Assembly: GCF_033115175.1 (NCBI RefSeq)
Contig: NC_084827.1
Location: forward strand, 60,263,201-60,327,200
Direction: 5' to 3'
Length of the DNA stretch: 64,000 nucleotides
Source of the DNA: Lepus europaeus
Taxonomy: Eukaryota; Chordata; Mammalia; Lagomorpha; Leporidae
Position numbers and translations under genes: made by a program. How positions within the stretch are numbered: the stretch's first letter is position 1; the number at the start of each line of letters is the position of its first letter. The notes beneath the pieces are model-generated. The model saw only the letters and a list, made by a program, of their open reading frames with translations, was not told where the DNA came from and did no database searches. Below, one piece after another: positions 1 through 64,000 of the stretch.

Positions 1-518
1 GGAAATGGTATTGACACATTCACAGAAGTAGGAAGCAAAATCACACTGTTACAATACTTGTAAAACAAAACCAACAGATGGCATAACAAATCAGAATCTT
101 GGTCCCTTCCAATTTAAATAACCATTTTGAAGAGCCTACTGGCCCTTAATTGAACTGTTTTGGAATAACAAGCCATGAAGACCAAGTGAGATTTTGCTGA
201 AATTATTGGATAAGTGAGCATAATCATCTGATAAGTTCACTTAGCAACTTATGATGCTATTTATATACTTACATCTGTCAGCTCAGCACAAGCAATTAAT
301 TTAACTAGGCAAGAAGAGAGATGCTGGCATTGATTCTTTCTACCTGCAAAAACTGTTAAAAACTATTGATCAAGTGATAGATCCAGCCACTACACAGTAC
401 AAATAAAAAAATGATGACTAATCTTCAAACCAAAGATTTAATTTTTGTAGTAAGAGCAGTGGGTATGGGAAATGAGAACTCAAAAATCATACCCGTTATT
501 CAATTATATATATATTTA

Positions 519-557
<39 letters not shown>

Positions 558-741
558 ACAAGTAATAAAAACAGTATCCCCTTTTTCAACAATGAAGAGG
601 TAATAATTTGAGAGAAATATATATATATATATAATACTCAATCTTTAAGAGTATATTTGAGAAATGAATGCTCACATTATTGGCTCAAGAAATCAGTAAA
701 ATCCATCAGAAAGTGAAATTCTTATCTATTAAGTTAAATCA
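1..741. other. No gene recognised; AT-rich flank with a TA microsatellite
   Basis: Nothing gene-like is visible. The stretch is AT-rich and holds a (TA)n run at about 520-554 and a shorter one at about 619-632. The only open frame reads through the TA run and has no recognisable composition. Confidence 0.6.
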
Positions 742-1042
742 GGGGCCTGCACTGTGGAATGGTGGGTAAAGCTGCTGCCTGTAGTGCCGGCAACCCATAT
801 GGGCACTGATTTGAGTCCCGGTTGCTCCAATTCCAGTCCAGCTCTCTGCTATGGCCTGGGAAAGCAACAGAAGATGGCCCAAGTCCTGCCTCCTAACTTC
901 GGATTGGCAGAGCTCTAGCCATTGCAGCCATCTGGGGAGTGAACCAGCAGATGGAAGACCTATCTCTCTCTGTCTCTCTCTCTCCCTCTGCCTCTTTGTA
1001 ATTCTGCCTTCCAAATAAATGATTTTTTTTTTAAAAAAAAAA
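742..1042 (+). mobile_element. C-SINE (lagomorph tRNA-derived SINE)
   Basis: The copy shows the usual C-SINE order: a tRNA-derived head with 'agtgccggcaacccatatgggc', a middle with 'gcctgggaaagcaacagaagatggccc', a CT-rich stretch (tctctctctgtctctctctc), then 'ccaaataaat' and an A-rich end. In this family the head carries the pol III A and B boxes and mobilisation uses L1 proteins. It is moderately diverged and no clear direct repeat was found. Confidence 0.9.
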
Positions 1043-1149
1043 GATAAATTAAAAAGAGAATAGCTTCTTGCACAGTAATCTCATTTCTGGGAAACTTTCT
1101 AAGAAAATGATAAGTTAATACCCAAATCAGATGGGCAATTAGCCTAGCA

Positions 1150-1412
1150 GATTAGAGGCCAGTAATGATGTTTGAATTCTCTATCAGTGGACCTGGCTGG
1201 CTTCTCACTCCAGCTTCTTATTAACGGAGACCCTAGGAAGTAGTGGTGATGGTCAAAATAATTGGATTCCTGCCTTCCACGTGGGAGACATGGATTAATT
1301 TCTGGGTTCCTCCTAGCCCAATTCCAGCCACTGGAGGCATTTTTTCCATGCACCAATAGATAGGAGAGCTCTCTCTCTCACTCTCGCTCTTGCTCTCTCT
1401 CCCCGCCCTGGA
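1150..1412 (+). mobile_element. Diverged C-SINE fragment
   Basis: Only the middle and tail are recognisable: a 'ccttccacgtgggagacatgg' segment, 'caattccagccactgg' and a CT-rich tail ending near 1412. The head is too degraded to place. It is an old copy and the boundaries are approximate. Confidence 0.55.
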
Positions 1413-1520
1413 AGGGAGGAAGGAAAAAAGGTAAGGAAGTTTTCAAAACACAAATGAAGGCATACATGTATTGATAGTTTTTAAGATGGAAAATTTGATA
1501 TATGGTAATTTAAAAGTCTA

Positions 1521-1880
1521 GGAGCATGTGCCATGGTGCAGCCGATTAAGTCACCATCTATAGAACCAGCATCCCATATGGGCATCCATTCAAGTCCCAG
1601 CTGCTCCACTGCTAATGTACTTGGGAAAGAAGTAGGAGATGATCAAAGTACTTGGGACCCAGCATCCATGTGGAAGACCTGAATGAAGGTCTTGGTTCCT
1701 TGCTTTGGCCTGAAATAGCTCTGGCTGATGCTACTATTTGGGGAGTGTACCAGCCGATGGAAGATCTCTCTCTCTCTCTCTTCCTTTCTCTCAATCTCTC
1801 TCCCCTTACCTCTCTCCCTCACTGCCTCTCCTGTATCTCTGTAACTCTGCCTTTCAAATAAACAAATAAATCTTTTAAAA
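1521..1880 (+). mobile_element. C-SINE, old
   Basis: The head ('agcatcccatatgggc'), the middle ('tggcctgaaatagctctggc') and a long CT-rich tail are followed by 'ctttcaaataaacaaataaatctttt'-type sequence, so a full-length but diverged copy is present. Confidence 0.85.
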
Positions 1881-1967
1881 CAATGTCTAATAGCAGTGAT
1901 TTTGTTGGTTGATTAAAATGTTACACAGTGATTGAATAAATTCAAACCATATTACTAGTTTTAGCTA

Positions 1968-2286
1968 GCATCTATTTATCTATTTATCTTAAAGGCAGAG
2001 TTATGGGGGTGGGGGGGAGGGAGAGAGATCTTCTATCTGCTGGTTCACTCCCAAAATGACAAGAACAGCCAGGGCTGTGCCAGGCTGAAGCCAGTACCCA
2101 GGAGCTTCATCCAGGTCTCCCCCATTGGGGCAGGGTCCCAAGGACTTGGCCTTCTCTGTTGCTTTCTCGGGCACATTATCAGGGAGCTGCATCAGAAGTT
2201 GAGTGGCCAGGACTCAGAGTGGTGCCCAAATGGGATGTCTGTGTTTCAGGCAGTAGCTCAACACACTACACCACAATGTCGGCACC
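1968..2286 (-). mobile_element. C-SINE, old
   Basis: It reads on the minus strand: the TTTATT-rich and GA-rich tail is on the left and the head ('acaccacaatgtcggcacc') on the right. An 8-bp direct repeat tttagcta lies at 1960-1967 and 2287-2294. Confidence 0.85.
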
Positions 2287-2397
2287 TTTAGCTAAATTTT
2301 TTATCAACTACCTGTTATGTACTAGGATTTGTGAAAGGATATTGAAAATATTTTATTAGCTGTTTGCCTCAATAATTCTGTAAGGAATACACAACAG

Positions 2398-2525
2398 ATC
2401 TTCAAAGAGTTCATAGAAAGCACATGTTATAAAAAGTTACACATGAATTTCAAAAATCTTTGCACTGAAATAAACTGATCTCTTAGTCATATCTTCCACA
2501 AACTTTGAAATACTTTAGTACTATT
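2398..2525. repeat. Palindromic interspersed repeat, copy A
   Basis: The left arm 'cttcaaagagttcatagaaag' is mirrored by the right arm 'cttccacaaactttgaaatactt', with 'tttcaaaaatctttgcac' between. Related copies with the same arms lie near 30,950-31,355, 34,430-34,575 and 59,430-59,645. The layout suggests an old short DNA transposon (MITE-like). I cannot name the family. Confidence 0.5.
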
Positions 2526-4384
2526 TCACGCTAGTCCTATAAAATTAGCCAGGTAAACCAGGGTGTGTGAGATAATCATCATTCTAAAGAAAAAATATAG
2601 TATTTTTGGAGGGTGGAATTAGAGCTAATTTTTCTTTGTACCTTTTCTCAACATTACAAAGGCATTTGTTTTGTTTGTTGGGAAACTATTTGAATGTATT
2701 TCTGTCAAAGCTCAAAACTGCACATTATCTTTTACCCCGACCAAACAGATCCCCTGGTCTTTCTGAACCTTTAAGACCAAAGGACATATTTTCTTCTCTG
2801 TTTGCCTACCATTCTGAGATTTTGAACCACTCTCCCATATACTCAGCCCAAGATTTCTTTCTATTCTTATTGCCAATCACTGCTGTAAGGGCCCAGGCTC
2901 TGCCCCTGTCAAAGAAACTCATTTCTGAGCATCTTGAGGCAGCCAAGGGTCTTTGCCTCTTCAGAAAGTGAAAAGATTAATTTGCTTTCAAAACTCTGGC
3001 TCAGAATGGGAGAAATCTCTACTCTCAAGACCTCAAATCCTATGTGCCTCCCTGCTTCCGTCAGTTGGGACCGAAGCCTTTCAAGGTCACAGGATTAAAT
3101 ACAACTGGAAAAAAGTTGATAGTGCCACAGGATGGAACATGTATTTTATTTTTAATTATATGTGGAACAGGAGAGGATTGCCTTGCTCTTGCTATGTGTA
3201 TATTTGTGTCTTTTTCGCCTTTGCAACAAGGTCATCTGCAGAAAGTAATGAAAGTAGATGAAATGGATTTTACTTGAGAAAAAAATGTGCCAGAAATAAG
3301 CAACAACAAAAAAATGTTGACCAGGAAAAGGATCATTTGCCTTCAGGATCTAAAATGTCTAAGAAAATAAAGAGTATAAACATTTATGTATTTATGTGTG
3401 CATATACATAGGGATAGAGGATGGAAGAGATAGATAGATAGACAGATATATGCATACACACATGACCATACAAGCAATATTGGGGACATACATATGCATA
3501 CAGGGTTCTAAACATGCATTTATTGTATATAAGTTCCTGCTGAACTATGGTGTTTATACGTTTCATTTGTTGAACTTTCATTTAGCAGAACATTAACTCT
3601 TTGAATATAATGTAAATTTTAAATATCTTATCTCAAAGATAAGAGAAATATTAAATTGAGAAAATAAAATAGATGTGCACACAGAATAAACAATTTATCA
3701 TGTACATGTGCAATTAAACTTATGAGACTCAGTGGGGGAAATGCTAAATGACAGGCTTCTCAACGCTGATGATAACCATGAACTTGAGTATGATTATCTT
3801 GCTGGAGAAGATACCACACGACTACGTGGAGAGTGTGGGTCCCACATAGTCAGCAATTGCTGGTGGAAAAGTCACTTTATAGAGTCCCTAGAGAAAGTCT
3901 GGACCCAGGCTGAAGCACTCACTCCAGTAAGGATGACCCTGATCTAACTGACACTTGCACAAAATTCTAGGAGCCATGTAGGGCCCGTGTTTAAGGGGTA
4001 TGTGAGCAGTCACAATAGTGCAAGCAAGAAGAGTTGAGGTCGTCCTCAATGCTGTGCCTCGCCTGAGACTGCAGACACCCTCCTGCTGACTCTGGGATTC
4101 CATCTGCACAATGGTCTTAGACATGCAGAAACTTTTGATTCCATGCAGCATAGCAGTTTTCAACCCACATTTCACAGAATCCTAGGGAGTCTAAATTATG
4201 TCAGCAGCTATAATGAGTTGTACAGGAGGTGGAAGACATGCTGGCAAAGTGGCCACCTGCTTTATGAGACTCCACACCCATGCAGTCACATATTAAAAAA
4301 ACAGTTCTTCACTTTATCTGTAATAAACATTTTATCTGTTATAAACCCTTCCCTCCCAAAGTACATACGATTTTATTCATCTGT
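2526..4384. other. Unassigned sequence, no gene seen
   Basis: About 1.9 kb without a recognisable gene or young repeat. The longest open frame (about 2606-2971, plus) has no domain, signal or coiled-coil features. A TATG/GATA-rich patch lies at about 3385-3470. Confidence 0.45.
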
Positions 4385-4692
4385 CTTTTTTTTTTTTTTT
4401 TTTTTTTGGACAGGTAGAGTTACAGACAGTGAGAGAGACAGAGAGACAGAGAAAGGTCTTCCTTCCATTGGTTCATTCCTCAAATGGCCGCTACGGCCGG
4501 AACTACGCTGATATGAAGCCAGGAGCCAGGTGCTTCCTCCTGGTCTCCCATGGGGTGCAGGGGCCGAAGCACTTGGGCCATCCTCCACTGCCTTCCCGGG
4601 CCACAGCAAAGAGCTGGACTGGAAGAGGAGCATCCAGGACTAGAACCCGGCGCAGGTGGAGGATTAACCAAGTGAGCCATGGCATCGGCTCC
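4385..4692 (-). mobile_element. C-SINE (C-SINE2-like)
   Basis: A T-rich tail (4385-4407) is followed by 'gacagtgagagagacagaga', 'atggccgctacggccggaa' and 'actagaacccggcgcaggtgg'. The head lacks part of the segment between 'aacccggcg' and 'caggtggagg' that other copies keep, so it has a small internal deletion. Confidence 0.9.
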
Positions 4693-4949
4693 CATTTTTT
4701 TCTTAATTGTTATACTATCAAGGCTTATTGTAATATATCAATATATACAGAAAAGTATATAAAATATAGTTAATTCCATCGCTGATGAAATAAATGTCAA
4801 TAATATATATACGAGCATGTAACTTCCTGTTTTATTTTCTTATAATCAGAAATTTAATTGTGTATTTATGTTCAATTTACATTTGTTATTAAGTAAGACG
4901 TTACTCATATTTTCCTGGTCAATATAAATGCATTTAAATATTTTGTCTC

Positions 4950-6315
4950 TCTAAGCAATTTTTTAAAATATTGGACATTTTTTATAACTAAAGTCATCTT
5001 TTTACACAATAGATTTCTTGTACGTACACCTCCTACCTAACTAAAATATTGTATCTTTTGACCAGCATCTCCTCAACCTCCCATTGATACCCCATGGTAA
5101 TCACGGTTCTATCCTTTGGATCTATGTGAAATAATTTTCCAATATTACTCTTTATCAATATAAATTATCAAAAAATAATTGCCAATGCACATTTAGTTGC
5201 AAGAAATAATATCTTTTACCCCATTTTTCTCTCTTGCAAAGCTCATGTACCATCTCACAATCCTGGTAGTGACATTGATGAAGACTCATCACCACAAGAA
5301 TACCTCGTAATAGCCTTTTAAATCTACATCACTTCCTTCGAGCCCTCATCCTCTCTTAACCTCTAGTAATCACTAGTCTATTCTCTATCTCTGTAACATT
5401 TCCTCTTTATGACTTTAACAAATGGTATCACAGAGTATGTTGCTTCGTCGTTTGACATCTGTTTTACTCAGTACAATTCTCTGAGAGTCATTCAAATTGA
5501 TACCTATATTGATTAGCCCACTCCTTCTATTTCAGAGAAGTATTGGATAGCATGAAATTACCACTTTGCAAGCCATTCTCCTATGGGAGTTATCTGCATT
5601 GTTTCCATTTATTTTTTTACCATTATGAATAAAGATGTTATAAATGTTCTTGATCAAGTTTTTGTGTGAATATGACTTTTTGTTTCTCTAGGAATAATTT
5701 CTAAGGATGCAAATGTTTGATTGTCTGGGTGTTGAATGCTTAGCTTTGGAAGATACCAATCAATTGCTTTCCAGAATTGCTCTACCATCTGACAGTCCCA
5801 CCAGCAATAAAAGAGTCATGTATCATCCCTGAATCCTAAACAGTGCTTGGTGTTGGCATTATTTTTTTATTTTTGATATTGTTATAGATAGTGATAGATC
5901 ATTGTGGTTTTGATTTCCATTTGCCTAATGACTAATAATCTTTTCTTATGTTTTTTTTGTTTGTTTTATATACACACATACACACACACACACACACACC
6001 CTTTGGTGAAATGTTTCTTCATGTCTTTTATATATGTTCTAACTGAATTTTTTTTTAATGTTGAGTATGTTGAGTTTTGAACAATTTTTATTAACTCTAG
6101 AATTAGTTCTTTGTCAGGTATGCAGTTTTCAAATATTGTAGTGTATTTTGTAGATTATCTTTTAACTGTCTTAAAAGTAACATACACAAAGCAATTTATT
6201 TTCATTTCAATTAAGTCCAATTTATTATTTTCTCTTTTATGGTCACACTTTTGGTGTCAAGTATAAGAACTCTATCTAAATGAAGATGTCAAAAATTTTG
6301 GGCTTTATTCCCTGA
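4950..6315 (-). mobile_element. Ancient L1 (L1M-type) 3' part, minus strand
   Basis: The + strand reads as the reverse complement of an old mammalian L1 3' UTR and ORF2 end. Landmarks are 'cacaatagatttcttgtac', 'ccatggtaatcacggttct', 'gaattgctctaccatctgac', 'tttgatttccatttgcctaa' and 'gtccaatttattattttctc'. Reading frames are destroyed. A (CA)n run sits at about 5971-5999. It continues after the SINE at 6316-6670 and the LTR at 7116-7697. The subfamily is not resolved. Confidence 0.75.
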
Positions 6316-6670
6316 TTTTTTTTTTTTTTTTTTTTTTTTTGACAGGCAGAGTGGACAGTGAGAGAGAGAGAGAGACAGAGAGAAAGATCTTCCTTTGCCG
6401 TTGGTTCACCCTCTAATGGCCGCCGCGGTAGCGCGCTGCGGCCGGCGCACCGCGCTGATCCGATGGCAGGAGCCAGGTGCTTCTCCTGGTCTCCCATGGG
6501 GTGCAGGGCCCAAACACTTGGGCCATCCTCCACTGCACTCCCTGGCCACAGCAGAGAGCTGGCCTGGAAGAGGGGCAACCGGGACAGGATCGGTGCCCCG
6601 ACCGGGACTAGAACCCGGTGTGCCGGCGCCACAAGGCGGAGGATTAGCCTGTTGAGCCACGGCGCCGGCC
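6316..6670 (-). mobile_element. Young C-SINE2
   Basis: Nearly undegraded: poly(T), then 'gacaggcagagtggacagtg', 'actagaacccggtgtgccgg' and the head end 'agccacggcgccggcc'. It splits the ancient L1. The flanks 'ccctgattttt' and 'ctctgattttt' look like a direct repeat. Confidence 0.93.
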
Positions 6671-7115
6671 TTCTCTGATTTTTTATAAGTTTATCATGTA
6701 CATTTAGGCCCATAATCCATTTTGAGTGAATTTTGGTATAAACTATGAAAAAAATTTAGACTCAGTTTTGACTATAGATGAATATTTCCTTCAACAGCAT
6801 TTGTTGAAAAGGCTCAATCTTTCCACCCTATCCTCATTTTGATGCAAAAACATTTAAATACATGCACCTTGTTTTCCTATGTGTATTTTCCATGAACTTC
6901 TGAAGTTGTGTGAGTGAATTTTCAGTTTCTGCAGCTCAATTGCTCCATGTCTCAATTGTTGGAATACCATAGTCAAGTTGCACTACAGATATGGAGTGTC
7001 AAAATACAACAGAAGATAGACTCAATTCTTCCACTTTCTTCCTCTTTTAAAGATTGTTTGCACTATTGTAGCTCTTCTGTATTTCTGTTAGGTAGGAAGT
7101 TAGAAATTAGCCAGT
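6671..7115 (-). mobile_element. Ancient L1, continuation (minus)
   Basis: The interrupted L1 resumes with 'cccataatccattttgagtg' and 'catttgttgaaaaggct', characteristic of L1M ORF2 read in reverse. It ends where LTR-like sequence begins. Confidence 0.7.
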
Positions 7116-7697
7116 GTGTATGAGAGGGGCTTGAGAGAAATGCAAGCTCACTTTGGCAGCAGCCCATCATCTACACTTCAAAGTCCTGCCCAGACCCTAG
7201 TAACTTTCCAGGTGGTCCCAGCCCTTCCCCTCCATGGGCATTCTCTCACCCCAGGACCAAGTGGGTTACCTGGCCTGATAACTTTGAGCAATAAAACCTC
7301 TACATTCCAGGGGAAGCCCCTGGTTTGGGGCCAGCAAGACTCTTCCCTGTATGATGACACCAGTGGTAAACCTGGGAAGGAATTTTTCTTATTTACACTC
7401 AGCAAACCCTTTGTCCTGGAGGAGAAGCGAGAAGAGGAAAAGAGAAATAAATGGCAGAATGAACTGGATTCTTCCCTTATAAGCCTGGGTCTAAACAAAG
7501 ACCACATGGGCTTTGCTCTCTCAGCTCTCTGCTGAGCCACTCGCCTGGTCTGCCAGGTGTATTCCGTCCATTTAACCACGCAACCTTGTTTTCCCCAGTC
7601 TGAGTGACTGGGCACTCTCTCTGTCCCCAGTAAAACCTGCTACTTTGCTAGCTGTCTCACTCCTGAATTCTTTCTTATGCAAAGACAAGAACCCCAC
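7116..7697 (+). mobile_element. Solo LTR of an ERV1-like element
   Basis: Both sides are ancient minus-strand L1, so this block is an insertion. It has LTR anatomy on the plus strand: a TATA-like 'cccttataagcctggg' near 7477-7492, an R/U5-like region, a poly(A)-signal-like 'cagtaaaacctgctactttg', and an end 'gaattctttcttatgc...aagaaccccaca', matching the usual ERV1 (class I, gammaretrovirus-like) LTR end. No internal retroviral sequence is attached. The left border is approximate and no 4-5 bp direct repeat was confirmed. Confidence 0.6.
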
Positions 7698-8960
7698 AAC
7701 TCCTTTCCACTGACATTTCCACATAAAATTCTGGTTAATCTTGCCTATAACTACAGAAAATATTGCTTTGATCTTAATAAGGATCACATTAAAGTTATAG
7801 GCCAGTGAAGAGAAAATTGGTATCTTGATTATCAAATATTCCCAAGTATAAACACTGTGTTTCCATATATTTAGATCTATTATTTATTTTATTAGCATTG
7901 TGTAGTTTCAGCAGGAAAGGCTTGTACATGTCAGATTTTTACTTGAGTGCTCCTTTTTTAGTAATTGTAAAGTGCATTGTGTTTTAAATTCAGCTTCACA
8001 CATATAGGCTGACAGATTGTTTTTTCAGCAGCAGCACTTGAAAAATGTGTGTCATTTCCTCATTTCCTTTGACTTCTGCAGTTCCTGATAAGAAATCTGT
8101 TTTCACACACATTGGTGATCCTCTCCAGCAGCGTGTCATTCCTCATTGGTTGCTGTCTGTGTGTTTTAATTTGCCTTTTGTTTTATGATGCATCACTGTT
8201 ACTATGTTTGCTTCAGTTTCTTGGTTTGCCTTTACTGTTTTTTTTTTTTTTTTTTTTTTTTTTCCTGCTCTGACTTCACTCAGCTTCTTGAATATCTAGC
8301 TTTTTTGTCCTTTTCCAAAAGTGAGGCATTTTCAGCCACTTATCTTTGGAGTACTTTTTTTGTTCTACCTTTTTTCTCCTCTCTTTCTGGTAATCTGATA
8401 AAGATTTGAAAGTGCTCACCATACATATACTTCAGTGGGCAATTGAGAAACACTTGGCACGAGTATGAAGCACAGATTCTCAACAAGGAAATACAGTGCC
8501 GACAAATAAATAGAAGATACAAAGATATTTTGGTATAGTCTACAAACGTGTGAGATTTTAATTTTTACCCAGCACTTGTTCACTCTTTCACAAATTAGAT
8601 GCTTTTATTACTTTATCTTCCAGTTTATTGATCTGTCTCTCAAGTTTCTTTATTGACTCCATCCACTGAGGTTTTTCTTTTGATATTCATTGTGTCTTTT
8701 CTTTCTAAAATTTCTATTTGGGTTTTCTTTGATCTATTTATTTGCTGGCACTGTATTTCTTTGTTGAGAATCAGTTTTTTATACTTGAACCAAGCGTGTC
8801 TGTGATTGCCCAATGAAGGATTTGTATAATGGGCACTTTTAAACCTTTATCCAATAATTCCAACATCCTTGTCATCTTAAGGATTTCATTTCTTAATCTT
8901 CTCATTTGACAGCATCTTCCTGGTTCTTTGTATGAGAAGTGATTCACAACTGAAATCTGG
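7698..8960 (-). mobile_element. Ancient L1, continuation (minus)
   Basis: Recognisable reverse-strand L1M text includes 'tttagatctattatttattt', 'agttcctgataagaaatctg', 'cagcttcttgaatatctagc' and 'aaaatttctatttgggtttt'. A 24-26 bp poly(T) run lies at about 8239-8264. The order is consistent with one old L1 running from about 8960 back to 4950. The part beyond about 8410 is less certain. Confidence 0.55.
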
Positions 8961-9022
8961 TGCTATGGCTTGGATCATAGTTTGGATGTTGAATGACCCC
9001 CAAGATCTATATGATAAAGGCT

Positions 9023-9371
9023 TCATCTTTGGGCTAGTGGTGTATTGTGGTATGTTAAGCTGCTTCTTGTAACATCAGCACCCCTTATCGAGCCCTGGGG
9101 TGCTTTGCATCTGATCCATCTCCCTGCTGGTGCACCTGGGAAAGCAGCAGAAAATGGCTCAAGTGCTTGGTCCCCTGAAATCCACATGGGAGACCCGGAT
9201 GGAGGCCCTGTCTTTGGCCTGAATCAGCCCTGACTGTTGTAGACATTTGGGACAGTAAACCAGAGGATGAAAGATCTCTCTCTCTCTCCTTTCTTTCTTT
9301 CTCTGCCTCCTCTTCTCCCTTTGTTGTTTTACCTTTCAAATAAATAAATAAATAATAAATATTTTATAAAA
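9023..9371 (+). mobile_element. C-SINE, old, with direct repeats
   Basis: Diverged full-length copy ending 'acctttcaaataaataaata'. A 10-bp direct repeat ataaaggctt flanks it (9013-9022 and 9372-9381). The host sequence around it ('ctcagggtggtgctattgag') looks like an old mammalian interspersed repeat that I cannot name. Confidence 0.85.
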
Positions 9372-9420
9372 ATAAAGGCTTTGATCCTCAGGGTGGTGCT
9401 ATTGAGAAGTGATTTATTTA

Positions 9421-9794
9421 TTTATTTATTTATTTTTTTTACTTATTTTTTTTTTTTGACAGGCAGAGTGGACAGTGAGAGTGACAGAGAGAAAGGTCTT
9501 CCTTTGCCATTGGTTCACCCTCCAATGGCCACTGCGGCCGGTGCGCTGCGGCCGGAGCACTGCGGCCGGAGCACTGCGCTGATCCGATGGCAGGAGCCAG
9601 GTGTTTCTCCTGGTCTCTCATGGGGTGCAGGGCCCAAGCACTTGGGCCATCCTCCACTGCACTCCCTGGCCACAGCAGAGAGCTGGCCTGGAAGAGGGGC
9701 AACCAGGACAGAATCCGGTGCCCCGACCGGGACTAGAACCCGGTGTGCCGGCGCCGCAAGGTGGAGGATTAGCCTAGTGAGCCGCGGCGCCGGC
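9421..9794 (-). mobile_element. Young C-SINE2 inserted at an existing SINE edge
   Basis: Poly(T), 'gacaggcagagtggacagtg' and the head end 'agccgcggcgccgg' are intact. A perfect 17-bp direct repeat gagaagtgatttattta flanks it (9404-9420 and 9795-9811). Within it, a 14-bp GC-rich unit (gcggccggagcact and variants) is repeated about three times at 9535-9575. Confidence 0.95.
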
Positions 9795-9811
9795 GAGAAG
9801 TGATTTATTTA

Positions 9812-10139
9812 TTTTTTATTTTTTGACAGGCAGAGTTAGAAAGTGAGAGAGAGAGAGACAGAAAGAAAGGTCTTCCTTCCATTGGTTCACTCCCCAAATG
9901 GCCGCCACAGCCGGCGCTGCGCCGATCCGAAGCCAGGAGCCAGGTACTTCCTCCCAGTCTCCCATGCGAGTGCAGGGACCCAAGCACTTGGGCCATCCTC
10001 CACTGCCCTCCCGGGCCACAGCAGAGAGCTGGACTGGAAGAGGAGCAATCGGGACAGAATCTGGTGCCCTGATTGGGACTAGAACCCGAGGTGCCGGCGC
10101 CGCGTCTCACTAGGCTAATCCTCTGCCTGCAGCGCCAGC
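9812..10139 (-). mobile_element. C-SINE2-like copy, older insertion at the same target
   Basis: A second minus-strand copy abuts the first: 'gacaggcagagttagaaagtg' through 'ctaatcctctgcctgcagcg'. The short repeat agaagtgat recurs at 10140-10148, so this copy probably inserted first and the neighbour then landed in its left direct repeat. The head end is scrambled, with 'cgcgtctcactaggctaatcc' in the opposite sense, which suggests a small inversion or fold-back at the 5' end. Confidence 0.85.
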
Positions 10140-10284
10140 AGAAGTGATGGAGGCTTTAGAACATGAGGTCTCATGAGAAGCCCTTTCTTCACTGGGATGA
10201 GCCCTCAGGGTCTTTTTTGTTTTGTTTTTTGCTTGTTAAACTCCTTATTCAAAGAAATATTAAATCTTTTTACTAGGGTGTAAA

Positions 10285-10400
10285 TTGAAAATACGCTATC
10301 TCAAAAACAACAAAAAAAGTTTAAAAAGGTAGAAAGAAGGAGGATCGGAGGGAGAGAGGGACAGAGGGAAAGGAAATATCATGTTCTTCGACTTATATCT
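10285..10400 (+). mobile_element. Possible short L1 3'-end fragment
   Basis: Purine-rich 'aggaggatcggagggagaga' followed by 'atatcatgttcttcgac' resembles the ends of other rabbit-type L1 3' UTR fragments here (29,462 and 30,223). It is short and diverged. Confidence 0.35.
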
Positions 10401-10964
10401 AAGAAATCCAAGTCCCCCATGTTGCCATGTTGGTGAGTCAAAGGGTAGAGATGGGCATTCTGACTTCCAGTGGCCTCCACTGATGTAACAGGGAGGAGTG
10501 AAAACAATGACTGACCACCAGTTCGCCCCTGCTGTCACTCCAGAAGGCACAAGAACTGTATCTCATTGGTGCTGGATGGAGGTGGCAGTCCATGACTCTG
10601 ACATGGAAGACATGAAGACCTTGTCACACACAGGTGAGGTAAGAAAGCTAGCTAACCACTGACACTACTGGCATGGAAGTGGCCAAATACTTTTATTGCT
10701 GTTTTGATGTAGTTGAGTGGGTATTTTCTAAATGTTTCTATCGTGCAACCCCTTTCCAGTCCCTTAGAGAGAGGAGGCCTCTTGGCATGGGGATGCTGGT
10801 GGCGGTTTTTTTGGTGCTTGTTGGTGTTGCCATGTTGCCAGTCTTCGGTTTTCAGAGCAAAAGAAAACTCAGTCATTCGTTCTTCTGGCTTCAAGTTCCT
10901 TGATCTGCCTTCATTTTTATCTGTCTTTCTGAGTCTTCTTATATTTGTATTATGCATGTGAAAA
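10401..10964. other. Unassigned sequence
   Basis: No gene or clear repeat. Overlapping short frames in several phases (10,652-10,961) on both strands have no protein-like features. Confidence 0.4.
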
Positions 10965-11300
10965 ATGAATCAATGATTTCAAAGAGTTTATTTAAGGAAC
11001 CAGTATTCGTAAACTGGGCAGCACCCAACCATATCTGTGGTTGGTGACCCACTGAAGAAAGTGGAAGGAAAGGCTTTTATAGGTGAATAGGGAAGCAAAG
11101 CAAAACACTGATTTTTTGGTTATAGGTGTGCAGCTACCAGAGTTGGATTACTCAGGTGGTAAGTCACTGGTTAAATAATGAAGAAAGTTGGTCGTTTCTG
11201 ACTAAGTTTAAGTTTAATTTCCCTCTGAATCAGTCGCTTAAAGAACATACCCACGTTTCTTGGTTTCTAGGTTTTAGTTTGTGTTACATAGTAACCAAGG
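10965..11300 (-). mobile_element. Possible old LTR, minus strand
   Basis: On the minus strand there is a TATA-like 'cctataaaagcc' (11,073-11,084) and, about 85 bp downstream, 'aataaa' in 'ccttaaataaactctttg' (about 10,983-11,000). The spacing suits the TATA and poly(A) signals of an LTR. No direct repeat or internal retroviral sequence supports it further. Confidence 0.3.
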
Positions 11301-12129
11301 ACCTGAAAGCCAGCCTTACTCTAATGGCCTCCTATTTAATTATTTTAGTAAATACAGATGTAATGTCCAAGAATTTTATTTGTACTTTGTGACAGAAATA
11401 GGTAGTGTATCTGTGTGTGTGTGTGTGTGTGTGGTATATATTTCACATTTCCAGAAGTAATATAGCATTAGGCCTTTTTTCTCACAATAGACATTTTATT
11501 TGTAAAAGAAGTTTAAAAGTTGGAAATGGCTACTTTCACAAAAGAGAAAATGGAAATATGGAAAGGGAATGACTGTGGCAGAGCTTTGAGCTACTCTGGG
11601 TGACAGCCAAACATGGAATCAGGTCACCCATTCCCAATTTAGGTTGCTTTCTACTTCTTTCTGTCATGATCTATGATGACTAGTGCCCTGTCTTCCTGGC
11701 CTTCTTTTGAGGGCTTTTTATGCAATTCATCAGGGCTCCAGGGATGGAAATGACACCCATGTACAAGGAGTGATTATCTCAGGTGCCACTTGCCTTCATT
11801 AAGGAGAGGAGCGCTTCAATGCCCTTTGAAGGCAGAGCTGCTAATATCTGCAAGTAAAAGCATTTCCTTAAATATGAATAATATTTGAAGATCTTCCATT
11901 CATCTATACAAACCTTCCTCAACTTGTACCCATGAGAGTCATTTATTTCTTGATATTCAGGCCATAATAAATGATATTTTTTTAACAACTTCCATGTTTT
12001 CCTCATCCATATCCTTCTGTAAATTATCTGTTCTTTTTTTTTCTACTGTAGTCAACTTTTGAAAGCATAGACATATTATTGGTTTCTCATTTTCTTAAAA
12101 TGAAGATAAAATACTTAGCTTCATGATAA
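11301..12129. other. Unassigned sequence with a GT microsatellite
   Basis: Holds a (GT)n run at about 11,411-11,433. I see no gene or named repeat in the rest. Confidence 0.45.
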
Positions 12130-12140
12130 GAATAAATAGA

Positions 12141-12410
12141 CAGGGGCTTCGCTGTGACATAGTGGGTAAAGTTACCACCTGCAGTGCCAGCATCCCATAT
12201 GGGTGCTGGTTCAAGTCCCAACTGCTCCTCTTCCAATCCAGCTCTCTCCCTTGGCCTGGGAAAGCAGTAGAAGATGGCCCAAGTCCTTGGGCCCCTGCAC
12301 CTGCAGGGAGACCTGCATGGGAGACCCAGAAGAAGCTCCTGGCTCCTGGCTTTGGATCAGCACAGCTCTGGCCGTTAAGCCAATTAGGGATGGACCAGCA
12401 GATTGAAGAC

Positions 12411-12442
<32 letters not shown>

Positions 12443-12487
12443 CTCCTCTCTGTGTAACTCTGACTTTTAAATAAATCTTTAAAAAAG
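12141..12487 (+). mobile_element. C-SINE with direct repeats
   Basis: Well-preserved copy: 'cacctgcagtgccagcatcc', a B-box-like 'ggttcaagtccc', a long (CT)n tail, and 'taaataaatctttaaaaaa'. An 11-bp direct repeat gaataaataga lies at 12,130-12,140 and 12,488-12,498. It contains a small local duplication around 'gcacctgcagggagacctgca'. Confidence 0.93.
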
Positions 12488-12498
12488 GAATAAATAGA

Positions 12499-13144
12499 TA
12501 AACAAATTAAGGGAGAGGAACCTCGGAATGCTCTCCTATCTAGTTCAGCTTTATCTTCACTAGTATCCCAGAATTGCTGTGCCTCAGCCTCATTCTCCTT
12601 CTTCTGGGCTCTCAGTAATGATGTACCTACACTCGTCTCAGTAAACTGGCCAGTCCACCTGTGATTCAATCATCTCAGACACACTTCAGGTACTCACATA
12701 TCCATTTGTTTTCCTAATAAATTTGCTCACTTCCCACATATATTTTAGAATACAATTTTTTAGACTTGTCTCTTTTAACCACATTTTTTTTCCTCATGGT
12801 GCTTCTCTAAGGGATCATCCTACACATGTAGGTATATTAATTCATTCTCATCTTCTCACTTTTGGTTAAGCTCCACTGAAAGTACCTACAGAGCGTTTTG
12901 TATTCCATTCAGTCTTTATCAACTAACACAGTGATCACTATGAGTTGTGGTCAATGCACACTGGTTATATCATTTAGGGAGAGTGGAAATGAAAGGAACA
13001 GAGGGAGCCAAGAGGGGAAGATGGGAGGAAGCAAAAATGTTTGCAAAGACAACAGTTATATGACTAAAATTTGGTATTTTTCAAATGTAGTTTTCTTACT
13101 ATTTAGCTTACCCCAATCTTGATTTTTCTCAACCAATTCAGTAA
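12499..13144. other. Unassigned sequence, no gene seen
   Basis: No repeat or coding signal recognised. Confidence 0.4.
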
Positions 13145-13255
13145 ATAAGCACAATTATGGCTATTGTGAGGATTATATAAGGTCAGCATCTAAAACACCT
13201 ATGGCAGAGCCTAAACTATTAACTAGATACTCAGTCGATGTTGGTCACTTTGATT
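13145..13255 (+). repeat. MIR fragment
   Basis: The order 'ggctattgtgaggattata', then 'cctatggcagagcc', then 'agatactcagtcgatgttgg' matches the 3' half of the mammalian MIR SINE (...ttgtgaggattaaatga...cagtgcctggcacat...gctcaataaatgtt...). Confidence 0.55.
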
Positions 13256-14009
13256 TCTACCTAACATTAGGTAATGTATTTTTCTCTTAGACTATCTTGA
13301 ATTCAGCATGTGTTTTCATTTGCTTTGAGGGCCTCATCCATCAAACAGGTTATTAAATTGCTCTTGCTTGATGATTTACTGCTGCTAAAACCATTTGTCT
13401 TTCACAGACATCAGGCAATAAACTAACATAATTCAGAGATGAGCATGAAAATTTTTAGAGGCCCTGAAAGTCTTTAATTATTAGATGATATGCAACTTCA
13501 TTTTCAGCTCCCTTTGAAAAGCTGAGAAAGCTTTACCCGCATTTCATATGCATTGCACTAAATCTCATGAAATACTCCATTGATTTTATAATCCTTGCCA
13601 TTAGCAGTTAAGTGTTTGTATTTATCTGCTCCTGGATAGTTAGAAAACTTGTTCAGACATTATTTTCTGTGGCTTTGCTCTACTCCAAGATTTAGCATCT
13701 TCCAACATGTCTAGGTTGTGTGTTTCCTAGTGTTGGTATTTTACTCTTAGGTGTGGGGCACCTATGCATTATAGATTGGCTTTTTCCAAGAATTCAGCTA
13801 CATGAACATAGTAATTTCATTGACTCTTATGGCATGCTATGAAATCCAAAGGGCTATTTTAAATCAATACCACCAGGTCTTGATTGCCAGATGTACTTCA
13901 TATTAGAGGTAGAATATGGAGAAACATCATTTCAACTTTCTGACACTGTTTTCTTACTATCTTACCTATCTTCCTGGGTAAATTAAAAAATTCAACCAGA
14001 ATATATATT
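13256..14009. other. Unassigned sequence, no gene seen
   Basis: No gene or named repeat recognised. Confidence 0.4.
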
Positions 14010-14337
14010 TTTTTAAAAGATTTATTTTATTTATTTGAAAGACAGAGTTACAGAGAGAAGTAGAGACACAGAGAGAGGTCTTCCATCTGCTGGTTCACTC
14101 CCCAGTTGTCTGCAATGGCTGGAGCTGCGCTGTTCCGAAGCCAAGAGCCAGGAGCTCCTTCTGAGTCTTCCACGTGGGTGCAGGGACCCAAGGACTTGGG
14201 CCATCTTCTATTGTTAACCCAGGCCATAGCAGAGAGCTGGATCAGAAGAGGAGTAGCCGGGACTATAACTGGCGACTGTATGGGATGCCAGCACTTCAGG
14301 CCAGGGCTTTAACCTGCTGCACCACAGCGCTTGCCCC
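14010..14337 (-). mobile_element. C-SINE with direct repeats
   Basis: Minus-strand full-length copy from 'aaagatttattttatttatt' to 'gctgcaccacagcgcttgcc'. Flanks ccagaatatat and ccagaatgtat (about 13,996 and 14,338) form an imperfect direct repeat. Confidence 0.9.
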
Positions 14338-14699
14338 CAGAATGTATCTTATGTGTTTTATTTCTGGGCATTTTCTCAGAGCTCTGTGTGTCTGTTTGTG
14401 CATGTGTATGTATATAAGACCACTTAAACTTTGTGAGAGGTTGAGGCTGTTATTATTTTCATTGTATAGAAAGTTGCACGCACATTCCTTTGGATTAAGA
14501 TAAACTAAGTGTTAGAGAATCAGAATACAGTAAAGGGATTATACAGTCAAGATAGAATCATGGCATCTGGTAACTGAATGAGACCAGAGAGTAACTGGTG
14601 ATTCCTTGGATTGTAAGATGAACAACCCGTGACTCGAAGACATGTCTTAGCTCATGCAGCACATTGCAGGTCCTAAGAGTTTTAGTTCACATTTCACCA
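14338..14699. other. Unassigned sequence, no gene seen
   Basis: No gene or certain repeat. A short 'gttattattttcattgtata' could be a remnant of an MIR-like repeat. Confidence 0.35.
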
Positions 14700-14870
14700 T
14701 CACAGTTGCCCTTTTAGCTCTTTCAGGCATCGTTAGGCTCACTTCATACCTGAAAGCAATAAGGTGCCCAGAGATCACAAAAATGACTGAGAAGACAAGG
14801 GAGTCAACCACAACACCCGGATTTGAAATCTGGATTTTTCTGGTTCTAAACTAGACAGTGCATCTATATC
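14700..14870 (-). repeat. Probable MIR fragment
   Basis: 'agatcacaaaaatgactgag', then 'acacccggatttgaaatctgg' and 'tctggttctaaactagac', fit the reverse of the MIR core (cacagctagtaag...ccgggattcgaaccc...). Heavily diverged. Confidence 0.4.
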
Positions 14871-15925
14871 TCATTATGGCTCTTCCCTGTGTGTTCAGAG
14901 CCATATAGGAGTATCAAGAGAGATGCAGCTTTGATTCAAAATTGAGCTACAATTGATTGCAGAACTCTTTCATTGAGTGTTTTTTTTTTTGTTTTGTTTT
15001 GTTTTTTGCTTAAAATCCACATTGTTTGGGTCTCAAGATCTCCAATTGACAAAAGGATTGCAAGAAAAGAAATCTTAGCTTTCTTTCATTCAAAGAAATG
15101 CTTAGCGTATCCATGGTTCCTCCGGAATGAAGCTCAGCGTAAGAGGCAATTTCATTTCTATTTGGATATCATTGCGTCATCTCTCTTAGGATCTCTGCAT
15201 GTAATTCCAGAACTCAGAGCTGGAGGCCACAAAGAAAATGTCTAGAAAGACTTTGAACCAAGTATGCACAACAAATACTTCTGACATCATGTAAGGAAAA
15301 AGGAACAGGGTTCAGCCACCAATATACAGGGAATTAATGCCTTCCTTCATGTAGGGAGAGATGAGACAAAATAAAAGGCAGTGTAATAACCAGTTATGCA
15401 TATTACAAAAAGAAAAAAGAGAACGTGCAGGAATTTTTTCAGAGGCTTATACCGTCTAGAAAATAACCTTAACATGTGTATGGCATTTCATGCACCAGAG
15501 CTACAAAAGTAAGCTGTCTTGTGTCACAGGAAGTGTGGAGTGACAGCAGAAGGCTTGTCAAGGGTTTGTGTATCCAAATGATTTATTCACCTTTTCAATG
15601 TAAATAAGATTATCTAAGCCCTGCCAAAATACCTCAGCAGAAAATACGTATCTCAAATATCGCTACCTTGTCAAGCAGAAGTCCCATGCAACAAGCCAAG
15701 AGAGGGTGCCAGTTACCACTGGGCTCCTGGGGAAGCAAAGGGAGGAGCTGGTGTCAGGTGAGGCTCCAGGGAAGACACCACTCCCTTTCTCCAAGATCCG
15801 AAGTTTTGCTGAAGGTCATCGTCTTCCCAGAATAGGTCAGAAATTTAAGTATTTTTCTAATCACATAAACAGGCAATGCCCCCATTTAAAGGGGATAAAA
15901 TATTGGGCAAAATAGTTGATGACGA
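14871..15925. other. Unassigned sequence, no gene seen
   Basis: About 1 kb without a recognisable repeat. The open frames at 14,973-15,245 and 15,706-15,915 lack protein features. Confidence 0.4.
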
Positions 15926-16247
15926 TGGATCTGGCATTGTGGTGCCACAATTTAAGTGACCACCTGCCAGCGTCCCAAATCAGAGCACTGGGTTGAGTCC
16001 TGGGTGCTTTGCTTCTTTTTCAGCTTCCTGCTAATGTAGCTGGAAAGGAAGCAGAGACGGTTCTAGTACTTAGATTCCTGCAATCCACATGGGAAATCTA
16101 GGTGGAGTCCTATCTCTGTTTCAGCCTGGCCCAGACCCAACTTTGGCAGGCATTTGATGAGTGAACTAGTGGATGGAAGATCCTCTCTCTGTCTCTCTCT
16201 TTCTGTCAGTCTGGCTATCAAATAAATGAATACACCTTTAAAAAACA
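15926..16247 (+). mobile_element. C-SINE, old
   Basis: Diverged copy with 'ggcattgtggtgccacaatt', 'ttcagcctggcccagaccca' and a tail of 'ctatcaaataaatgaatac'. This sequence type (wording of the 'cctggcccag' middle) differs from the young copies and is probably an older C-SINE subfamily. Confidence 0.8.
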
Positions 16248-18139
16248 GTGAAGATCAGAAGGGGAAAATCATGGAGGATTCAGATACTAATAGGCAATAG
16301 CTAAAATCTGCTTTTGAAAGGATTGACAGATACATTGAGCTCTTTAAAGGCAACCTTCGGGAAAATCCCCATGAGGGTGTTTGTATCCAAAATCTCCAGA
16401 AGAAGAATGTGCTGTGAGGGGTACTTATATCCTTTGACTTGACACCAAAGAAAAAATAGCAGAGTTCATGAGCAATAAAGAAAATAAATCAAAATTGGCA
16501 GACTTAACCCAACCCCCCCCAAAAAAAACCACAAAAAAAGCCACCTCAATTATTTATCCAAGGCATAAATACTATATATTGGACCTCATTTATCTAATGC
16601 TAACTACAATATTGCCTCTGATGCATCACAAGCCTATTCAAAGGATCCAATTACATCCAAGTACAGTTGTGCAGTAATAATGACAATAATAATGATAATA
16701 ACATGTGCCATTGTTTTAATTGTATTTGTAATAATTTCTCGATCCACATGCACATGGAATTGTGATGATGCGGTATTCCATTTCAAGAAAGCACAGAGTT
16801 GAAACTACTTCAGTTTATATGACAAAGATGAGAACCTTTAATAAATATTAATTCTAAAATCTGAATAAAGAACATGGTCATGTTATTTGAATTCAAATGT
16901 ACATTAATAGGTATCATTTTTCTTTGGATACAGAAGAAAGTCAGTGCATAATAATGTTCATTAACATAAATTTTCATAGGAGATTGTTAACTCCCTCCAT
17001 ATAAAACATAACCTGTGAGATTATTTATTTTCAGTTAATTAGAACTGACTGTGTTGGGCCAAGTAGAAAGTTCTGTAAGACCAATATGGGCATAATTTAC
17101 ATCTGACCTATACATGATTCTTCAGTGCTGGGTCTAAATGTCACTAATACAACAGATGGAAAAGTGACTCCATCACTCAAATCCTAAAGCCACATTGTTT
17201 CTCTGACACTGAAGTCTTCAATCTATCACCCTGGTGCACATATGCAGACAGACACATGGAATAACACTTGGATGGAGCTCAGGATGCAAGGGGCAAGTGA
17301 TGAGTGATACCAAGATTTTATATTCTGGTTAGGTAGCTCCTGGAGGAGGGTTCTCCTTCACCAGGCTAAGGATTTTAACTCCTTCCTTTGTCTTTCTTTT
17401 GTATCATCCAACCAAGACCCAGGGATACCAATCATTCCCTGGGGATAAGACACTTACTGGGCCATGGGTGGGCAGGAGGAACATAACATACAGCTATTTA
17501 AAAACCGACTACTGCCAATCCCACTTTCAAGACATTATTCTACTATATTCACTTTGTCAGAACAAACAATTAACACTCGAGTTTTGGCAGAGCCTTCATT
17601 GCTGCCTGTTCCTCACAGTGGTTTAAGCAAACAGTCAGGAAGATGCGTGCTGTGCCGCAGGGACTGGAGTCACATCTGTGGAAGGGAAGTTGCAAGAAGT
17701 CAGAGGCGGAGCAAATGAATTATCAAGTTGTGTTTGAAACAACAAGTTTTCTGCTTGATTGGCCATAGCAAAACCCCTGCTAGGAAATTAGTGGAAAAAT
17801 GACATGTTGTAGGAGAAAGGAAACCATGCCTGCTGCCAGGAAGATCAGAAATGGAGGATTCCTGGAACTCACAGGCTGCAGTAGGAACCAGGATAAACAT
17901 GTTTCATATGGTGCCTCATTTAAACCTTGTAACTATTCCTTTATTACATATATATATGTGTGTGTGTGTGTTTACATATAATTATTATATATTTGAGATA
18001 TGATATATAATATGTACATATTATATACTATATTATATGTTTCATTATTTCATGCATTGCATTTTTGCATATTATTTTATGCATTTTATGCATTTCATAT
18101 TAAATATTTAGTTTTTTTTCATAAATATATATGTATATA
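16248..18139. other. Unassigned sequence with TG/TA-rich patches
   Basis: No gene recognised in almost 1.9 kb. A TG run at about 17,955-17,971 leads into a TA-rich stretch to about 18,045. The rest shows no young repeat. Confidence 0.4.
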
Positions 18140-18422
18140 TTTTACTTATTTAAAAAAGAAAGAGAGACAGGCAAACAAATCTCTCATCCACTGGTTAATT
18201 CCCCACTTCAACATGCTGAACTGGGCTGGTATTAACCAGGAGCCAGGATCTCAAACCAGTTCTCCCACATAGGTGGCAGGGACACCATCACTACTGCCTC
18301 CCAGGGTGTGCATTGGCAGGAAGGTGGAGTCTGGAGTCAGAGCTGAGCAGCAAACCCAAGCACTTGGATGTAGGATGTGTTTTTCCTAAGTGACATCTTA
18401 ACTGCTACACCAGGTACCTGCT
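18140..18422 (-). mobile_element. C-SINE, old subfamily
   Basis: Minus-strand copy: 'catccactggttaattcccc', 'accaggagccaggatctcaa', and head-side 'cttaactgctacaccaggta'. The middle differs from young copies. Confidence 0.7.
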
Positions 18423-18664
18423 TCTACCTGTTCCTTTTGATGGACATCTTTAGTGAGACTTTAAAGATCAGAACCATTAAAGTAAGAAAGTTAAAGATTT
18501 TTTCCAAGGTATATTAGGGAGATGATTCCAAATTTGTTCATTCTGATTTTAAATCTGGTGCTGACTTTTGAAACACAGACTTAACCTTTGGAAAATTCCA
18601 AAGTATGTTGACTCACAAGAGCCACAGGAAACGATTAGAATATAATGAGGAACCACCTTTTTGT

Positions 18665-18995
18665 TTTTAATATTTATTTATTTGTGTCAAAGGCAAAGTT
18701 AGAGATGGTGGGATAAACAGTAACAGAACAGAGAGGTCTTCCATCTGCTGGTTCACTCCCCAAATGGTGACAATGGTCAGGATTGGGTCAGGCCAATATC
18801 AGAAGCCAGGAGCTCCAGGCAAGTTTCCCAAATGGGTGCAGGGGCCCAAGTACTTGCTCCATCTTCTGTTGCTTTCCCAGGCACATTACCACGGAGCTGG
18901 ATTGAAGCAGAGCAGCTGGGACATGAACCGGGGCCCATATGGAGTTCCATTTTAGCAGGTGCCAGCTTAGCTCTCTGCACCACAATGTCAGTCTC
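18665..18995 (-). mobile_element. C-SINE
   Basis: Minus-strand copy with tail 'atatttatttatttgtgtca', 'ggtcttccatctgctggttc' and head 'ctctgcaccacaatgtcag'. Confidence 0.88.
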
Positions 18996-19171
18996 AGGTA
19001 CCATCTTTCTAAGCATGAGAACTGATTCCTTGGGTTGTAAGGGGCAAAAAGACAAATACATTTGAATTTCTAATGCATGCCAATCTTAGAACCTACTGTC
19101 AGGTTATTATTTCTGGAGAATAGAAATCTTGAATCCCCAATCATAAGAGTTAGATGCAAAATTTGAACTAA

Positions 19172-19520
19172 GGATTTGGCCCTGTGACACAATGAGTTAA
19201 GTTACTGCTTGCAATACCAGCATCCCACATCACAGGGATGATTCCAGTCCTTGCTGCTCCACTTCTGATCCAGCTTCCAGCTAATGTACGTGGAAAGGTA
19301 GAAGAAGATGACTCAAGGGCTCAGGCCCCTGCCAGCCATGTGGGAGACCTGGATGGAGTTCCTGGATCCTGGTATCAGTCTGGCCCAGACCTGATCATTG
19401 TCACTATTTGAGGAGTGAACCAGTTGGTGGCGGATCTCCCCCTGCCTCCACCTCATCTGTCTGTCTCTTCCATCCCTCTGTGTCATTCAGCCTTTAAAAC
19501 AAATAAATCTTTTTCAAAAA
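19172..19520 (+). mobile_element. C-SINE, old
   Basis: Plus-strand copy from 'ggccctgtgacacaatgagt' to 'aaaacaaataaatcttttt'. The CT-rich tail is interrupted. Confidence 0.85.
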
Positions 19521-19685
19521 TAGTTGAACTATGAAATTCATGCCCATTCAATACATTATGAAGTTTCTATGTGAATTATAGCAGAGAATGAAAACCTGAA
19601 ATAAATCTGTTAAAATATGTGACAAAAATGACTATGAATAACACATAATTAGACAGCAAACTCACAAATAAAAACAAACAAACAC

Positions 19686-20017
19686 AGGGGAAAATATTTA
19701 ACCTAGTGGTTAAAATGCCATTTGAGACACCCTCATCCCACATCAAAGTACCTAGGTTTAGTACCTAGCTCTGGCTTCTAATTTCTGCTTATTGTTAATA
19801 TATGCCCTGGGAAGTAGCAGATGATGGCTCAAGTATTTGGGTCCCCGCCATCCACATGGAGACTTGGATTGTGTTCTTGGCTCCTGGGTTCAGCCTGGCC
19901 CAGCTCCAGCTGTTGCAGGTATTTGGGGAGAGGACCAGGGGATTACAGTGCCACTTCTCTCTCTCTTTCTGTGTGTGTGTGTGTGTCTACCTCTCAAATA
20001 AATACAATAAATAAATG
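19686..20017 (+). mobile_element. C-SINE, old subfamily
   Basis: Plus-strand copy with 'cctagtggttaaaatgccat' in the head and a (CT)n then (GT)n tail at 19,958-19,987 before 'caaataaatacaataaata'. Confidence 0.8.
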
Positions 20018-20215
20018 ACAATTCAAAATCTGGCTAGGAAGAATTTCATTAAGACGTTTGAAATGTCTTTATATAATGCTGGATTTCAATTGATTTCTAT
20101 TTTTTTAAATTCTCTGTCAGATGTTTTTGTGTGTCTGTGAACCAGTAACAGGTACAAATTATATTACATTTTGGTTACCACGGCAGATCCTACACTGTCA
20201 TAAAAAATGGAGTGT

Positions 20216-20399
20216 TGCTCTTTGTCTCCATCTCCTGATCTCTCTCTCTGTCTCTCTGTCTCTTGATTTCTCTCTCACTCTCTCTTATACTCTCCTTCTC
20301 TTTTTCCCTTATTTTCCCCCTCCCTCCAGTCTGTCAGGTTTTCCCCAGTAAACTCTTTCCCTTACTCTGTTGTTTGGTGTGTTCTGTGGCGGCCTTACA
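20216..20399 (+). repeat. 5' R-U5 of the processed ERV
   Basis: R (about 20,216-20,363) is CT-rich, matches 25,185-25,343 throughout, and ends 'agtaaactctttccctta'. U5 is only about 36 bp and ends 'ggccttaca', with the CA expected of an LTR end. No U3 lies upstream; the direct repeat starts immediately. Confidence 0.8.
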
Positions 20400-20400
20400 T

Positions 20401-20418
20401 TGGTGCTGTAACTCGGAT
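20401..20418 (+). promoter_or_regulatory. Primer-binding site, tRNA-His type
   Basis: tggtgctgtaactcggat sits one base after the LTR end. It matches the histidine-tRNA PBS (tggtgccgtgactcggat) at 16 of 18 positions. Histidine priming is used by HERV-H-like class I ERVs, so this suggests a class I element without proving the family. Confidence 0.75.
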
Positions 20419-21216
20419 GCAGGCTCCCCCAGTGACTGTGCTCTCCCTTCGGGGATCTCTGAGCTGCCCTGAGGTCCTGGATTTCTGCCAGTCACAAAAC
20501 ACACCCTGGTAACTCCTTCCAAGCCACTGAATGCTTCATAATCTCCATCCACACACCGGCCTCCAAAATTCTGAGGTAAGATGTGGAGCGGAAATTCCTA
20601 TGGTGACTTCTATGGGTTGTGGTTCTACTCTCGTCTAAAAGTCCTGGTACTGAGTGCAAACCACAACTCCTGAAGGCCTTTTGGTCTCTACGGACTCTGT
20701 GTCTGGGCCATAATGTGTGTGGATGATGACTCAACTTCCTGTTTCTCTTCTACAGGCTAAGGCCTGGCCTCCAGTGGGTGCTTGGGTTATTATGACCCCA
20801 GTCCTCTGTTCGCATAGTCTCTCATCAGTTGGATGGCCAGGATTTTGGAGCCATCCCGAAATCTGCAGATCTGACTCTATAGGTCGCCATGGGAGCTTCT
20901 TTATTTCCACATTCCAATTAAGTAATATGGTCCCTCTCAAATTGCCTCCAGACCTCAAATGGCGACCCTGATAGCTTTATCACTTCTGTGAGCAATCAGG
21001 GAAATGGAAGGAGATCCACATGTTCAAACTTTTCTATCTTCAATCTAAACCTTCTATGTGTACTTCCTGCTCTCTGGCCCAGGTCTTGTTGGCCTCCAAC
21101 ATTTCCACTAGAGGTCAAGGGCCTGAGCCGAAGCCTCTTCTACGTTTGCAGCTCCAACTCTTCCCTGTCTTGGCTCACTGGTAAAAAAACAATCAAGTGC
21201 TAAAAGATGAGTTCCC

Positions 21217-21552
21217 GCCGGCGCCATGGCTTAACAGGCTAATCCTCCGCCTTGCGGCGCCAGCACACGGGGTTCTAGTCCCAGTTGGGGTGCCGGATTC
21301 TATCCCGGTTGCCCCTCTTCCAGGCCAGCTCTCTGCTATGGCCCGGGAAGGTAGTGGAGGATGGCCCAAGTGCTTGGGCCCTGCACCCGTATGGGAGACC
21401 AGGAGAAGCACCTGGCTCCTGGCTTCGGATCAGCACGATGTGCCAGCCGCGGCGGCCATTGGAGGGTGAACCAACGGCAAAAAGGAAGACCTTTCTCTCT
21501 GTCTCTCTCTCTCACTATCCACTCTGCCTGTCAAAAAAAAAAAAAAAAAAAA
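21217..21552 (+). mobile_element. Young C-SINE2 inside the ERV
   Basis: Near-consensus copy starting 'gccggcgccatggcttaaca' and ending in about 20 A's. It post-dates the ERV insertion. No clean direct repeat was found. Confidence 0.93.
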
Positions 21553-22311
21553 GAATAGCAAGGAGTGGTAGTGGTAATCCCATCCTGAGCTCCCTGCTTA
21601 TTGAAACAAGTTAGGTATCCCACCCTTCTGATGGTTCTTTTGTTTTATCATGAGCAAACCAGAGAGAAAATCAGGTCTTTTGACCTCCACCCCAGTGGAG
21701 TTCTTGTCTTTGGTGCATAGACCTCTGGCCCACTGTCACCTTGGGAACTGTCTGCCAGCTGCCTGAACTTTTGTTTCAGAGGCAGTCCCAAGTGGCTGAC
21801 TCTTGATTATGACATCATGGGCCTAAGGTGTTCTTAGGGAAAAAAGCAACTGTAATTAGACACTGAGTTTGAAGAAATTTTTCTTTGACTCTAGGAAGAT
21901 CACTACCTTTAAAAATATTGCTTTGTAATTTGCTGAATTTATTTTGCTATTTATTTTAACAGGTTTTCTTGGTAATCAGTACTCAAAGAAGCAGCAATGG
22001 ATAATTAGTACTTGTTTTAGATGAATTAAATTTTAATTTTAATTGAATTCAGATAAATATATAATATAATATAATATAATATAATAGCATTTAAATCATT
22101 TAGGTATAACTACTAATGTAAATTGGGTAAAGGCCAATGAGATAAATGGATCTAAATGTAAACTTTGGTACTCTCAGCACGTCATATTCTATAGAAAAAC
22201 TATTTGGGCTTGTTTAACAAATATGTTTTCATAAACTATTCATGAAAAATACTTCAACACTGCTTAAAGTAACTTCGGCTGAAATTTGATGTGTTTCCTT
22301 ATTAATTTCAA

Positions 22312-24748
22312 AAATTTGGACTTTGACAATGTCCAGATGGGCCCCTGAAAATTTCAAAGATACATGTCTCTCATCTTATAGAAACACCAACTAATCATTG
22401 GATTATATTAGAAGTACTGTCAAGATGTGAAGTGGTGCTAAATTTTAAGTTTTGATGATATAAAATGCTACTGATACAAATGTCTGAAAGTTAAAAAATC
22501 TAATGATCTTGGGTTACTAAACATGATGGTTATCTTAATGAGAAAGATTGGAAGACAAAAGGGTTAAATGTTTTGTAAAATCCTATAGGTGCTTTTGAAA
22601 ATACTGTGTGAAGTAAGCAAGTGCCTCTTGTTGGTTGATGAGTTTATAATTTTAAACATGGCTACTTGAAGTCTTTTGTCATCCACAGTTTTATAGATCA
22701 TATTTGCTGCTCATAAAACTAAAACATGGTTGGTTCTGTGTTTAGTTATCCTCCTCTAGGTTCCGATGGACTTTTTCCAGCCACTTCTATTGTATTCAGT
22801 ACTTTGGGATGGTTCTGTAAACAGAAAAAGCCAAAAATGTACTACAGGTTCCAACTGGAAGAAAGTATGGTTAATTCAGCTTACTAAGAGCAGAAAGTAA
22901 TTCAAATCAATTGGTAATTAAAAAAAAAACAGTTAAAGAGTTTAAGAAGCTTTATTGTTCTTTTATGTTTTGTTATATGTGTATACTTACTATATGTATA
23001 CATGAGAAAACTTATTAAGAACTTTGTTTTATTTGGCTTATAGATAAAAGATTGCCCATAAATTTAAACAGCTAAAATATATCTTTGTAATCAAAGTGAT
23101 CTGAATCTCTGTATCAGATGTTTTAAATCTGTTGATAGAAAGAAATTAAAGCGTTTTTAAATGCTAATGCTTGAATTTTCTGGTTAAACAAGCTACATTA
23201 TGTTAGATATTTAAGAGATATTTTCAAATACATGTATTAAAATTTATAGAAGGCATTGGACCTTCTGTTAAATGTTTTCTTAAGCTGTTATCTAATGGTT
23301 GAAATTGTTTGCTAAGTTTTCATTTGATGTTGCTATTGTCAGCAAGTGATCTGGGACTTGCCTCCTCATTTCTCTATTCTAAGCCTGACTTTTCCCTCAT
23401 TTCTCTATTCTCTTTGAAGTAGGAAACTAATTTTATCCTGAATGACTCTCCAAGATGCACAATTTGATTTTTAGATCTCATAAAAGGGATGGCTAACATT
23501 TTCTGTAATAGCATAGCCAACATGAGAGCTTAAATTATAATTTCATAGCTAAATTTATTTTGCCATTGGCACAGTAATCAGGCAAAACCTCCCTTTCAGA
23601 CCACACAAAGGGGTAGAAAGTTTTAAAGTGAGGATATAGCTTTTCTCATGGGCTTTGTCTACCTCAAAATAAACCACTATCAGAACATGTCAGTGACTAT
23701 AGACTTCAAGTTTAGACTACTGAAGATTAGAGATGGGACTTGAGCACCCCCTTGACTTGCATCCTCTGGTCTGCTTTAATAAAAACCAGGAGGAAAAGAA
23801 AGCGAGGCATCAGAAGCAATGTAAAGATAGGTGGCAGGCCTATTAAATGTAACTCTGTACAGTGATCTGCCATCAAAGAGACCCAACAGGCCAGTCCACC
23901 GCAGTGGCTTTCAAAGTGGTAAGCCTGGGCTTCAGCAGAAGTCAGCTTATAAAGAGCCTTGGCAGCTCTGTGAGCCAAGAATTGGACTACTGGAAATGGA
24001 ACTGCTCTGGAGTCAAAGGATGCCCAGGTTATAGCCACAGACCTTGCTAGCTCCAAGCTGTAAAGACTTTACTTGGCCCAGCTTCCAAAATGACTACCAC
24101 TGCAGCTGAGGGGACAGCCAAATAGGGTCAGTAACACCACAGGCAGAACTATAAATTTCCTGTTAGAGATGCCACCTGACTACCTGGCCAGCTCTCCTCC
24201 CAGGCCAGCTAGGTGATGGTAATCAACAGGGTGCCTTCCCAAGGAGGTTCACACCCATGTGAAGAGATAGATAGGTCTGGGCCTCATAACTGATAAGGCC
24301 TTAAAGCCCACCAGATTATTACTAAGCCTCTTCTGTCAGTTTCTATTTAACTCTCAGAGAACTTATTTGTAGCTCAGACAGCACCTCTCTTAGGTCCTCT
24401 AATAATGACTCTGTCCTTTGTTCTAGACCCTGTCTAGCCTATTTGAGGCCTCATCCCTTTATAATCATAGCATCTACTCAAACATCAATGGCTCTACTTC
24501 CAGCGTGTATGTATTGATGGTTCTGTCCCCCACTTAATGTTGTATGATCATTCAGAATTTCTCTACAGACAAAACCCTCTACCTGCAAAAGATGAATGGC
24601 TTTTCTCCTGGTCTTGGTTGGGAACAGTTTTAAATCACGTCTATCAAACAGCCTTCACAAAGGTCCAAAGATCCTCTTCATTTCCTCTCATTATTTGGTT
24701 AATGCCACTCTTAGGATCATTGGTTGTTATTCTCACCCTGTCTTTTAT
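22312..24748 (+). repeat. ERV body shared with the L1 chimera
   Basis: From 'aatttggactttgacaatg' to 'accctgtcttttatac' this stretch aligns collinearly with 54,255-56,595, with many identical runs such as 'ggactttttccagccacttc' and 'aacatggctacttgaagtct'. It is AT-rich and mostly non-coding in appearance until about 23,780. The part at about 24,556-24,697 is absent from the other copy. Confidence 0.85.
23780..24055 (+). pseudogene. Degenerate gag nucleocapsid-like remnant
   Basis: Two overlapping frames together resemble the zinc-knuckle part of class I retroviral Gag. A first segment around 23,900-23,950 reads like 'GFQSGKPGLQ', and a second, in another frame near 23,975-24,020, reads like 'LDYWKWNCSG'. 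Cysteines are lost and a frameshift separates them, so the gene is broken. The homologous stretch at 55,709-56,020 keeps more of the cysteines. The call rests on motif likeness only. Confidence 0.45.
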
Positions 24749-24914
24749 ACTACAGTGTCTGTTTAAGTGTTTACAGGAGGTGATAATGGAACGAACCAAG
24801 GCCTTCAGCAACCAGGTGGTTAACCGGTCAACCCAATGCTGCTACAGGGATATACACGGCTCCCCACCCAAGAGACAGCAGCTAGAGACATCACCCCAGG
24901 TCAGCAGGAAGTAG
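24537..24914 (+). pseudogene. Env transmembrane-subunit-like remnant
   Basis: A 125-residue frame just upstream of the polypurine tract has a hydrophobic segment at residues about 51-78 ('WLMPLLGSLVVILTLSFI'), then a Cys-containing juxtamembrane part and a polar tail. Position and layout fit the C-terminal end of a retroviral Env TM subunit. The ectodomain, fusion peptide and CX6CC motif are not present, so it is a fragment. About 500 bp separate it from the gag-like remnant, so nearly all of pol has been deleted. Confidence 0.55.
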
Positions 24915-24990
24915 CTCTAAAGACAGATCATTGTCCCTCTACCCCTCCTGGAATTTTGGGCTAATACAATCCCATACAACTTCTGATTTA

Positions 24991-25010
24991 TAAAAAACAA
25001 AAGGGGGGAA
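24991..25010 (+). promoter_or_regulatory. Polypurine tract
   Basis: The run ending aaaaggggggaa directly precedes the 3' LTR start tgttag at 25,011, as expected for the plus-strand primer site of a retrovirus. Confidence 0.8.
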
Positions 25011-25343
25011 TGTTAGTAAAATGGTGCAGTCCCAGCACCATCCTAGGCTCTAGCCCCTGCCACCATTGCTGCAAGCCAGGTAGCCATGTGGCCCAACCAT
25101 CGGTGTCAGCCCAACCCCCATCCTAATGGGATTTGCTGCCACTACTTCCCTGCCCATCCCCTGGCAAAGTGTTCCTGAACATGTGGCTCTCATTCTCTCC
25201 ATCTCCTGATCTCTCTGTCTCTCTGTCTGTCTCTGTCTCTTGATTTCTCTCTCGCCCTCTCTCTTACACTCTCTGACTCTCTTTTTCCTTGTTTGCCCCT
25301 TCCCTCCAGTCTTTCAGGTTTCCCCCAATAAACTCTTTCCCTT
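25011..25343 (+). repeat. 3' LTR (U3-R) ending at poly(A)
   Basis: U3 is about 170 bp starting 'tgttagtaaaatggtgcagt'. R matches the 5' R and ends 'aataaactctttccctt'. AATAAA (25,327-25,332) is followed 11 bp later by eight A's, and U5 is absent. An LTR end made by reverse transcription would include U5. Confidence 0.82.
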
Positions 25344-25359
25344 AAAAAAAATGGAGTGT

Positions 25360-26298
25360 CTCTTCATAATTAATAGTCCTAGTAATTGCTATTTCCAATA
25401 GTTACGTAGATTTGAATACTTTCTTATTTGTACTGATTTTCTCCTCCTTAAAAGTATTCAAAAGCTTACTTATTTATGCATGGATTCTCATACCTTTAGG
25501 CTGAATCCATAAATTTTTAATAGCTGATGTACTTCTTGCAAAAAAAAATCACACATACAAATGTGTATAAACACACACACAAAAAAAAAAAACTATCAAG
25601 ACCTATGACATTTTCCACTCACTTTCTAGACAGTCTTACAATTTTTAAGTTTGCCAATTATTGCAAATGATAATTTGTCAAAAGAAATATACTCTAAAAA
25701 ATAAAGCTATGAGCTCAATATTTTAAATAACTCAGCAAGTATAAAATCGTCTCACTGTTTTCTCCAAATTAATTAATGTTGTTCTTCTGGGATGGCTAAG
25801 AAGACTCTAAAGTTGTTTGTGTTGGTTAGATTGATTGTCTTATTAATTAGTGATAGTGGAAGACTTTAGATCTTGTATAGAAAAAAACAGAAATAAATTA
25901 AAATTGTTACATAGGCAATTTACTGGTTTTGATGAGCCATGTCTCTTGGGAACAACACTGAAGAATTGATTTCCTTAGCAAACATTGAGTCAAACACATT
26001 CAGTAGCTTCCCACACAAACTGGTCCAATCTTCCTGATGAGAATAATTAGAAAATTCATAAATCATCAATAAATTAATTAACTGTTAAGGTAAAATATTA
26101 CTGGATAAAATCCAAGAAAAAGGAGACTTGGAGAGATAAGTTATCATTCTAATTATCTACAAAATTTAGAGTGCATGAACTACCAAGAAAAGGGATGTCT
26201 TGACAAGTATTTAACCTGCAGCTTACAGATAAGGGTGAATTAGGGAAAAAAAAAAACATAAATTTTCAGGAGAAATATAATCTTAAAAAGTAAAACAG
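25360..26298. other. Unassigned AT-rich sequence
   Basis: No gene or clear repeat. A short (CA)n/A-rich patch lies at about 25,570-25,592. Confidence 0.4.
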
Positions 26299-26578
26299 GG
26301 GCTGGAATGGTGGTGCAGAGAGTTAAAAGACAACTTGCATCCCATCATGGCAGCTCCACTTCCAATCCACTGCACTTGGGAAGGCAGAGGATGGCCAAAG
26401 CGCTTGGGCCCCTGCACCCACACAGGCAACCAGGATGGAGTTCTGGGCTCTGGCTTTGGTTTGGCCCAGAACAGCCCATTGCCGCCATTTACAGAGTTAG
26501 CCACAGATGGAAGATCTTCGTCAGTCTCTCCCTGTCACTCTTTCACATAAATAAAGGAATACTTTTTTTTAAAAAACA
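26299..26578 (+). mobile_element. C-SINE
   Basis: Head 'ggggctggaatggtggtgca', middle 'ggatggccaaagcgcttggg', tail 'cataaataaaggaatactt'. The (CT)n tail is short. Confidence 0.85.
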
Positions 26579-27354
26579 AAAAGTAAGCCAATTGTAGCCC
26601 ACATTTGGATGAACTCAGTAAGTAAAAATTAGATGAAGACATAGCTAGGAGAGTTTAACCTGGTAGTATTTAAGTGTGCTTCTTGACTCAGTAGCTTGAT
26701 GACTTTTGTCATTTGAGGAAATTCTTAGGTAGTCTTTCTTCAAATATGAGACCACCATCATTTTCTCTTTCCTCTCTAATTATCATACTTTCATCCTTTT
26801 CATTCCCTCTCTTTATGTTTCCCCTATGTTTTATTCATTGTCTTTTGAACTAGTTTTCAATGTACTGATTCACATTAACTATGTAACTTAAGCTGATTGC
26901 AAGGGAAAGGATGAATATATCAGTAAATATGAATGAATATTGACCTTGGTAATTAAAACAAATGATGTCTGTAAAGACCCATACCTGTGTGTATCTGTCA
27001 GTCAACACCTATGTATCTATCTATGTTTATACCATCTCAAATATAGCAAGTATAACTAGAAGATTTTTGATGGAACTAAATTTTTCTGTGTGCATATTTG
27101 TTGTCCAGGAATTAGAAAATCATCAAACTTTATCATATTTTAATCAACCAATGTTTATTTGTTGGTACCTCATAGGCAACCACTTAGTCTGCTGTGTCAT
27201 AACACCAATCCCAAATAAATAAATCTTAAATAAAATCTTATACCACTTAATACTTAGAGCAAACATCCTACTTCATGATGAAATATTGTTAGCATTCCCT
27301 CTGAGTATGGAAAAGAATAAATATTCCTTGCTAGCTCAGGTTCTATTTATGTTT
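26579..27354. other. Unassigned sequence, no gene seen
   Basis: No gene or confident repeat recognised. Confidence 0.4.
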
Positions 27355-27507
27355 ATATTGGTGGTATGCTAACCAGTGCAATCAGGCATGAAACAGTAAA
27401 ACTATCAAAATGTGAAGAATACTAGTTTATATAAACAAAAAAGCAAATATATTGAGCCATGTTAATAGCTATAGCAACCAAAATTAGGAAGACTGTCTGA
27501 TTAAAGG
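27355..27507 (+). mobile_element. Possible old L1 ORF2 fragment
   Basis: 'accagtgcaatcaggcatga' followed by A-rich text resembles a diverged L1 ORF2 segment read on the plus strand. It is the target of the L1 that follows. Confidence 0.35.
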
Positions 27508-27518
27508 CCAATGATGTA

Positions 27519-28269
27519 CAACTCCCTGGTAATAATAACAGAATTAAAAAGGAAAGAAAGTCCAAAAGGGAAGCAGTCCACACAGCAGAGTCCTAGAATG
27601 ACATTTGCTGTGAATAACACTATGACCTCAGAATCAACCCTTAAAGCTTCCTGGTCTGGCTGAAAGGCCTGGGAGAGCATTTCAGGCATGGAAAGCCAAG
27701 ACTCTGTAGAAAAAAAAAGATATCCTACAAGCAGGATCTCTCTGAGACCTCAGTGGAAAGAAAGGGCCATCAAAGGAAGATATATTCTTCTCTGAAGGGA
27801 GGAGAGAATATCCACTTTGCTTATGGCCGTGGCCACATACTGATGGAGTCTATGATCTCAAAAGGCTTCCATAGCCTTGGCAGCCCATGTCAAGAGCCTC
27901 AGGTGATCACTGACATCATAAATAAGAGTGTTAATTGTTAAAAGAACAACAGAAGTCACTCCCCATGTAGGACCTCTGTCCCTAATGAGTTGTACTATGA
28001 CAATCAACTGCAAATTTTGTGCCCAAACTGTACTCTATATGTTGTGTGTGTACATGGGTGCAAACTGTTGAAATCCATGCTTAACATAGAGTTGGTCCTC
28101 TGTTTATAAAATCAAACTAAAAATGAACCATAATGAAGGAGATAGGAGAGAGAGAGGGAGGTGGGATGGGAGGTAAGGTGGGGAGGGTGGGTATCGGGGA
28201 AAGAACCACTATATTCCTAAAGTTATATCTACAAAAAAATGCATTCATTAAATAAAAACTTAAAAAATA
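27519..28269 (+). mobile_element. 5'-truncated rabbit-type L1 3' UTR
   Basis: The plus-strand 3' UTR carries the standard landmarks 'aggcatggaaagccaagac', 'ggcttccatagccttggca' and 'gggtgcaaactgttgaaatc', ending 'attaaataaaaacttaaaaa'. An 11-bp direct repeat ccaatgatgta lies at 27,508-27,518 and 28,270-28,280. An older subfamily than the copies at 40 and 50 kb. Confidence 0.88.
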
Positions 28270-28307
28270 CCAATGATGTATCTATATTTCAGCAGCAAAT
28301 GAAAATT

Positions 28308-28635
28308 GAGGGGCTAGAGCTATGGCATGGGGGTAAAGCACCACCTGCAGTGCTGGCATCCCATATGGGCACCTGTTGGAGATCTGGCTGCTCCTCTTCT
28401 GATCCAACTCTCTGCTACAGCCTGGGAAACAGTAGAAAATAGCACAAGGGCTTGGGCCCCTGAATCCACCTGGGAGACCCCAGTGAAGCTCCTGGCTCCT
28501 GGCTTCTGCTTGTCCCAGTCCCAGCCATTGCAGTCATTTAGGGAGTGAACCAGTGGATGGAAGGTCTCTCTCTTTGTCTTTCCTTCTCTCTCTGTAACCA
28601 TGCCTTTCAAATAAATAAACCGAATATTTAAATAA
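28308..28635 (+). mobile_element. C-SINE
   Basis: Plus-strand copy from 'gaggggctagagctatggca' to 'tttcaaataaataaaccgaa'. Confidence 0.88.
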
Positions 28636-28701
28636 ATAATGAAACAAACTAAAATGTATAGGAGATATGCTAGCTAAAATAATCTAAATAAAAAACAATG
28701 T

Positions 28702-29044
28702 CAAGGCCAGCTCTGTGGCCTAGTGGGCTAGGTCTCTTCCTATACTGCCTGCATTCCATATGGGCAATGGTTTGTGTCCCTGCTGCCCCTCTTCCCATCC
28801 AGCTCTCTGCTAGGGCCTGGAAAAGCAATGGAAAATGGCCCATCTGCTTGGGTCCTGCATCCACTTGGGAGACCTGGAAGAAGCTCCTGGCTTCTGATCG
28901 TTCCGGCTTTGGATTTTGCAGCCACCTGGGAAATGAACCAGTGGATGGAAGATTCTCTCTCTCTCTCTCTCTCACCCTCTCTCTCTGGTCTCTGTATCCC
29001 TGTAACTCTGTCCTTCAAATAAATAAATAAATAAATAAATAAAA
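28702..29044 (+). mobile_element. C-SINE
   Basis: Plus-strand copy from 'aaggccagctctgtggccta' to a (AAAT)n end. It carries a small extra segment 'gatcgttccggctttggat' relative to its neighbours. Confidence 0.9.
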
Positions 29045-29461
29045 GTAAGGGGAAGTTGAGATTTAGAAAATAAAACTGTAGATGATAATAAGTAGCATGA
29101 AGTGGCTAGGAAAAATCTAATTCTTCACAGGAAAAAAATTAAAATTTATAAAAAATTTAAATACATTGAAATATAATGTATTTTCAGCAAATGTTGCTCA
29201 AATGCAGGCTGTATAAAAGAGACAGGCATTGGTAATCTACTTCATGCACTTTGTATAAATCAATTCCAGAGGAATTGCAGATTTAATTGTGAGAGGTAAA
29301 AAGCAATAAATTGTCTACAAGATAACACAGGGTAATGATTTCATGTCTTTGAGGCAGGAAGAGACTTCTTTAACAAGACACCAAAAGTACCAATCCTACA
29401 AGGAAGGAAACCATGATTTGTAACTCTGATTATAGAGAAGACTGAAAACATGTCATTGTAA

Positions 29462-29600
29462 AAATTAAAAGAAAAATAAGAAAAGGAGGGAGAATGGGGG
29501 AGAGGGAGGTTAGGGTAGGAAGTACCATTATGCTCTTATAACTGTATATATGAAACATGTGAAATTATTTCTTTTTTTATAAACGATTTTTTTAAAAAAA
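29462..29600 (+). mobile_element. Short L1 3'-end fragment
   Basis: Purine-rich 'ggagggagaatgggggagag', then 'accattatgctcttataact' and an A-rich end match the L1 3' terminus type also seen at 30,223 and 37,608. Confidence 0.5.
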
Positions 29601-29930
29601 AATAGAATAAGGAACTTTAAGATGCCATCAGGAAAATGAGAAAGGAAGCCACCAAGTAGGAAAATGTATCTGAAACACATATAATTAATATAGGGTTCAT
29701 GTACAAGTATAGTGCCTATAAGTGAGTTCCACCAAAACAATTGGAAAGAAACAGACAAACTAATAGGAACAGGATCAAACAATAAGAGTAAGTATTTCAC
29801 AAAAGAGGATGTCCAAGTACTCAGCATGAACCAATGCTTCCTATCAATTGCTTTTTAATTGCTAAATGTTTCATTTGGTTGAGCATTAAACCCTTGATTG
29901 TAATATAAATTTAAAAATGTGTTATCTCTT

Positions 29931-30222
29931 GGCTGGAATAGCAGGTTAATCCCATTCTAGTCCCAGCTTTTCCTCTTCTGATCCAGCGCTCTGCTTATGA
30001 CCTGGGAAAGCAGTGGAAGATGACCCAAATGCTTGGGCCCCTGCACCCCTGTGGAAGACCCAGAAGCAGCTCGTGGCTCCTGGCTTCAGATCAGGAGCTC
30101 TGGCCATTGAGGCCATTTGGGGAGTTAATCAGAGGATGGAAGACATTACTCTCTATCTCTATCTTTCTGCCTGCAATTCTACCTCACAACTAAATAAATA
30201 AATAAATCTTTAAAAAATATAT
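29931..30222 (+). mobile_element. C-SINE, 5'-shortened
   Basis: The head is shortened ('ggaatagcaggttaatccca'); middle and tail are complete, ending 'aaataaataaataaatctt'. Confidence 0.85.
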
Positions 30223-30755
30223 ATTATTTCAAAAACTAAAAAGAGGAAGTAAGAAAGGGAGAGAATGGAAGGAAAGGAAGGAGAGAGGGGAAAGGGGGAA
30301 GAGGGGAAGGGAATATTATATTCTTAGAATTTTTTTTTTTATTTTTTATTTTTTTAACAGGCAGAGTAGACAGTGAGAGAGAGACAGAGAGAAAGGTCTT
30401 CCTTTTGCCGTTGGTTCACCCTCCAATGGCCGCCACGGTAAGTGTGCTGCGGCCAGCGCACCGCGCTGATCCGATGGCAGGAGCCAGGTGCCTATCCCGG
30501 TCTCCCATGGGGTGCAGGGCCCAAGGACCTGGGCCATCCTCCACTGCACTCCCGGGCCACAGCAGAGAGCTGGCCTGGAAGAGGGGCAACTGGGACAGGA
30601 TCGGTGCCCTGACCGGGACTAGAACCCGGTGTGCCGGCGCCGCAAGGCGGAGGATTAGCCTAGTGAGCCGCGGCGCCGGCCATATTCTTAGAATTTTATC
30701 TATGAAGTATATTGAATATGTTAAAACTAAAAATAAGTTTAAAAATACTCTAAAA
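30223..30755 (+). mobile_element. L1 3'-end fragment split by a SINE
   Basis: Purine-rich 'gagagaatggaaggaaagg', then 'gaatattatattcttagaat', interrupted by a C-SINE2, then 'tttatctatgaagtatattg' and an A-rich end. The two halves share the SINE's direct repeat. Confidence 0.6.
30334..30681 (-). mobile_element. Young C-SINE2 with 16-bp direct repeat
   Basis: Minus-strand near-consensus copy ending 'agccgcggcgccggcc'. The direct repeat atattcttagaatttt lies at 30,318-30,333 and 30,682-30,697. Confidence 0.95.
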
Positions 30756-30949
30756 TGAAGGAAGAAAACTTTATTTCACCATGAGATACAGTAAAATCTC
30801 TCTAGAACAGCAATCCCAACTTTTGATTAGGATGTGGAGCTATAGGAATTCCATATCACTGTTGTTACTTCTCAAAATGCACAAACGTTTCACATGTAAA
30901 CGAACTTTAAGACTCATCAATTTCATTGCTACAGATACAGAGAGTCCAT

Positions 30950-31355
30950 GAAAAGTTTATTGTCTTTGAATTCTACTTTCTATGAACTTTTGCAAGCTCC
31001 TTCCTTTGCAGTTACTTGAAAAATTTCAAGGTAAAATGGAATTAAGAAATGGTTTTTTTGGTGCAAAAAATTCTGAAATCCATGCATATGAAGAGTCTTC
31101 AAAAAGTTCATGAAAAAACTGCAAACTCTTTTGCACAAATAAACTTACCTTTCCATTCCATTTTCCATGAACTTTTCAAAATATCCTTACATTCTACAGA
31201 CTTTACATAACTCTTGAAATACAGACCTTCTTTTTTCATAATATGCATTTTTGCAAACATTTTGAAGTTCCTTTGTATGCATAGATTTCATTCTTTGGCA
31301 GAAAGTAATTGAGTTTTAATTTCATTTTCACAATTTTTGAAGTGCCCTCATATAT
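30950..31355. repeat. Palindromic interspersed repeat, copy B (double)
   Basis: 'gagtccatgaaaagtttatt' at 30,951 is mirrored by 'ccatgaacttttcaaaatat' at 31,166. A second set, 'cttcaaaaagttcatgaaaa' at 31,098 and 'cacaatttttgaagtgccct' at 31,330, overlaps it. Two copies appear nested or tandem. Motifs such as 'ggtgcaaaaaattctgaaat' also occur in the other copies. Confidence 0.55.
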
Positions 31356-31802
31356 GTGCACATATGCACTGAAACCTATCAATATACATAGCATCATGTA
31401 TTACAAATAAAAAACTAGACACAACTCAAATGTCCACCAGCATAAGGATAGATATTATAAGATGGTGTAATTAGAATGGATATTCTAATATGGAGAATAT
31501 ATACAAAAGAAAACTTCACAGCAATTAAAATACACAAATTATAGCTATGCTTTGTTTCTAAAGTGATATAATTAAAGGAATGAAAATTTCACATCATTAT
31601 GACTCAAGAAAATAAATGTATAGTTTCCAAAGAAACATGAACAAAAAAAGCTAGCAATACATTTATATATAAAGAATAATACATGATGAACAATTTGGAT
31701 ATATTTTAGATATGCAGTGTTCATTTATATATGAAAAATATATGTGATCCTTTCCATAGATTCAGTAAAAGTATTGGTTAGTACTCAATATCCATTGGGA
31801 TT

Positions 31803-33119
31803 ATTTTTTAAAACTTTTATCAGTAAATATAATTTTCCAAAGTACATTTTATGGATTACAATGGCTATCCCCCCTCCCATAACTTCCCTCCCACCCACAC
31901 CCCTCCCATCTTCCACTCCCTCTCCCATTCCATTCACATCAAGATTCATTTTCAATAATCTTTATATACAGAAGATTGATTTAGCCTATTGAGCCATGGC
32001 ACCGTGGCTTAACAGGCTAATCCTCTGCCTTGCAGCACTGGCACACCGGGTTCTAGTCCAAGTTGGGGTGTCGGATTCTGTCCCGGTTGCCCCTCTTCCA
32101 GGCCAGCTCTCTGCTATGGCCCGGGAAGGCAGTGGAGGATGGCCCAAGTGCTTGGGCCCTGCACCCCATGGGAGACCAGGAGAAGCACCTGGCTCCTGCC
32201 TTGGGGTTAGCGTTGTGCGCTGGCCACGGTGGCCATTGGAGGGTGAACCAAGGGCAAAGGAAGACCTTTCTCTCTGTCTCTCTCTCTCACTATCTACTCT
32301 GCCTGTCAAAAATAAAAATAAAAATAAAAAATAAAAAATAATAGGAAAAAAAAAGAAGATCGATTTAGTATATATTAAGTAAATATTTCATCGGTTTGCA
32401 CCCACACAGAACATAAAGTGTAAAATACTGTTTGAGTACCAGTTATAGCATTAATTCACATTGGACAACAATTTAAGGACAGAGATCCCACATGAGGAAT
32501 AAGTACACAGTGACTCCTGTTGTTGATTTAACAAATTGACACTCTTGTTTATGGCATCAGAAATCTCCCTAGGCTCTAATCATGAGTTTCCAAGGCTATG
32601 GAAGCCTCTTGAGTTCACTGACTTCAATCTTATTTAGACAAGGTCATAGTCAAAGTGGAAGTTCTCTCCTCCCTTCAGAGAAAGGTACCTCCTCCTTTGA
32701 TGGCCCATTCTTTCTACTGGGATATCACTCACAGAAATCTTTCATTTAGAGTGCTAGAGTGTCTTGGCTTTTCATGCCTAAAATACTCTCATGGGCTCTT
32801 GAGCCAGATCTGAATGCCTTAAGGGCTGATTCTGAGGCCAGAGTGCTATTTAGGACATCTGCCATTCTATGAGTCGGCTGCTGTGTATCCCACTTTCCAT
32901 GTTGGATTGTTCTCTCCCTTTTTCATTTGGGACATGCTCAATCGCACTTGCCCCTAATAGTGGAGTTAGAAATGTGCCAGGGGATTCCAATACAATCCAA
33001 TCAAGAATGCATGTACTAATGCCATCTCACTAGCCCAAGTGATCAATTTCAGTTCACAATTGATCACACTGATAGGTCTAAGAGTCAAAGGGATTGCACA
33101 AATAAGACTAGTGTCTGCG
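31803..33119 (-). mobile_element. Twin-primed L1 insertion (5' part inverted)
   Basis: The left arm (31,803-32,925, split by a SINE) is a minus-strand L1 3' UTR from poly(A) inwards. At about 32,926 the orientation flips, and the right arm (to 33,119) is plus-strand 3' UTR lying just upstream of the left arm in the consensus, with about 20 bp lost. A perfect 16-bp direct repeat aatatccattgggatt lies at 31,787-31,802 and 33,120-33,135, so both arms are one insertion. Confidence 0.88.
31985..32354 (+). mobile_element. C-SINE2 with fold-back 5' end
   Basis: The direct repeat gaagat(t/c)gatttag lies at 31,971-31,984 and 32,355-32,368. Between the left repeat and the SINE head are 15 extra bases, cctattgagccatgg, which are nearly the reverse complement of the SINE's own first bases (ccgtggcttaacagg). 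The tail is (AAAAT)n rather than pure A. Confidence 0.9.
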
Positions 33120-33484
33120 AATATCCATTGGGATTTAAAATAATATTTATACAAGGTAAGAATCAAAGTAATGTCCTCAGTGTATTAAAAAGACAGCAAA
33201 ACAATCATATTTAATGTTTAATGAAGAAATAAAGTTTTCTCTATGACAAATATAATATTGAAAAGTTATGGTGAGATTGCTAAAACATTTTTGAAAGAAA
33301 AATTAATGAAGCTTTAAAGAAATTAAGGGATGCCTCATATTCCTATATTGTAATACAAATGCTAAAATATGAATTATTCTTAAATTGACTATAGATTCAA
33401 TAAAATCATAATCAATATCCCAGGTCTTATTTTTGTAAATGTACAGCATTTCTCACTCACATAGCGCAGGTTGTTGTCAACATT

Positions 33485-33597
33485 TTGAGAGAGAATCAGC
33501 AATGAGAACTATCCCTCTTCCTCTGCCTCTTTGTCTCTGTAGCTCTCTCTGTTTCTGTGCTTCTGCCTTTCAAATAAAATAAATAAATAGAATTTTA
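33485..33597 (+). mobile_element. C-SINE 3' tail fragment
   Basis: Only the CT-rich tail and 'ctgcctttcaaataaaataa' remain. The head is absent. Confidence 0.65.
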
Positions 33598-33810
33598 AGA
33601 TTATGGCAGGCATACAATAAAATTTTTAGGAAGTAAAGTAGAATATACTCAAGATTTTAGTATATGGAAAGAGTTTTTCAAGAAAAATGTAAATGCAAAC
33701 ACATGATATATCTGACAAAATGAATGTGAGAAAGCTATTGTTATTTAAAAATAGTCAGTTATGCATAGCAGAAAAAAATGTTTGAAACATACATACTTAA
33801 AAATGATGCA

Positions 33811-34151
33811 CAAGGCCAGCGCCACGGCTCAATAGGCTAATCCTCCTCCTGCAGCGCCGGCACACTGGGTTCTAGTCCCGGTTGGGGCGCCGGATTCTGT
33901 CCCGGCTGTCCCTCTTCCAGTCCAGCTCTCTGCTGTGGCCCGGGAGTGCAGTGGAGGATGGCCCAAGTGCTTGGGCCCTGCACCCCATGGGAGACCAGGA
34001 GAAGCACCTGGCTCCTGGCTTCGGATCAGCGCGGTGTGCTGGCCGCAGCATGCCAGCCGCGGCAGCCATTGGAGGGTGAACCAAGGGCAAAGGAAGACCT
34101 TTCTCTCTGTCTCTCTCTCACTGTCCACTCTGCCTGTCAAAAAATTTTTAA
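33811..34151 (+). mobile_element. Young C-SINE2
   Basis: Near-consensus plus-strand copy from 'aggccagcgccacggctcaa' to 'ctctgcctgtcaaaaaattt'. The direct repeat aaaaatgatg lies at about 33,799-33,808 and 34,152-34,161. Confidence 0.93.
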
Positions 34152-34429
34152 AAAAATGATGTATAGATAGTATAAAATTGTTCTCACCAAAACAGACACC
34201 ATTAGCTAAAAATGGTCAAGAAACTTGAGTAATCATTTTGCATAAGGAAGATGTTCACTTGCTAATTTAACCTATATAAAGTGCTTACTTATTAGTTATA
34301 GGAGAATATTGATTACCTACAATGAGATACTGATAGAACCTTACTGAAAACATGACTGACAAGGAGCAAACACTCAGCATTTTTTAGTGGTGGATCTATC
34401 AATGGGTCCATTTTGAAACCTGAATTAGA

Positions 34430-34575
34430 AAAATGAACACTCATAAGAAAGGTCTTTAAAAATTCATGAAAGATGTGTACTATGAATATTATGCATGGTA
34501 TTTCAAATTTTTGTGAAAAATAAGCTATGTATTAATTCCATGTTTTCATGATCTTACTAAAGTCCCCTCATGCAG
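34430..34575. repeat. Palindromic interspersed repeat, copy C
   Basis: 'ggtctttaaaaattcatgaa' on the left is mirrored by 'ttttcatgatcttactaaag' on the right, with 'ttatgcatggtatttcaaat' between. Same family as copies A, B and D. Confidence 0.45.
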
Positions 34576-35369
34576 TACATGATCTTATCATTCATTCCAC
34601 TCCTAGAAAATATTTATCAAAAACGCAAACACAATTGTATCCAAATAAATATGCAAAAATGTTCTTAGTATTCTTATTTGCAACTTAAAGCTGAAAAATG
34701 TGTACTGTCATTAGAATGTTTAAATAATGATTTATTTATCAAAATAAGAACAATATTTACATTAAATAATATAAGTAAATTCCCCAAAATACTATGATGA
34801 CAAAGAAGAACTAGAACACCAATGAAGAACTAGAGTTAATGGCCCATTGTATAGACTTTACAAAGAGTCACAACTACTCTAAAACACTAGAAAGAAAAGT
34901 GGGCATTACCCTTGCTACTATGGGACAGGTAGCAATTGGATTGGGGCATAAGTGTCTCCTTGGTGTTGATATAGTTTATGCTTAATCTTAATGCACATCT
35001 ATGTTTGATATTCAATTAAAAAATCCAAAAGCATCTTAGTGTTATTGAGGTAACTTGTTTGATGACATTTCCTTCTGGTTTTAGTAGTTACCATCTGATT
35101 GGTTGCAGTAAGAAATTATGTTTAAAATTACAATAAAAATGAAAACTCTAATGTATACCAAGGTGAAGGAAACTGGATTTGTGTGCCTCAATTTTCAGTT
35201 TTCTGAAATAAGGGATAAGGGGGTTGAAGTGAAGAGACTTCAAAGTTCTTCTAGATCTAAGTATCTATGAAAGACTCATCACTCTCAAATATATTCACTC
35301 CAAACTTCAGATCTCAAAGATCTGGGTTTTTTTCCTCCTATTCATAATATAGAAGCATCTGCTTCATGC

Positions 35370-35704
35370 TGCTTTTTAAAAATCGAGGTCAAATTTGCAT
35401 ATGGTGAGAAGTGTCACATCAATTAAAATAAAGGACATTTCTATTATCCCAAAGATTTTTTTTTACAGTCTCCTTCCAGTCAATCATCAGTCCCATAGGC
35501 AATCACTGTTGAAGTTTCTATGATCATATTTTAGTTTTACCTGATTCTGAACTGCTTAATAATAGAATTAAGCAATAGTTGTATGTGTTATGTCTGACTT
35601 CTTCTGAGAATTAAGTTTTCAAGATGTATCCATGCTATATTTTGTATCAGTATTTTATTGTTTTAAAAAGTAAACTTTTTTCGCATGATGAATCTCTTTT
35701 TCTT
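35370..35704 (-). mobile_element. Ancient L1 3' UTR, minus strand
   Basis: 'cccataggcaatcactgttg' and 'caagatgtatccatgctata' match the reverse of an L1M 3' UTR. It is broken by a C-SINE and a solo LTR and may resume at 36,660-36,725 ('gtttatttaaacatctggca'). Confidence 0.6.
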
Positions 35705-36047
35705 TTTTTAAAAATTTTTTTATTTTATTTGAAAAGCAAAGTTACAGAGAGAAGAAGAGACAGACACAGAGAGAGAAACAGAGAGAGAGATCTTCTGTCT
35801 GCTGAATCACTCCCCAAATGGACACAACCATAGAAGTTGGGCCAGGCCAAACAGGAGCCAAGAGCTGTATCCTGGTCTCCTGTATGGATTCGGGGCCCAA
35901 GTACTTAGGCCATCTGCTGCTGCTTTCCCAAACATGTTATCAGCGAGCTGAATCAGAAGTGGAGCAGCCAGGACTCAAACCAGTGGCTATGTGGGATGCC
36001 AATAATTCAGGCCGTAGTTTAACCCACTAAACCACAATGCAGGCCCC
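35705..36047 (-). mobile_element. C-SINE
   Basis: Minus-strand copy from 'aaatttttttattttatttg' to 'cactaaaccacaatgcaggc'. Confidence 0.88.
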
Positions 36048-36079
36048 AATATTTTATTGCTTTTGACTGATGATTCTGT

Positions 36080-36655
36080 TGTACCTGAGTGAGTGCAAAC
36101 AAAGGAGCTCTACACATTGATAAAATTTGATGGTCCTTTATTGCCGGCGGTGGAGAGTGGGCTCATGCCCTAAAGAACTCTCGACCCTGAAGCCCAAAGC
36201 AACAGGGTTTATAAAGGCAAAAACCACAAAATCAGGAGGGGAATACATGGTTGCTAGGATTGGGGGGAATACATGGTTACTGGGGTCAAGCTGACCTAAA
36301 ACCTATGCAAAACTAGTATCAATTATAATCTTGACAATACCAGTTACAATCTTAACAATTTTAATTATAATCTTGACATTAATCCAGGTATTGGTTTTAA
36401 TCATATGTAGGACATAGACAAATTACATTTTTATTATTAACCCAGGTGTAGCCTACTCACTTTCAAGCTTGAGCGATCATGGTAGGGGGTTTCTATGCTC
36501 TGCCAAGTGTGATGTAGTGGACTGCTATTGTTCAACTGTTTTAGATCATAGTTTCAGACCAGAGTCTCACGGTGTGGGGGGGCACCTTCCCAGAATGGAG
36601 TCTCAGGTTCTCCAAAATGGAGTCCGTACTGTCAAGGTGCTACTTCAATTCATTT
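36080..36655 (-). mobile_element. Solo LTR, minus strand
   Basis: Read on the minus strand it has 5' sequence with two related 'gagtc/gagact-ccattttgg/ctggg' motifs (36,590-36,625), a TATA-like 'cctttataaaccctg' near 36,205-36,219, a poly(A) signal 'caataaaggacc' near 36,133-36,145, and an end 'actcactcaggtaca' at the left border. Sequence on both sides is ancient L1, so this is an insertion. No internal retroviral region is present, as left by LTR-LTR recombination. The family is not assigned and the right border is approximate. Confidence 0.6.
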
Positions 36656-36924
36656 AACTGATTGCTCCATTATCAAGCATCATGTGTTTATTTAAACATC
36701 TGGCAATGTTCATATTTCTTTTGGCACACCCTGGCCAGGTGATTTGTTTATTATTTAGTGTCATAAATTAAATTGTGATAGTGTTTATTAAATAACTTTG
36801 GAAAAGGTAAAGCAGAATGCAAAATTGCCTGAAATTAAAGTGGTACAATTTTCCCTGTGAAAACAAATCCTGGCAATATGTCAAACTCTTAAAGTCATTG
36901 TAGATTCCTAGTCTAGAAGGCTTC

Positions 36925-37160
36925 TTCCCTTTCCTCCCTCAATTACTCTCATTTTTCCCCTTTCTTTCCTTCCTCCTTCTTTTCTCCTTCTTTCCATCCC
37001 TCCTTCCTTTTCTTCCTTCATTCCTTGCTCCATTCCTCTCTGTGTTCTTTCCTATTGTACTGTCTGTCTTCTTCCCTTCTCTTCCTCCATCCTCTCCCCC
37101 CTTCTCCTGTGTTTAAGTGTTTCTCTCTTTCTTCTGTCTTTCCTCCCTCCTTCTCTCTTT
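36925..37160 (+). repeat. CT-rich (polypyrimidine) tract
   Basis: About 230 bp consist mainly of CCTT/CTTC/TCCC words, a degenerate pyrimidine-strand microsatellite. Confidence 0.8.
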
Positions 37161-37234
37161 CTCCATCGTGCCAGGGTCAAGTTATGCAGTGATAAATGAG
37201 ACTTATCCTGTGACCTCAAGCAGGTCACAAAAAC

Positions 37235-37369
37235 CTTCTAAAAGTGATCTATTTATGCTGTGTGTATGTGTTGAAATATTGTACTGTACCCCACAAATGT
37301 ATAAATATTACATACTAATCTAAAATTTAAAAAATAATTTTAAAACTAAATCTAATAACTTTTAAAAAT
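37235..37369 (+). mobile_element. Possible old L1 3' end
   Basis: 'gaaatattgtactgtacccc', then 'acaaatgtataaatattaca' and an A-rich end resemble the last bases of old L1 3' UTRs. It is the target of the next insertion. Confidence 0.45.
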
Positions 37370-37380
37370 AAAAGACAATT

Positions 37381-37810
37381 AGAGAGTTCATAGATCACTA
37401 TGAAGAAAAACAAAACAATCAAACAAAATATTGTTCCTTGACATTCAAAGCAAGGGCTATTCAAAATCAACACATCCCAAAGCGACAGTTTCACTCCCAT
37501 AGATTATGTTTTAGGTACTCTATTAGTTACCACAGATCAGAGAGACCATATGGTATTTGTCCTTTATTGACCGGCTTATTTCACTAAATATAATGGTTTC
37601 CAGTTGCTCTCTAGTTAGTGTAGGGTTAATTTTACGAGTATAAAAATTAACTGAAAAATTGGCCTCTGTGAAAGATAAGAGTGGGAAAGGAAGAGGGAGG
37701 AAGAAGAAAGGTGGGAGTATGGGAGGAAGGGAGGGAAGAATCATCATGTTCCCCAATCCGTATATGTAGTAAATGCACGAAGTGGTATTCCTTAAACAAT
37801 AACATAATAA
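37381..37810 (+). mobile_element. Small twin-primed L1 insertion
   Basis: The left arm (37,381-37,607) is minus-strand L1 ORF2 end and start of the 3' UTR ('ccggcttatttcactaaata', 'tcactcccatagattatgtt'). The right arm (37,608-37,810) is plus-strand 3' UTR beginning exactly where the left arm stops in the consensus ('agtgtagggttaattttacg') and ending in A-rich sequence. Direct repeat aaaagacaatt lies at 37,370-37,380 and 37,811-37,821. Confidence 0.8.
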
Positions 37811-37847
37811 AAAAGACAATTCTATACAGAAAACTCAATGATAGGCA

Positions 37848-38186
37848 GTTATTATTATTATTATTATTCATTTGTGAGGTAGAGTTATAAACACAGAGAG
37901 GGTGAAACGGGGGGGGGGGGGGTCTTCCACCCACTGGTTCACTCCCCAAATGGCTGAAATGGACAGAGCTGAGCTGAACTGATCAGATCCTAAGCCAGAA
38001 GCCAAGAGCTTCTTCTGGGTCTCCCATAAGGGTGCAGGGGCCCAAGCACTTGGGCCATCTTCCACTGCTTTCCCAGGCCATAGCAGAGCTGGACTGGAAC
38101 AGGAGCAGCCGGGACAGAAACAAGCGCCCATATGGGATGCTGGAACTGCAGGTTTAGGCTTAGCTTACTATGCCACAGCGCCATCC
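37848..38186 (-). mobile_element. C-SINE with G14 tract
   Basis: Minus-strand copy with an (ATT)n tail and a 14-G run at 37,909-37,922. Flanks ctcaatgataggca (37,834) and ctcaataggca (38,187) form an imperfect direct repeat. Confidence 0.9.
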
Positions 38187-38194
38187 CTCAATAG

Positions 38195-38455
38195 GCACTG
38201 TTGTAAGCTTCTTTAATGTCCACAACAACAGTCCTATGAGTGGAGTGACCTTGATGTATATTGTAAAAGGTAGGGCCAGTTAGATGATGAAAAGGAACAA
38301 ATGGTCAGGTTATTGGGGCTACAGTATAAACCAGGTCTGGTGTGAACAAACAGACTTGTGTCGCCCTAGCCTCTCGCGACAGGAAATGAGAAGCAGTGCT
38401 TATAGAACTTTCTGGGACACAGCTAGTAAGTGCAGAACCAGACATCCCGGATCCA
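38195..38455 (-). repeat. Probable MIR
   Basis: 'ccacaacaacagtcctatga', then 'gtatattgtaaaaggtaggg', and further on 'cacagctagtaagtgcagaa', match the reverse of the MIR core in order, with diverged sequence between. Confidence 0.5.
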
Positions 38456-38803
38456 CAGACTGCTCTAGACCCTATTCACCTCCTTCATAGATCCTCAGGG
38501 ACCTCCCATCTGGCTCCAATGGATCCCTGTGGCTTTGACACCTCGTCAGGGCAATGGGACTACAAGTTCTGCTCTGAGCCCTTGCTGGCGGCAGATGCGC
38601 CTCCTTGCCCTGCCTCAGTCCCTCGGGGTTGAAAAGCTGCATTCCTTGGACAAGCCTTGTCAAGGACATCCCAGTCTTGTGCTTTCTGCTGGCCTCTTCA
38701 CAGACTCCAGGCGTCTCTGAACAGCTCTCTCCTAACTTCTCTAGCAAGCAGCTCCCTGACCCTTTTGCTCCCTGGTTATGCTCATCGAAGGTGGGGCCTT
38801 TTC

Positions 38804-39836
38804 TTTTCTTCTTCTTTTTTTTTTTTAGAAAATTTTTATTTAATAAATATAAATTTCAAAGTACAACTTTTGGATTATAGCGACTTTCCCCCCTTATAAC
38901 CTCCCTCCCCACTGCGACCATCCCATCTCCCATACCATTCTTCATCAAGATTCATTTTTAATTATCTTTATATACAGAAGATCAACTTAGTATATACTAA
39001 GTAAAGATTTCTTTTTCTTTCTTTCTTTTTTTTTTCTTTTTTTTTTTTTTTTTTTTTGGACAGGCAGAGTGGACAGTGAGAGAGAGAGACAGAGAGAAAG
39101 GTCTTCCTTTTCCGTTGGTTCACCCTCCAATGGCCACTGCAGTTGGTGCGCTGCGGCCTGTGCACCGTGCTGATCTGAAGCCAGGAGCCAGGTGCTTCTC
39201 CTGGTCTCCCATGGGGTGCAGGGCCCAAGCACTTGGACCATCCTCCACTGCACTCCCAGGCCACAGCAGAGAGCTGGACTGGAAGAGGAGCAACCGGGAC
39301 AGAATCCGGTGCCCTCACCGGGACTAGAACCCCGGGTGCCAGCGCTGCAGGCGGAGGATTACCCTATTGAGCCACAGTGCTGGCACCTAAGTAAAGATTT
39401 CAATAGATTGCACCCACACAGACACACAAAACATAAAGTATTGTTTGAAGATTAGTTTTACCATTAATTTGTATAGTACAACACATTAAGAACAGAGATC
39501 CTACATGAGGAGTAAGTGCACAGTGACCTCTGTTGTTGATTTAACAATTGACACTATTATTTAGGACGTCAGTAATCACCCGAGGTTCTTGTCATGATCT
39601 GCCAAGGCTATGGAAGCTTCTTGAGTTCACAAACTCCGACCTTATTTAGACAAGGCCGTAGTCAAAGTGGAAATTCTATCCTCCCTTCAGAGAAAGGTAC
39701 CTCCTTCTTTGATGGCCCATTCTTCCACTGGGATCTTACTCACAGAGATCTTCAATTTAGGTCATTTTTGGCCACAGTGTCTTGGCTTTCCATGCCTGAG
39801 AAACTCTCATGGGCTTTTTAGCCAGATCTGAATGGA
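38804..39836 (-). mobile_element. 5'-truncated L1 3' UTR, minus strand
   Basis: Minus-strand 3' UTR from poly(T) at 38,804 to 'gccagatctgaatgga'. Direct repeat tggggccttttc lies at 38,792-38,803 and 39,837-39,848. It is split by a C-SINE and belongs to the older 3' UTR type with 'tagttttaccattaattt'. Confidence 0.88.
39012..39386 (-). mobile_element. C-SINE2-like copy inside the L1
   Basis: Minus-strand copy with a long T/C-rich tail. The 15-bp direct repeat ctaagtaaagatttc lies at 38,997-39,011 and 39,387-39,401. Confidence 0.93.
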
Positions 39837-40000
39837 TGGGGCCTTTTCACTTCTTGGGTTGTACATCAGCATTGTGTAGCAGGCACTCAAAAATAATTTT
39901 GTAAAATAAATAAATAAAAATCAAAACAAAACAAACCAACTGGTGTATGAGCTTGCAGCCTAGCACTGCTGTTGGACTTTTAATCTGTGTTGGAATTTTT

Positions 40001-40970
40001 TTTTAAATTTTTTTTTTATTAAACTTTTATTTAATGAATATAAATTTCCAAAGTATAGCTTATGGGTTACAATGGCTTCCCCCCTCCCATAACTTCCCTC
40101 CCGCCCACAACCCTCCCCTTTCCCACTCCCTTTCCCCTTCCATTCATGTAAAGATTCATTTTCAATTCTCTTTGTATACAGAAGATCAGTTTAGTATATA
40201 TTAGGTAAAGATTTCAACATTTTGCCCATATAGCAACATAAAGTGAAAAACTACCATTGGATTACTAATTATAGCATTAAATAGCAATGTACAGCACATT
40301 AAAGACAGAGATCCTACATAATTTTTCTTTTCAAATTAATTAATTTTCTATGCCATTTCCATTTTAACACCAGGTTGTTGTTTTTTTTTCATTTCCAATT
40401 CTCTTTATATACAGAAGATCACTTCAGTATATAATTAGTAAAGACCTCATCAGTTTGTGCCCACACAGAAATGCAAAGTATAAAAATACTGTTTCAGTAC
40501 TAGTTATAGCATCACTTCGCTTTAGACGACACATTAGGGACAGATCCCACATGGGGTGTAAGTACACAGTGACTCCTGTTGCTGATTTAACAATTTGACA
40601 CTCCTGTTCATGGCGTCAGTAATCTCCCTAGGCTCTAGTCATGAGTTGCCAGGGCTATGGAAGCCTTTAGAGTTCGCTGACTTTGATCTTATTCCAATAG
40701 GGTCATAGTCAAAGTGGAAGTTCTCTCCTCCCTTCGGAGAAGGGTACCTCCTTCTTTGATGGCCCCGTTCTTTCCACTGGGATCTCACTCACAGAGATCA
40801 TTCATTTAGGTCTTTTTTTTTTTTTCCATGATATCTTGGCTTTCCATGCCTGCTATACTCTCATGGGCTCTTCAGCCAGATCTGAATGCCTTGAGGGCTG
40901 ATTCTGAGGCCAGAGTGTTGTTTAGGACATCTGCCATCCTATGAGTCTGCTGTGTATCCCACTTCCCATG
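40001..40970 (-). mobile_element. 5'-truncated L1 3' UTR, younger subfamily, minus strand
   Basis: Minus-strand 3' UTR with 'gggttacaatggcttccccc' near poly(T) and 'ccacttcccatgttgga' at its far end. It carries a partial internal duplication: 'ttttcaattctctttgtata' at about 40,157 recurs as 'tttccaattctctttatata' at about 40,391, each followed by matching sequence. The flanks share only about 'ttggaattt/ttggaaattt'. Confidence 0.82.
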
Positions 40971-41134
40971 TTGGAAATTTACTCACTGTTCCTGTATTAG
41001 CCTTCCCAATACAGACCGTGCACTCCAGAATCTCTTCAGTGGCTGCTGAAATCTGAGATAAGTGTATGTAGTACATTCCTCTACTCACAAATCTCTAATG
41101 AATCCCTACTACTTAAAAAGAGTTACAATTTTTA

Positions 41135-41168
41135 AAGATTTATTTATTCATTTATTTAATTGAAAGGC

Positions 41169-41199
<31 letters not shown>

Positions 41200-41455
41200 C
41201 AGAGATCTTCCATCTGCTGGTAGACTCTCTAATGGCCAGGGCTGTGTCAGGAAGAAGCCAGGAGACCAGAACTCCACCCAGGTCTCCCACGTGGGTGGAT
41301 GGATCCCAAGAACTTGGGCCATCACGTACTCTTTTCCAGCACAAGAACCTGGATCAGAAGCAGAGTAGGCAGGGCTCAAACAACACAGTGATGTACTGCA
41401 CAGATGTCCCAAGGCATGGGCTAAATCCCCCGTGCTACAACAGAAACCTCAAGCA
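41135..41455 (-). mobile_element. C-SINE with 14-bp direct repeat
   Basis: Minus-strand copy, moderately diverged. agttacaattttta lies at 41,121-41,134 and 41,456-41,469. Confidence 0.93.
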
Positions 41456-41486
41456 AGTTACAATTTTTATGTGATTAAAAGCTACC

Positions 41487-41593
41487 ATGCTCGCTTTGGC
41501 AGCACATATACGGAAAATTGGAAAAATACAGAGAACATCAGCATGGCCCTTAAAGCAAGGATGACACACAAATTCATGAAGTGTTCCATATTA
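41487..41593 (+). pseudogene. Processed U6 snRNA pseudogene
   Basis: The 107-bp stretch matches U6 snRNA end to end: 'gctcgctttggcagcacata', 'acagagaacatcagcatggc', 'aaggatgacacacaaattca', 'gtgttccatatt'. It carries several substitutions, including one inside the invariant ACAGAGA-adjacent region and others in the 5' half. The oligo(T) terminator is replaced by an A-rich tail (aaaaacaaacaaac). The short flank 'ctacc' before it recurs after the tail ('aaactacc', about 41,622). These features indicate an L1-copied pseudogene, not a working U6 gene. Confidence 0.88.
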
Positions 41594-41629
41594 AAAACAA
41601 ACAAACACACACAAAAAAACAAACTACCG

Positions 41630-42589
41630 AGGTCTTGATTTCCAATATTTTTCTCTGGCAGAAACAAAATAAAATGAAAAAAAAAAAAAAGGCAACAACA
41701 AAAACTAAGATTCTTTGGATAAACTGCTGACTTCAGGTCTGTTGCAAGAAATATACAAGGCGGCCTGAAGCATCCAGTAACACCAGTAAGTGCCTAAAAA
41801 ACAAGCTGAGAAGGCTAGGAAGCAGCAGCCACCCAGAAGAGTTCCCAACAACCAACACTGGAATGGTTTGAGAAATCAAATAAATCACATAGTGTTGCAT
41901 AATAGGCATGTTAGAAAATAAACACATGTAGGGCCACTCTGATTTAAGCCCAGAATTGAATAAATAACTAATGGAGGAAAATAGACAGATTTCCCAGACA
42001 GAAGTATTCAGAGTAATTTATGTCAGCACCGCCCCCACCATGGCAAGGAAACATAACTCTGCAGCCTTGAGTGTGGCCTTGAAAGACTGAGTGTGGAAAA
42101 AAAGAGGAGGGAAGAGGCTTGTGAGTTAATGAGTTAATTAATTAAACAGTACAAAAAATTACATAGCCAAAGCCACTTCTATTTATCTATCTCCACTTCA
42201 TCTGCTTGAGATGACAACCAGGGATGAATCCAATCTCAAATTTTCTTTTTTTCTTGCAAATACCTAAAGCCGTGTACACATACAAATAAGTTTTACAAAA
42301 AAAAAAAAATACAAAACCACGTTTACACATTGTTCAGCACCTTGCCTTTCCATTTAGCTGTGTTCTCAGGGCTCATAGTGGGTGTGACCCCATGTGAAGC
42401 AGTCTCCTCCCCTTTCATCTCCAGGGAAGCCTCCCTCGCATGTTTACCTGCACTGCTCCCCATGCCACCTTCCATGTCAGTGTCAGCAATTTATAATTTT
42501 CCCTCTGCTCTCCTTAGTATATACAATGCATTTACAGATGTCTATAGGAAAACAAACAAGAGCTATTGTTGCAATCCTGGTCAATGATT
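41630..42589. other. Unassigned sequence, no gene seen
   Basis: About 1 kb without a recognised gene. An A-rich run occurs at 41,676-41,691 and another at 42,298-42,310. Confidence 0.4.
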
Positions 42590-43115
42590 ATTTTACCAAA
42601 TAGTATTTCATTATGAATTACTTCCCTATATATTACATTAGTTACTCAATAATACATCATGGAAATTCCTACAGGTAAACTGCTTACATAGTATAGGCAT
42701 TGAACAATATACTTCGGTATAGATATCTATTATTTAGTTCACTCTTTGAGAGGCACTGACTTTTATTTCCAGTAACTTGATGTTGCAAATAATGCATGAC
42801 AAATAGAGTGGTGTATGCTGGCATATCCTAATACAATGACACATTTATTTCCACGGGAGAGACGTCTGGAAGTGGAGGTGCTCAGCAAATTCATATGTAA
42901 TTTTAGAGGTAATAGCTTTTTCTAAACCACTTTCTGAAAGAGTAGGAGTGATATGTACATCTGTCAGCAAAGGGTGTTGTGGGTCTCTTTGGTTTTCCCA
43001 GTGGGATGGATTTAAAGGGATAGCTCACTTCCTTTAGTTTGCATTTGCCTATCCCCTAATGAATCTGAGTCTATCAGCCTGCTGGTTTCTGGAATTCACT
43101 GTATTTGGCTACTCA
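42590..43115 (-). mobile_element. Ancient L1/HAL1-like 3' region, minus strand
   Basis: 'taacttgatgttgcaaataa', 'gtctggaagtggaggtgctc' and 'gtttgcatttgcctatcccc' follow the order of the reverse-strand 3' UTR of old L1 or HAL1 elements. Strongly diverged. Confidence 0.5.
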
Positions 43116-44814
43116 TAGGATTTACTTGATTTCCTGTTGAATTGAACAGCTTTTTAAAAGCTTGTTCAATTTCCCAGAAACTACTCTTTAGAGGGTAGGG
43201 ATTGTAGTATATTATTATATTATTTTACTCCGATATCTCTTACCATGTAACAAATAACTTCCAACACATAGCTGGAAATGCAACCGTTGTTCTCTCGTTT
43301 GGGTGTGGATGAGTGTCCTCAGGTGAATCTCTTCAGTTTGACTTCACTCGATCTGTGATCCAAAGCCTCATGCTGGCCTTTACCCTGTGTCCCATAGCAG
43401 AAACAGTAAGACAAGCATGTGGCAGCCACAACAAGTTTCTCCCATTCCAACACGTAGGGAACTGGAGGCACCGAAGTCACTAGTCCGTGGTTCGTCTGCA
43501 GCCCAGCCCAACACATGGTGTCCCTGTAAAGTCTGCGCAAGATGACTATCCTCAGCCCCAGTCCTGCTCCCTGAGGGAAATTCCCTACCTCAACATTCTC
43601 TGCAGCTATCAATCCCATCTTCTGTGAAATCTTGCCTTTGGGTAAGAAATAGGCCCTGCTTCTAGGTGAGCTTTCTTAGCTTGGTACCTGCTAACAGGTC
43701 ACAGAAGCCGGAGGACTCTTCAGCTGCAAAATTCTCCATTCCTTCAATCCCAGCTGACACAGCTCCCTTATGAACTTGGAGGATCTCAAATATCAGATTA
43801 GGTTCCACTTCTGTGGACATCAGCCAACTCTTGGATTCCTTCCTGAGGGTCCTCTCAGCTTCAGGCAGGGCAGGTTATTACAGAAGCACTGTTCTTAACA
43901 CATGATTTCAATGGGGGCATCTGCCAGGACTCACCTTCAATCTTTCTAAAATCTTAAAAAAAGGGTCTTATTCACGATTGGTGTTTATCTTGAGGCTGTT
44001 TCTACTTTGACGGTCTTTTGATACCTGGATCAATTGTACACAACAGTTTTATATTTCCAACCCAGCAATATCTTGGGCATTTACATGTTCACTAAATTAT
44101 GCTTAGACAAAAAATAAACAGTTCTCTCTTTTGCTCAAATTATTCTTTATCACACTTAACTAAAAACACTCAACTGAAATTTTTTACATTCAGTGTAGAG
44201 AGCCCTGTAGCTAGACCTATGTGTTAATTAGGTATGTCTTCTATTGTCTGAGTGACAACAATGGCAGTTTTTCCACTTGCCTTGCCACTGTGTAACATTG
44301 CTCACCCACTGGCCACCCTCTCAGACTAGCGTGATTATGGATTTTCTAGTTCTTTCCCACGGCTCTGGTTTGGATGTGATGCTTCAGGTGCTGAAAGGTA
44401 ACCCTTGTTGTGGTGAGGTAGGAACACAGCGGCAACTTTGACCGCAAGATTTAGGGCAAGTCCTTTGGAAAATGATTAGGTTTGGAAGGAGCACCAGGTA
44501 GAGCCTCCATGAATGACCAAATCCTGGTAGTTTTACAACAGGGAGAGAGGCAAGACACAGAAAGACATGCCTTCTCCCTGTCTCTTGTCATATGATGCCT
44601 TGAGTTGCCTGGGGGCTCTGCCAGTAGGAAAATTATCATAGGATAAGGCATCTTATCCTTACATTTTCAGAACTATAATCAAGAAATATCTCTCTTTTAT
44701 AAAGCAGCCTGCCTCAGATATTTCATTACAGTGTGAAAAAACGATGAATACTTCCACTACCTGTTCTCAGAGCTAGGGGCACCAGGGACAGACATTTGCT
44801 CACCAGAAACACTT
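43116..44814. other. Unassigned sequence, no gene seen
   Basis: About 1.7 kb without a confident repeat or gene. The minus-strand frame at 43,319-43,618 (99 codons) has no domain features. The stretch near 43,240-43,330 ('gtaacaaataacttccaaca') may be an old mammalian LTR or DNA-transposon remnant. Confidence 0.4.
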
Positions 44815-45166
44815 CTTTTTTTTTGGGGGGGGGGGGACAGGCAGAGTGGACAGCGAGAGAAAGAGAGACAGAGAGAAAGGTGTTCCTTTTTCTGTTGGTT
44901 CACCCTCCAATGGCCACCGCGGTGGGCGCGCTGCGGCCAGCGCATCGCGCTGATCCGAAGGCAGGAGCCAGGTGCTTATCCTGGTCTCCCATGTGGGTGC
45001 AGGGCCCAAGCACTTGGGCCATCCTCCACTGCACTCCCTGGCCACAGCAGAGAGCTGGCCTGGAAGAGGGGCAACCGGGACAGAATCCAGCACCCCGACC
45101 AGGACTAGAACCCGGTGTGCCGGCGCCGCAAGGCGGAGGATTAGCCTATTGAGCCACGGCACCGGC
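44815..45166 (-). mobile_element. Young C-SINE2
   Basis: Minus-strand near-consensus copy with a T9G12 tail junction. Direct repeat ccagaa(a/t)cacttct lies at 44,801-44,814 and 45,167-45,180. Confidence 0.94.
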
Positions 45167-45304
45167 CCAGAATCACTTCTACATTTCTGTAGCAGGTGGT
45201 TCTTTCTGTAGAATAAACTACATTTGTCTTAATATTTCTGAAATATTTTTAGTAGTTAATGTAATGGTTGGATATATAATTATTCTCTGAATAGCCAATA
45301 GTAC

Positions 45305-45670
45305 TGGGGTTTCTGATAAATGGCCATGACAAAACACCAAAGACTGAGAAACTTTTCTTATGGTTCTAGAGGCTGAATGTCAGACAGAAAGGTGTGGCAG
45401 GTTTGATTTCTTCTGAGGCCTCCTTAACTTGCCCAGTAGCTACCTTGTCACTACTTTAACATCGGTTCTTCTCTGGGCACCCTCATCTTTGATGTCTCTG
45501 TGTGGCCACATTTCCTCTTCTCATAAGAACACCAGCCAGGTTGAATTAGGGCCCCTTAATGGCCTCATTTTAACTTAAGAATCTCTTTAAACACCTTGAG
45601 TCTAAATACAGTCACATTTTGGTAGAAGGACTTAGGGTTTTCACCTATGAATAGGGAAGTACAGGGAACT
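45305..45670. repeat. Old mammalian interspersed repeat, family not named
   Basis: 'catgacaaaacaccaaagac', then 'tggttctagaggctgaatgt', then 'tacagtcacattttggtaga' follows a widespread mammalian repeat pattern (a head of the 'aaaataccacagact' kind, with 'ggttctggaggctg' and 'taccatcacattggg' further on). I cannot assign the family from memory. Confidence 0.45.
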
Positions 45671-46097
45671 CATCTTTTAGCACTCGATTGCTTTTTTACC
45701 AATAGTTCTGTAACTTTATTGTAGTATCTTTATATGTACTGTTACCAAGAAATGTAAGCTCTCTTTACATATTTTCAAGGTTTTCTTTACAGCATGGATT
45801 CCTGTCCACAGACTTTAAAGGCATTTTGACCAGTTAATTCCAACTAAAAATAAACTAACTGTAGTTGCATTGAATGCATGTATTAACTATGATTTAATTT
45901 TTGCTTAAGATAGTCTTTGCATCTAGTAGCACAAAAACCACTTGTTTATGTTTGTAAATTTTCTTGTTTAATACTGTGCAGTTTTTTTCCCCAAATAAGT
46001 TCCAGGTTTATTTAATAGATGTGCTGACAGTATCTATTACATAGATACCATAGTAAGTGATATTATTACATAGTAAGTCTAGGAATAGATCACTTCT
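45671..46097. other. Unassigned AT-rich sequence
   Basis: No gene or named repeat recognised. Confidence 0.4.
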
Positions 46098-46107
46098 TAA
46101 AAACCAA

Positions 46108-46749
46108 TCAGCCCTTAAGGTATTAGGATCCAGCTAAAAAGCCAATGAGAGTTTCTCAGGCATGGAAAGCCAAGTCACTGTGGCAAAAAAAAAAAAAAGA
46201 CCTAAATGAAAGATCTCTGTGAGATCTCAGCAGAAAGAAGGAGGTAGCTTTCTTTGAAGGGAGGAGAGAACTTCCACTTTGACTATGGCCTTGTCTAAAT
46301 AAGGTCAGAGTTTGTGAACTCAAGAGGCTTCCATAGTCTTGGCAGCTCATGATCAGAGCCTCAGGTGATTACTGACATCATAAATAAGAATGTCAATTGT
46401 TAAATCAACAACGGGAGTCACTGTGTACTTACTCCCCATGTAGGACCTCTGTCCTTAATGTGTTGTACTATATGAATCAACAGTAAAGCTAGTATTCAAA
46501 CAGTACTTTATACTTTGTGTTTCTGTGTGGGTGCAAACTGTTGACATCTTTACTTAGTATATAATAAGTTGATCTTCTGTATATAAAGATAATTAAAAAT
46601 GAATCTTGATGAAGAATGGGATGGGAGAGGGAGTAGGGGATGGGATAGTTGCAAGTGGGAGGAAGGTTATGGGGGGAAAAAAACCACTATAATCCAAAAG
46701 TTGTACTTTAGAAATTTATATTTATTAAATAAAAGCTTTTAAAAATACA
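46108..46749 (+). mobile_element. 5'-truncated L1 3' UTR, plus strand
   Basis: Plus-strand 3' UTR from 'cagcccttaaggtattagg' to 'attaaataaaagctttt'. The flanking aaaaaccaat recurs at about 46,098 and 46,750. Its A-rich internal tract (46,183-46,198) is the same site where the copy at 63,106 stops. Confidence 0.85.
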
Positions 46750-46757
46750 AAAAACCA

Positions 46758-47106
46758 ATAAAGGGCATCAGAAAAATATCCACAGCTAACAGCATACTTA
46801 ATTGACAGATGAAATGACTTCTCCCTAAAACTGAGAAAAGGTAAGCATAATCACTCTCAATAGTCTATTTAACATTGTTCTGCAAGCCTTTATCAGTGCA
46901 GTATGATAAAAAAGTGAATAGAAGGAGTACATTGGAAAGCAAAATATAAAACTTTCCTTCAAAAGCAATATGATTATTTACATAGAAAAAGCCAGGGTCT
47001 GAATTTTAAAAAGCCAAAGACCCAAACTCCTAACATTGGTAAGTGAATTGTGGTGAATTTATCATATTACAGGATGTAAAATTAACTCATAAAACAATGT
47101 TTTCCT
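46758..47106 (+). mobile_element. Ancient L1 ORF2 fragment, plus strand
   Basis: 'atatccacagctaacagcat', 'tgacttctccctaaaactga', 'ttatttacatagaaaaagcc' and 'attacaggatgtaaaattaa' follow the reverse-transcriptase part of L1 ORF2 in order. No open frame survives. Confidence 0.65.
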
Positions 47107-47451
47107 GAATTTTTTATTTACTTATTTGAAATGTAGAGCTATTGGTGCGGGGAAGGGAGGGAGGGAGAGAAAGATAGAGAGACAGAGAGAGAGATTTTCC
47201 ATCCCTACTTCATCCCTCTCCACCCCCCAGATAACTGCAACAGTCATATCTGGGCCAAGTTGAAGTCAGGATCCAGGTACTCCATCCAGGCTCTCCTGTA
47301 GGTGGCAAGGGCTCAAGTACTTGGGCTATCTTCCACTGCCTTCCCAGACACACTAGCAGGAAGTTGGATTTGGAGCAGAGCAGGTCTTGGATTAATATGA
47401 GATGCCAGGTCACAATTTGTGGCTTAACCCACTGCACCACAACAGCAACTT
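47107..47451 (-). mobile_element. C-SINE, old
   Basis: Minus-strand copy from 'ttttttatttacttatttga' to 'cactgcaccacaacagcaac', with a GA-rich tail. Confidence 0.85.
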
Positions 47452-47479
47452 CTCATATTTTCTTGAGCTAAAATGTGCT

Positions 47480-48100
47480 GTTGGAAACCTAAATTCTATA
47501 AATATAATAGTACTTTTTTAATATAAATGTCCAATTCTTTCAAATTCATTAGTGGAAAATATTATCATTTCTCCATTAACTTACTTTTGCAATTTTGTCA
47601 CAAAGTAGTTTACTGTGTTTTTCTTGGGGTCTTTCATGATTTCCTATACCATTCCACTCATTCATGTGTCCATTTCTTCAAAAATACCAAATTCTTGATT
47701 ATTACAGCTTTAGAGTAAATTTTTAAATCAGATAGTATGATTCTTCTAATACCTTTATTCTTTTGCAAAATTGTTGTAACTATTCTAATTTCTTTGACTT
47801 CATTAGAATCAGCTTATCTACATTTACAAAAGTTCCTGCTAGGATTTTGTAGAAATTGTGTTAAATCTAAGATCAATTTGGGAACAGTTGATATCTTTAT
47901 TATTTGGAGATTTTCAATCAGTGAACACATTTACTTGTGTCTCCTTTCATCAATGTTTTATATACAAGCAATTCTTTCCTTAATCATTTTGATTGCCACC
48001 AAATGTACATGATAGTTATATATACTCTGTATTCTTGCTGAAAATTTTGTATCACTATTCTTATTATAATTATTTTAGGAATTCTAATAGCAATGTTATG
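47480..48100 (-). mobile_element. Ancient L1 ORF2 fragment, minus strand
   Basis: 'tcttgattattacagcttta', 'agaatcagcttatctacatt', 'gatcaatttgggaacagttg' and 'gtattcttgctgaaaatttt' match reverse-strand L1 ORF2 in order. It is a different copy from the plus-strand fragment at 46,758. Confidence 0.7.
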
Positions 48101-48103
48101 CTG

Positions 48104-48416
48104 GGATAGGCATTTGGAGCAGTAGCTAAGATACTGTTTAGTATACTCATACCACACATCAGAATGCCTGTGTTTGAGCCCCAACTCTACTTCCAATTAC
48201 AGCTTCCTGCTATAGGTACCATGATAGGCAAAAGATCATAGCTTCATTGGTTGAATTCCTGAACCCACACAGGACTGGATTCTCAGCTGCCAGGCATTTA
48301 AGGTGTGAACCAGCAAATGGAAGCTCTCTCCTTCAGTCTCTCCTTTTTCTCTCTCTTTCTCTCCCTCTCTCTCTCTCTCTCTCTAAATAACTAACTAAAT
48401 AAATGCTTTTAAAAGA
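48104..48416 (+). mobile_element. C-SINE, old subfamily
   Basis: Diverged plus-strand copy with 'ggcatttggagcagtagcta' and tail 'aaataactaactaaataaat'. Confidence 0.75.
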
Positions 48417-48689
48417 GCATAACAGTATCTCATCATGATTTTAATTTAATGGTGTCTTATAAAAGTAAACATATTTACTTTATAACCCCAGAAATGCAAA
48501 AATCTTTTATAAAAGAATATAGTCAGTATTTTTAGGTTTTAGAACCATTGTAGCTACTCACCTCTGTCTTCCTAGTGTTATAAAGTCACAGGCAAGATTC
48601 AGGCGAATGATGGTGGCTGTTTCTAATAAATCTTCACTTTTTAAGAAAATTGGCATTTGCTTGATCTAGAGAAATAAAAATGCACAAAC

Positions 48690-49145
48690 CTATACACTAA
48701 TATTTATACATTTTCCTCAAAACACCAAAAACTGAAAATACACCAATCATCTACTGATGACTGTGGATAAAAAATGGTGGCACAGCTGTACACTGGAACA
48801 CAACTCAGGAGTGAAAGGGAATGAGTGTTGCTTCATAGGAACCTTGGTGCATCGCAGTGGTGCCATGCTCAGTGAAAGAAACTGATCTCAGGAGGTTCTT
48901 GTATGAGTCCATTCATTGGATCTCCTTGAAAAGACAAAATTACAGTGATGGGGAACAGATCAGAGAATTCCAGGGGCTAGGCATGGAAGTGGAGTGTGTC
49001 TTTAAGGGAGAAGACAAAGGAGATTTTGGGGAGATGGATCTGTATGTGTCCTGGCTGTGTGGATGTTCACACATGTGAACATGTGTTCTAGCACCATACC
49101 CACACACAAGAACATCATCATTAAATTCAGTCCTTATTCAGAGGA
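48690..49145 (+). mobile_element. Ancient L1 3' end, plus strand
   Basis: 'ccaatcatctactgatgact', 'caggggctaggcatggaagt' and 'gtgtggatgttcacacatgt' follow the ORF2 end and 3' UTR of an L1M-type element. Confidence 0.6.
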
Positions 49146-49744
49146 AAGGTAGAGCAGGTATCTCTCTTTCAATGCAAATAGTGGTGAAGAACTAGAGGTC
49201 ATTATCAATCTTTTGTAGTCAACTAAGATTTCTGCACACATATTCGCAAGCACATGGTGTCTACATTTTGCTGTGTGATGCATGATCTTTTGCTTTATCT
49301 TTAAATTTTAAAAACTGCCAATACATTCCGAATGGATAAGCCCACAGGATTAGGAATATGAATTTCCATATTCTATATACCTTTTGCCCCTGGCTAATGT
49401 TAAGACAATTGCTTTGTCTCACTGGACCCCAAATTCCTTTTGTAAAGAACTAGACATTTGGAATGCGCTTCTTGTACCAAATCTAAGGTCAAGCATTTAT
49501 TTCTATCACCCACCAAGAACAGGGTGCTTCAATAGAAATAAATGGTGTTAGTACATTTAGGAAAAAATGTGCCTAGATATTTGAATTTTTTGAAGAGAAA
49601 AACAATGTAATCTAAAAATTTTATAGCTTTATAGAAAGAGTTAACTCTAGTTCATGGTCATTCATTTACATGCAGAGTTTCTGAAAGGCAAGAAGCTACC
49701 ATCTTCTCATCAGTACCTATTTGGATTAAGTGCAATATTTTAAA
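49146..49744. other. Unassigned sequence, no gene seen
   Basis: No gene or named repeat recognised. Confidence 0.4.
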
Positions 49745-50044
49745 TCTTTAAATGTTATTTGTCTTCACCTACTTGAAAGGCAGAGTAAGAGAAGTTTGGG
49801 AGGCACAGAGATCTCCCATGTACTGATTCAATACTCAAATGCCTGCAATAGATAAGGCTGGGCCAAACCAAAGCCAGAAGCCCAGAACTCCATCCACGTC
49901 TCCTATTTCCTACACCCCAGGCCATGTTAGCAGGAAGCTGGATGGGAAGCAGAGTAGCCCAGACTGGAACTGACACTCTTATATGGAATGTGGGCATCGC
50001 AAGCAGCCACTCATCTTAACACACTGCACCATAACTGCTTCCCC
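49745..50044 (-). mobile_element. C-SINE, old
   Basis: Minus-strand diverged copy ending 'acacactgcaccataactgc'. Confidence 0.8.
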
Positions 50045-50474
50045 AGGCACCATTCTTTTATGACATGCTGACAAAGAGGAGTGGAGCCAGATGATTTGTG
50101 ACTCCAGTGACAACTTCTTTGATAAAATATTAGTTGTGGTAGAGTCTGCATGATAGTTACTATGTGTATTTATTATATTATCATTGCTATGTTTTCATCT
50201 AAATAAATTTTTCATAATGCATCCTTAAAATCACACATACCACAACACACACAGGAGCACGTGAGAGGCAGTGGCTGAAGAAATCTGGCACAGTTAACAA
50301 AAAGTAGTTAATACTCTGAGTGACACTCAAACTATTTTCAAGCCAATAATAATGTGTGAAGAGAGGGAGAACGACCTGGTCAGATACATGTAACTCTTAA
50401 AATTGTACATTTCAGATAAATAAGGTGATTAAATTTCTCATCAAAATAGTAGAAAAATGGTCTGCTTGAGGAAT
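50045..50474. other. Unassigned sequence, no gene seen
   Basis: No gene or named repeat recognised up to the direct repeat of the next L1. Confidence 0.4.
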
Positions 50475-50654
50475 AAGCCAATGAGATTCTTTTTTTTTCA
50501 TTTATTAAACTTTTATTTAATGAATATAAATTTCCAAAGTACATCTTATGGGTTACAATGGCTTCCCCCCTCCCATAACTTCCCTCCCACCTGCAACCCT
50601 CCCCTCTCCTGCTCCCTCTCCCCTTCCATTCACTTCAAGATTCATTTTCAATTC

Positions 50655-51060
50655 TCTTTATATACAGAAGATCAGTTTAGTATATATTAGGTGAAGATTT
50701 CAACAGTTTGCCCCATATAGCAACACAAAGTGAAAAAAATACTGTTGGAGTACTAGTTATAGCATTAAATAACAGTGTACAGCACATTAAAGACAGAGAT
50801 CCTACATAATATTTTTTTAAAAAATTAATTAATTTTCTATGCCATTTCCAATTTAACACCAGGGTTTTTTTTTATTTTTTCATTTCCAATTATCTTTATA
50901 TACAGAAGATCGATTCAGTATATAATTAGTAAAGATCTCATCAGTTTGTACCCACATAGAAACACAAAGTGTAAAAATACTGTTTCAGTACTAGTTATAG
51001 CATCACTGCACATTAGACTACACATTAAGGACAGATCCCACATGGGATGTAAGTACACAG
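50655..51060 (-). repeat. Partial tandem duplication within the L1 3' UTR
   Basis: The motif series 'tatatacagaagatc...gtatata-tta...tagttatagcat...acacattaa-gacag' occurs at about 50,658-50,805 and again at about 50,897-51,033. The copy at 40,001 shows the same layout, so it is a subfamily feature rather than a local event. Confidence 0.7.
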
Positions 51061-51937
51061 GGACTCCTGTTGCTGACTTAACAATTTGACACTCCTGTTC
51101 ATGGCGTCAGTAATCTCCCTAGGCTCTAGTCATGAGGTGCCAGGGCTATGGAAGCCTTTAGAGTTCGCTGACTTTGATCTTATTCTGATAGGGTCATAAT
51201 CAAAGTGGAAGTTCTCTCCTCCCTTCGGAGAAGGGTACCTCCTTCTTTGATGGCCCCGTTCATTCCACTGGGATCTCACTCACAGAGATCTTTCATTTAG
51301 GTCATGTACTCCATAGAATACTATACAGCAGTAAGGAACAATGAAACCCAGTCATTTGCAACAAGATGGAGGAATCTGGAAAACATCATGCTGAGTGAAT
51401 TAAGCCAGTCCCAAAGAGACAAATATCATTTGTTTTCCCTGATCGGTGACAACTGAGCACCAAAGGGGAAACCTGTTGAAGTGAAATGGACACTATAAGA
51501 AACAATGACCTGATCAGCTCTTGTTCTGACTCTAGATGTACAATGTAACACTTTATCCTTTTTAGTATTTGCTATTGTTGTTGTTGTTCTAGTACTAGTG
51601 GTTGAACTCTGTAATTAACACACAATTATTCTTAGATGTTTAAATTTTAACTGAAAAGTGATCCCGGTTAAATATAAGAATGGAAAAAGAGAGGGAGGAG
51701 ATGTACAATTTGGGACATGCTCAATTGGACTTGCCCCAAATGGTGGAGTTAGAAATGTGCCAGGGAATTCCAATACAATCCCATCAAGGTGGCATGTACC
51801 AATGCCATCTCACTAGTCCAAGTGATCAATTTCAGTTCACAATTGATGTCTCTGATAGGTCTAAGAGTCAAAGGGATCACACAAACAAGACAAGTGTCTG
51901 CTAATACTAACTGATAGAATCAAAAAGGGAGAGAAGG

Positions 51938-52855
51938 GAGAGCGGCAAGATGGCGGAATAGGCAGGGAGCACACTATTAGCCCGGGGGGAGAGAAAGTTT
52001 AATATAAGTGGAGATACTGCAGGGTCAAGGAAGAGTAGGGGATGAAACAGCAGAGGAAACTCTTCCAGAACTAGTGATTCACAGTGGACCTGCGTGGAGA
52101 GCGTGGGAGCCCAAGTTCGGGACACCAGCGGCAGACTCAACACACCAGCGCTGGAACGCGAGGTGAGCCGAACCTCCATAGCCCGAGATACCAGCGGGCA
52201 AGCGGAAAGAGGAGGCTAGAGGGAACGAGGCTTGAAACTCCGTGGGGAAAAGTTCACCAGGCTAACTAGAAGAGAGAGAAAAAAAATAAAAAAAGTGACT
52301 GATACGGACACAAGTTCCTCTCTCTCCCCTCACCTCTCAAAGGCGAGCAAGACAGAGCAGGCGCCATTTTGGACATACGTCATAAGCAGGGCGACCTCAG
52401 GTCTGCACCAGCCCTGAGCCTAGCAGAAAAACCTGACTCTGGGGGGAGGGGTGAAATAACAGGAGATTAGCATCTAACTTGGCAACCCAGTGGGAGACTG
52501 CAGGAGAATTGGAGCCCACACTGAGGGCAGCAGAGATTCCCTGTGTGGTCCTTGGGATAGAGCTTCTGATCTCTGGCTCCTGTGGGTATATCATTTGCCT
52601 GCTAACTACCTCCAATTACGTTCAGCTGTGCAGAATTACTTCCCTTTTAAATCAAAAAAAGAAAGAGAGATTTACCACACCTAACCTGGGAGTGTCATCG
52701 TTGACACACCCTCAACCCTGAGGAACCAAACACAGCTCTCAGTCCACACTCATCTCAAGCCTCTAAGGCTCCACTGAAAGCAGACAGTCCACTTAATATA
52801 GAGCCATAGTGTAACAAGAAAAAACACCACAGTGAAGAAACCAAATATCTCCAAC
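51938..52855 (+). promoter_or_regulatory. L1 5' UTR (internal promoter region)
   Basis: About 0.9 kb, GC-richer than its surroundings, begins directly at the direct repeat, so the element is full length at its 5' end. L1 5' UTRs hold an internal pol II promoter. The start carries a YY1-type site, as in human L1. The 3' part before ORF1 is A-rich ('gtgaagaaaccaaatatctc'). A C-rich patch at 52,320-52,345 and several CpGs remain. Confidence 0.75.
51946..51956 (+). promoter_or_regulatory. YY1-type site at the L1 start
   Basis: caagatggcgg lies within the first 20 bases of the element. In human L1 an equivalent aagatggc site positions transcription start. The sequence and its location are seen; function here is inferred. 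Confidence 0.65.
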
Positions 52856-53893
52856 ATGCCAAACAACAAACGCAAAAACCGAGGTAACAAGAACAAGGAA
52901 GACACTATGATGCCCCCAAATGAAAAAGACACCCCAATTCAAGATTATGAAGATGATGAGATAGAAGAAATGCAAGAAGCGGATCTCAAAAAATTGATAA
53001 GAACATTAAGAAGTTCTCAAAAACAAATTCTTGAACTACAGAAATCCTTAGTGGACAAGATAGAAAATCTCTCTCGTGAAAGTGAAATATTAAGGAGGAA
53101 TCAAAATGAAATGAAACAACTAGTGGAACAAGAAACTCTGATAGTGACGAGAAATCATAATGAAATGAAGAATTCAATAGATCAAATGACAAACACATTA
53201 GAGAGCCTTAAAAACAGAATGGGCGAAGCAGAAGAGAGAATATCAGACTTAGAAGACAGAGAACAGGAAAGGAAACAGGCAAACCAAAGAAAAGAAGAAG
53301 AAATTAGAAATCTAAAAAATATTGTCGGGAATCTACAGGATACTATTAAAAAACCCAACATTCGGGTTCTAGGAGTTCCTGAAGGCATGGAGAGGGAGAA
53401 AGGATTAGAAGGCATTTTCAGTGAGATACTAGCAGAAAATTTCCCAGGTTTGGAGAAGGACAGAGGCATCTTAGTACAGGAAGCTTATAGAACCCCTAAT
53501 AAACATGACCAAAAGAGATCCTCACCACGACATGTTGTAATCAAACTCACCACAGTGAAACATAAAGAAAAGATCCTAAAAGGTGCAAGAGAGAAATGTC
53601 AGATCACTCTTAGAGGATCTCCAATTAGACTCACAGCAGACTTCTCATCAGAAACCCTACAAGCTAGAAGGGAATGGCGAGACATAGCCCAGGTACTAAG
53701 AGAGAAAAACTGCCAGCCCAGGATACTATATCCTGCAAAGCTCTCATTTGTGAATGAAGGTGAAATTAAGACTTTTCATAGCAAACAGAAACTGAAAGAA
53801 TTTGTTGCCACTCATCCTGCCCTGCAAAAGATGCTTAAAGATGTCTTACACACAGAAACACAGAAACATGGTCACCAATATGAAAGAAGGTAA
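52856..53893 (+). CDS. L1 ORF1 protein, intact, 345 aa
   Basis: Complete frame for the L1 RNA-binding nucleic-acid chaperone, which coats L1 RNA as trimers in the cytoplasm. The N-terminus is basic/acidic (residues about 1-42, 'MPNNKRKNRGNKNK'). A long heptad-rich coiled coil spans about 43-162, and an RRM follows at about 168-257, with 'IRVLGVPEG' at 169-177 and 'PRHVVIKL' at 224-231. A C-terminal domain runs from about 258 to 332, including 'QPRILYPAKLSF' at 287-298. Length and order fit mammalian ORF1p (about 340-370 aa). An in-frame GTG lies 24 bp upstream, but eukaryotic initiation favours the ATG at 52,856 ('ccaacATGcc'). It is the only clearly intact protein frame in the window. No ORF2 follows; the next sequence is a spacer and ERV-derived DNA. 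It could still be translated if the element is transcribed. Confidence 0.93.
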   Translation: MPNNKRKNRGNKNKEDTMMPPNEKDTPIQDYEDDEIEEMQEADLKKLIRTLRSSQKQILELQKSLVDKIENLSRESEILRRNQNEMKQLVEQETLIVTRNHNEMKNSIDQMTNTLESLKNRMGEAEERISDLEDREQERKQANQRKEEEIRNLKNIVGNLQDTIKKPNIRVLGVPEGMEREKGLEGIFSEILAENFPGLEKDRGILVQEAYRTPNKHDQKRSSPRHVVIKLTTVKHKEKILKGAREKCQITLRGSPIRLTADFSSETLQARREWRDIAQVLREKNCQPRILYPAKLSFVNEGEIKTFHSKQKLKEFVATHPALQKMLKDVLHTETQKHGHQYERR

Positions 53894-54254
53894 AGGAAGG
53901 AAACCTCACAGCAAAAGATCACAGGAAGCTCAATTTCTCTTTGACATAGAATTAAACTCTGATGCTCTGTTAAAGCAATGTGTTAAAGTAATCTATGATG
54001 TTCTCTTGATGTCTGTTAAATTCTAATTGTTCAAAAACAGCTGCATTTTTATTAAGAGCTATGGGTTATTTAAATATGTGCTTTTTTCAAAGATTTGAAT
54101 AATCACCTTGTAACAATGATCAAATTTGGTCTATGTTATGTCATGATATTAAGAAATCTTATTTCAACCAGATATTTTGGATTTTGAGCCTTCTTGGCAT
54201 TCTTGACAGGCTTTCAAAAAATCAAAGTTTCAAACAATCTGGTCTCTAAAATTT
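53894..54254 (+). other. Spacer between ORF1 and the ERV-derived body
   Basis: This is where L1 ORF2 should begin after a short gap, but no endonuclease-like frame is present. The first part ('ggaagctcaatttctctttg') may be genuine post-ORF1 L1 sequence. The rest is AT-rich, non-coding and matches nothing else I recognise in the window. It might be further ERV body that diverged from, or was deleted in, the copy at 22 kb. Confidence 0.5.
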
Positions 54255-56595
54255 CCAGTAAATCCTGGACTTTGGTTTTTCCAGTTTGGGCCCAACTGAA
54301 AAAATCAAAGGACCTATGTCTCTCATCTTATAGAGACACCAACTAATCAGTCTATTTGGAGTATATTAGAAGGACTGTCAAGATGTGATGTGGTACCAGA
54401 CTTTAAGTTTCTATAATGGAAAATGCTATTAATACAAATGTTTGAGAATTAAAAAGTCTAATGATCTTGTGTTATTAGACATGATAGTTATCTTAATGAG
54501 AAAGCCCCAGAGGCCTAAAGGGTTAAATACTTGTAAAATCCTACAGGTGCTTTCAAAAATACTGTGAAATAAGCAAGTGCCTCTTGTTGCTTGATGAGTT
54601 TATAATTTTAAACATGGCGACTTAAAGTCTTTTGTCATCCACAGTTACATATGATTTGCTGCTCATAAAACTAAAGCATTGTTGGTTCTGTGTTTAGCTG
54701 TCCTCCTATAGGTTCCTATGGACTTTTTCCAGCCACTTCTATTGTATTCAGTACTTTGGGATGGCTCTGTAAACAGATGACGCCAATAATGTATTAACAG
54801 TACCAACTGAGAGAAAGTATGGTTAACTGAGGTTACTAAAAAGAAAAAGCAATTCAAATCAATTGGCAATCTACAAAAAGAGTTAAAGATTTTAAAAGCT
54901 ATTATTAAAATTGCTATATTGGTCTATTATGCTATATTATATGTGTGTACATATTGTATGTCCACATGGGGAAATTTTATTAAGAGTTTTATTTTAAATG
55001 GCTTATAGATAAGATTGTCCATAAATTTAAGCTGCTAAAATCAATCAAAGATACATTTTAATTTGTGTGACCTGAATCTGTGTATCATATGTTTTAAACT
55101 TGTTGGTAGAAAGAAACTAAAAACATTTTAGATGGTTGTGCTTAAGTTTACTGGCTAAACAAACTACACCTTGTTAGATATTTAAGAGGTGTTTTCAAAT
55201 ACATGATTCTTAAAATTTATAGAAGGCATTGGACCTTCTGGTAAATGTTTTCTTAAGTTGTTATCTAATGGTTGAAACGGTTTGCTAAGTATTCATGTGA
55301 TATTGCTATTGTCAGCAAGCGATCTAGGACTTGCTCCCTCATTTCTCTATTCTAAGCCCAACTTGTTCTGTCATTTCTCTATTCTCTTCAAGGTAGGAAA
55401 CTAATTCTATTATGAAGGAATCTGTAGGATGCACAATTTAATCTTTAGACCTTATAAAAGAGATGGCTAACATTTTTCTGCAATAGCATAGCCAAAATAA
55501 GAACTTAAATAATAATCTCATAGCTAGATTCACTTCGCCATCAGCGAAGTATACAGTAAGTAGAAAAAACCTCCCTTTCAGACCAAAGGGAAAGAAAGTT
55601 TTAAAGTGAGAATATACTTTTCCTTATGGGCATTGTCTACCTTAGAAAAACTACTACAGAACATGCCTGTGACTATAGACTTGTAGTTCAGGCCACCGAA
55701 GATTAGAGATGGGACACGGGCACTCCCTTGACTTGCTTCCTCTGGTCTGCTTTAACACAAACCAGGAGGAAAAGAAAGCTCGGCATCAGAAGCAATGGGT
55801 GGCAGGCCTATTAATGTCTGATCTGTACAGTGATCTGCCCTCAAGGAGACCCAACAGGCCAGTCCACTGCAGTGGCTTTCAATGTGGTAAGCCTGGGCTT
55901 CAGCAGAAGTCAGCTTGTGAAGAGCCCTGGCAGCTCTGCCAAGAGTTAGATCACTGGAAATGGACCTGCCCTGGAGTCGAAGGATGCCCAGGTCAGAGCC
56001 ACAGATCTTATTGGCTCTAAGCTGAAAAGCCCTTGACTCAGCCCAACTTCCAAAGTGACCACTGCAGCTGAGGGGATGGTCAAGTAGGGTCAGCAACATT
56101 GCAGGCAGAACTGTAAATTTCTTGTTAGAGATGCCACCTGCCTTTACCTGGCCAGCTCTCCTCCCAGGCCAGCCAAGTAATGAAAGTCAACAGAGTGCCT
56201 TCCCCTAGGAGGTTCACACCTCCCTTAGGATATACCCCATGTGAAGAGATAGATAGGTCTGGGCCTCTTAACTTACAAGGCCTAAAGCCCACCAGATTAT
56301 TATCAAGCCCCTTCTATCAGGTTCTATTTGCCTCTCAATCAGAAAAATTACTTGTAGCTTAGACAGCACCTTTCTTAGCTCCTCTAATAATGACTCTGTC
56401 CATTGTTCTAGGCCCTGTCTAGTGCACTTGGGCCTCATTCCTTTGTAATCATAACCTCTACTCTACCACCAATGGCTCTACTCCCAACCTGTGTGTACTG
56501 ATGGTCCTCCTCCCCACTTAATGCTGTATAATTGTTCAAACCTGGTAAATGCCACTCTTAGGATCATTGGTTACTATCCTCACTCTGTCTTTTAT
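54255..56595 (+). repeat. ERV-derived body in place of L1 ORF2
   Basis: Collinear with 22,312-24,748 of the processed ERV, with frequent runs of 20 or more identical bases and only small indels. It ends 'ctcactctgtcttttat', the env TM-like region of the ERV, then switches to L1 3' UTR 'gaccttgtctaaatatgatc'. About 140 bp corresponding to 24,556-24,697 are missing near 56,540. No LTR, PBS or polypurine tract is included. Confidence 0.85.
55709..56020 (+). pseudogene. Gag nucleocapsid-like remnant in the chimera
   Basis: A 103-codon frame contains 'FQCGKPG' and, further on, 'LDHWKWTCPG', resembling the two zinc-knuckle regions of class I retroviral Gag. The first knuckle lacks its downstream His-Cys pair, and the frame carries no capsid or protease. 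It corresponds to the more damaged stretch at 23,780-24,055. The call is by motif likeness; a chance frame is possible. Confidence 0.45.
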
Positions 56596-57044
56596 GACCT
56601 TGTCTAAATATGATCAGAGTCGGCAAACTTGGAAGGCTTCCATAGCCTTGGCAACTCATGACGACAGCCTAGGATGGTTACTGGCGCCATAAACTAGAGT
56701 GTCAATTTGTTGGGTCAACAACAGGAGCCACTGTGCACTTGCTCCTCATGTGGGATCTCTGTCCTTAATGTGCTGTACATTGTGATTTAATGCTATAACT
56801 AGTACTCAAACAGTATGTTTCACTTTGTGTTTCTGTGTGGGTGCAAACTGTTGAAATCTTTATACTAAATTGATCTTCTGTATATAAAGAGAATTGAAAA
56901 TGAATCTTGATGCAAATGGAAGGGGAGAGGGAGCGGGAGAGGGGAGGGTTGCGGGTGGGAGGGAAGTTATGGGAGGGGGAAGCCATTGTAATCCATAAGC
57001 TGTACACTGGAAATTTATATTCATTAAATAAAAGTTAAAAAAAA
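56596..57044 (+). mobile_element. L1 3' UTR and poly(A) of the chimera
   Basis: Standard rabbit-type 3' UTR: 'aaggcttccatagccttggc', 'gggtgcaaactgttgaaatc', the G-rich 'gggagaggggagggttgcgg', 'attcattaaataaaagtt' and A's. It starts part-way into the 3' UTR, so its upstream portion and ORF2 are both missing. It has a single copy of the segment that is duplicated in the host L1. Confidence 0.88.
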
Positions 57045-57734
57045 AAAAAGGGAGAGAAGGATCCCACATGGGAAGCGGGATACACAGCAGACTCATAGAA
57101 TGGCAGATGTCCTAAACAACACTCTGGCCTCAGAATCAGCCCTTAAGGCATTCAGATCTGGCTGAAGAGCCCATGAGAGTATTGTAGGCATGGAAAGCCA
57201 AGACACCATGGAAAAGAAAAAAAAAGAAGCCAGTGAGATTCTTGTAATCAACTCAATGACTGGATTTTATACTAAACTGCTAAGGTACAATGCTTTCTAA
57301 GAGCATGTTTTGATGGGGAGAAGGAGGATGGAAAAGTGCTATTGTTTAGTGCAGACACATCAAGAGGAAAAGACATAGCCAATCAGATAGAGATGGAAAT
57401 ACCTCGGCCATGTTTGGTGAGAAACTCAACAGTCTGTAGTATTCTCCTGTTGTGCATTTGATTCAGATGACCTTGTCCTTTTATATTGCTCAGGAAAGTG
57501 AGGCTAGAGAAGTGGCAAGATCTAGAGGTGAGAGTGACAGATTGCAAAATTAACAAGTTCCATTCTTTGCTCTCTGTGCAGACGTATAAGATAGATCATG
57601 ATTCAGTGGCAGAAAGAAACAGAAGAGCAAGCCCTTGGAACTACAGAGATATAGTGTGGGCTTTGCTCCATCTTTCTACTCAAAGGTCAAGCACCTGCTT
57701 GATTGGCAGATTCTGTGTTTAGAAAACCTGTTTT

Positions 57735-58063
57735 GGGGGCTGGCATTTTGGTGTAGCCTGTAAAGGTGCCGTCTGCCATTCTGGCATCCCTTATGGGTTC
57801 CAGTTCGCATCCCAGCTGCTCCACTTCCAGTTTAGTTCACTGCAAATGGCCTGGGAAAAGCAGTGGAGTATGGTCCAAGTGCTTGGAGCCCTGCCACCCA
57901 CATGGGAGACCTGAATGAATCTCCTGGCTCCAGCCTGGTTCAGCCCTGGCTGTTGCAGCTGTTTCACTGATGAACCTAGGTTTGGAAGATCTCTCTCTTT
58001 GTCTGTCTCTCCCTTTCTGTCACTCTCTCCAACTCTGAATTTCAAGTAATGAAACACATCTTT
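57735..58063 (+). mobile_element. C-SINE with 14-bp direct repeat
   Basis: Diverged plus-strand copy. agaaaacctgtttt lies at 57,721-57,734 and 58,064-58,077. Confidence 0.92.
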
Positions 58064-58077
58064 AGAAAACCTGTTTT

Positions 58078-59429
58078 CAAACTCTGACATATCCATATAA
58101 TCTTAAATAATGCTATTGTTTTTCTAAATTTTAATTTGAAATGTGATTGGAAAATTTCTAAGCATATTTTGTAATAACGAGGCTGTGAACTTTAACTCTG
58201 ATATTTTTCTTCCTATTTACATTCATCTGGCCTAAACACAGCTGAGAAGTTGGTCATGGAGCCTGGTGGATCTCTCCTGTTTGTTGCATCCTGGCCTTTA
58301 GCTGTGCAGGCTTTCTGAAAACTTTTGATAAGGTCAGCTGGCCAATGGTGATTGCTTTCAGCATATTACAACAAATTAGACTGCTTTGACATGTTCTTTG
58401 TCACTAAAGAAGCTTAAAAGGAGGTGAAGGAAACAGTCTTGGCTGTTTCAACATCAAAGGGAAGAGATAATATCCTGGGGTGACTTTTTATCTACTTATT
58501 TTTTAAGGCTGAAACCAAAGTCTCACCACCCACACTTGCCGGCTTAGTGAGAGGGAGAGAGCCTGGTATTCCTGCTCAGGATTGACTAATCGCTGATGTT
58601 ACAGAGCTCCTGATTTTCATGTGCTGCTGGTTACTTATGGTAGGCGCTGACGTTTCTTGCTTGGATAATTACTTAAAATACATTTATGGGATTTAACCCA
58701 GCAGAATGCACTTGGCAGCCCACTGGCCCATGCCGCACCCCAGGCTGTGCTCAGGCAGAGCAGAACCCATTAGGAGCTGACAAAGGAAGGGGGATGAGGT
58801 GGGAGCTCAGGAAATGTCATTTGTGCATGAAAATCAGCAAGGACCAAGTACTCAAGCCCAGGGCCCCAGATAAATTAGACTGAGTCTAATGAAAACCAGG
58901 CAATGGAGTTCAAGGAAATTGAATCCTCAGCTCCCTGCCTGCCTCTGTTTATGTGCCCCTCTGGTAATTGACCATTTAAGAGCTGATTTGAGTTTTACAG
59001 CTGTCATAACAGTCAAGTGCATGGCAATCCATCATCCTGTTTCTGTCTAAATCAGTCACATTCATTCTGGATGCTCTTGAGTCGAGACTGCACGGTGCCT
59101 GCTCTGACCCTTCTGCTTGGCTCACTATCCTGCAGTGTGCACTGTATTTGCCTTACAAGAGCACATCCTCCCGTTGGAAAGGAACAAGAGCTCCGGGGGT
59201 GTTCAAGACCATTCCCAACCAGTATCAGAGGTTGTGTGTGCCTGCGTATGTGAGATCAGATGAAAAAGGAGGAATCGGGATAGAAGAACACCATCACCTG
59301 GCTGTGTGGCCTGTGTTATATTTTATATTCGGAGTGACTACTTTAATATGGCTTTTGTTTTCAAGCATAAACCTGAAATCAGAAGGGTTCTTATTTTTTC
59401 AGCTTTTCTAAGACACTTCCTGAGCTTGC
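58078..59429. other. Repeat-poor block, possible conserved non-coding DNA
   Basis: About 1.35 kb without a recognisable transposon, in a window otherwise packed with them, and of more balanced base composition (for example 58,690-58,880). Open frames are short and phase-inconsistent, so no exon is proposed. Conservation cannot be judged from one genome. Confidence 0.4.
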
Positions 59430-59645
59430 TAATTGTATTAGGATACTTTGAAAAGTTTGTAGAAAGATGGAATGGAAAGGTTAGGTTTGTTTGGTGCAAA
59501 AAATTGCTGACACCCTTGCTTTTTTATAATAGGTATTATGCACATTACTGAACGCTTAGAAAAATTATTGTATGCATGGATTTTAATTCTTCTGGCAACA
59601 AAGTCATTATCTTTTTAGTCCATTTTGCATGAAGTTTTTTGAGTC
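59430..59645. repeat. Palindromic interspersed repeat, copy D
   Basis: 'ggatactttgaaaagtttgt' on the left is mirrored by 'tgcatgaagttttttgagtc' on the right. 'ggtgcaaaaaattgctgaca' and 'gtatgcatggattttaattc' between match copy B. Confidence 0.5.
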
Positions 59646-60389
59646 CTTCCTTCATAGAAGCCAGCCTCTCATGAACATGTGTGGCTGTGTTTGTTCATAC
59701 ACAGGACTTTTGCATCACAATGCTCTTCCTTCTTTGCCTTTCCTCACCTTTCCTATGCCACAGTCCCTCATCCCTTCTTTCGTTAATAGCTACCCGATTC
59801 ATCTGTTCTTATAAGCTACTCCGCACATACAATGTGACCCACAACTTATTCTTCTACCAAACCATAGCACGACATTTTTCCATAGACTCTGCACAGACAG
59901 CTACTTTGAGCTGTGCTGCACTAGACCTCCTTACTTGGACAGTTCAGAAACATCGCAATTCCATGTGTTCAGAGCTGATATTTCATCACCATGCCCTACC
60001 TTTACTGCACACATGCTCAATGTTCCTATTCCTGTCTCCTCTTTCAATGCTTGATGTCAAGGTCAATCCAAGAGAGAAACTTGATTTCATCTCACTTATG
60101 CTTTCTCCTTTCTCTCTCAAATCATATCAACACAATTCATCTACTTCTTTCAGAAACAATTGCCAGCTCCTTCATTCAAACATTGGGACTCTCTGGGCCC
60201 ATTCCCTTGTGGGTCTTCCTACCTGCAGGCTTGGCCTCTCCATCCAGGGTCACTGTCTACGGATCTTTCTAGAGCATGGAACTGGTCCCATCACCCTGGG
60301 CTTTGAAAATGTTAGCCTCTTTCAAAGGTATGGAAAATAAATCTCAAACATGACTTATCTGGCCTATTGTGATCACTATATTGGTTTTG
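59646..60389. other. Unassigned sequence; 219-codon frame judged non-coding
   Basis: An open frame of 219 codons (59,681-60,340, plus) begins at GTG, is rich in Ser/Leu/His/Cys and shows no domain. A second frame overlaps it. No repeat family recognised. Confidence 0.4.
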
Positions 60390-61030
60390 TTTAAACATAT
60401 TTTATTTTTAGTTTTATTTTTAATTAAAATGTAATATTTATATACATTTATGTTAATGTGTTGTTTCAAAATGCATATAAAATAGTGTAATGCTAAAATC
60501 AGGTTTTGGAGTATATCCATCACTTCAAACATATAGCATTTATTTGTGGTGAGAATATTTAAAATTGTCTCTTACAGTTGTATTGAAATATATCATAAAT
60601 TATGGTTGACTATAGCAATTTATACTAGAGACACTAGAAGGTAATCCTTCTATACTACCGTATTTTTATGGCCACTAACTATTGGTGTCTATCTCTACCT
60701 CTCGCCTATCTTTCCTAGCCTTTGGTATCCATTATTCTAGTTTCTAATTGCATGAAATCAAATTTTATAGCCCCCACACAGGAATGGAAATACCTGCAGT
60801 ATTGGTCTCTGTGTGCCTGGCTTATTTCACTTAAAACAAAAGAGATGGACCTTCAGCTCCACCTATGTTGCTGTAAATGACAGCATTTCCTCTTTCCTCT
60901 TTTTTTGCAGCTCAACAGGACTCAGTTGTGTATATATATCACATTTTCTTTGTCCATTTATATCTTGATGAACAGTTAGAGTGACTCCATGCTATGGCTG
61001 CTATGAGTAACACTTTAAAAAACTGATATT
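60390..61030 (-). mobile_element. Ancient L1 ORF2 end and 3' UTR, minus strand
   Basis: 'tatatccatcacttcaaaca', 'tgttgactatagcaatt'-like text, 'gcctggcttatttcacttaa', 'tgtgtatatatatcacattt' and 'atgctatggctgctatgagt' follow the reverse of an old L1 3' part in order. Confidence 0.75.
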
Positions 61031-61628
61031 TTGTTTGTGTCTTCATTCCATGAGCCCTCCATAAACACATTATATTGTTAGTTTCTCAGCCTTGCTTTTT
61101 CCCTATGGTCTGGAATTTTCTGAAAATACAGACTCTTTTTCTCCTTTTGTGATTTGCTAACTCCTTACATTCCAGGTCTTCATTTTGGAGGTCCTATTTC
61201 AATGTCACACATTTCCCTGTCACCGTCCTTCCATATTCGGTATTTCCTGTTCAGGTGTTGTCTCTGTTAGGATGAGGAGAGACCTTTGCTATTTACTGTT
61301 GCAGACAGGGGTTTATAATTTCAGAGCTGACCAGAAACATTGGCTGCTACCAAGCATCACAACAAAATATTGGACCACACACTGCATATCACTAGCCTGG
61401 GGAAAAATCAAAATTCATAGGGCTTGCTAGTGAATGCATGCCCATGGTAAAGTTGGAAGACCTTAAGTTGAACACCATAAAACAGGGACAGTCTATATAT
61501 AATAAGAACTTACTTGATAACTCTCAATTTAAGATGTTTTCACTCTATGTTACTTAACTGTACTACACCTAGCTGGCCTCATGTCCAGTAGGGATAGTAA
61601 TAGTTCATGCTGTGAAAGCCCAGAGCCT
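61031..61628. other. Unassigned sequence, no gene seen
   Basis: No gene or confident repeat recognised. Confidence 0.4.
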
Positions 61629-61640
61629 AGACCAGTAACT

Positions 61641-61714
61641 TACTTTCTTTTTTTTTTAAGATTTATTTATTTGAAAGTCAGAGTTACACAGAGAGAGAGA
61701 AGGAGAGGCAGAGG

Positions 61715-61750
<36 letters not shown>

Positions 61751-62014
61751 ACCTTCCATCCACTGGTTCACTCCCAATTGGCCGCAACAGCAACAGCTAG
61801 AGATACACTGCTGCGAAGCCAGGAGCCAGAAGCTACTTCTGGGTCTCCCACGTGGGCGCAGAGTCCCAAGGACTTGGTCCATCTTCTACAGCTTTCCCAG
61901 GCCATAGCCAAGAGCTGGATCAAAAGTGGGGCATCCGAGTCTCGAATGGCACCCACATGGGATGCCAGCACTGCAGGTGGAGGCTTTACCTGCCATGCTA
62001 CAGCACTGGCCCCT
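61641..62014 (-). mobile_element. C-SINE with direct repeats
   Basis: Minus-strand full-length copy with a long (GA)n tail (61,690-61,751). aga(c/t)cagtaact lies at 61,629-61,640 and 62,015-62,026. Confidence 0.94.
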
Positions 62015-62026
62015 AGATCAGTAACT

Positions 62027-62419
62027 TTCTACCATTGCCTTCTAGCTGTCAGCACTTCTTTCTGTAAGATATCTTTCACATGTGCTACTCCTCCCTGAGA
62101 AGACACCTTAATAGCATGCTCTCCTATTCTTCCTCAGTTACTTCAACCAGTTACCTCATTTGCTGATATAAGCTTTGAGCCTTTTCCCCTCTAATTGGAT
62201 GAGACTTAAGAGCATTTGACCTGATGCTTTGATAGCTCCCTATGTCCTTAGAGTAAGCATCAAAGTCCTTTCAATTACCCTCAAACACCTTTAGAAAAAG
62301 TTTTCTCTCACACATTCTGGATCATACACACAGTCTCCTGTCTGGACTTAAAGCCCAGCAGACAGGCATCTCCCTATAGATCTGTGCATTGAATGTTTCT
62401 CTTCCTGCATGTTCCTGAC
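62027..62419. other. Unassigned sequence, possibly old L2
   Basis: No gene. It may be the diverged continuation of the L2-like repeat that follows. Confidence 0.35.
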
Positions 62420-62580
62420 AGATGTCCACATGGTTCATGCCCTTGCATGCTTCAGGCTTTTCCCTCCTGCCAACCCAACTTAAAATTACAACTCCCTCAG
62501 TTATGTGGCTTCCCTGCTTTATTTTACTCTTATCTTACAGTTATCTGGCAATTATTTCCCCATTGAATATAGTACTTAGT
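62420..62580. repeat. Probable L2 3'-end fragment
   Basis: 'cttttccctcctgccaaccc', then 'ttatgtggcttccctgcttt', and 'cagttatctggcaattattt' follow a common mammalian L2 3' pattern. Strand not assigned. Confidence 0.45.
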
Positions 62581-62599
62581 GCTTTTTAAAAGATTTTTT

Positions 62600-63105
62600 T
62601 GCAATTACATTGATGCAACTGGAAGCATGTTACATTTAGGTTTATAATACATTTTAAGTTAATTTTTGTGATGGTCATAAGGATTATATATAACAGCTTC
62701 CTTCTCCTCCTCCTGCTCCTCCTCCTTCTGCTCCTCCTCCTTCTCCTTCTTCTCCTTATCTTCTCCTCTTCCTCCTCCTCCTCCTCCACTTCTTTCTTCT
62801 TCTTTTTCATCTCATATAAGTACTGCGTGCTAACCATTTGCACTACTGGAGCTCCACTTTTCCATCTCTTTCTTTCCCCTCACCCCCACTTTTTTTTTTC
62901 TTTGCTTGTGACTGTCAAATTTTTCTAGAACCTCTTTCTGAAAAGAAAAGATTATGCTTTTTCCAATGTATTGCTTCACTCTTTTGTCCAAGATTAGTTG
63001 ATGATATACATTCATAGGGTCTATTTATTAGATCTCTGTTCTGTTCTGCTGACTTATTTGTCCATTCTTTATTGAAGCCATACTTCATCAAATACTCTAG
63101 CTCTT
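62600..63105 (-). mobile_element. Ancient L1 ORF2 fragment, minus strand
   Basis: 'ccaatgtattgcttcactct', 'catagggtctatttattaga' and 'ctgttctgctgacttatttg' match reverse-strand L1 ORF2. The same old copy probably resumes at 63,702 after the younger L1. Confidence 0.6.
62698..62812 (+). repeat. (TCC/TTC)n microsatellite
   Basis: About 110 bp of TCC, CTT and TTC units interrupted by TGC. It produces poly-Leu and poly-Ser/Arg frames on the two strands that are not genes. Confidence 0.9.
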
Positions 63106-63651
63106 TTTAAAAAAGCTTTTATTGGATAAATATAAATTTCACAGGTACAGCTTTTTGGAATATAGTGGTTCTTCGCCCCATACCTGCCCTCCAACCCCCA
63201 CTCCTGTCCCACCTCCTACTCTCTCTCCCATCCCATTCTTCAATAAAGATTCATTTTTAATTATCTTCATATACAGAAGATCAACTCTATACTAAGTAAA
63301 GATGTCAACAGTTTGCACCCATACAGACACACAAAGTATAAAGTACTGTTTGAAGACTAGTTTTACTGTTAATTCTCATAGTACAGCTCATTAAGGGCAG
63401 AGATCCTACATGGGGAGCAAGTGCACGATGACTCCTGTTGTTGATTTAACAATTGACACTCTTATTTATGACATCAGTGATCACCCAAGGCTCTTGTCAT
63501 GAGCTTCCAAGGCTATGGAAGCCTTTTGAGTTGACAGACTCTGACATTATTTAGACAGGGCCATAATCAAAATGGAAATTCTCTGCTCCCTTCAGAGAAA
63601 GGTACCTCCTTCTTTGGTGGTCCCTTCTTTCCACTGGGATCTCATTCACAG

Positions 63652-63700
<49 letters not shown>
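63106..63700 (-). mobile_element. L1 3' UTR ending in a 46-T run, minus strand
   Basis: Minus-strand 3' UTR of the older type ('tagttttactgttaattctc', 'gaaaggtacctccttctttg'). It stops at the internal A-rich tract of the L1, which here is a pure T46 on the + strand (63,655-63,700). No direct repeat was found. Confidence 0.8.
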
Positions 63701-63701
<1 letters not shown>

Positions 63702-63703
<2 letters not shown>

Positions 63704-63795
63704 TAAGTGTTTAATAGAGTGTACCAGTGAACTCATCTATGCCTGGTGCTTTTGGCTTTAGAGGTTTCTTTACTGATTCAATTTCTTTTATTTTT
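63702..63795 (-). mobile_element. Ancient L1 ORF2 fragment, minus strand
   Basis: 'gtgaactcatctatgcctgg' followed by 'tttctttactgattcaattt' matches a more 5' part of L1 ORF2 in reverse, compatible with the fragment at 62,600-63,105 with sequence lost between them. Confidence 0.55.
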
Positions 63796-63802
63796 TTTTT
63801 AA

Positions 63803-64000
63803 TTTTTTTTTGATAGGCAGAATGGACAGTGAGAGAGAGAGTCAGAGAGAAAGGTCTTCCTTTGCCCTTGATTCACCCTCCAATGGCCGCCGCGGCCAGC
63901 GCACTGCAGCCAGCACACCAAGCTGATCCGAAGGCAGGAGCCAGGTGCCTCTCCTGGTCTCCCATGCAGGCGCAGGGCCCAGGCACTTGGGCCATCCTCC
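63803..64000 (-). mobile_element. C-SINE2, cut by the window end
   Basis: Tail and middle of a young minus-strand copy ('cagaatggacagtgagagag', 'atggccgccgcggccagcgc'). The head lies beyond position 64,000. Confidence 0.9.

Follow-up and report, generated by a model that had tools for sequence, protein, structure and literature searches.

The window analysed here, by which we mean the whole 64,000-nt stretch of the Lepus europaeus genome, contains on its forward strand a 5107-bp unit (~5.1 kb; 51938-57044) lying between exact 16-bp direct repeats. These repeats, AAAAAGGGAGAGAAGG at 51922-51937 and its exact copy at 57045-57060, are the left and right target-site duplications of the unit, and both stand exactly as an earlier sequence-only reading of this DNA had given them. 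The unit opens with an L1-type 5'UTR (51938-52855), which begins at the 5' end common to the copies of the element and is so named from its position before ORF1; near its start lies CAAGATGGC, which resembles the YY1 site of L1 promoters. It continues with an L1 ORF1 of 345 amino acids that is open in the window copy (52856-53893), a short L1 spacer behind the ORF1 stop (53894-53932), a non-coding interior of ~2.66 kb that aligns in sense orientation with copies of an endogenous retrovirus (ERV) and has no LTRs (53933-56595), the distal part of an L1 3'UTR (56596-57036) and a poly(A) tail (57037-57044). The labels 5'UTR and 3'UTR are based on position and on comparison with other repeats. This order of an L1 front with ORF1, an ERV body, an L1 3'UTR and poly(A) had been proposed from the letters alone, and is now backed by domain matches and alignments: the interval between ORF1 and the 3'UTR is ERV-like and contains no ORF2.

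The predicted ORF1 protein carries the L1 RBD and dsRBD-like domains (Pfam PF02994 and PF17490), and its residues 116-341 match the structure of human ORF1p (2ykp) with an E-value of 1.1e-64. A search for relatives recovered 1556 proteins; among the best 120 of these, the first 35 (P0001-P0035) are all from the rabbit Oryctolagus cuniculus, which also supplies the closest of the relatives listed, at 93% identity. In a quick tree, displayed without support values, 18 ORF1 proteins of the chimera cluster apart from these 35 rabbit proteins. This separation would fit either a leporid host other than the rabbit or a rabbit protein set from which the family is missing.

Junctions, related elements and insertion site

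A relative of the body in the window is an ERV copy on the forward strand (22317-24748), which is 82% identical over its main piece (22317-24554) and matches the body at 54266-56595. It is flanked on its two sides by LTR-like repeats (20213-20364 versus 25182-25344, 85% identical and partly CT-rich), and by eye a purine tract lies ahead of the 3' one. The family to which this copy belongs is large, with 2962 first-look candidates; among the best 40 places, which were scored, the others are ~80-84% identical to the window copy, and the family is older than the chimera. Seven open pieces, three from the window ERV and four from the chimera body, were searched against Pfam: six, including all four from the chimera, gave no hits up to an E-value of 1; the remaining one had two weak matches below the cut-offs.

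The window ERV copy aligns with the body only from 54266, and another copy of the same family (contig C21; L091, L092) aligns back to 53930. Further, two rabbit UniRef proteins (P0031 and P0033) have tails that seem to continue, in a different frame, beyond the ORF1 stop, with residues nearly identical to those of the chimera's spacer up to ~53933 and diverging beyond. Together these place the left junction, where L1 passes into ERV, at 53930-53936, some 40 bp downstream of the end of ORF1. The collinearity with the window ERV copy claimed by the sequence-only reading thus stands, but its length of 2.3 kb for the ERV part has to be extended to ~2.66 kb, as the ERV starts at ~53930. Its layout needs amendment in two further details, namely the continuation of L1 similarity for ~40 bp behind ORF1 and a site at 56539-56542 where the body is without 131-155 bp that ERV copies carry (141 bp in the window copy). 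In 13 of the 15 ERV loci searched, one of which is the window's own, the matching piece stops at 56586-56595 and carries this extra sequence; the other two (L085, L087) have no such matching piece. At the right junction there is a 3-nt microhomology, TAT, between ERV and L1 (56593-56595). From 56592/56593 onward the chimera aligns with several further interspersed 3' ends that the window contains, five of which were displayed.

The joined flanks of the unit align over the junction to an L1 copy at 27518-27718 on the forward strand, at 74.5% and with gaps of 1-5 bases, such that this copy represents the uninterrupted target, or empty site. Among the six joined-flank matches, one more crosses the junction, by 19 bases only, and four are one-sided. 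A cleaner empty site occurs at another locus (L053), where the left flank (92%) is followed by exactly 16 bases and then by the right flank (94%). Further on, the L1 in this locus includes the stretch that forms the 3'UTR of the chimera, at 78-85%; this 3'UTR and the L1 target sequence are parts of one repeat. The earlier claim that the interrupted L1 rejoins across the direct repeats is borne out by both sites, and judging from these alignments the insertion target was itself an L1. Its stretch at 51301-51453 looks, by eye, like an ORF2 C-terminus, with no Pfam match.

A young family with common junctions

We searched the 2.93-Gb genome to which the window belongs with a query spanning the left junction, which returned 757 first-look candidates. 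All of the best 40 places, which were scored, match 450-451 of the 451 bases at 99-100%, and the right junction is also present in 36 of them: the window, all 20 copies fetched whole, 13 of the 19 inspected at the collinear distance, and two (L049, L051) in which the right junction is spanned with insertions of ~350 bp. Among those without the right junction, three (L048, L050, L052) end in A-runs within the body, and in one (L053) the body is joined to other L1 3'UTR sequence. All 20 copies retrieved in full extend from 51938-51944 to 57043-57044 at ~98% identity, with internal gaps of 77 bp in L011 and 103 bp in L028.

The converse search with the right junction gave 82 candidates, and all 40 scored places span the junction; 38 of these are new relative to the left-junction list, the overlap being only the window and L028. 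Twenty of the 38 were examined. The left junction occurs at the collinear place in five, the 5' part is rearranged in two (L059/L074 and L064/L075), one (L061) has another 3' end, and in 12 the position collinear with the left junction lacks sequence of the element, as would be seen in 5'-truncated copies. One of the rearranged copies, L075, is 5'-inverted, with 52049-54985 reversed ahead of 55027-57044. The other, L074, lacks 53996-54835 and reaches only 92.8% identity in its 5'UTR, implying that the history of the family was not one simple master line. Nevertheless, the stretch around the left junction (53915-53950) is identical in 20 of the 21 full copies and differs by one substitution in the remaining one, and that around the right junction is the same in all 21 except for a single substitution in three. 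This agreement points to a single origin followed by spread: the chimera is a many-copy family with common junctions.

Target-site duplications, poly(A) tails and 5' inversions are the usual marks of target-primed insertion of the L1 type. Duplications of 13-19 nt flank 18 of the 21 full copies, the window copy included; among 420 mismatched flank pairs, 0.5% reach 13 nt. Of the 18 duplications, 13 begin with AA. Thus, the combination of a duplication (at least 13 nt in 18 of 21), poly(A) and an A-rich target that characterizes L1-mobilised sequence is found in this family. No clear duplication is seen in three copies (L014, L016, L024), and five (L017, L018, L022, L025, L028) have 8-17 nt intervening between duplication and element. 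The inverted, 5'-truncated-like and early-ending copies likewise fit the usual outcomes of L1-type insertion. LTR retrotransposons and ERVs, for their part, have flanking LTRs and duplications of 4-6 bp; we considered and rejected an assignment of the chimera to this class, as it has L1-type ends and a 16-bp duplication instead.

These copies also settle how the structure in the window is to be viewed. It might have been held that an ordinary L1 inserted here and later lost its ORF2 to the ERV piece by local replacement, or that the locus was misassembled; however, both junctions are found again at many loci whose flanks differ, which excludes a local misassembly and renders this explanation practically negligible, and a one-off event, an assembly error and replacement after insertion are all ruled out by the copies. 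The individual duplications of 18 of the 21 full copies support insertion of the whole as one unit, as had been claimed. Similarly, the suggestion of a non-autonomous family, and of a junction-spanning genome search to reveal it, was well founded: in the window's own genome there are multiple copies sharing both junctions (36 of the 40 left-junction places) and possessing their own duplications.

The tree of the copies is star-like, with terminal branches summing to 0.152 and internal ones to 0.023. The mean pairwise difference is 2.4% in the 5'UTR, 1.3% in ORF1, and 1.8% each in the ERV body and 3'UTR; without CpG columns it is 1.35%, 0.88%, 1.65% (body measured over 54310-56590) and 1.48%, respectively. 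Mammalian genomes accumulate 2-3 substitutions per billion years per site, and at this rate 0.8% per copy corresponds to about 3-4 million years, a figure from a sample biased toward young copies since these are the best matches to one query. The family is young and has spread recently.

Origin and mobilisation

We interpret the chimera as a non-autonomous composite retrotransposon family served by the ORF2p of L1s in trans, and place the probability of this reading at roughly 85%. It is grounded in the layout, the common junctions, the family and its individual duplications, the poly(A), the inverted and early-ending copies, and the mostly open ORF1. As the element has no reverse transcriptase, ORF2p would have to be supplied in trans. 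Its RNA would start from the L1-type 5'UTR, which may act as an L1 promoter, and would consist of ORF1, then the non-coding ERV interior where an L1 has ORF2, and finally the L1 3' end with poly(A). Cleavage of the target DNA and target-primed reverse transcription of this RNA would then be the work of ORF2p from autonomous L1s.

A single event most likely gave rise to the founder. In it, an L1 reverse transcriptase that had begun at the 3' end of an L1 RNA would have switched at the TAT (56593-56595) to an ERV transcript and then, at 53930-53936, back to L1 RNA within the spacer that follows ORF1. The parental L1 was sought by tblastn at E up to 1, which yielded no relative of ORF1 either in the window or in the sequence flanking the fetched copies, and by a spacer pattern, partly guessed from the protein tails, which had 0 matches. 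A DNA-level origin is a plausible if less favored course, in which an L1 acquired an ERV fragment through insertion followed by deletion, or through break repair, and then became the source copy. A short microhomology is also consistent with end joining, and the absence of the internal 131-155 bp from the ERV piece could be accommodated by such a history. Against it, though not decisively, the chimera retains no LTR, L1 and ERV are both in sense orientation at the two breaks, and the left break falls just behind ORF1, the last two being as jumps at the RNA level predict.

The role of the ORF1 frame is a separate issue. Scanned from codon 2 to the stop, it is open in 18 of the 21 copies, the defects being frameshifts in L011 and L022 and an early stop in L016. 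It could be a passenger in a family that moves in trans like SVA, its openness reflecting only youth, and to this we give a little under even odds. The ratio of nonsynonymous to synonymous variants per site in ORF1 (0.59 for singletons, 0.55 for shared variants) falls inside the values spanned by nine control frames from the ERV body (0.55-0.92 and 0.49-1.04, respectively), and shared variants are not fewer in ORF1 (32, versus 24-32 in six full-length control frames), as would be the case for a passenger. Singletons are fewer, at 67 versus 98-110 in the same six frames. On the other hand, frame-shifting indels number two in the 1038 bp of ORF1 versus 18 in the 2325 bp of the body (p=0.03 in a post hoc comparison; p=0.058 for all indels), non-CpG divergence is 0.9% in ORF1 versus 1.65% in the body, and the raw pooled dN/dS of ORF1 across 19 copies is 0.52. 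The evidence for selection on ORF1 is therefore mixed. More speculatively, and with a probability that we put well below even, the chimera might be a split LINE, encoding the ORF1p that acts on it in cis and taking only ORF2p from L1; the ERV interior would then help the RNA in its export, stability or packaging, and the family would be a lasting rival of autonomous L1.

Relation to known elements

The composite retrotransposon proposed here shares features with several known systems. With autonomous leporid L1s it has ORF1, the 3' end and the insertion marks in common, but it is without ORF2. HAL1, which encodes only ORF1p and is described as having arisen several times (PMC5753468), is one of the two nearest kinds, SVA being the other; it is likewise L1-derived, without ORF2 and probably dependent on the L1 machinery (PMC5753468; PMC4161310). 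However, HAL1 is described as an ORF1-only derivative of L1, whereas the chimera has a 2.66-kb ERV interior between ORF1 and the L1 3'UTR; it thus has the ORF1p without ORF2 that defines HAL1, but it is not L1-derived throughout, 53933-56595 being of ERV origin. A table of families with less than 1% divergence includes three LTR families for rabbit and no HAL1, and a reviewer in the same source calls the annotation of rabbit low (PMC3183009).

SVA and LAVA are described as composites mobilised by L1 proteins in trans, with the 3' end of SVA coming from HERV-K and LAVA carrying pieces of L1 (PMC7353768). The chimera resembles them in being composite and non-autonomous, and in having an ERV-derived part and L1-type insertion marks; it differs in its L1-type front, its coding ORF1, its length of ~5.1 kb and in having no VNTR array. 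A search for a hexamer array or VNTR in 51938-57044 found only one weak array of a 13-bp period and 1.9 copies. Chimeric L1 insertions similarly unite L1 and another RNA in one insertion, and the partners named in a 2026 survey are small RNAs, Alu and mRNAs, the terms ERV and HAL1 being absent from its main text (PMC13174262); the present chimera differs in existing in many copies as a family, and in having its foreign piece enclosed by L1 sequence. No lagomorph L1/ERV family is named in the titles or abstract openings of the papers listed in searches of the open-licence literature, an absence that is weak evidence. The chimera hence seems to work like HAL1 and SVA while conforming to the full definition of neither, and to our knowledge the layout of an ORF1-coding LINE/ERV composite is undescribed, with an existing entry in a repeat library being possible.

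What the hare genome offers, then, is many intact 5.1-kb units from the recent spread of an ORF1-coding LINE/ERV composite. The abundance of near-identical copies makes it a testable question whether a non-autonomous element benefits from an ORF1p of its own. More generally, it suggests that a hybrid can give rise to a successful family without encoding the enzyme by which LINE-1 is copied.

Source of the ERV part and an L1 inversion in the window

The interior of the chimera (the unit of L1 5' end, ERV body and L1 3'UTR) was captured from the ERV family to which the non-coding element with LTR-like ends at 20213-25370 of the window belongs; this family is large, with 2962 first-look candidates in the genome search. 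Elsewhere in the window, an L1 fragment with a 5' inversion (32759-33123) has its switch point about 30 bp or less from the L1 site hit by the chimera insertion.

Copies with alternative 3' ends

Three chimera copies, L048, L050 and L052, terminate in A-runs within the ERV part, at 54423, 54910 and 54932 respectively, and may reflect premature polyadenylation or internal priming. Another copy, L053 (G000:C2:163300959-163305359), retains the left L1-to-ERV junction and passes at 54982 from the ERV body into a longer L1 3'UTR, with no poly(A) between them, a structure that may represent either a deletion or an alternative chimera.

A variant copy with a divergent L1 front

The variant copy L074 (G000:C14:79370900-79377200) lacks 53996-54835, and its identity is only 92.8% in the 5'UTR and 96.8% in ORF1, as against 97.7% in the body. 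It perhaps belongs to a sub-lineage whose L1 front was exchanged.
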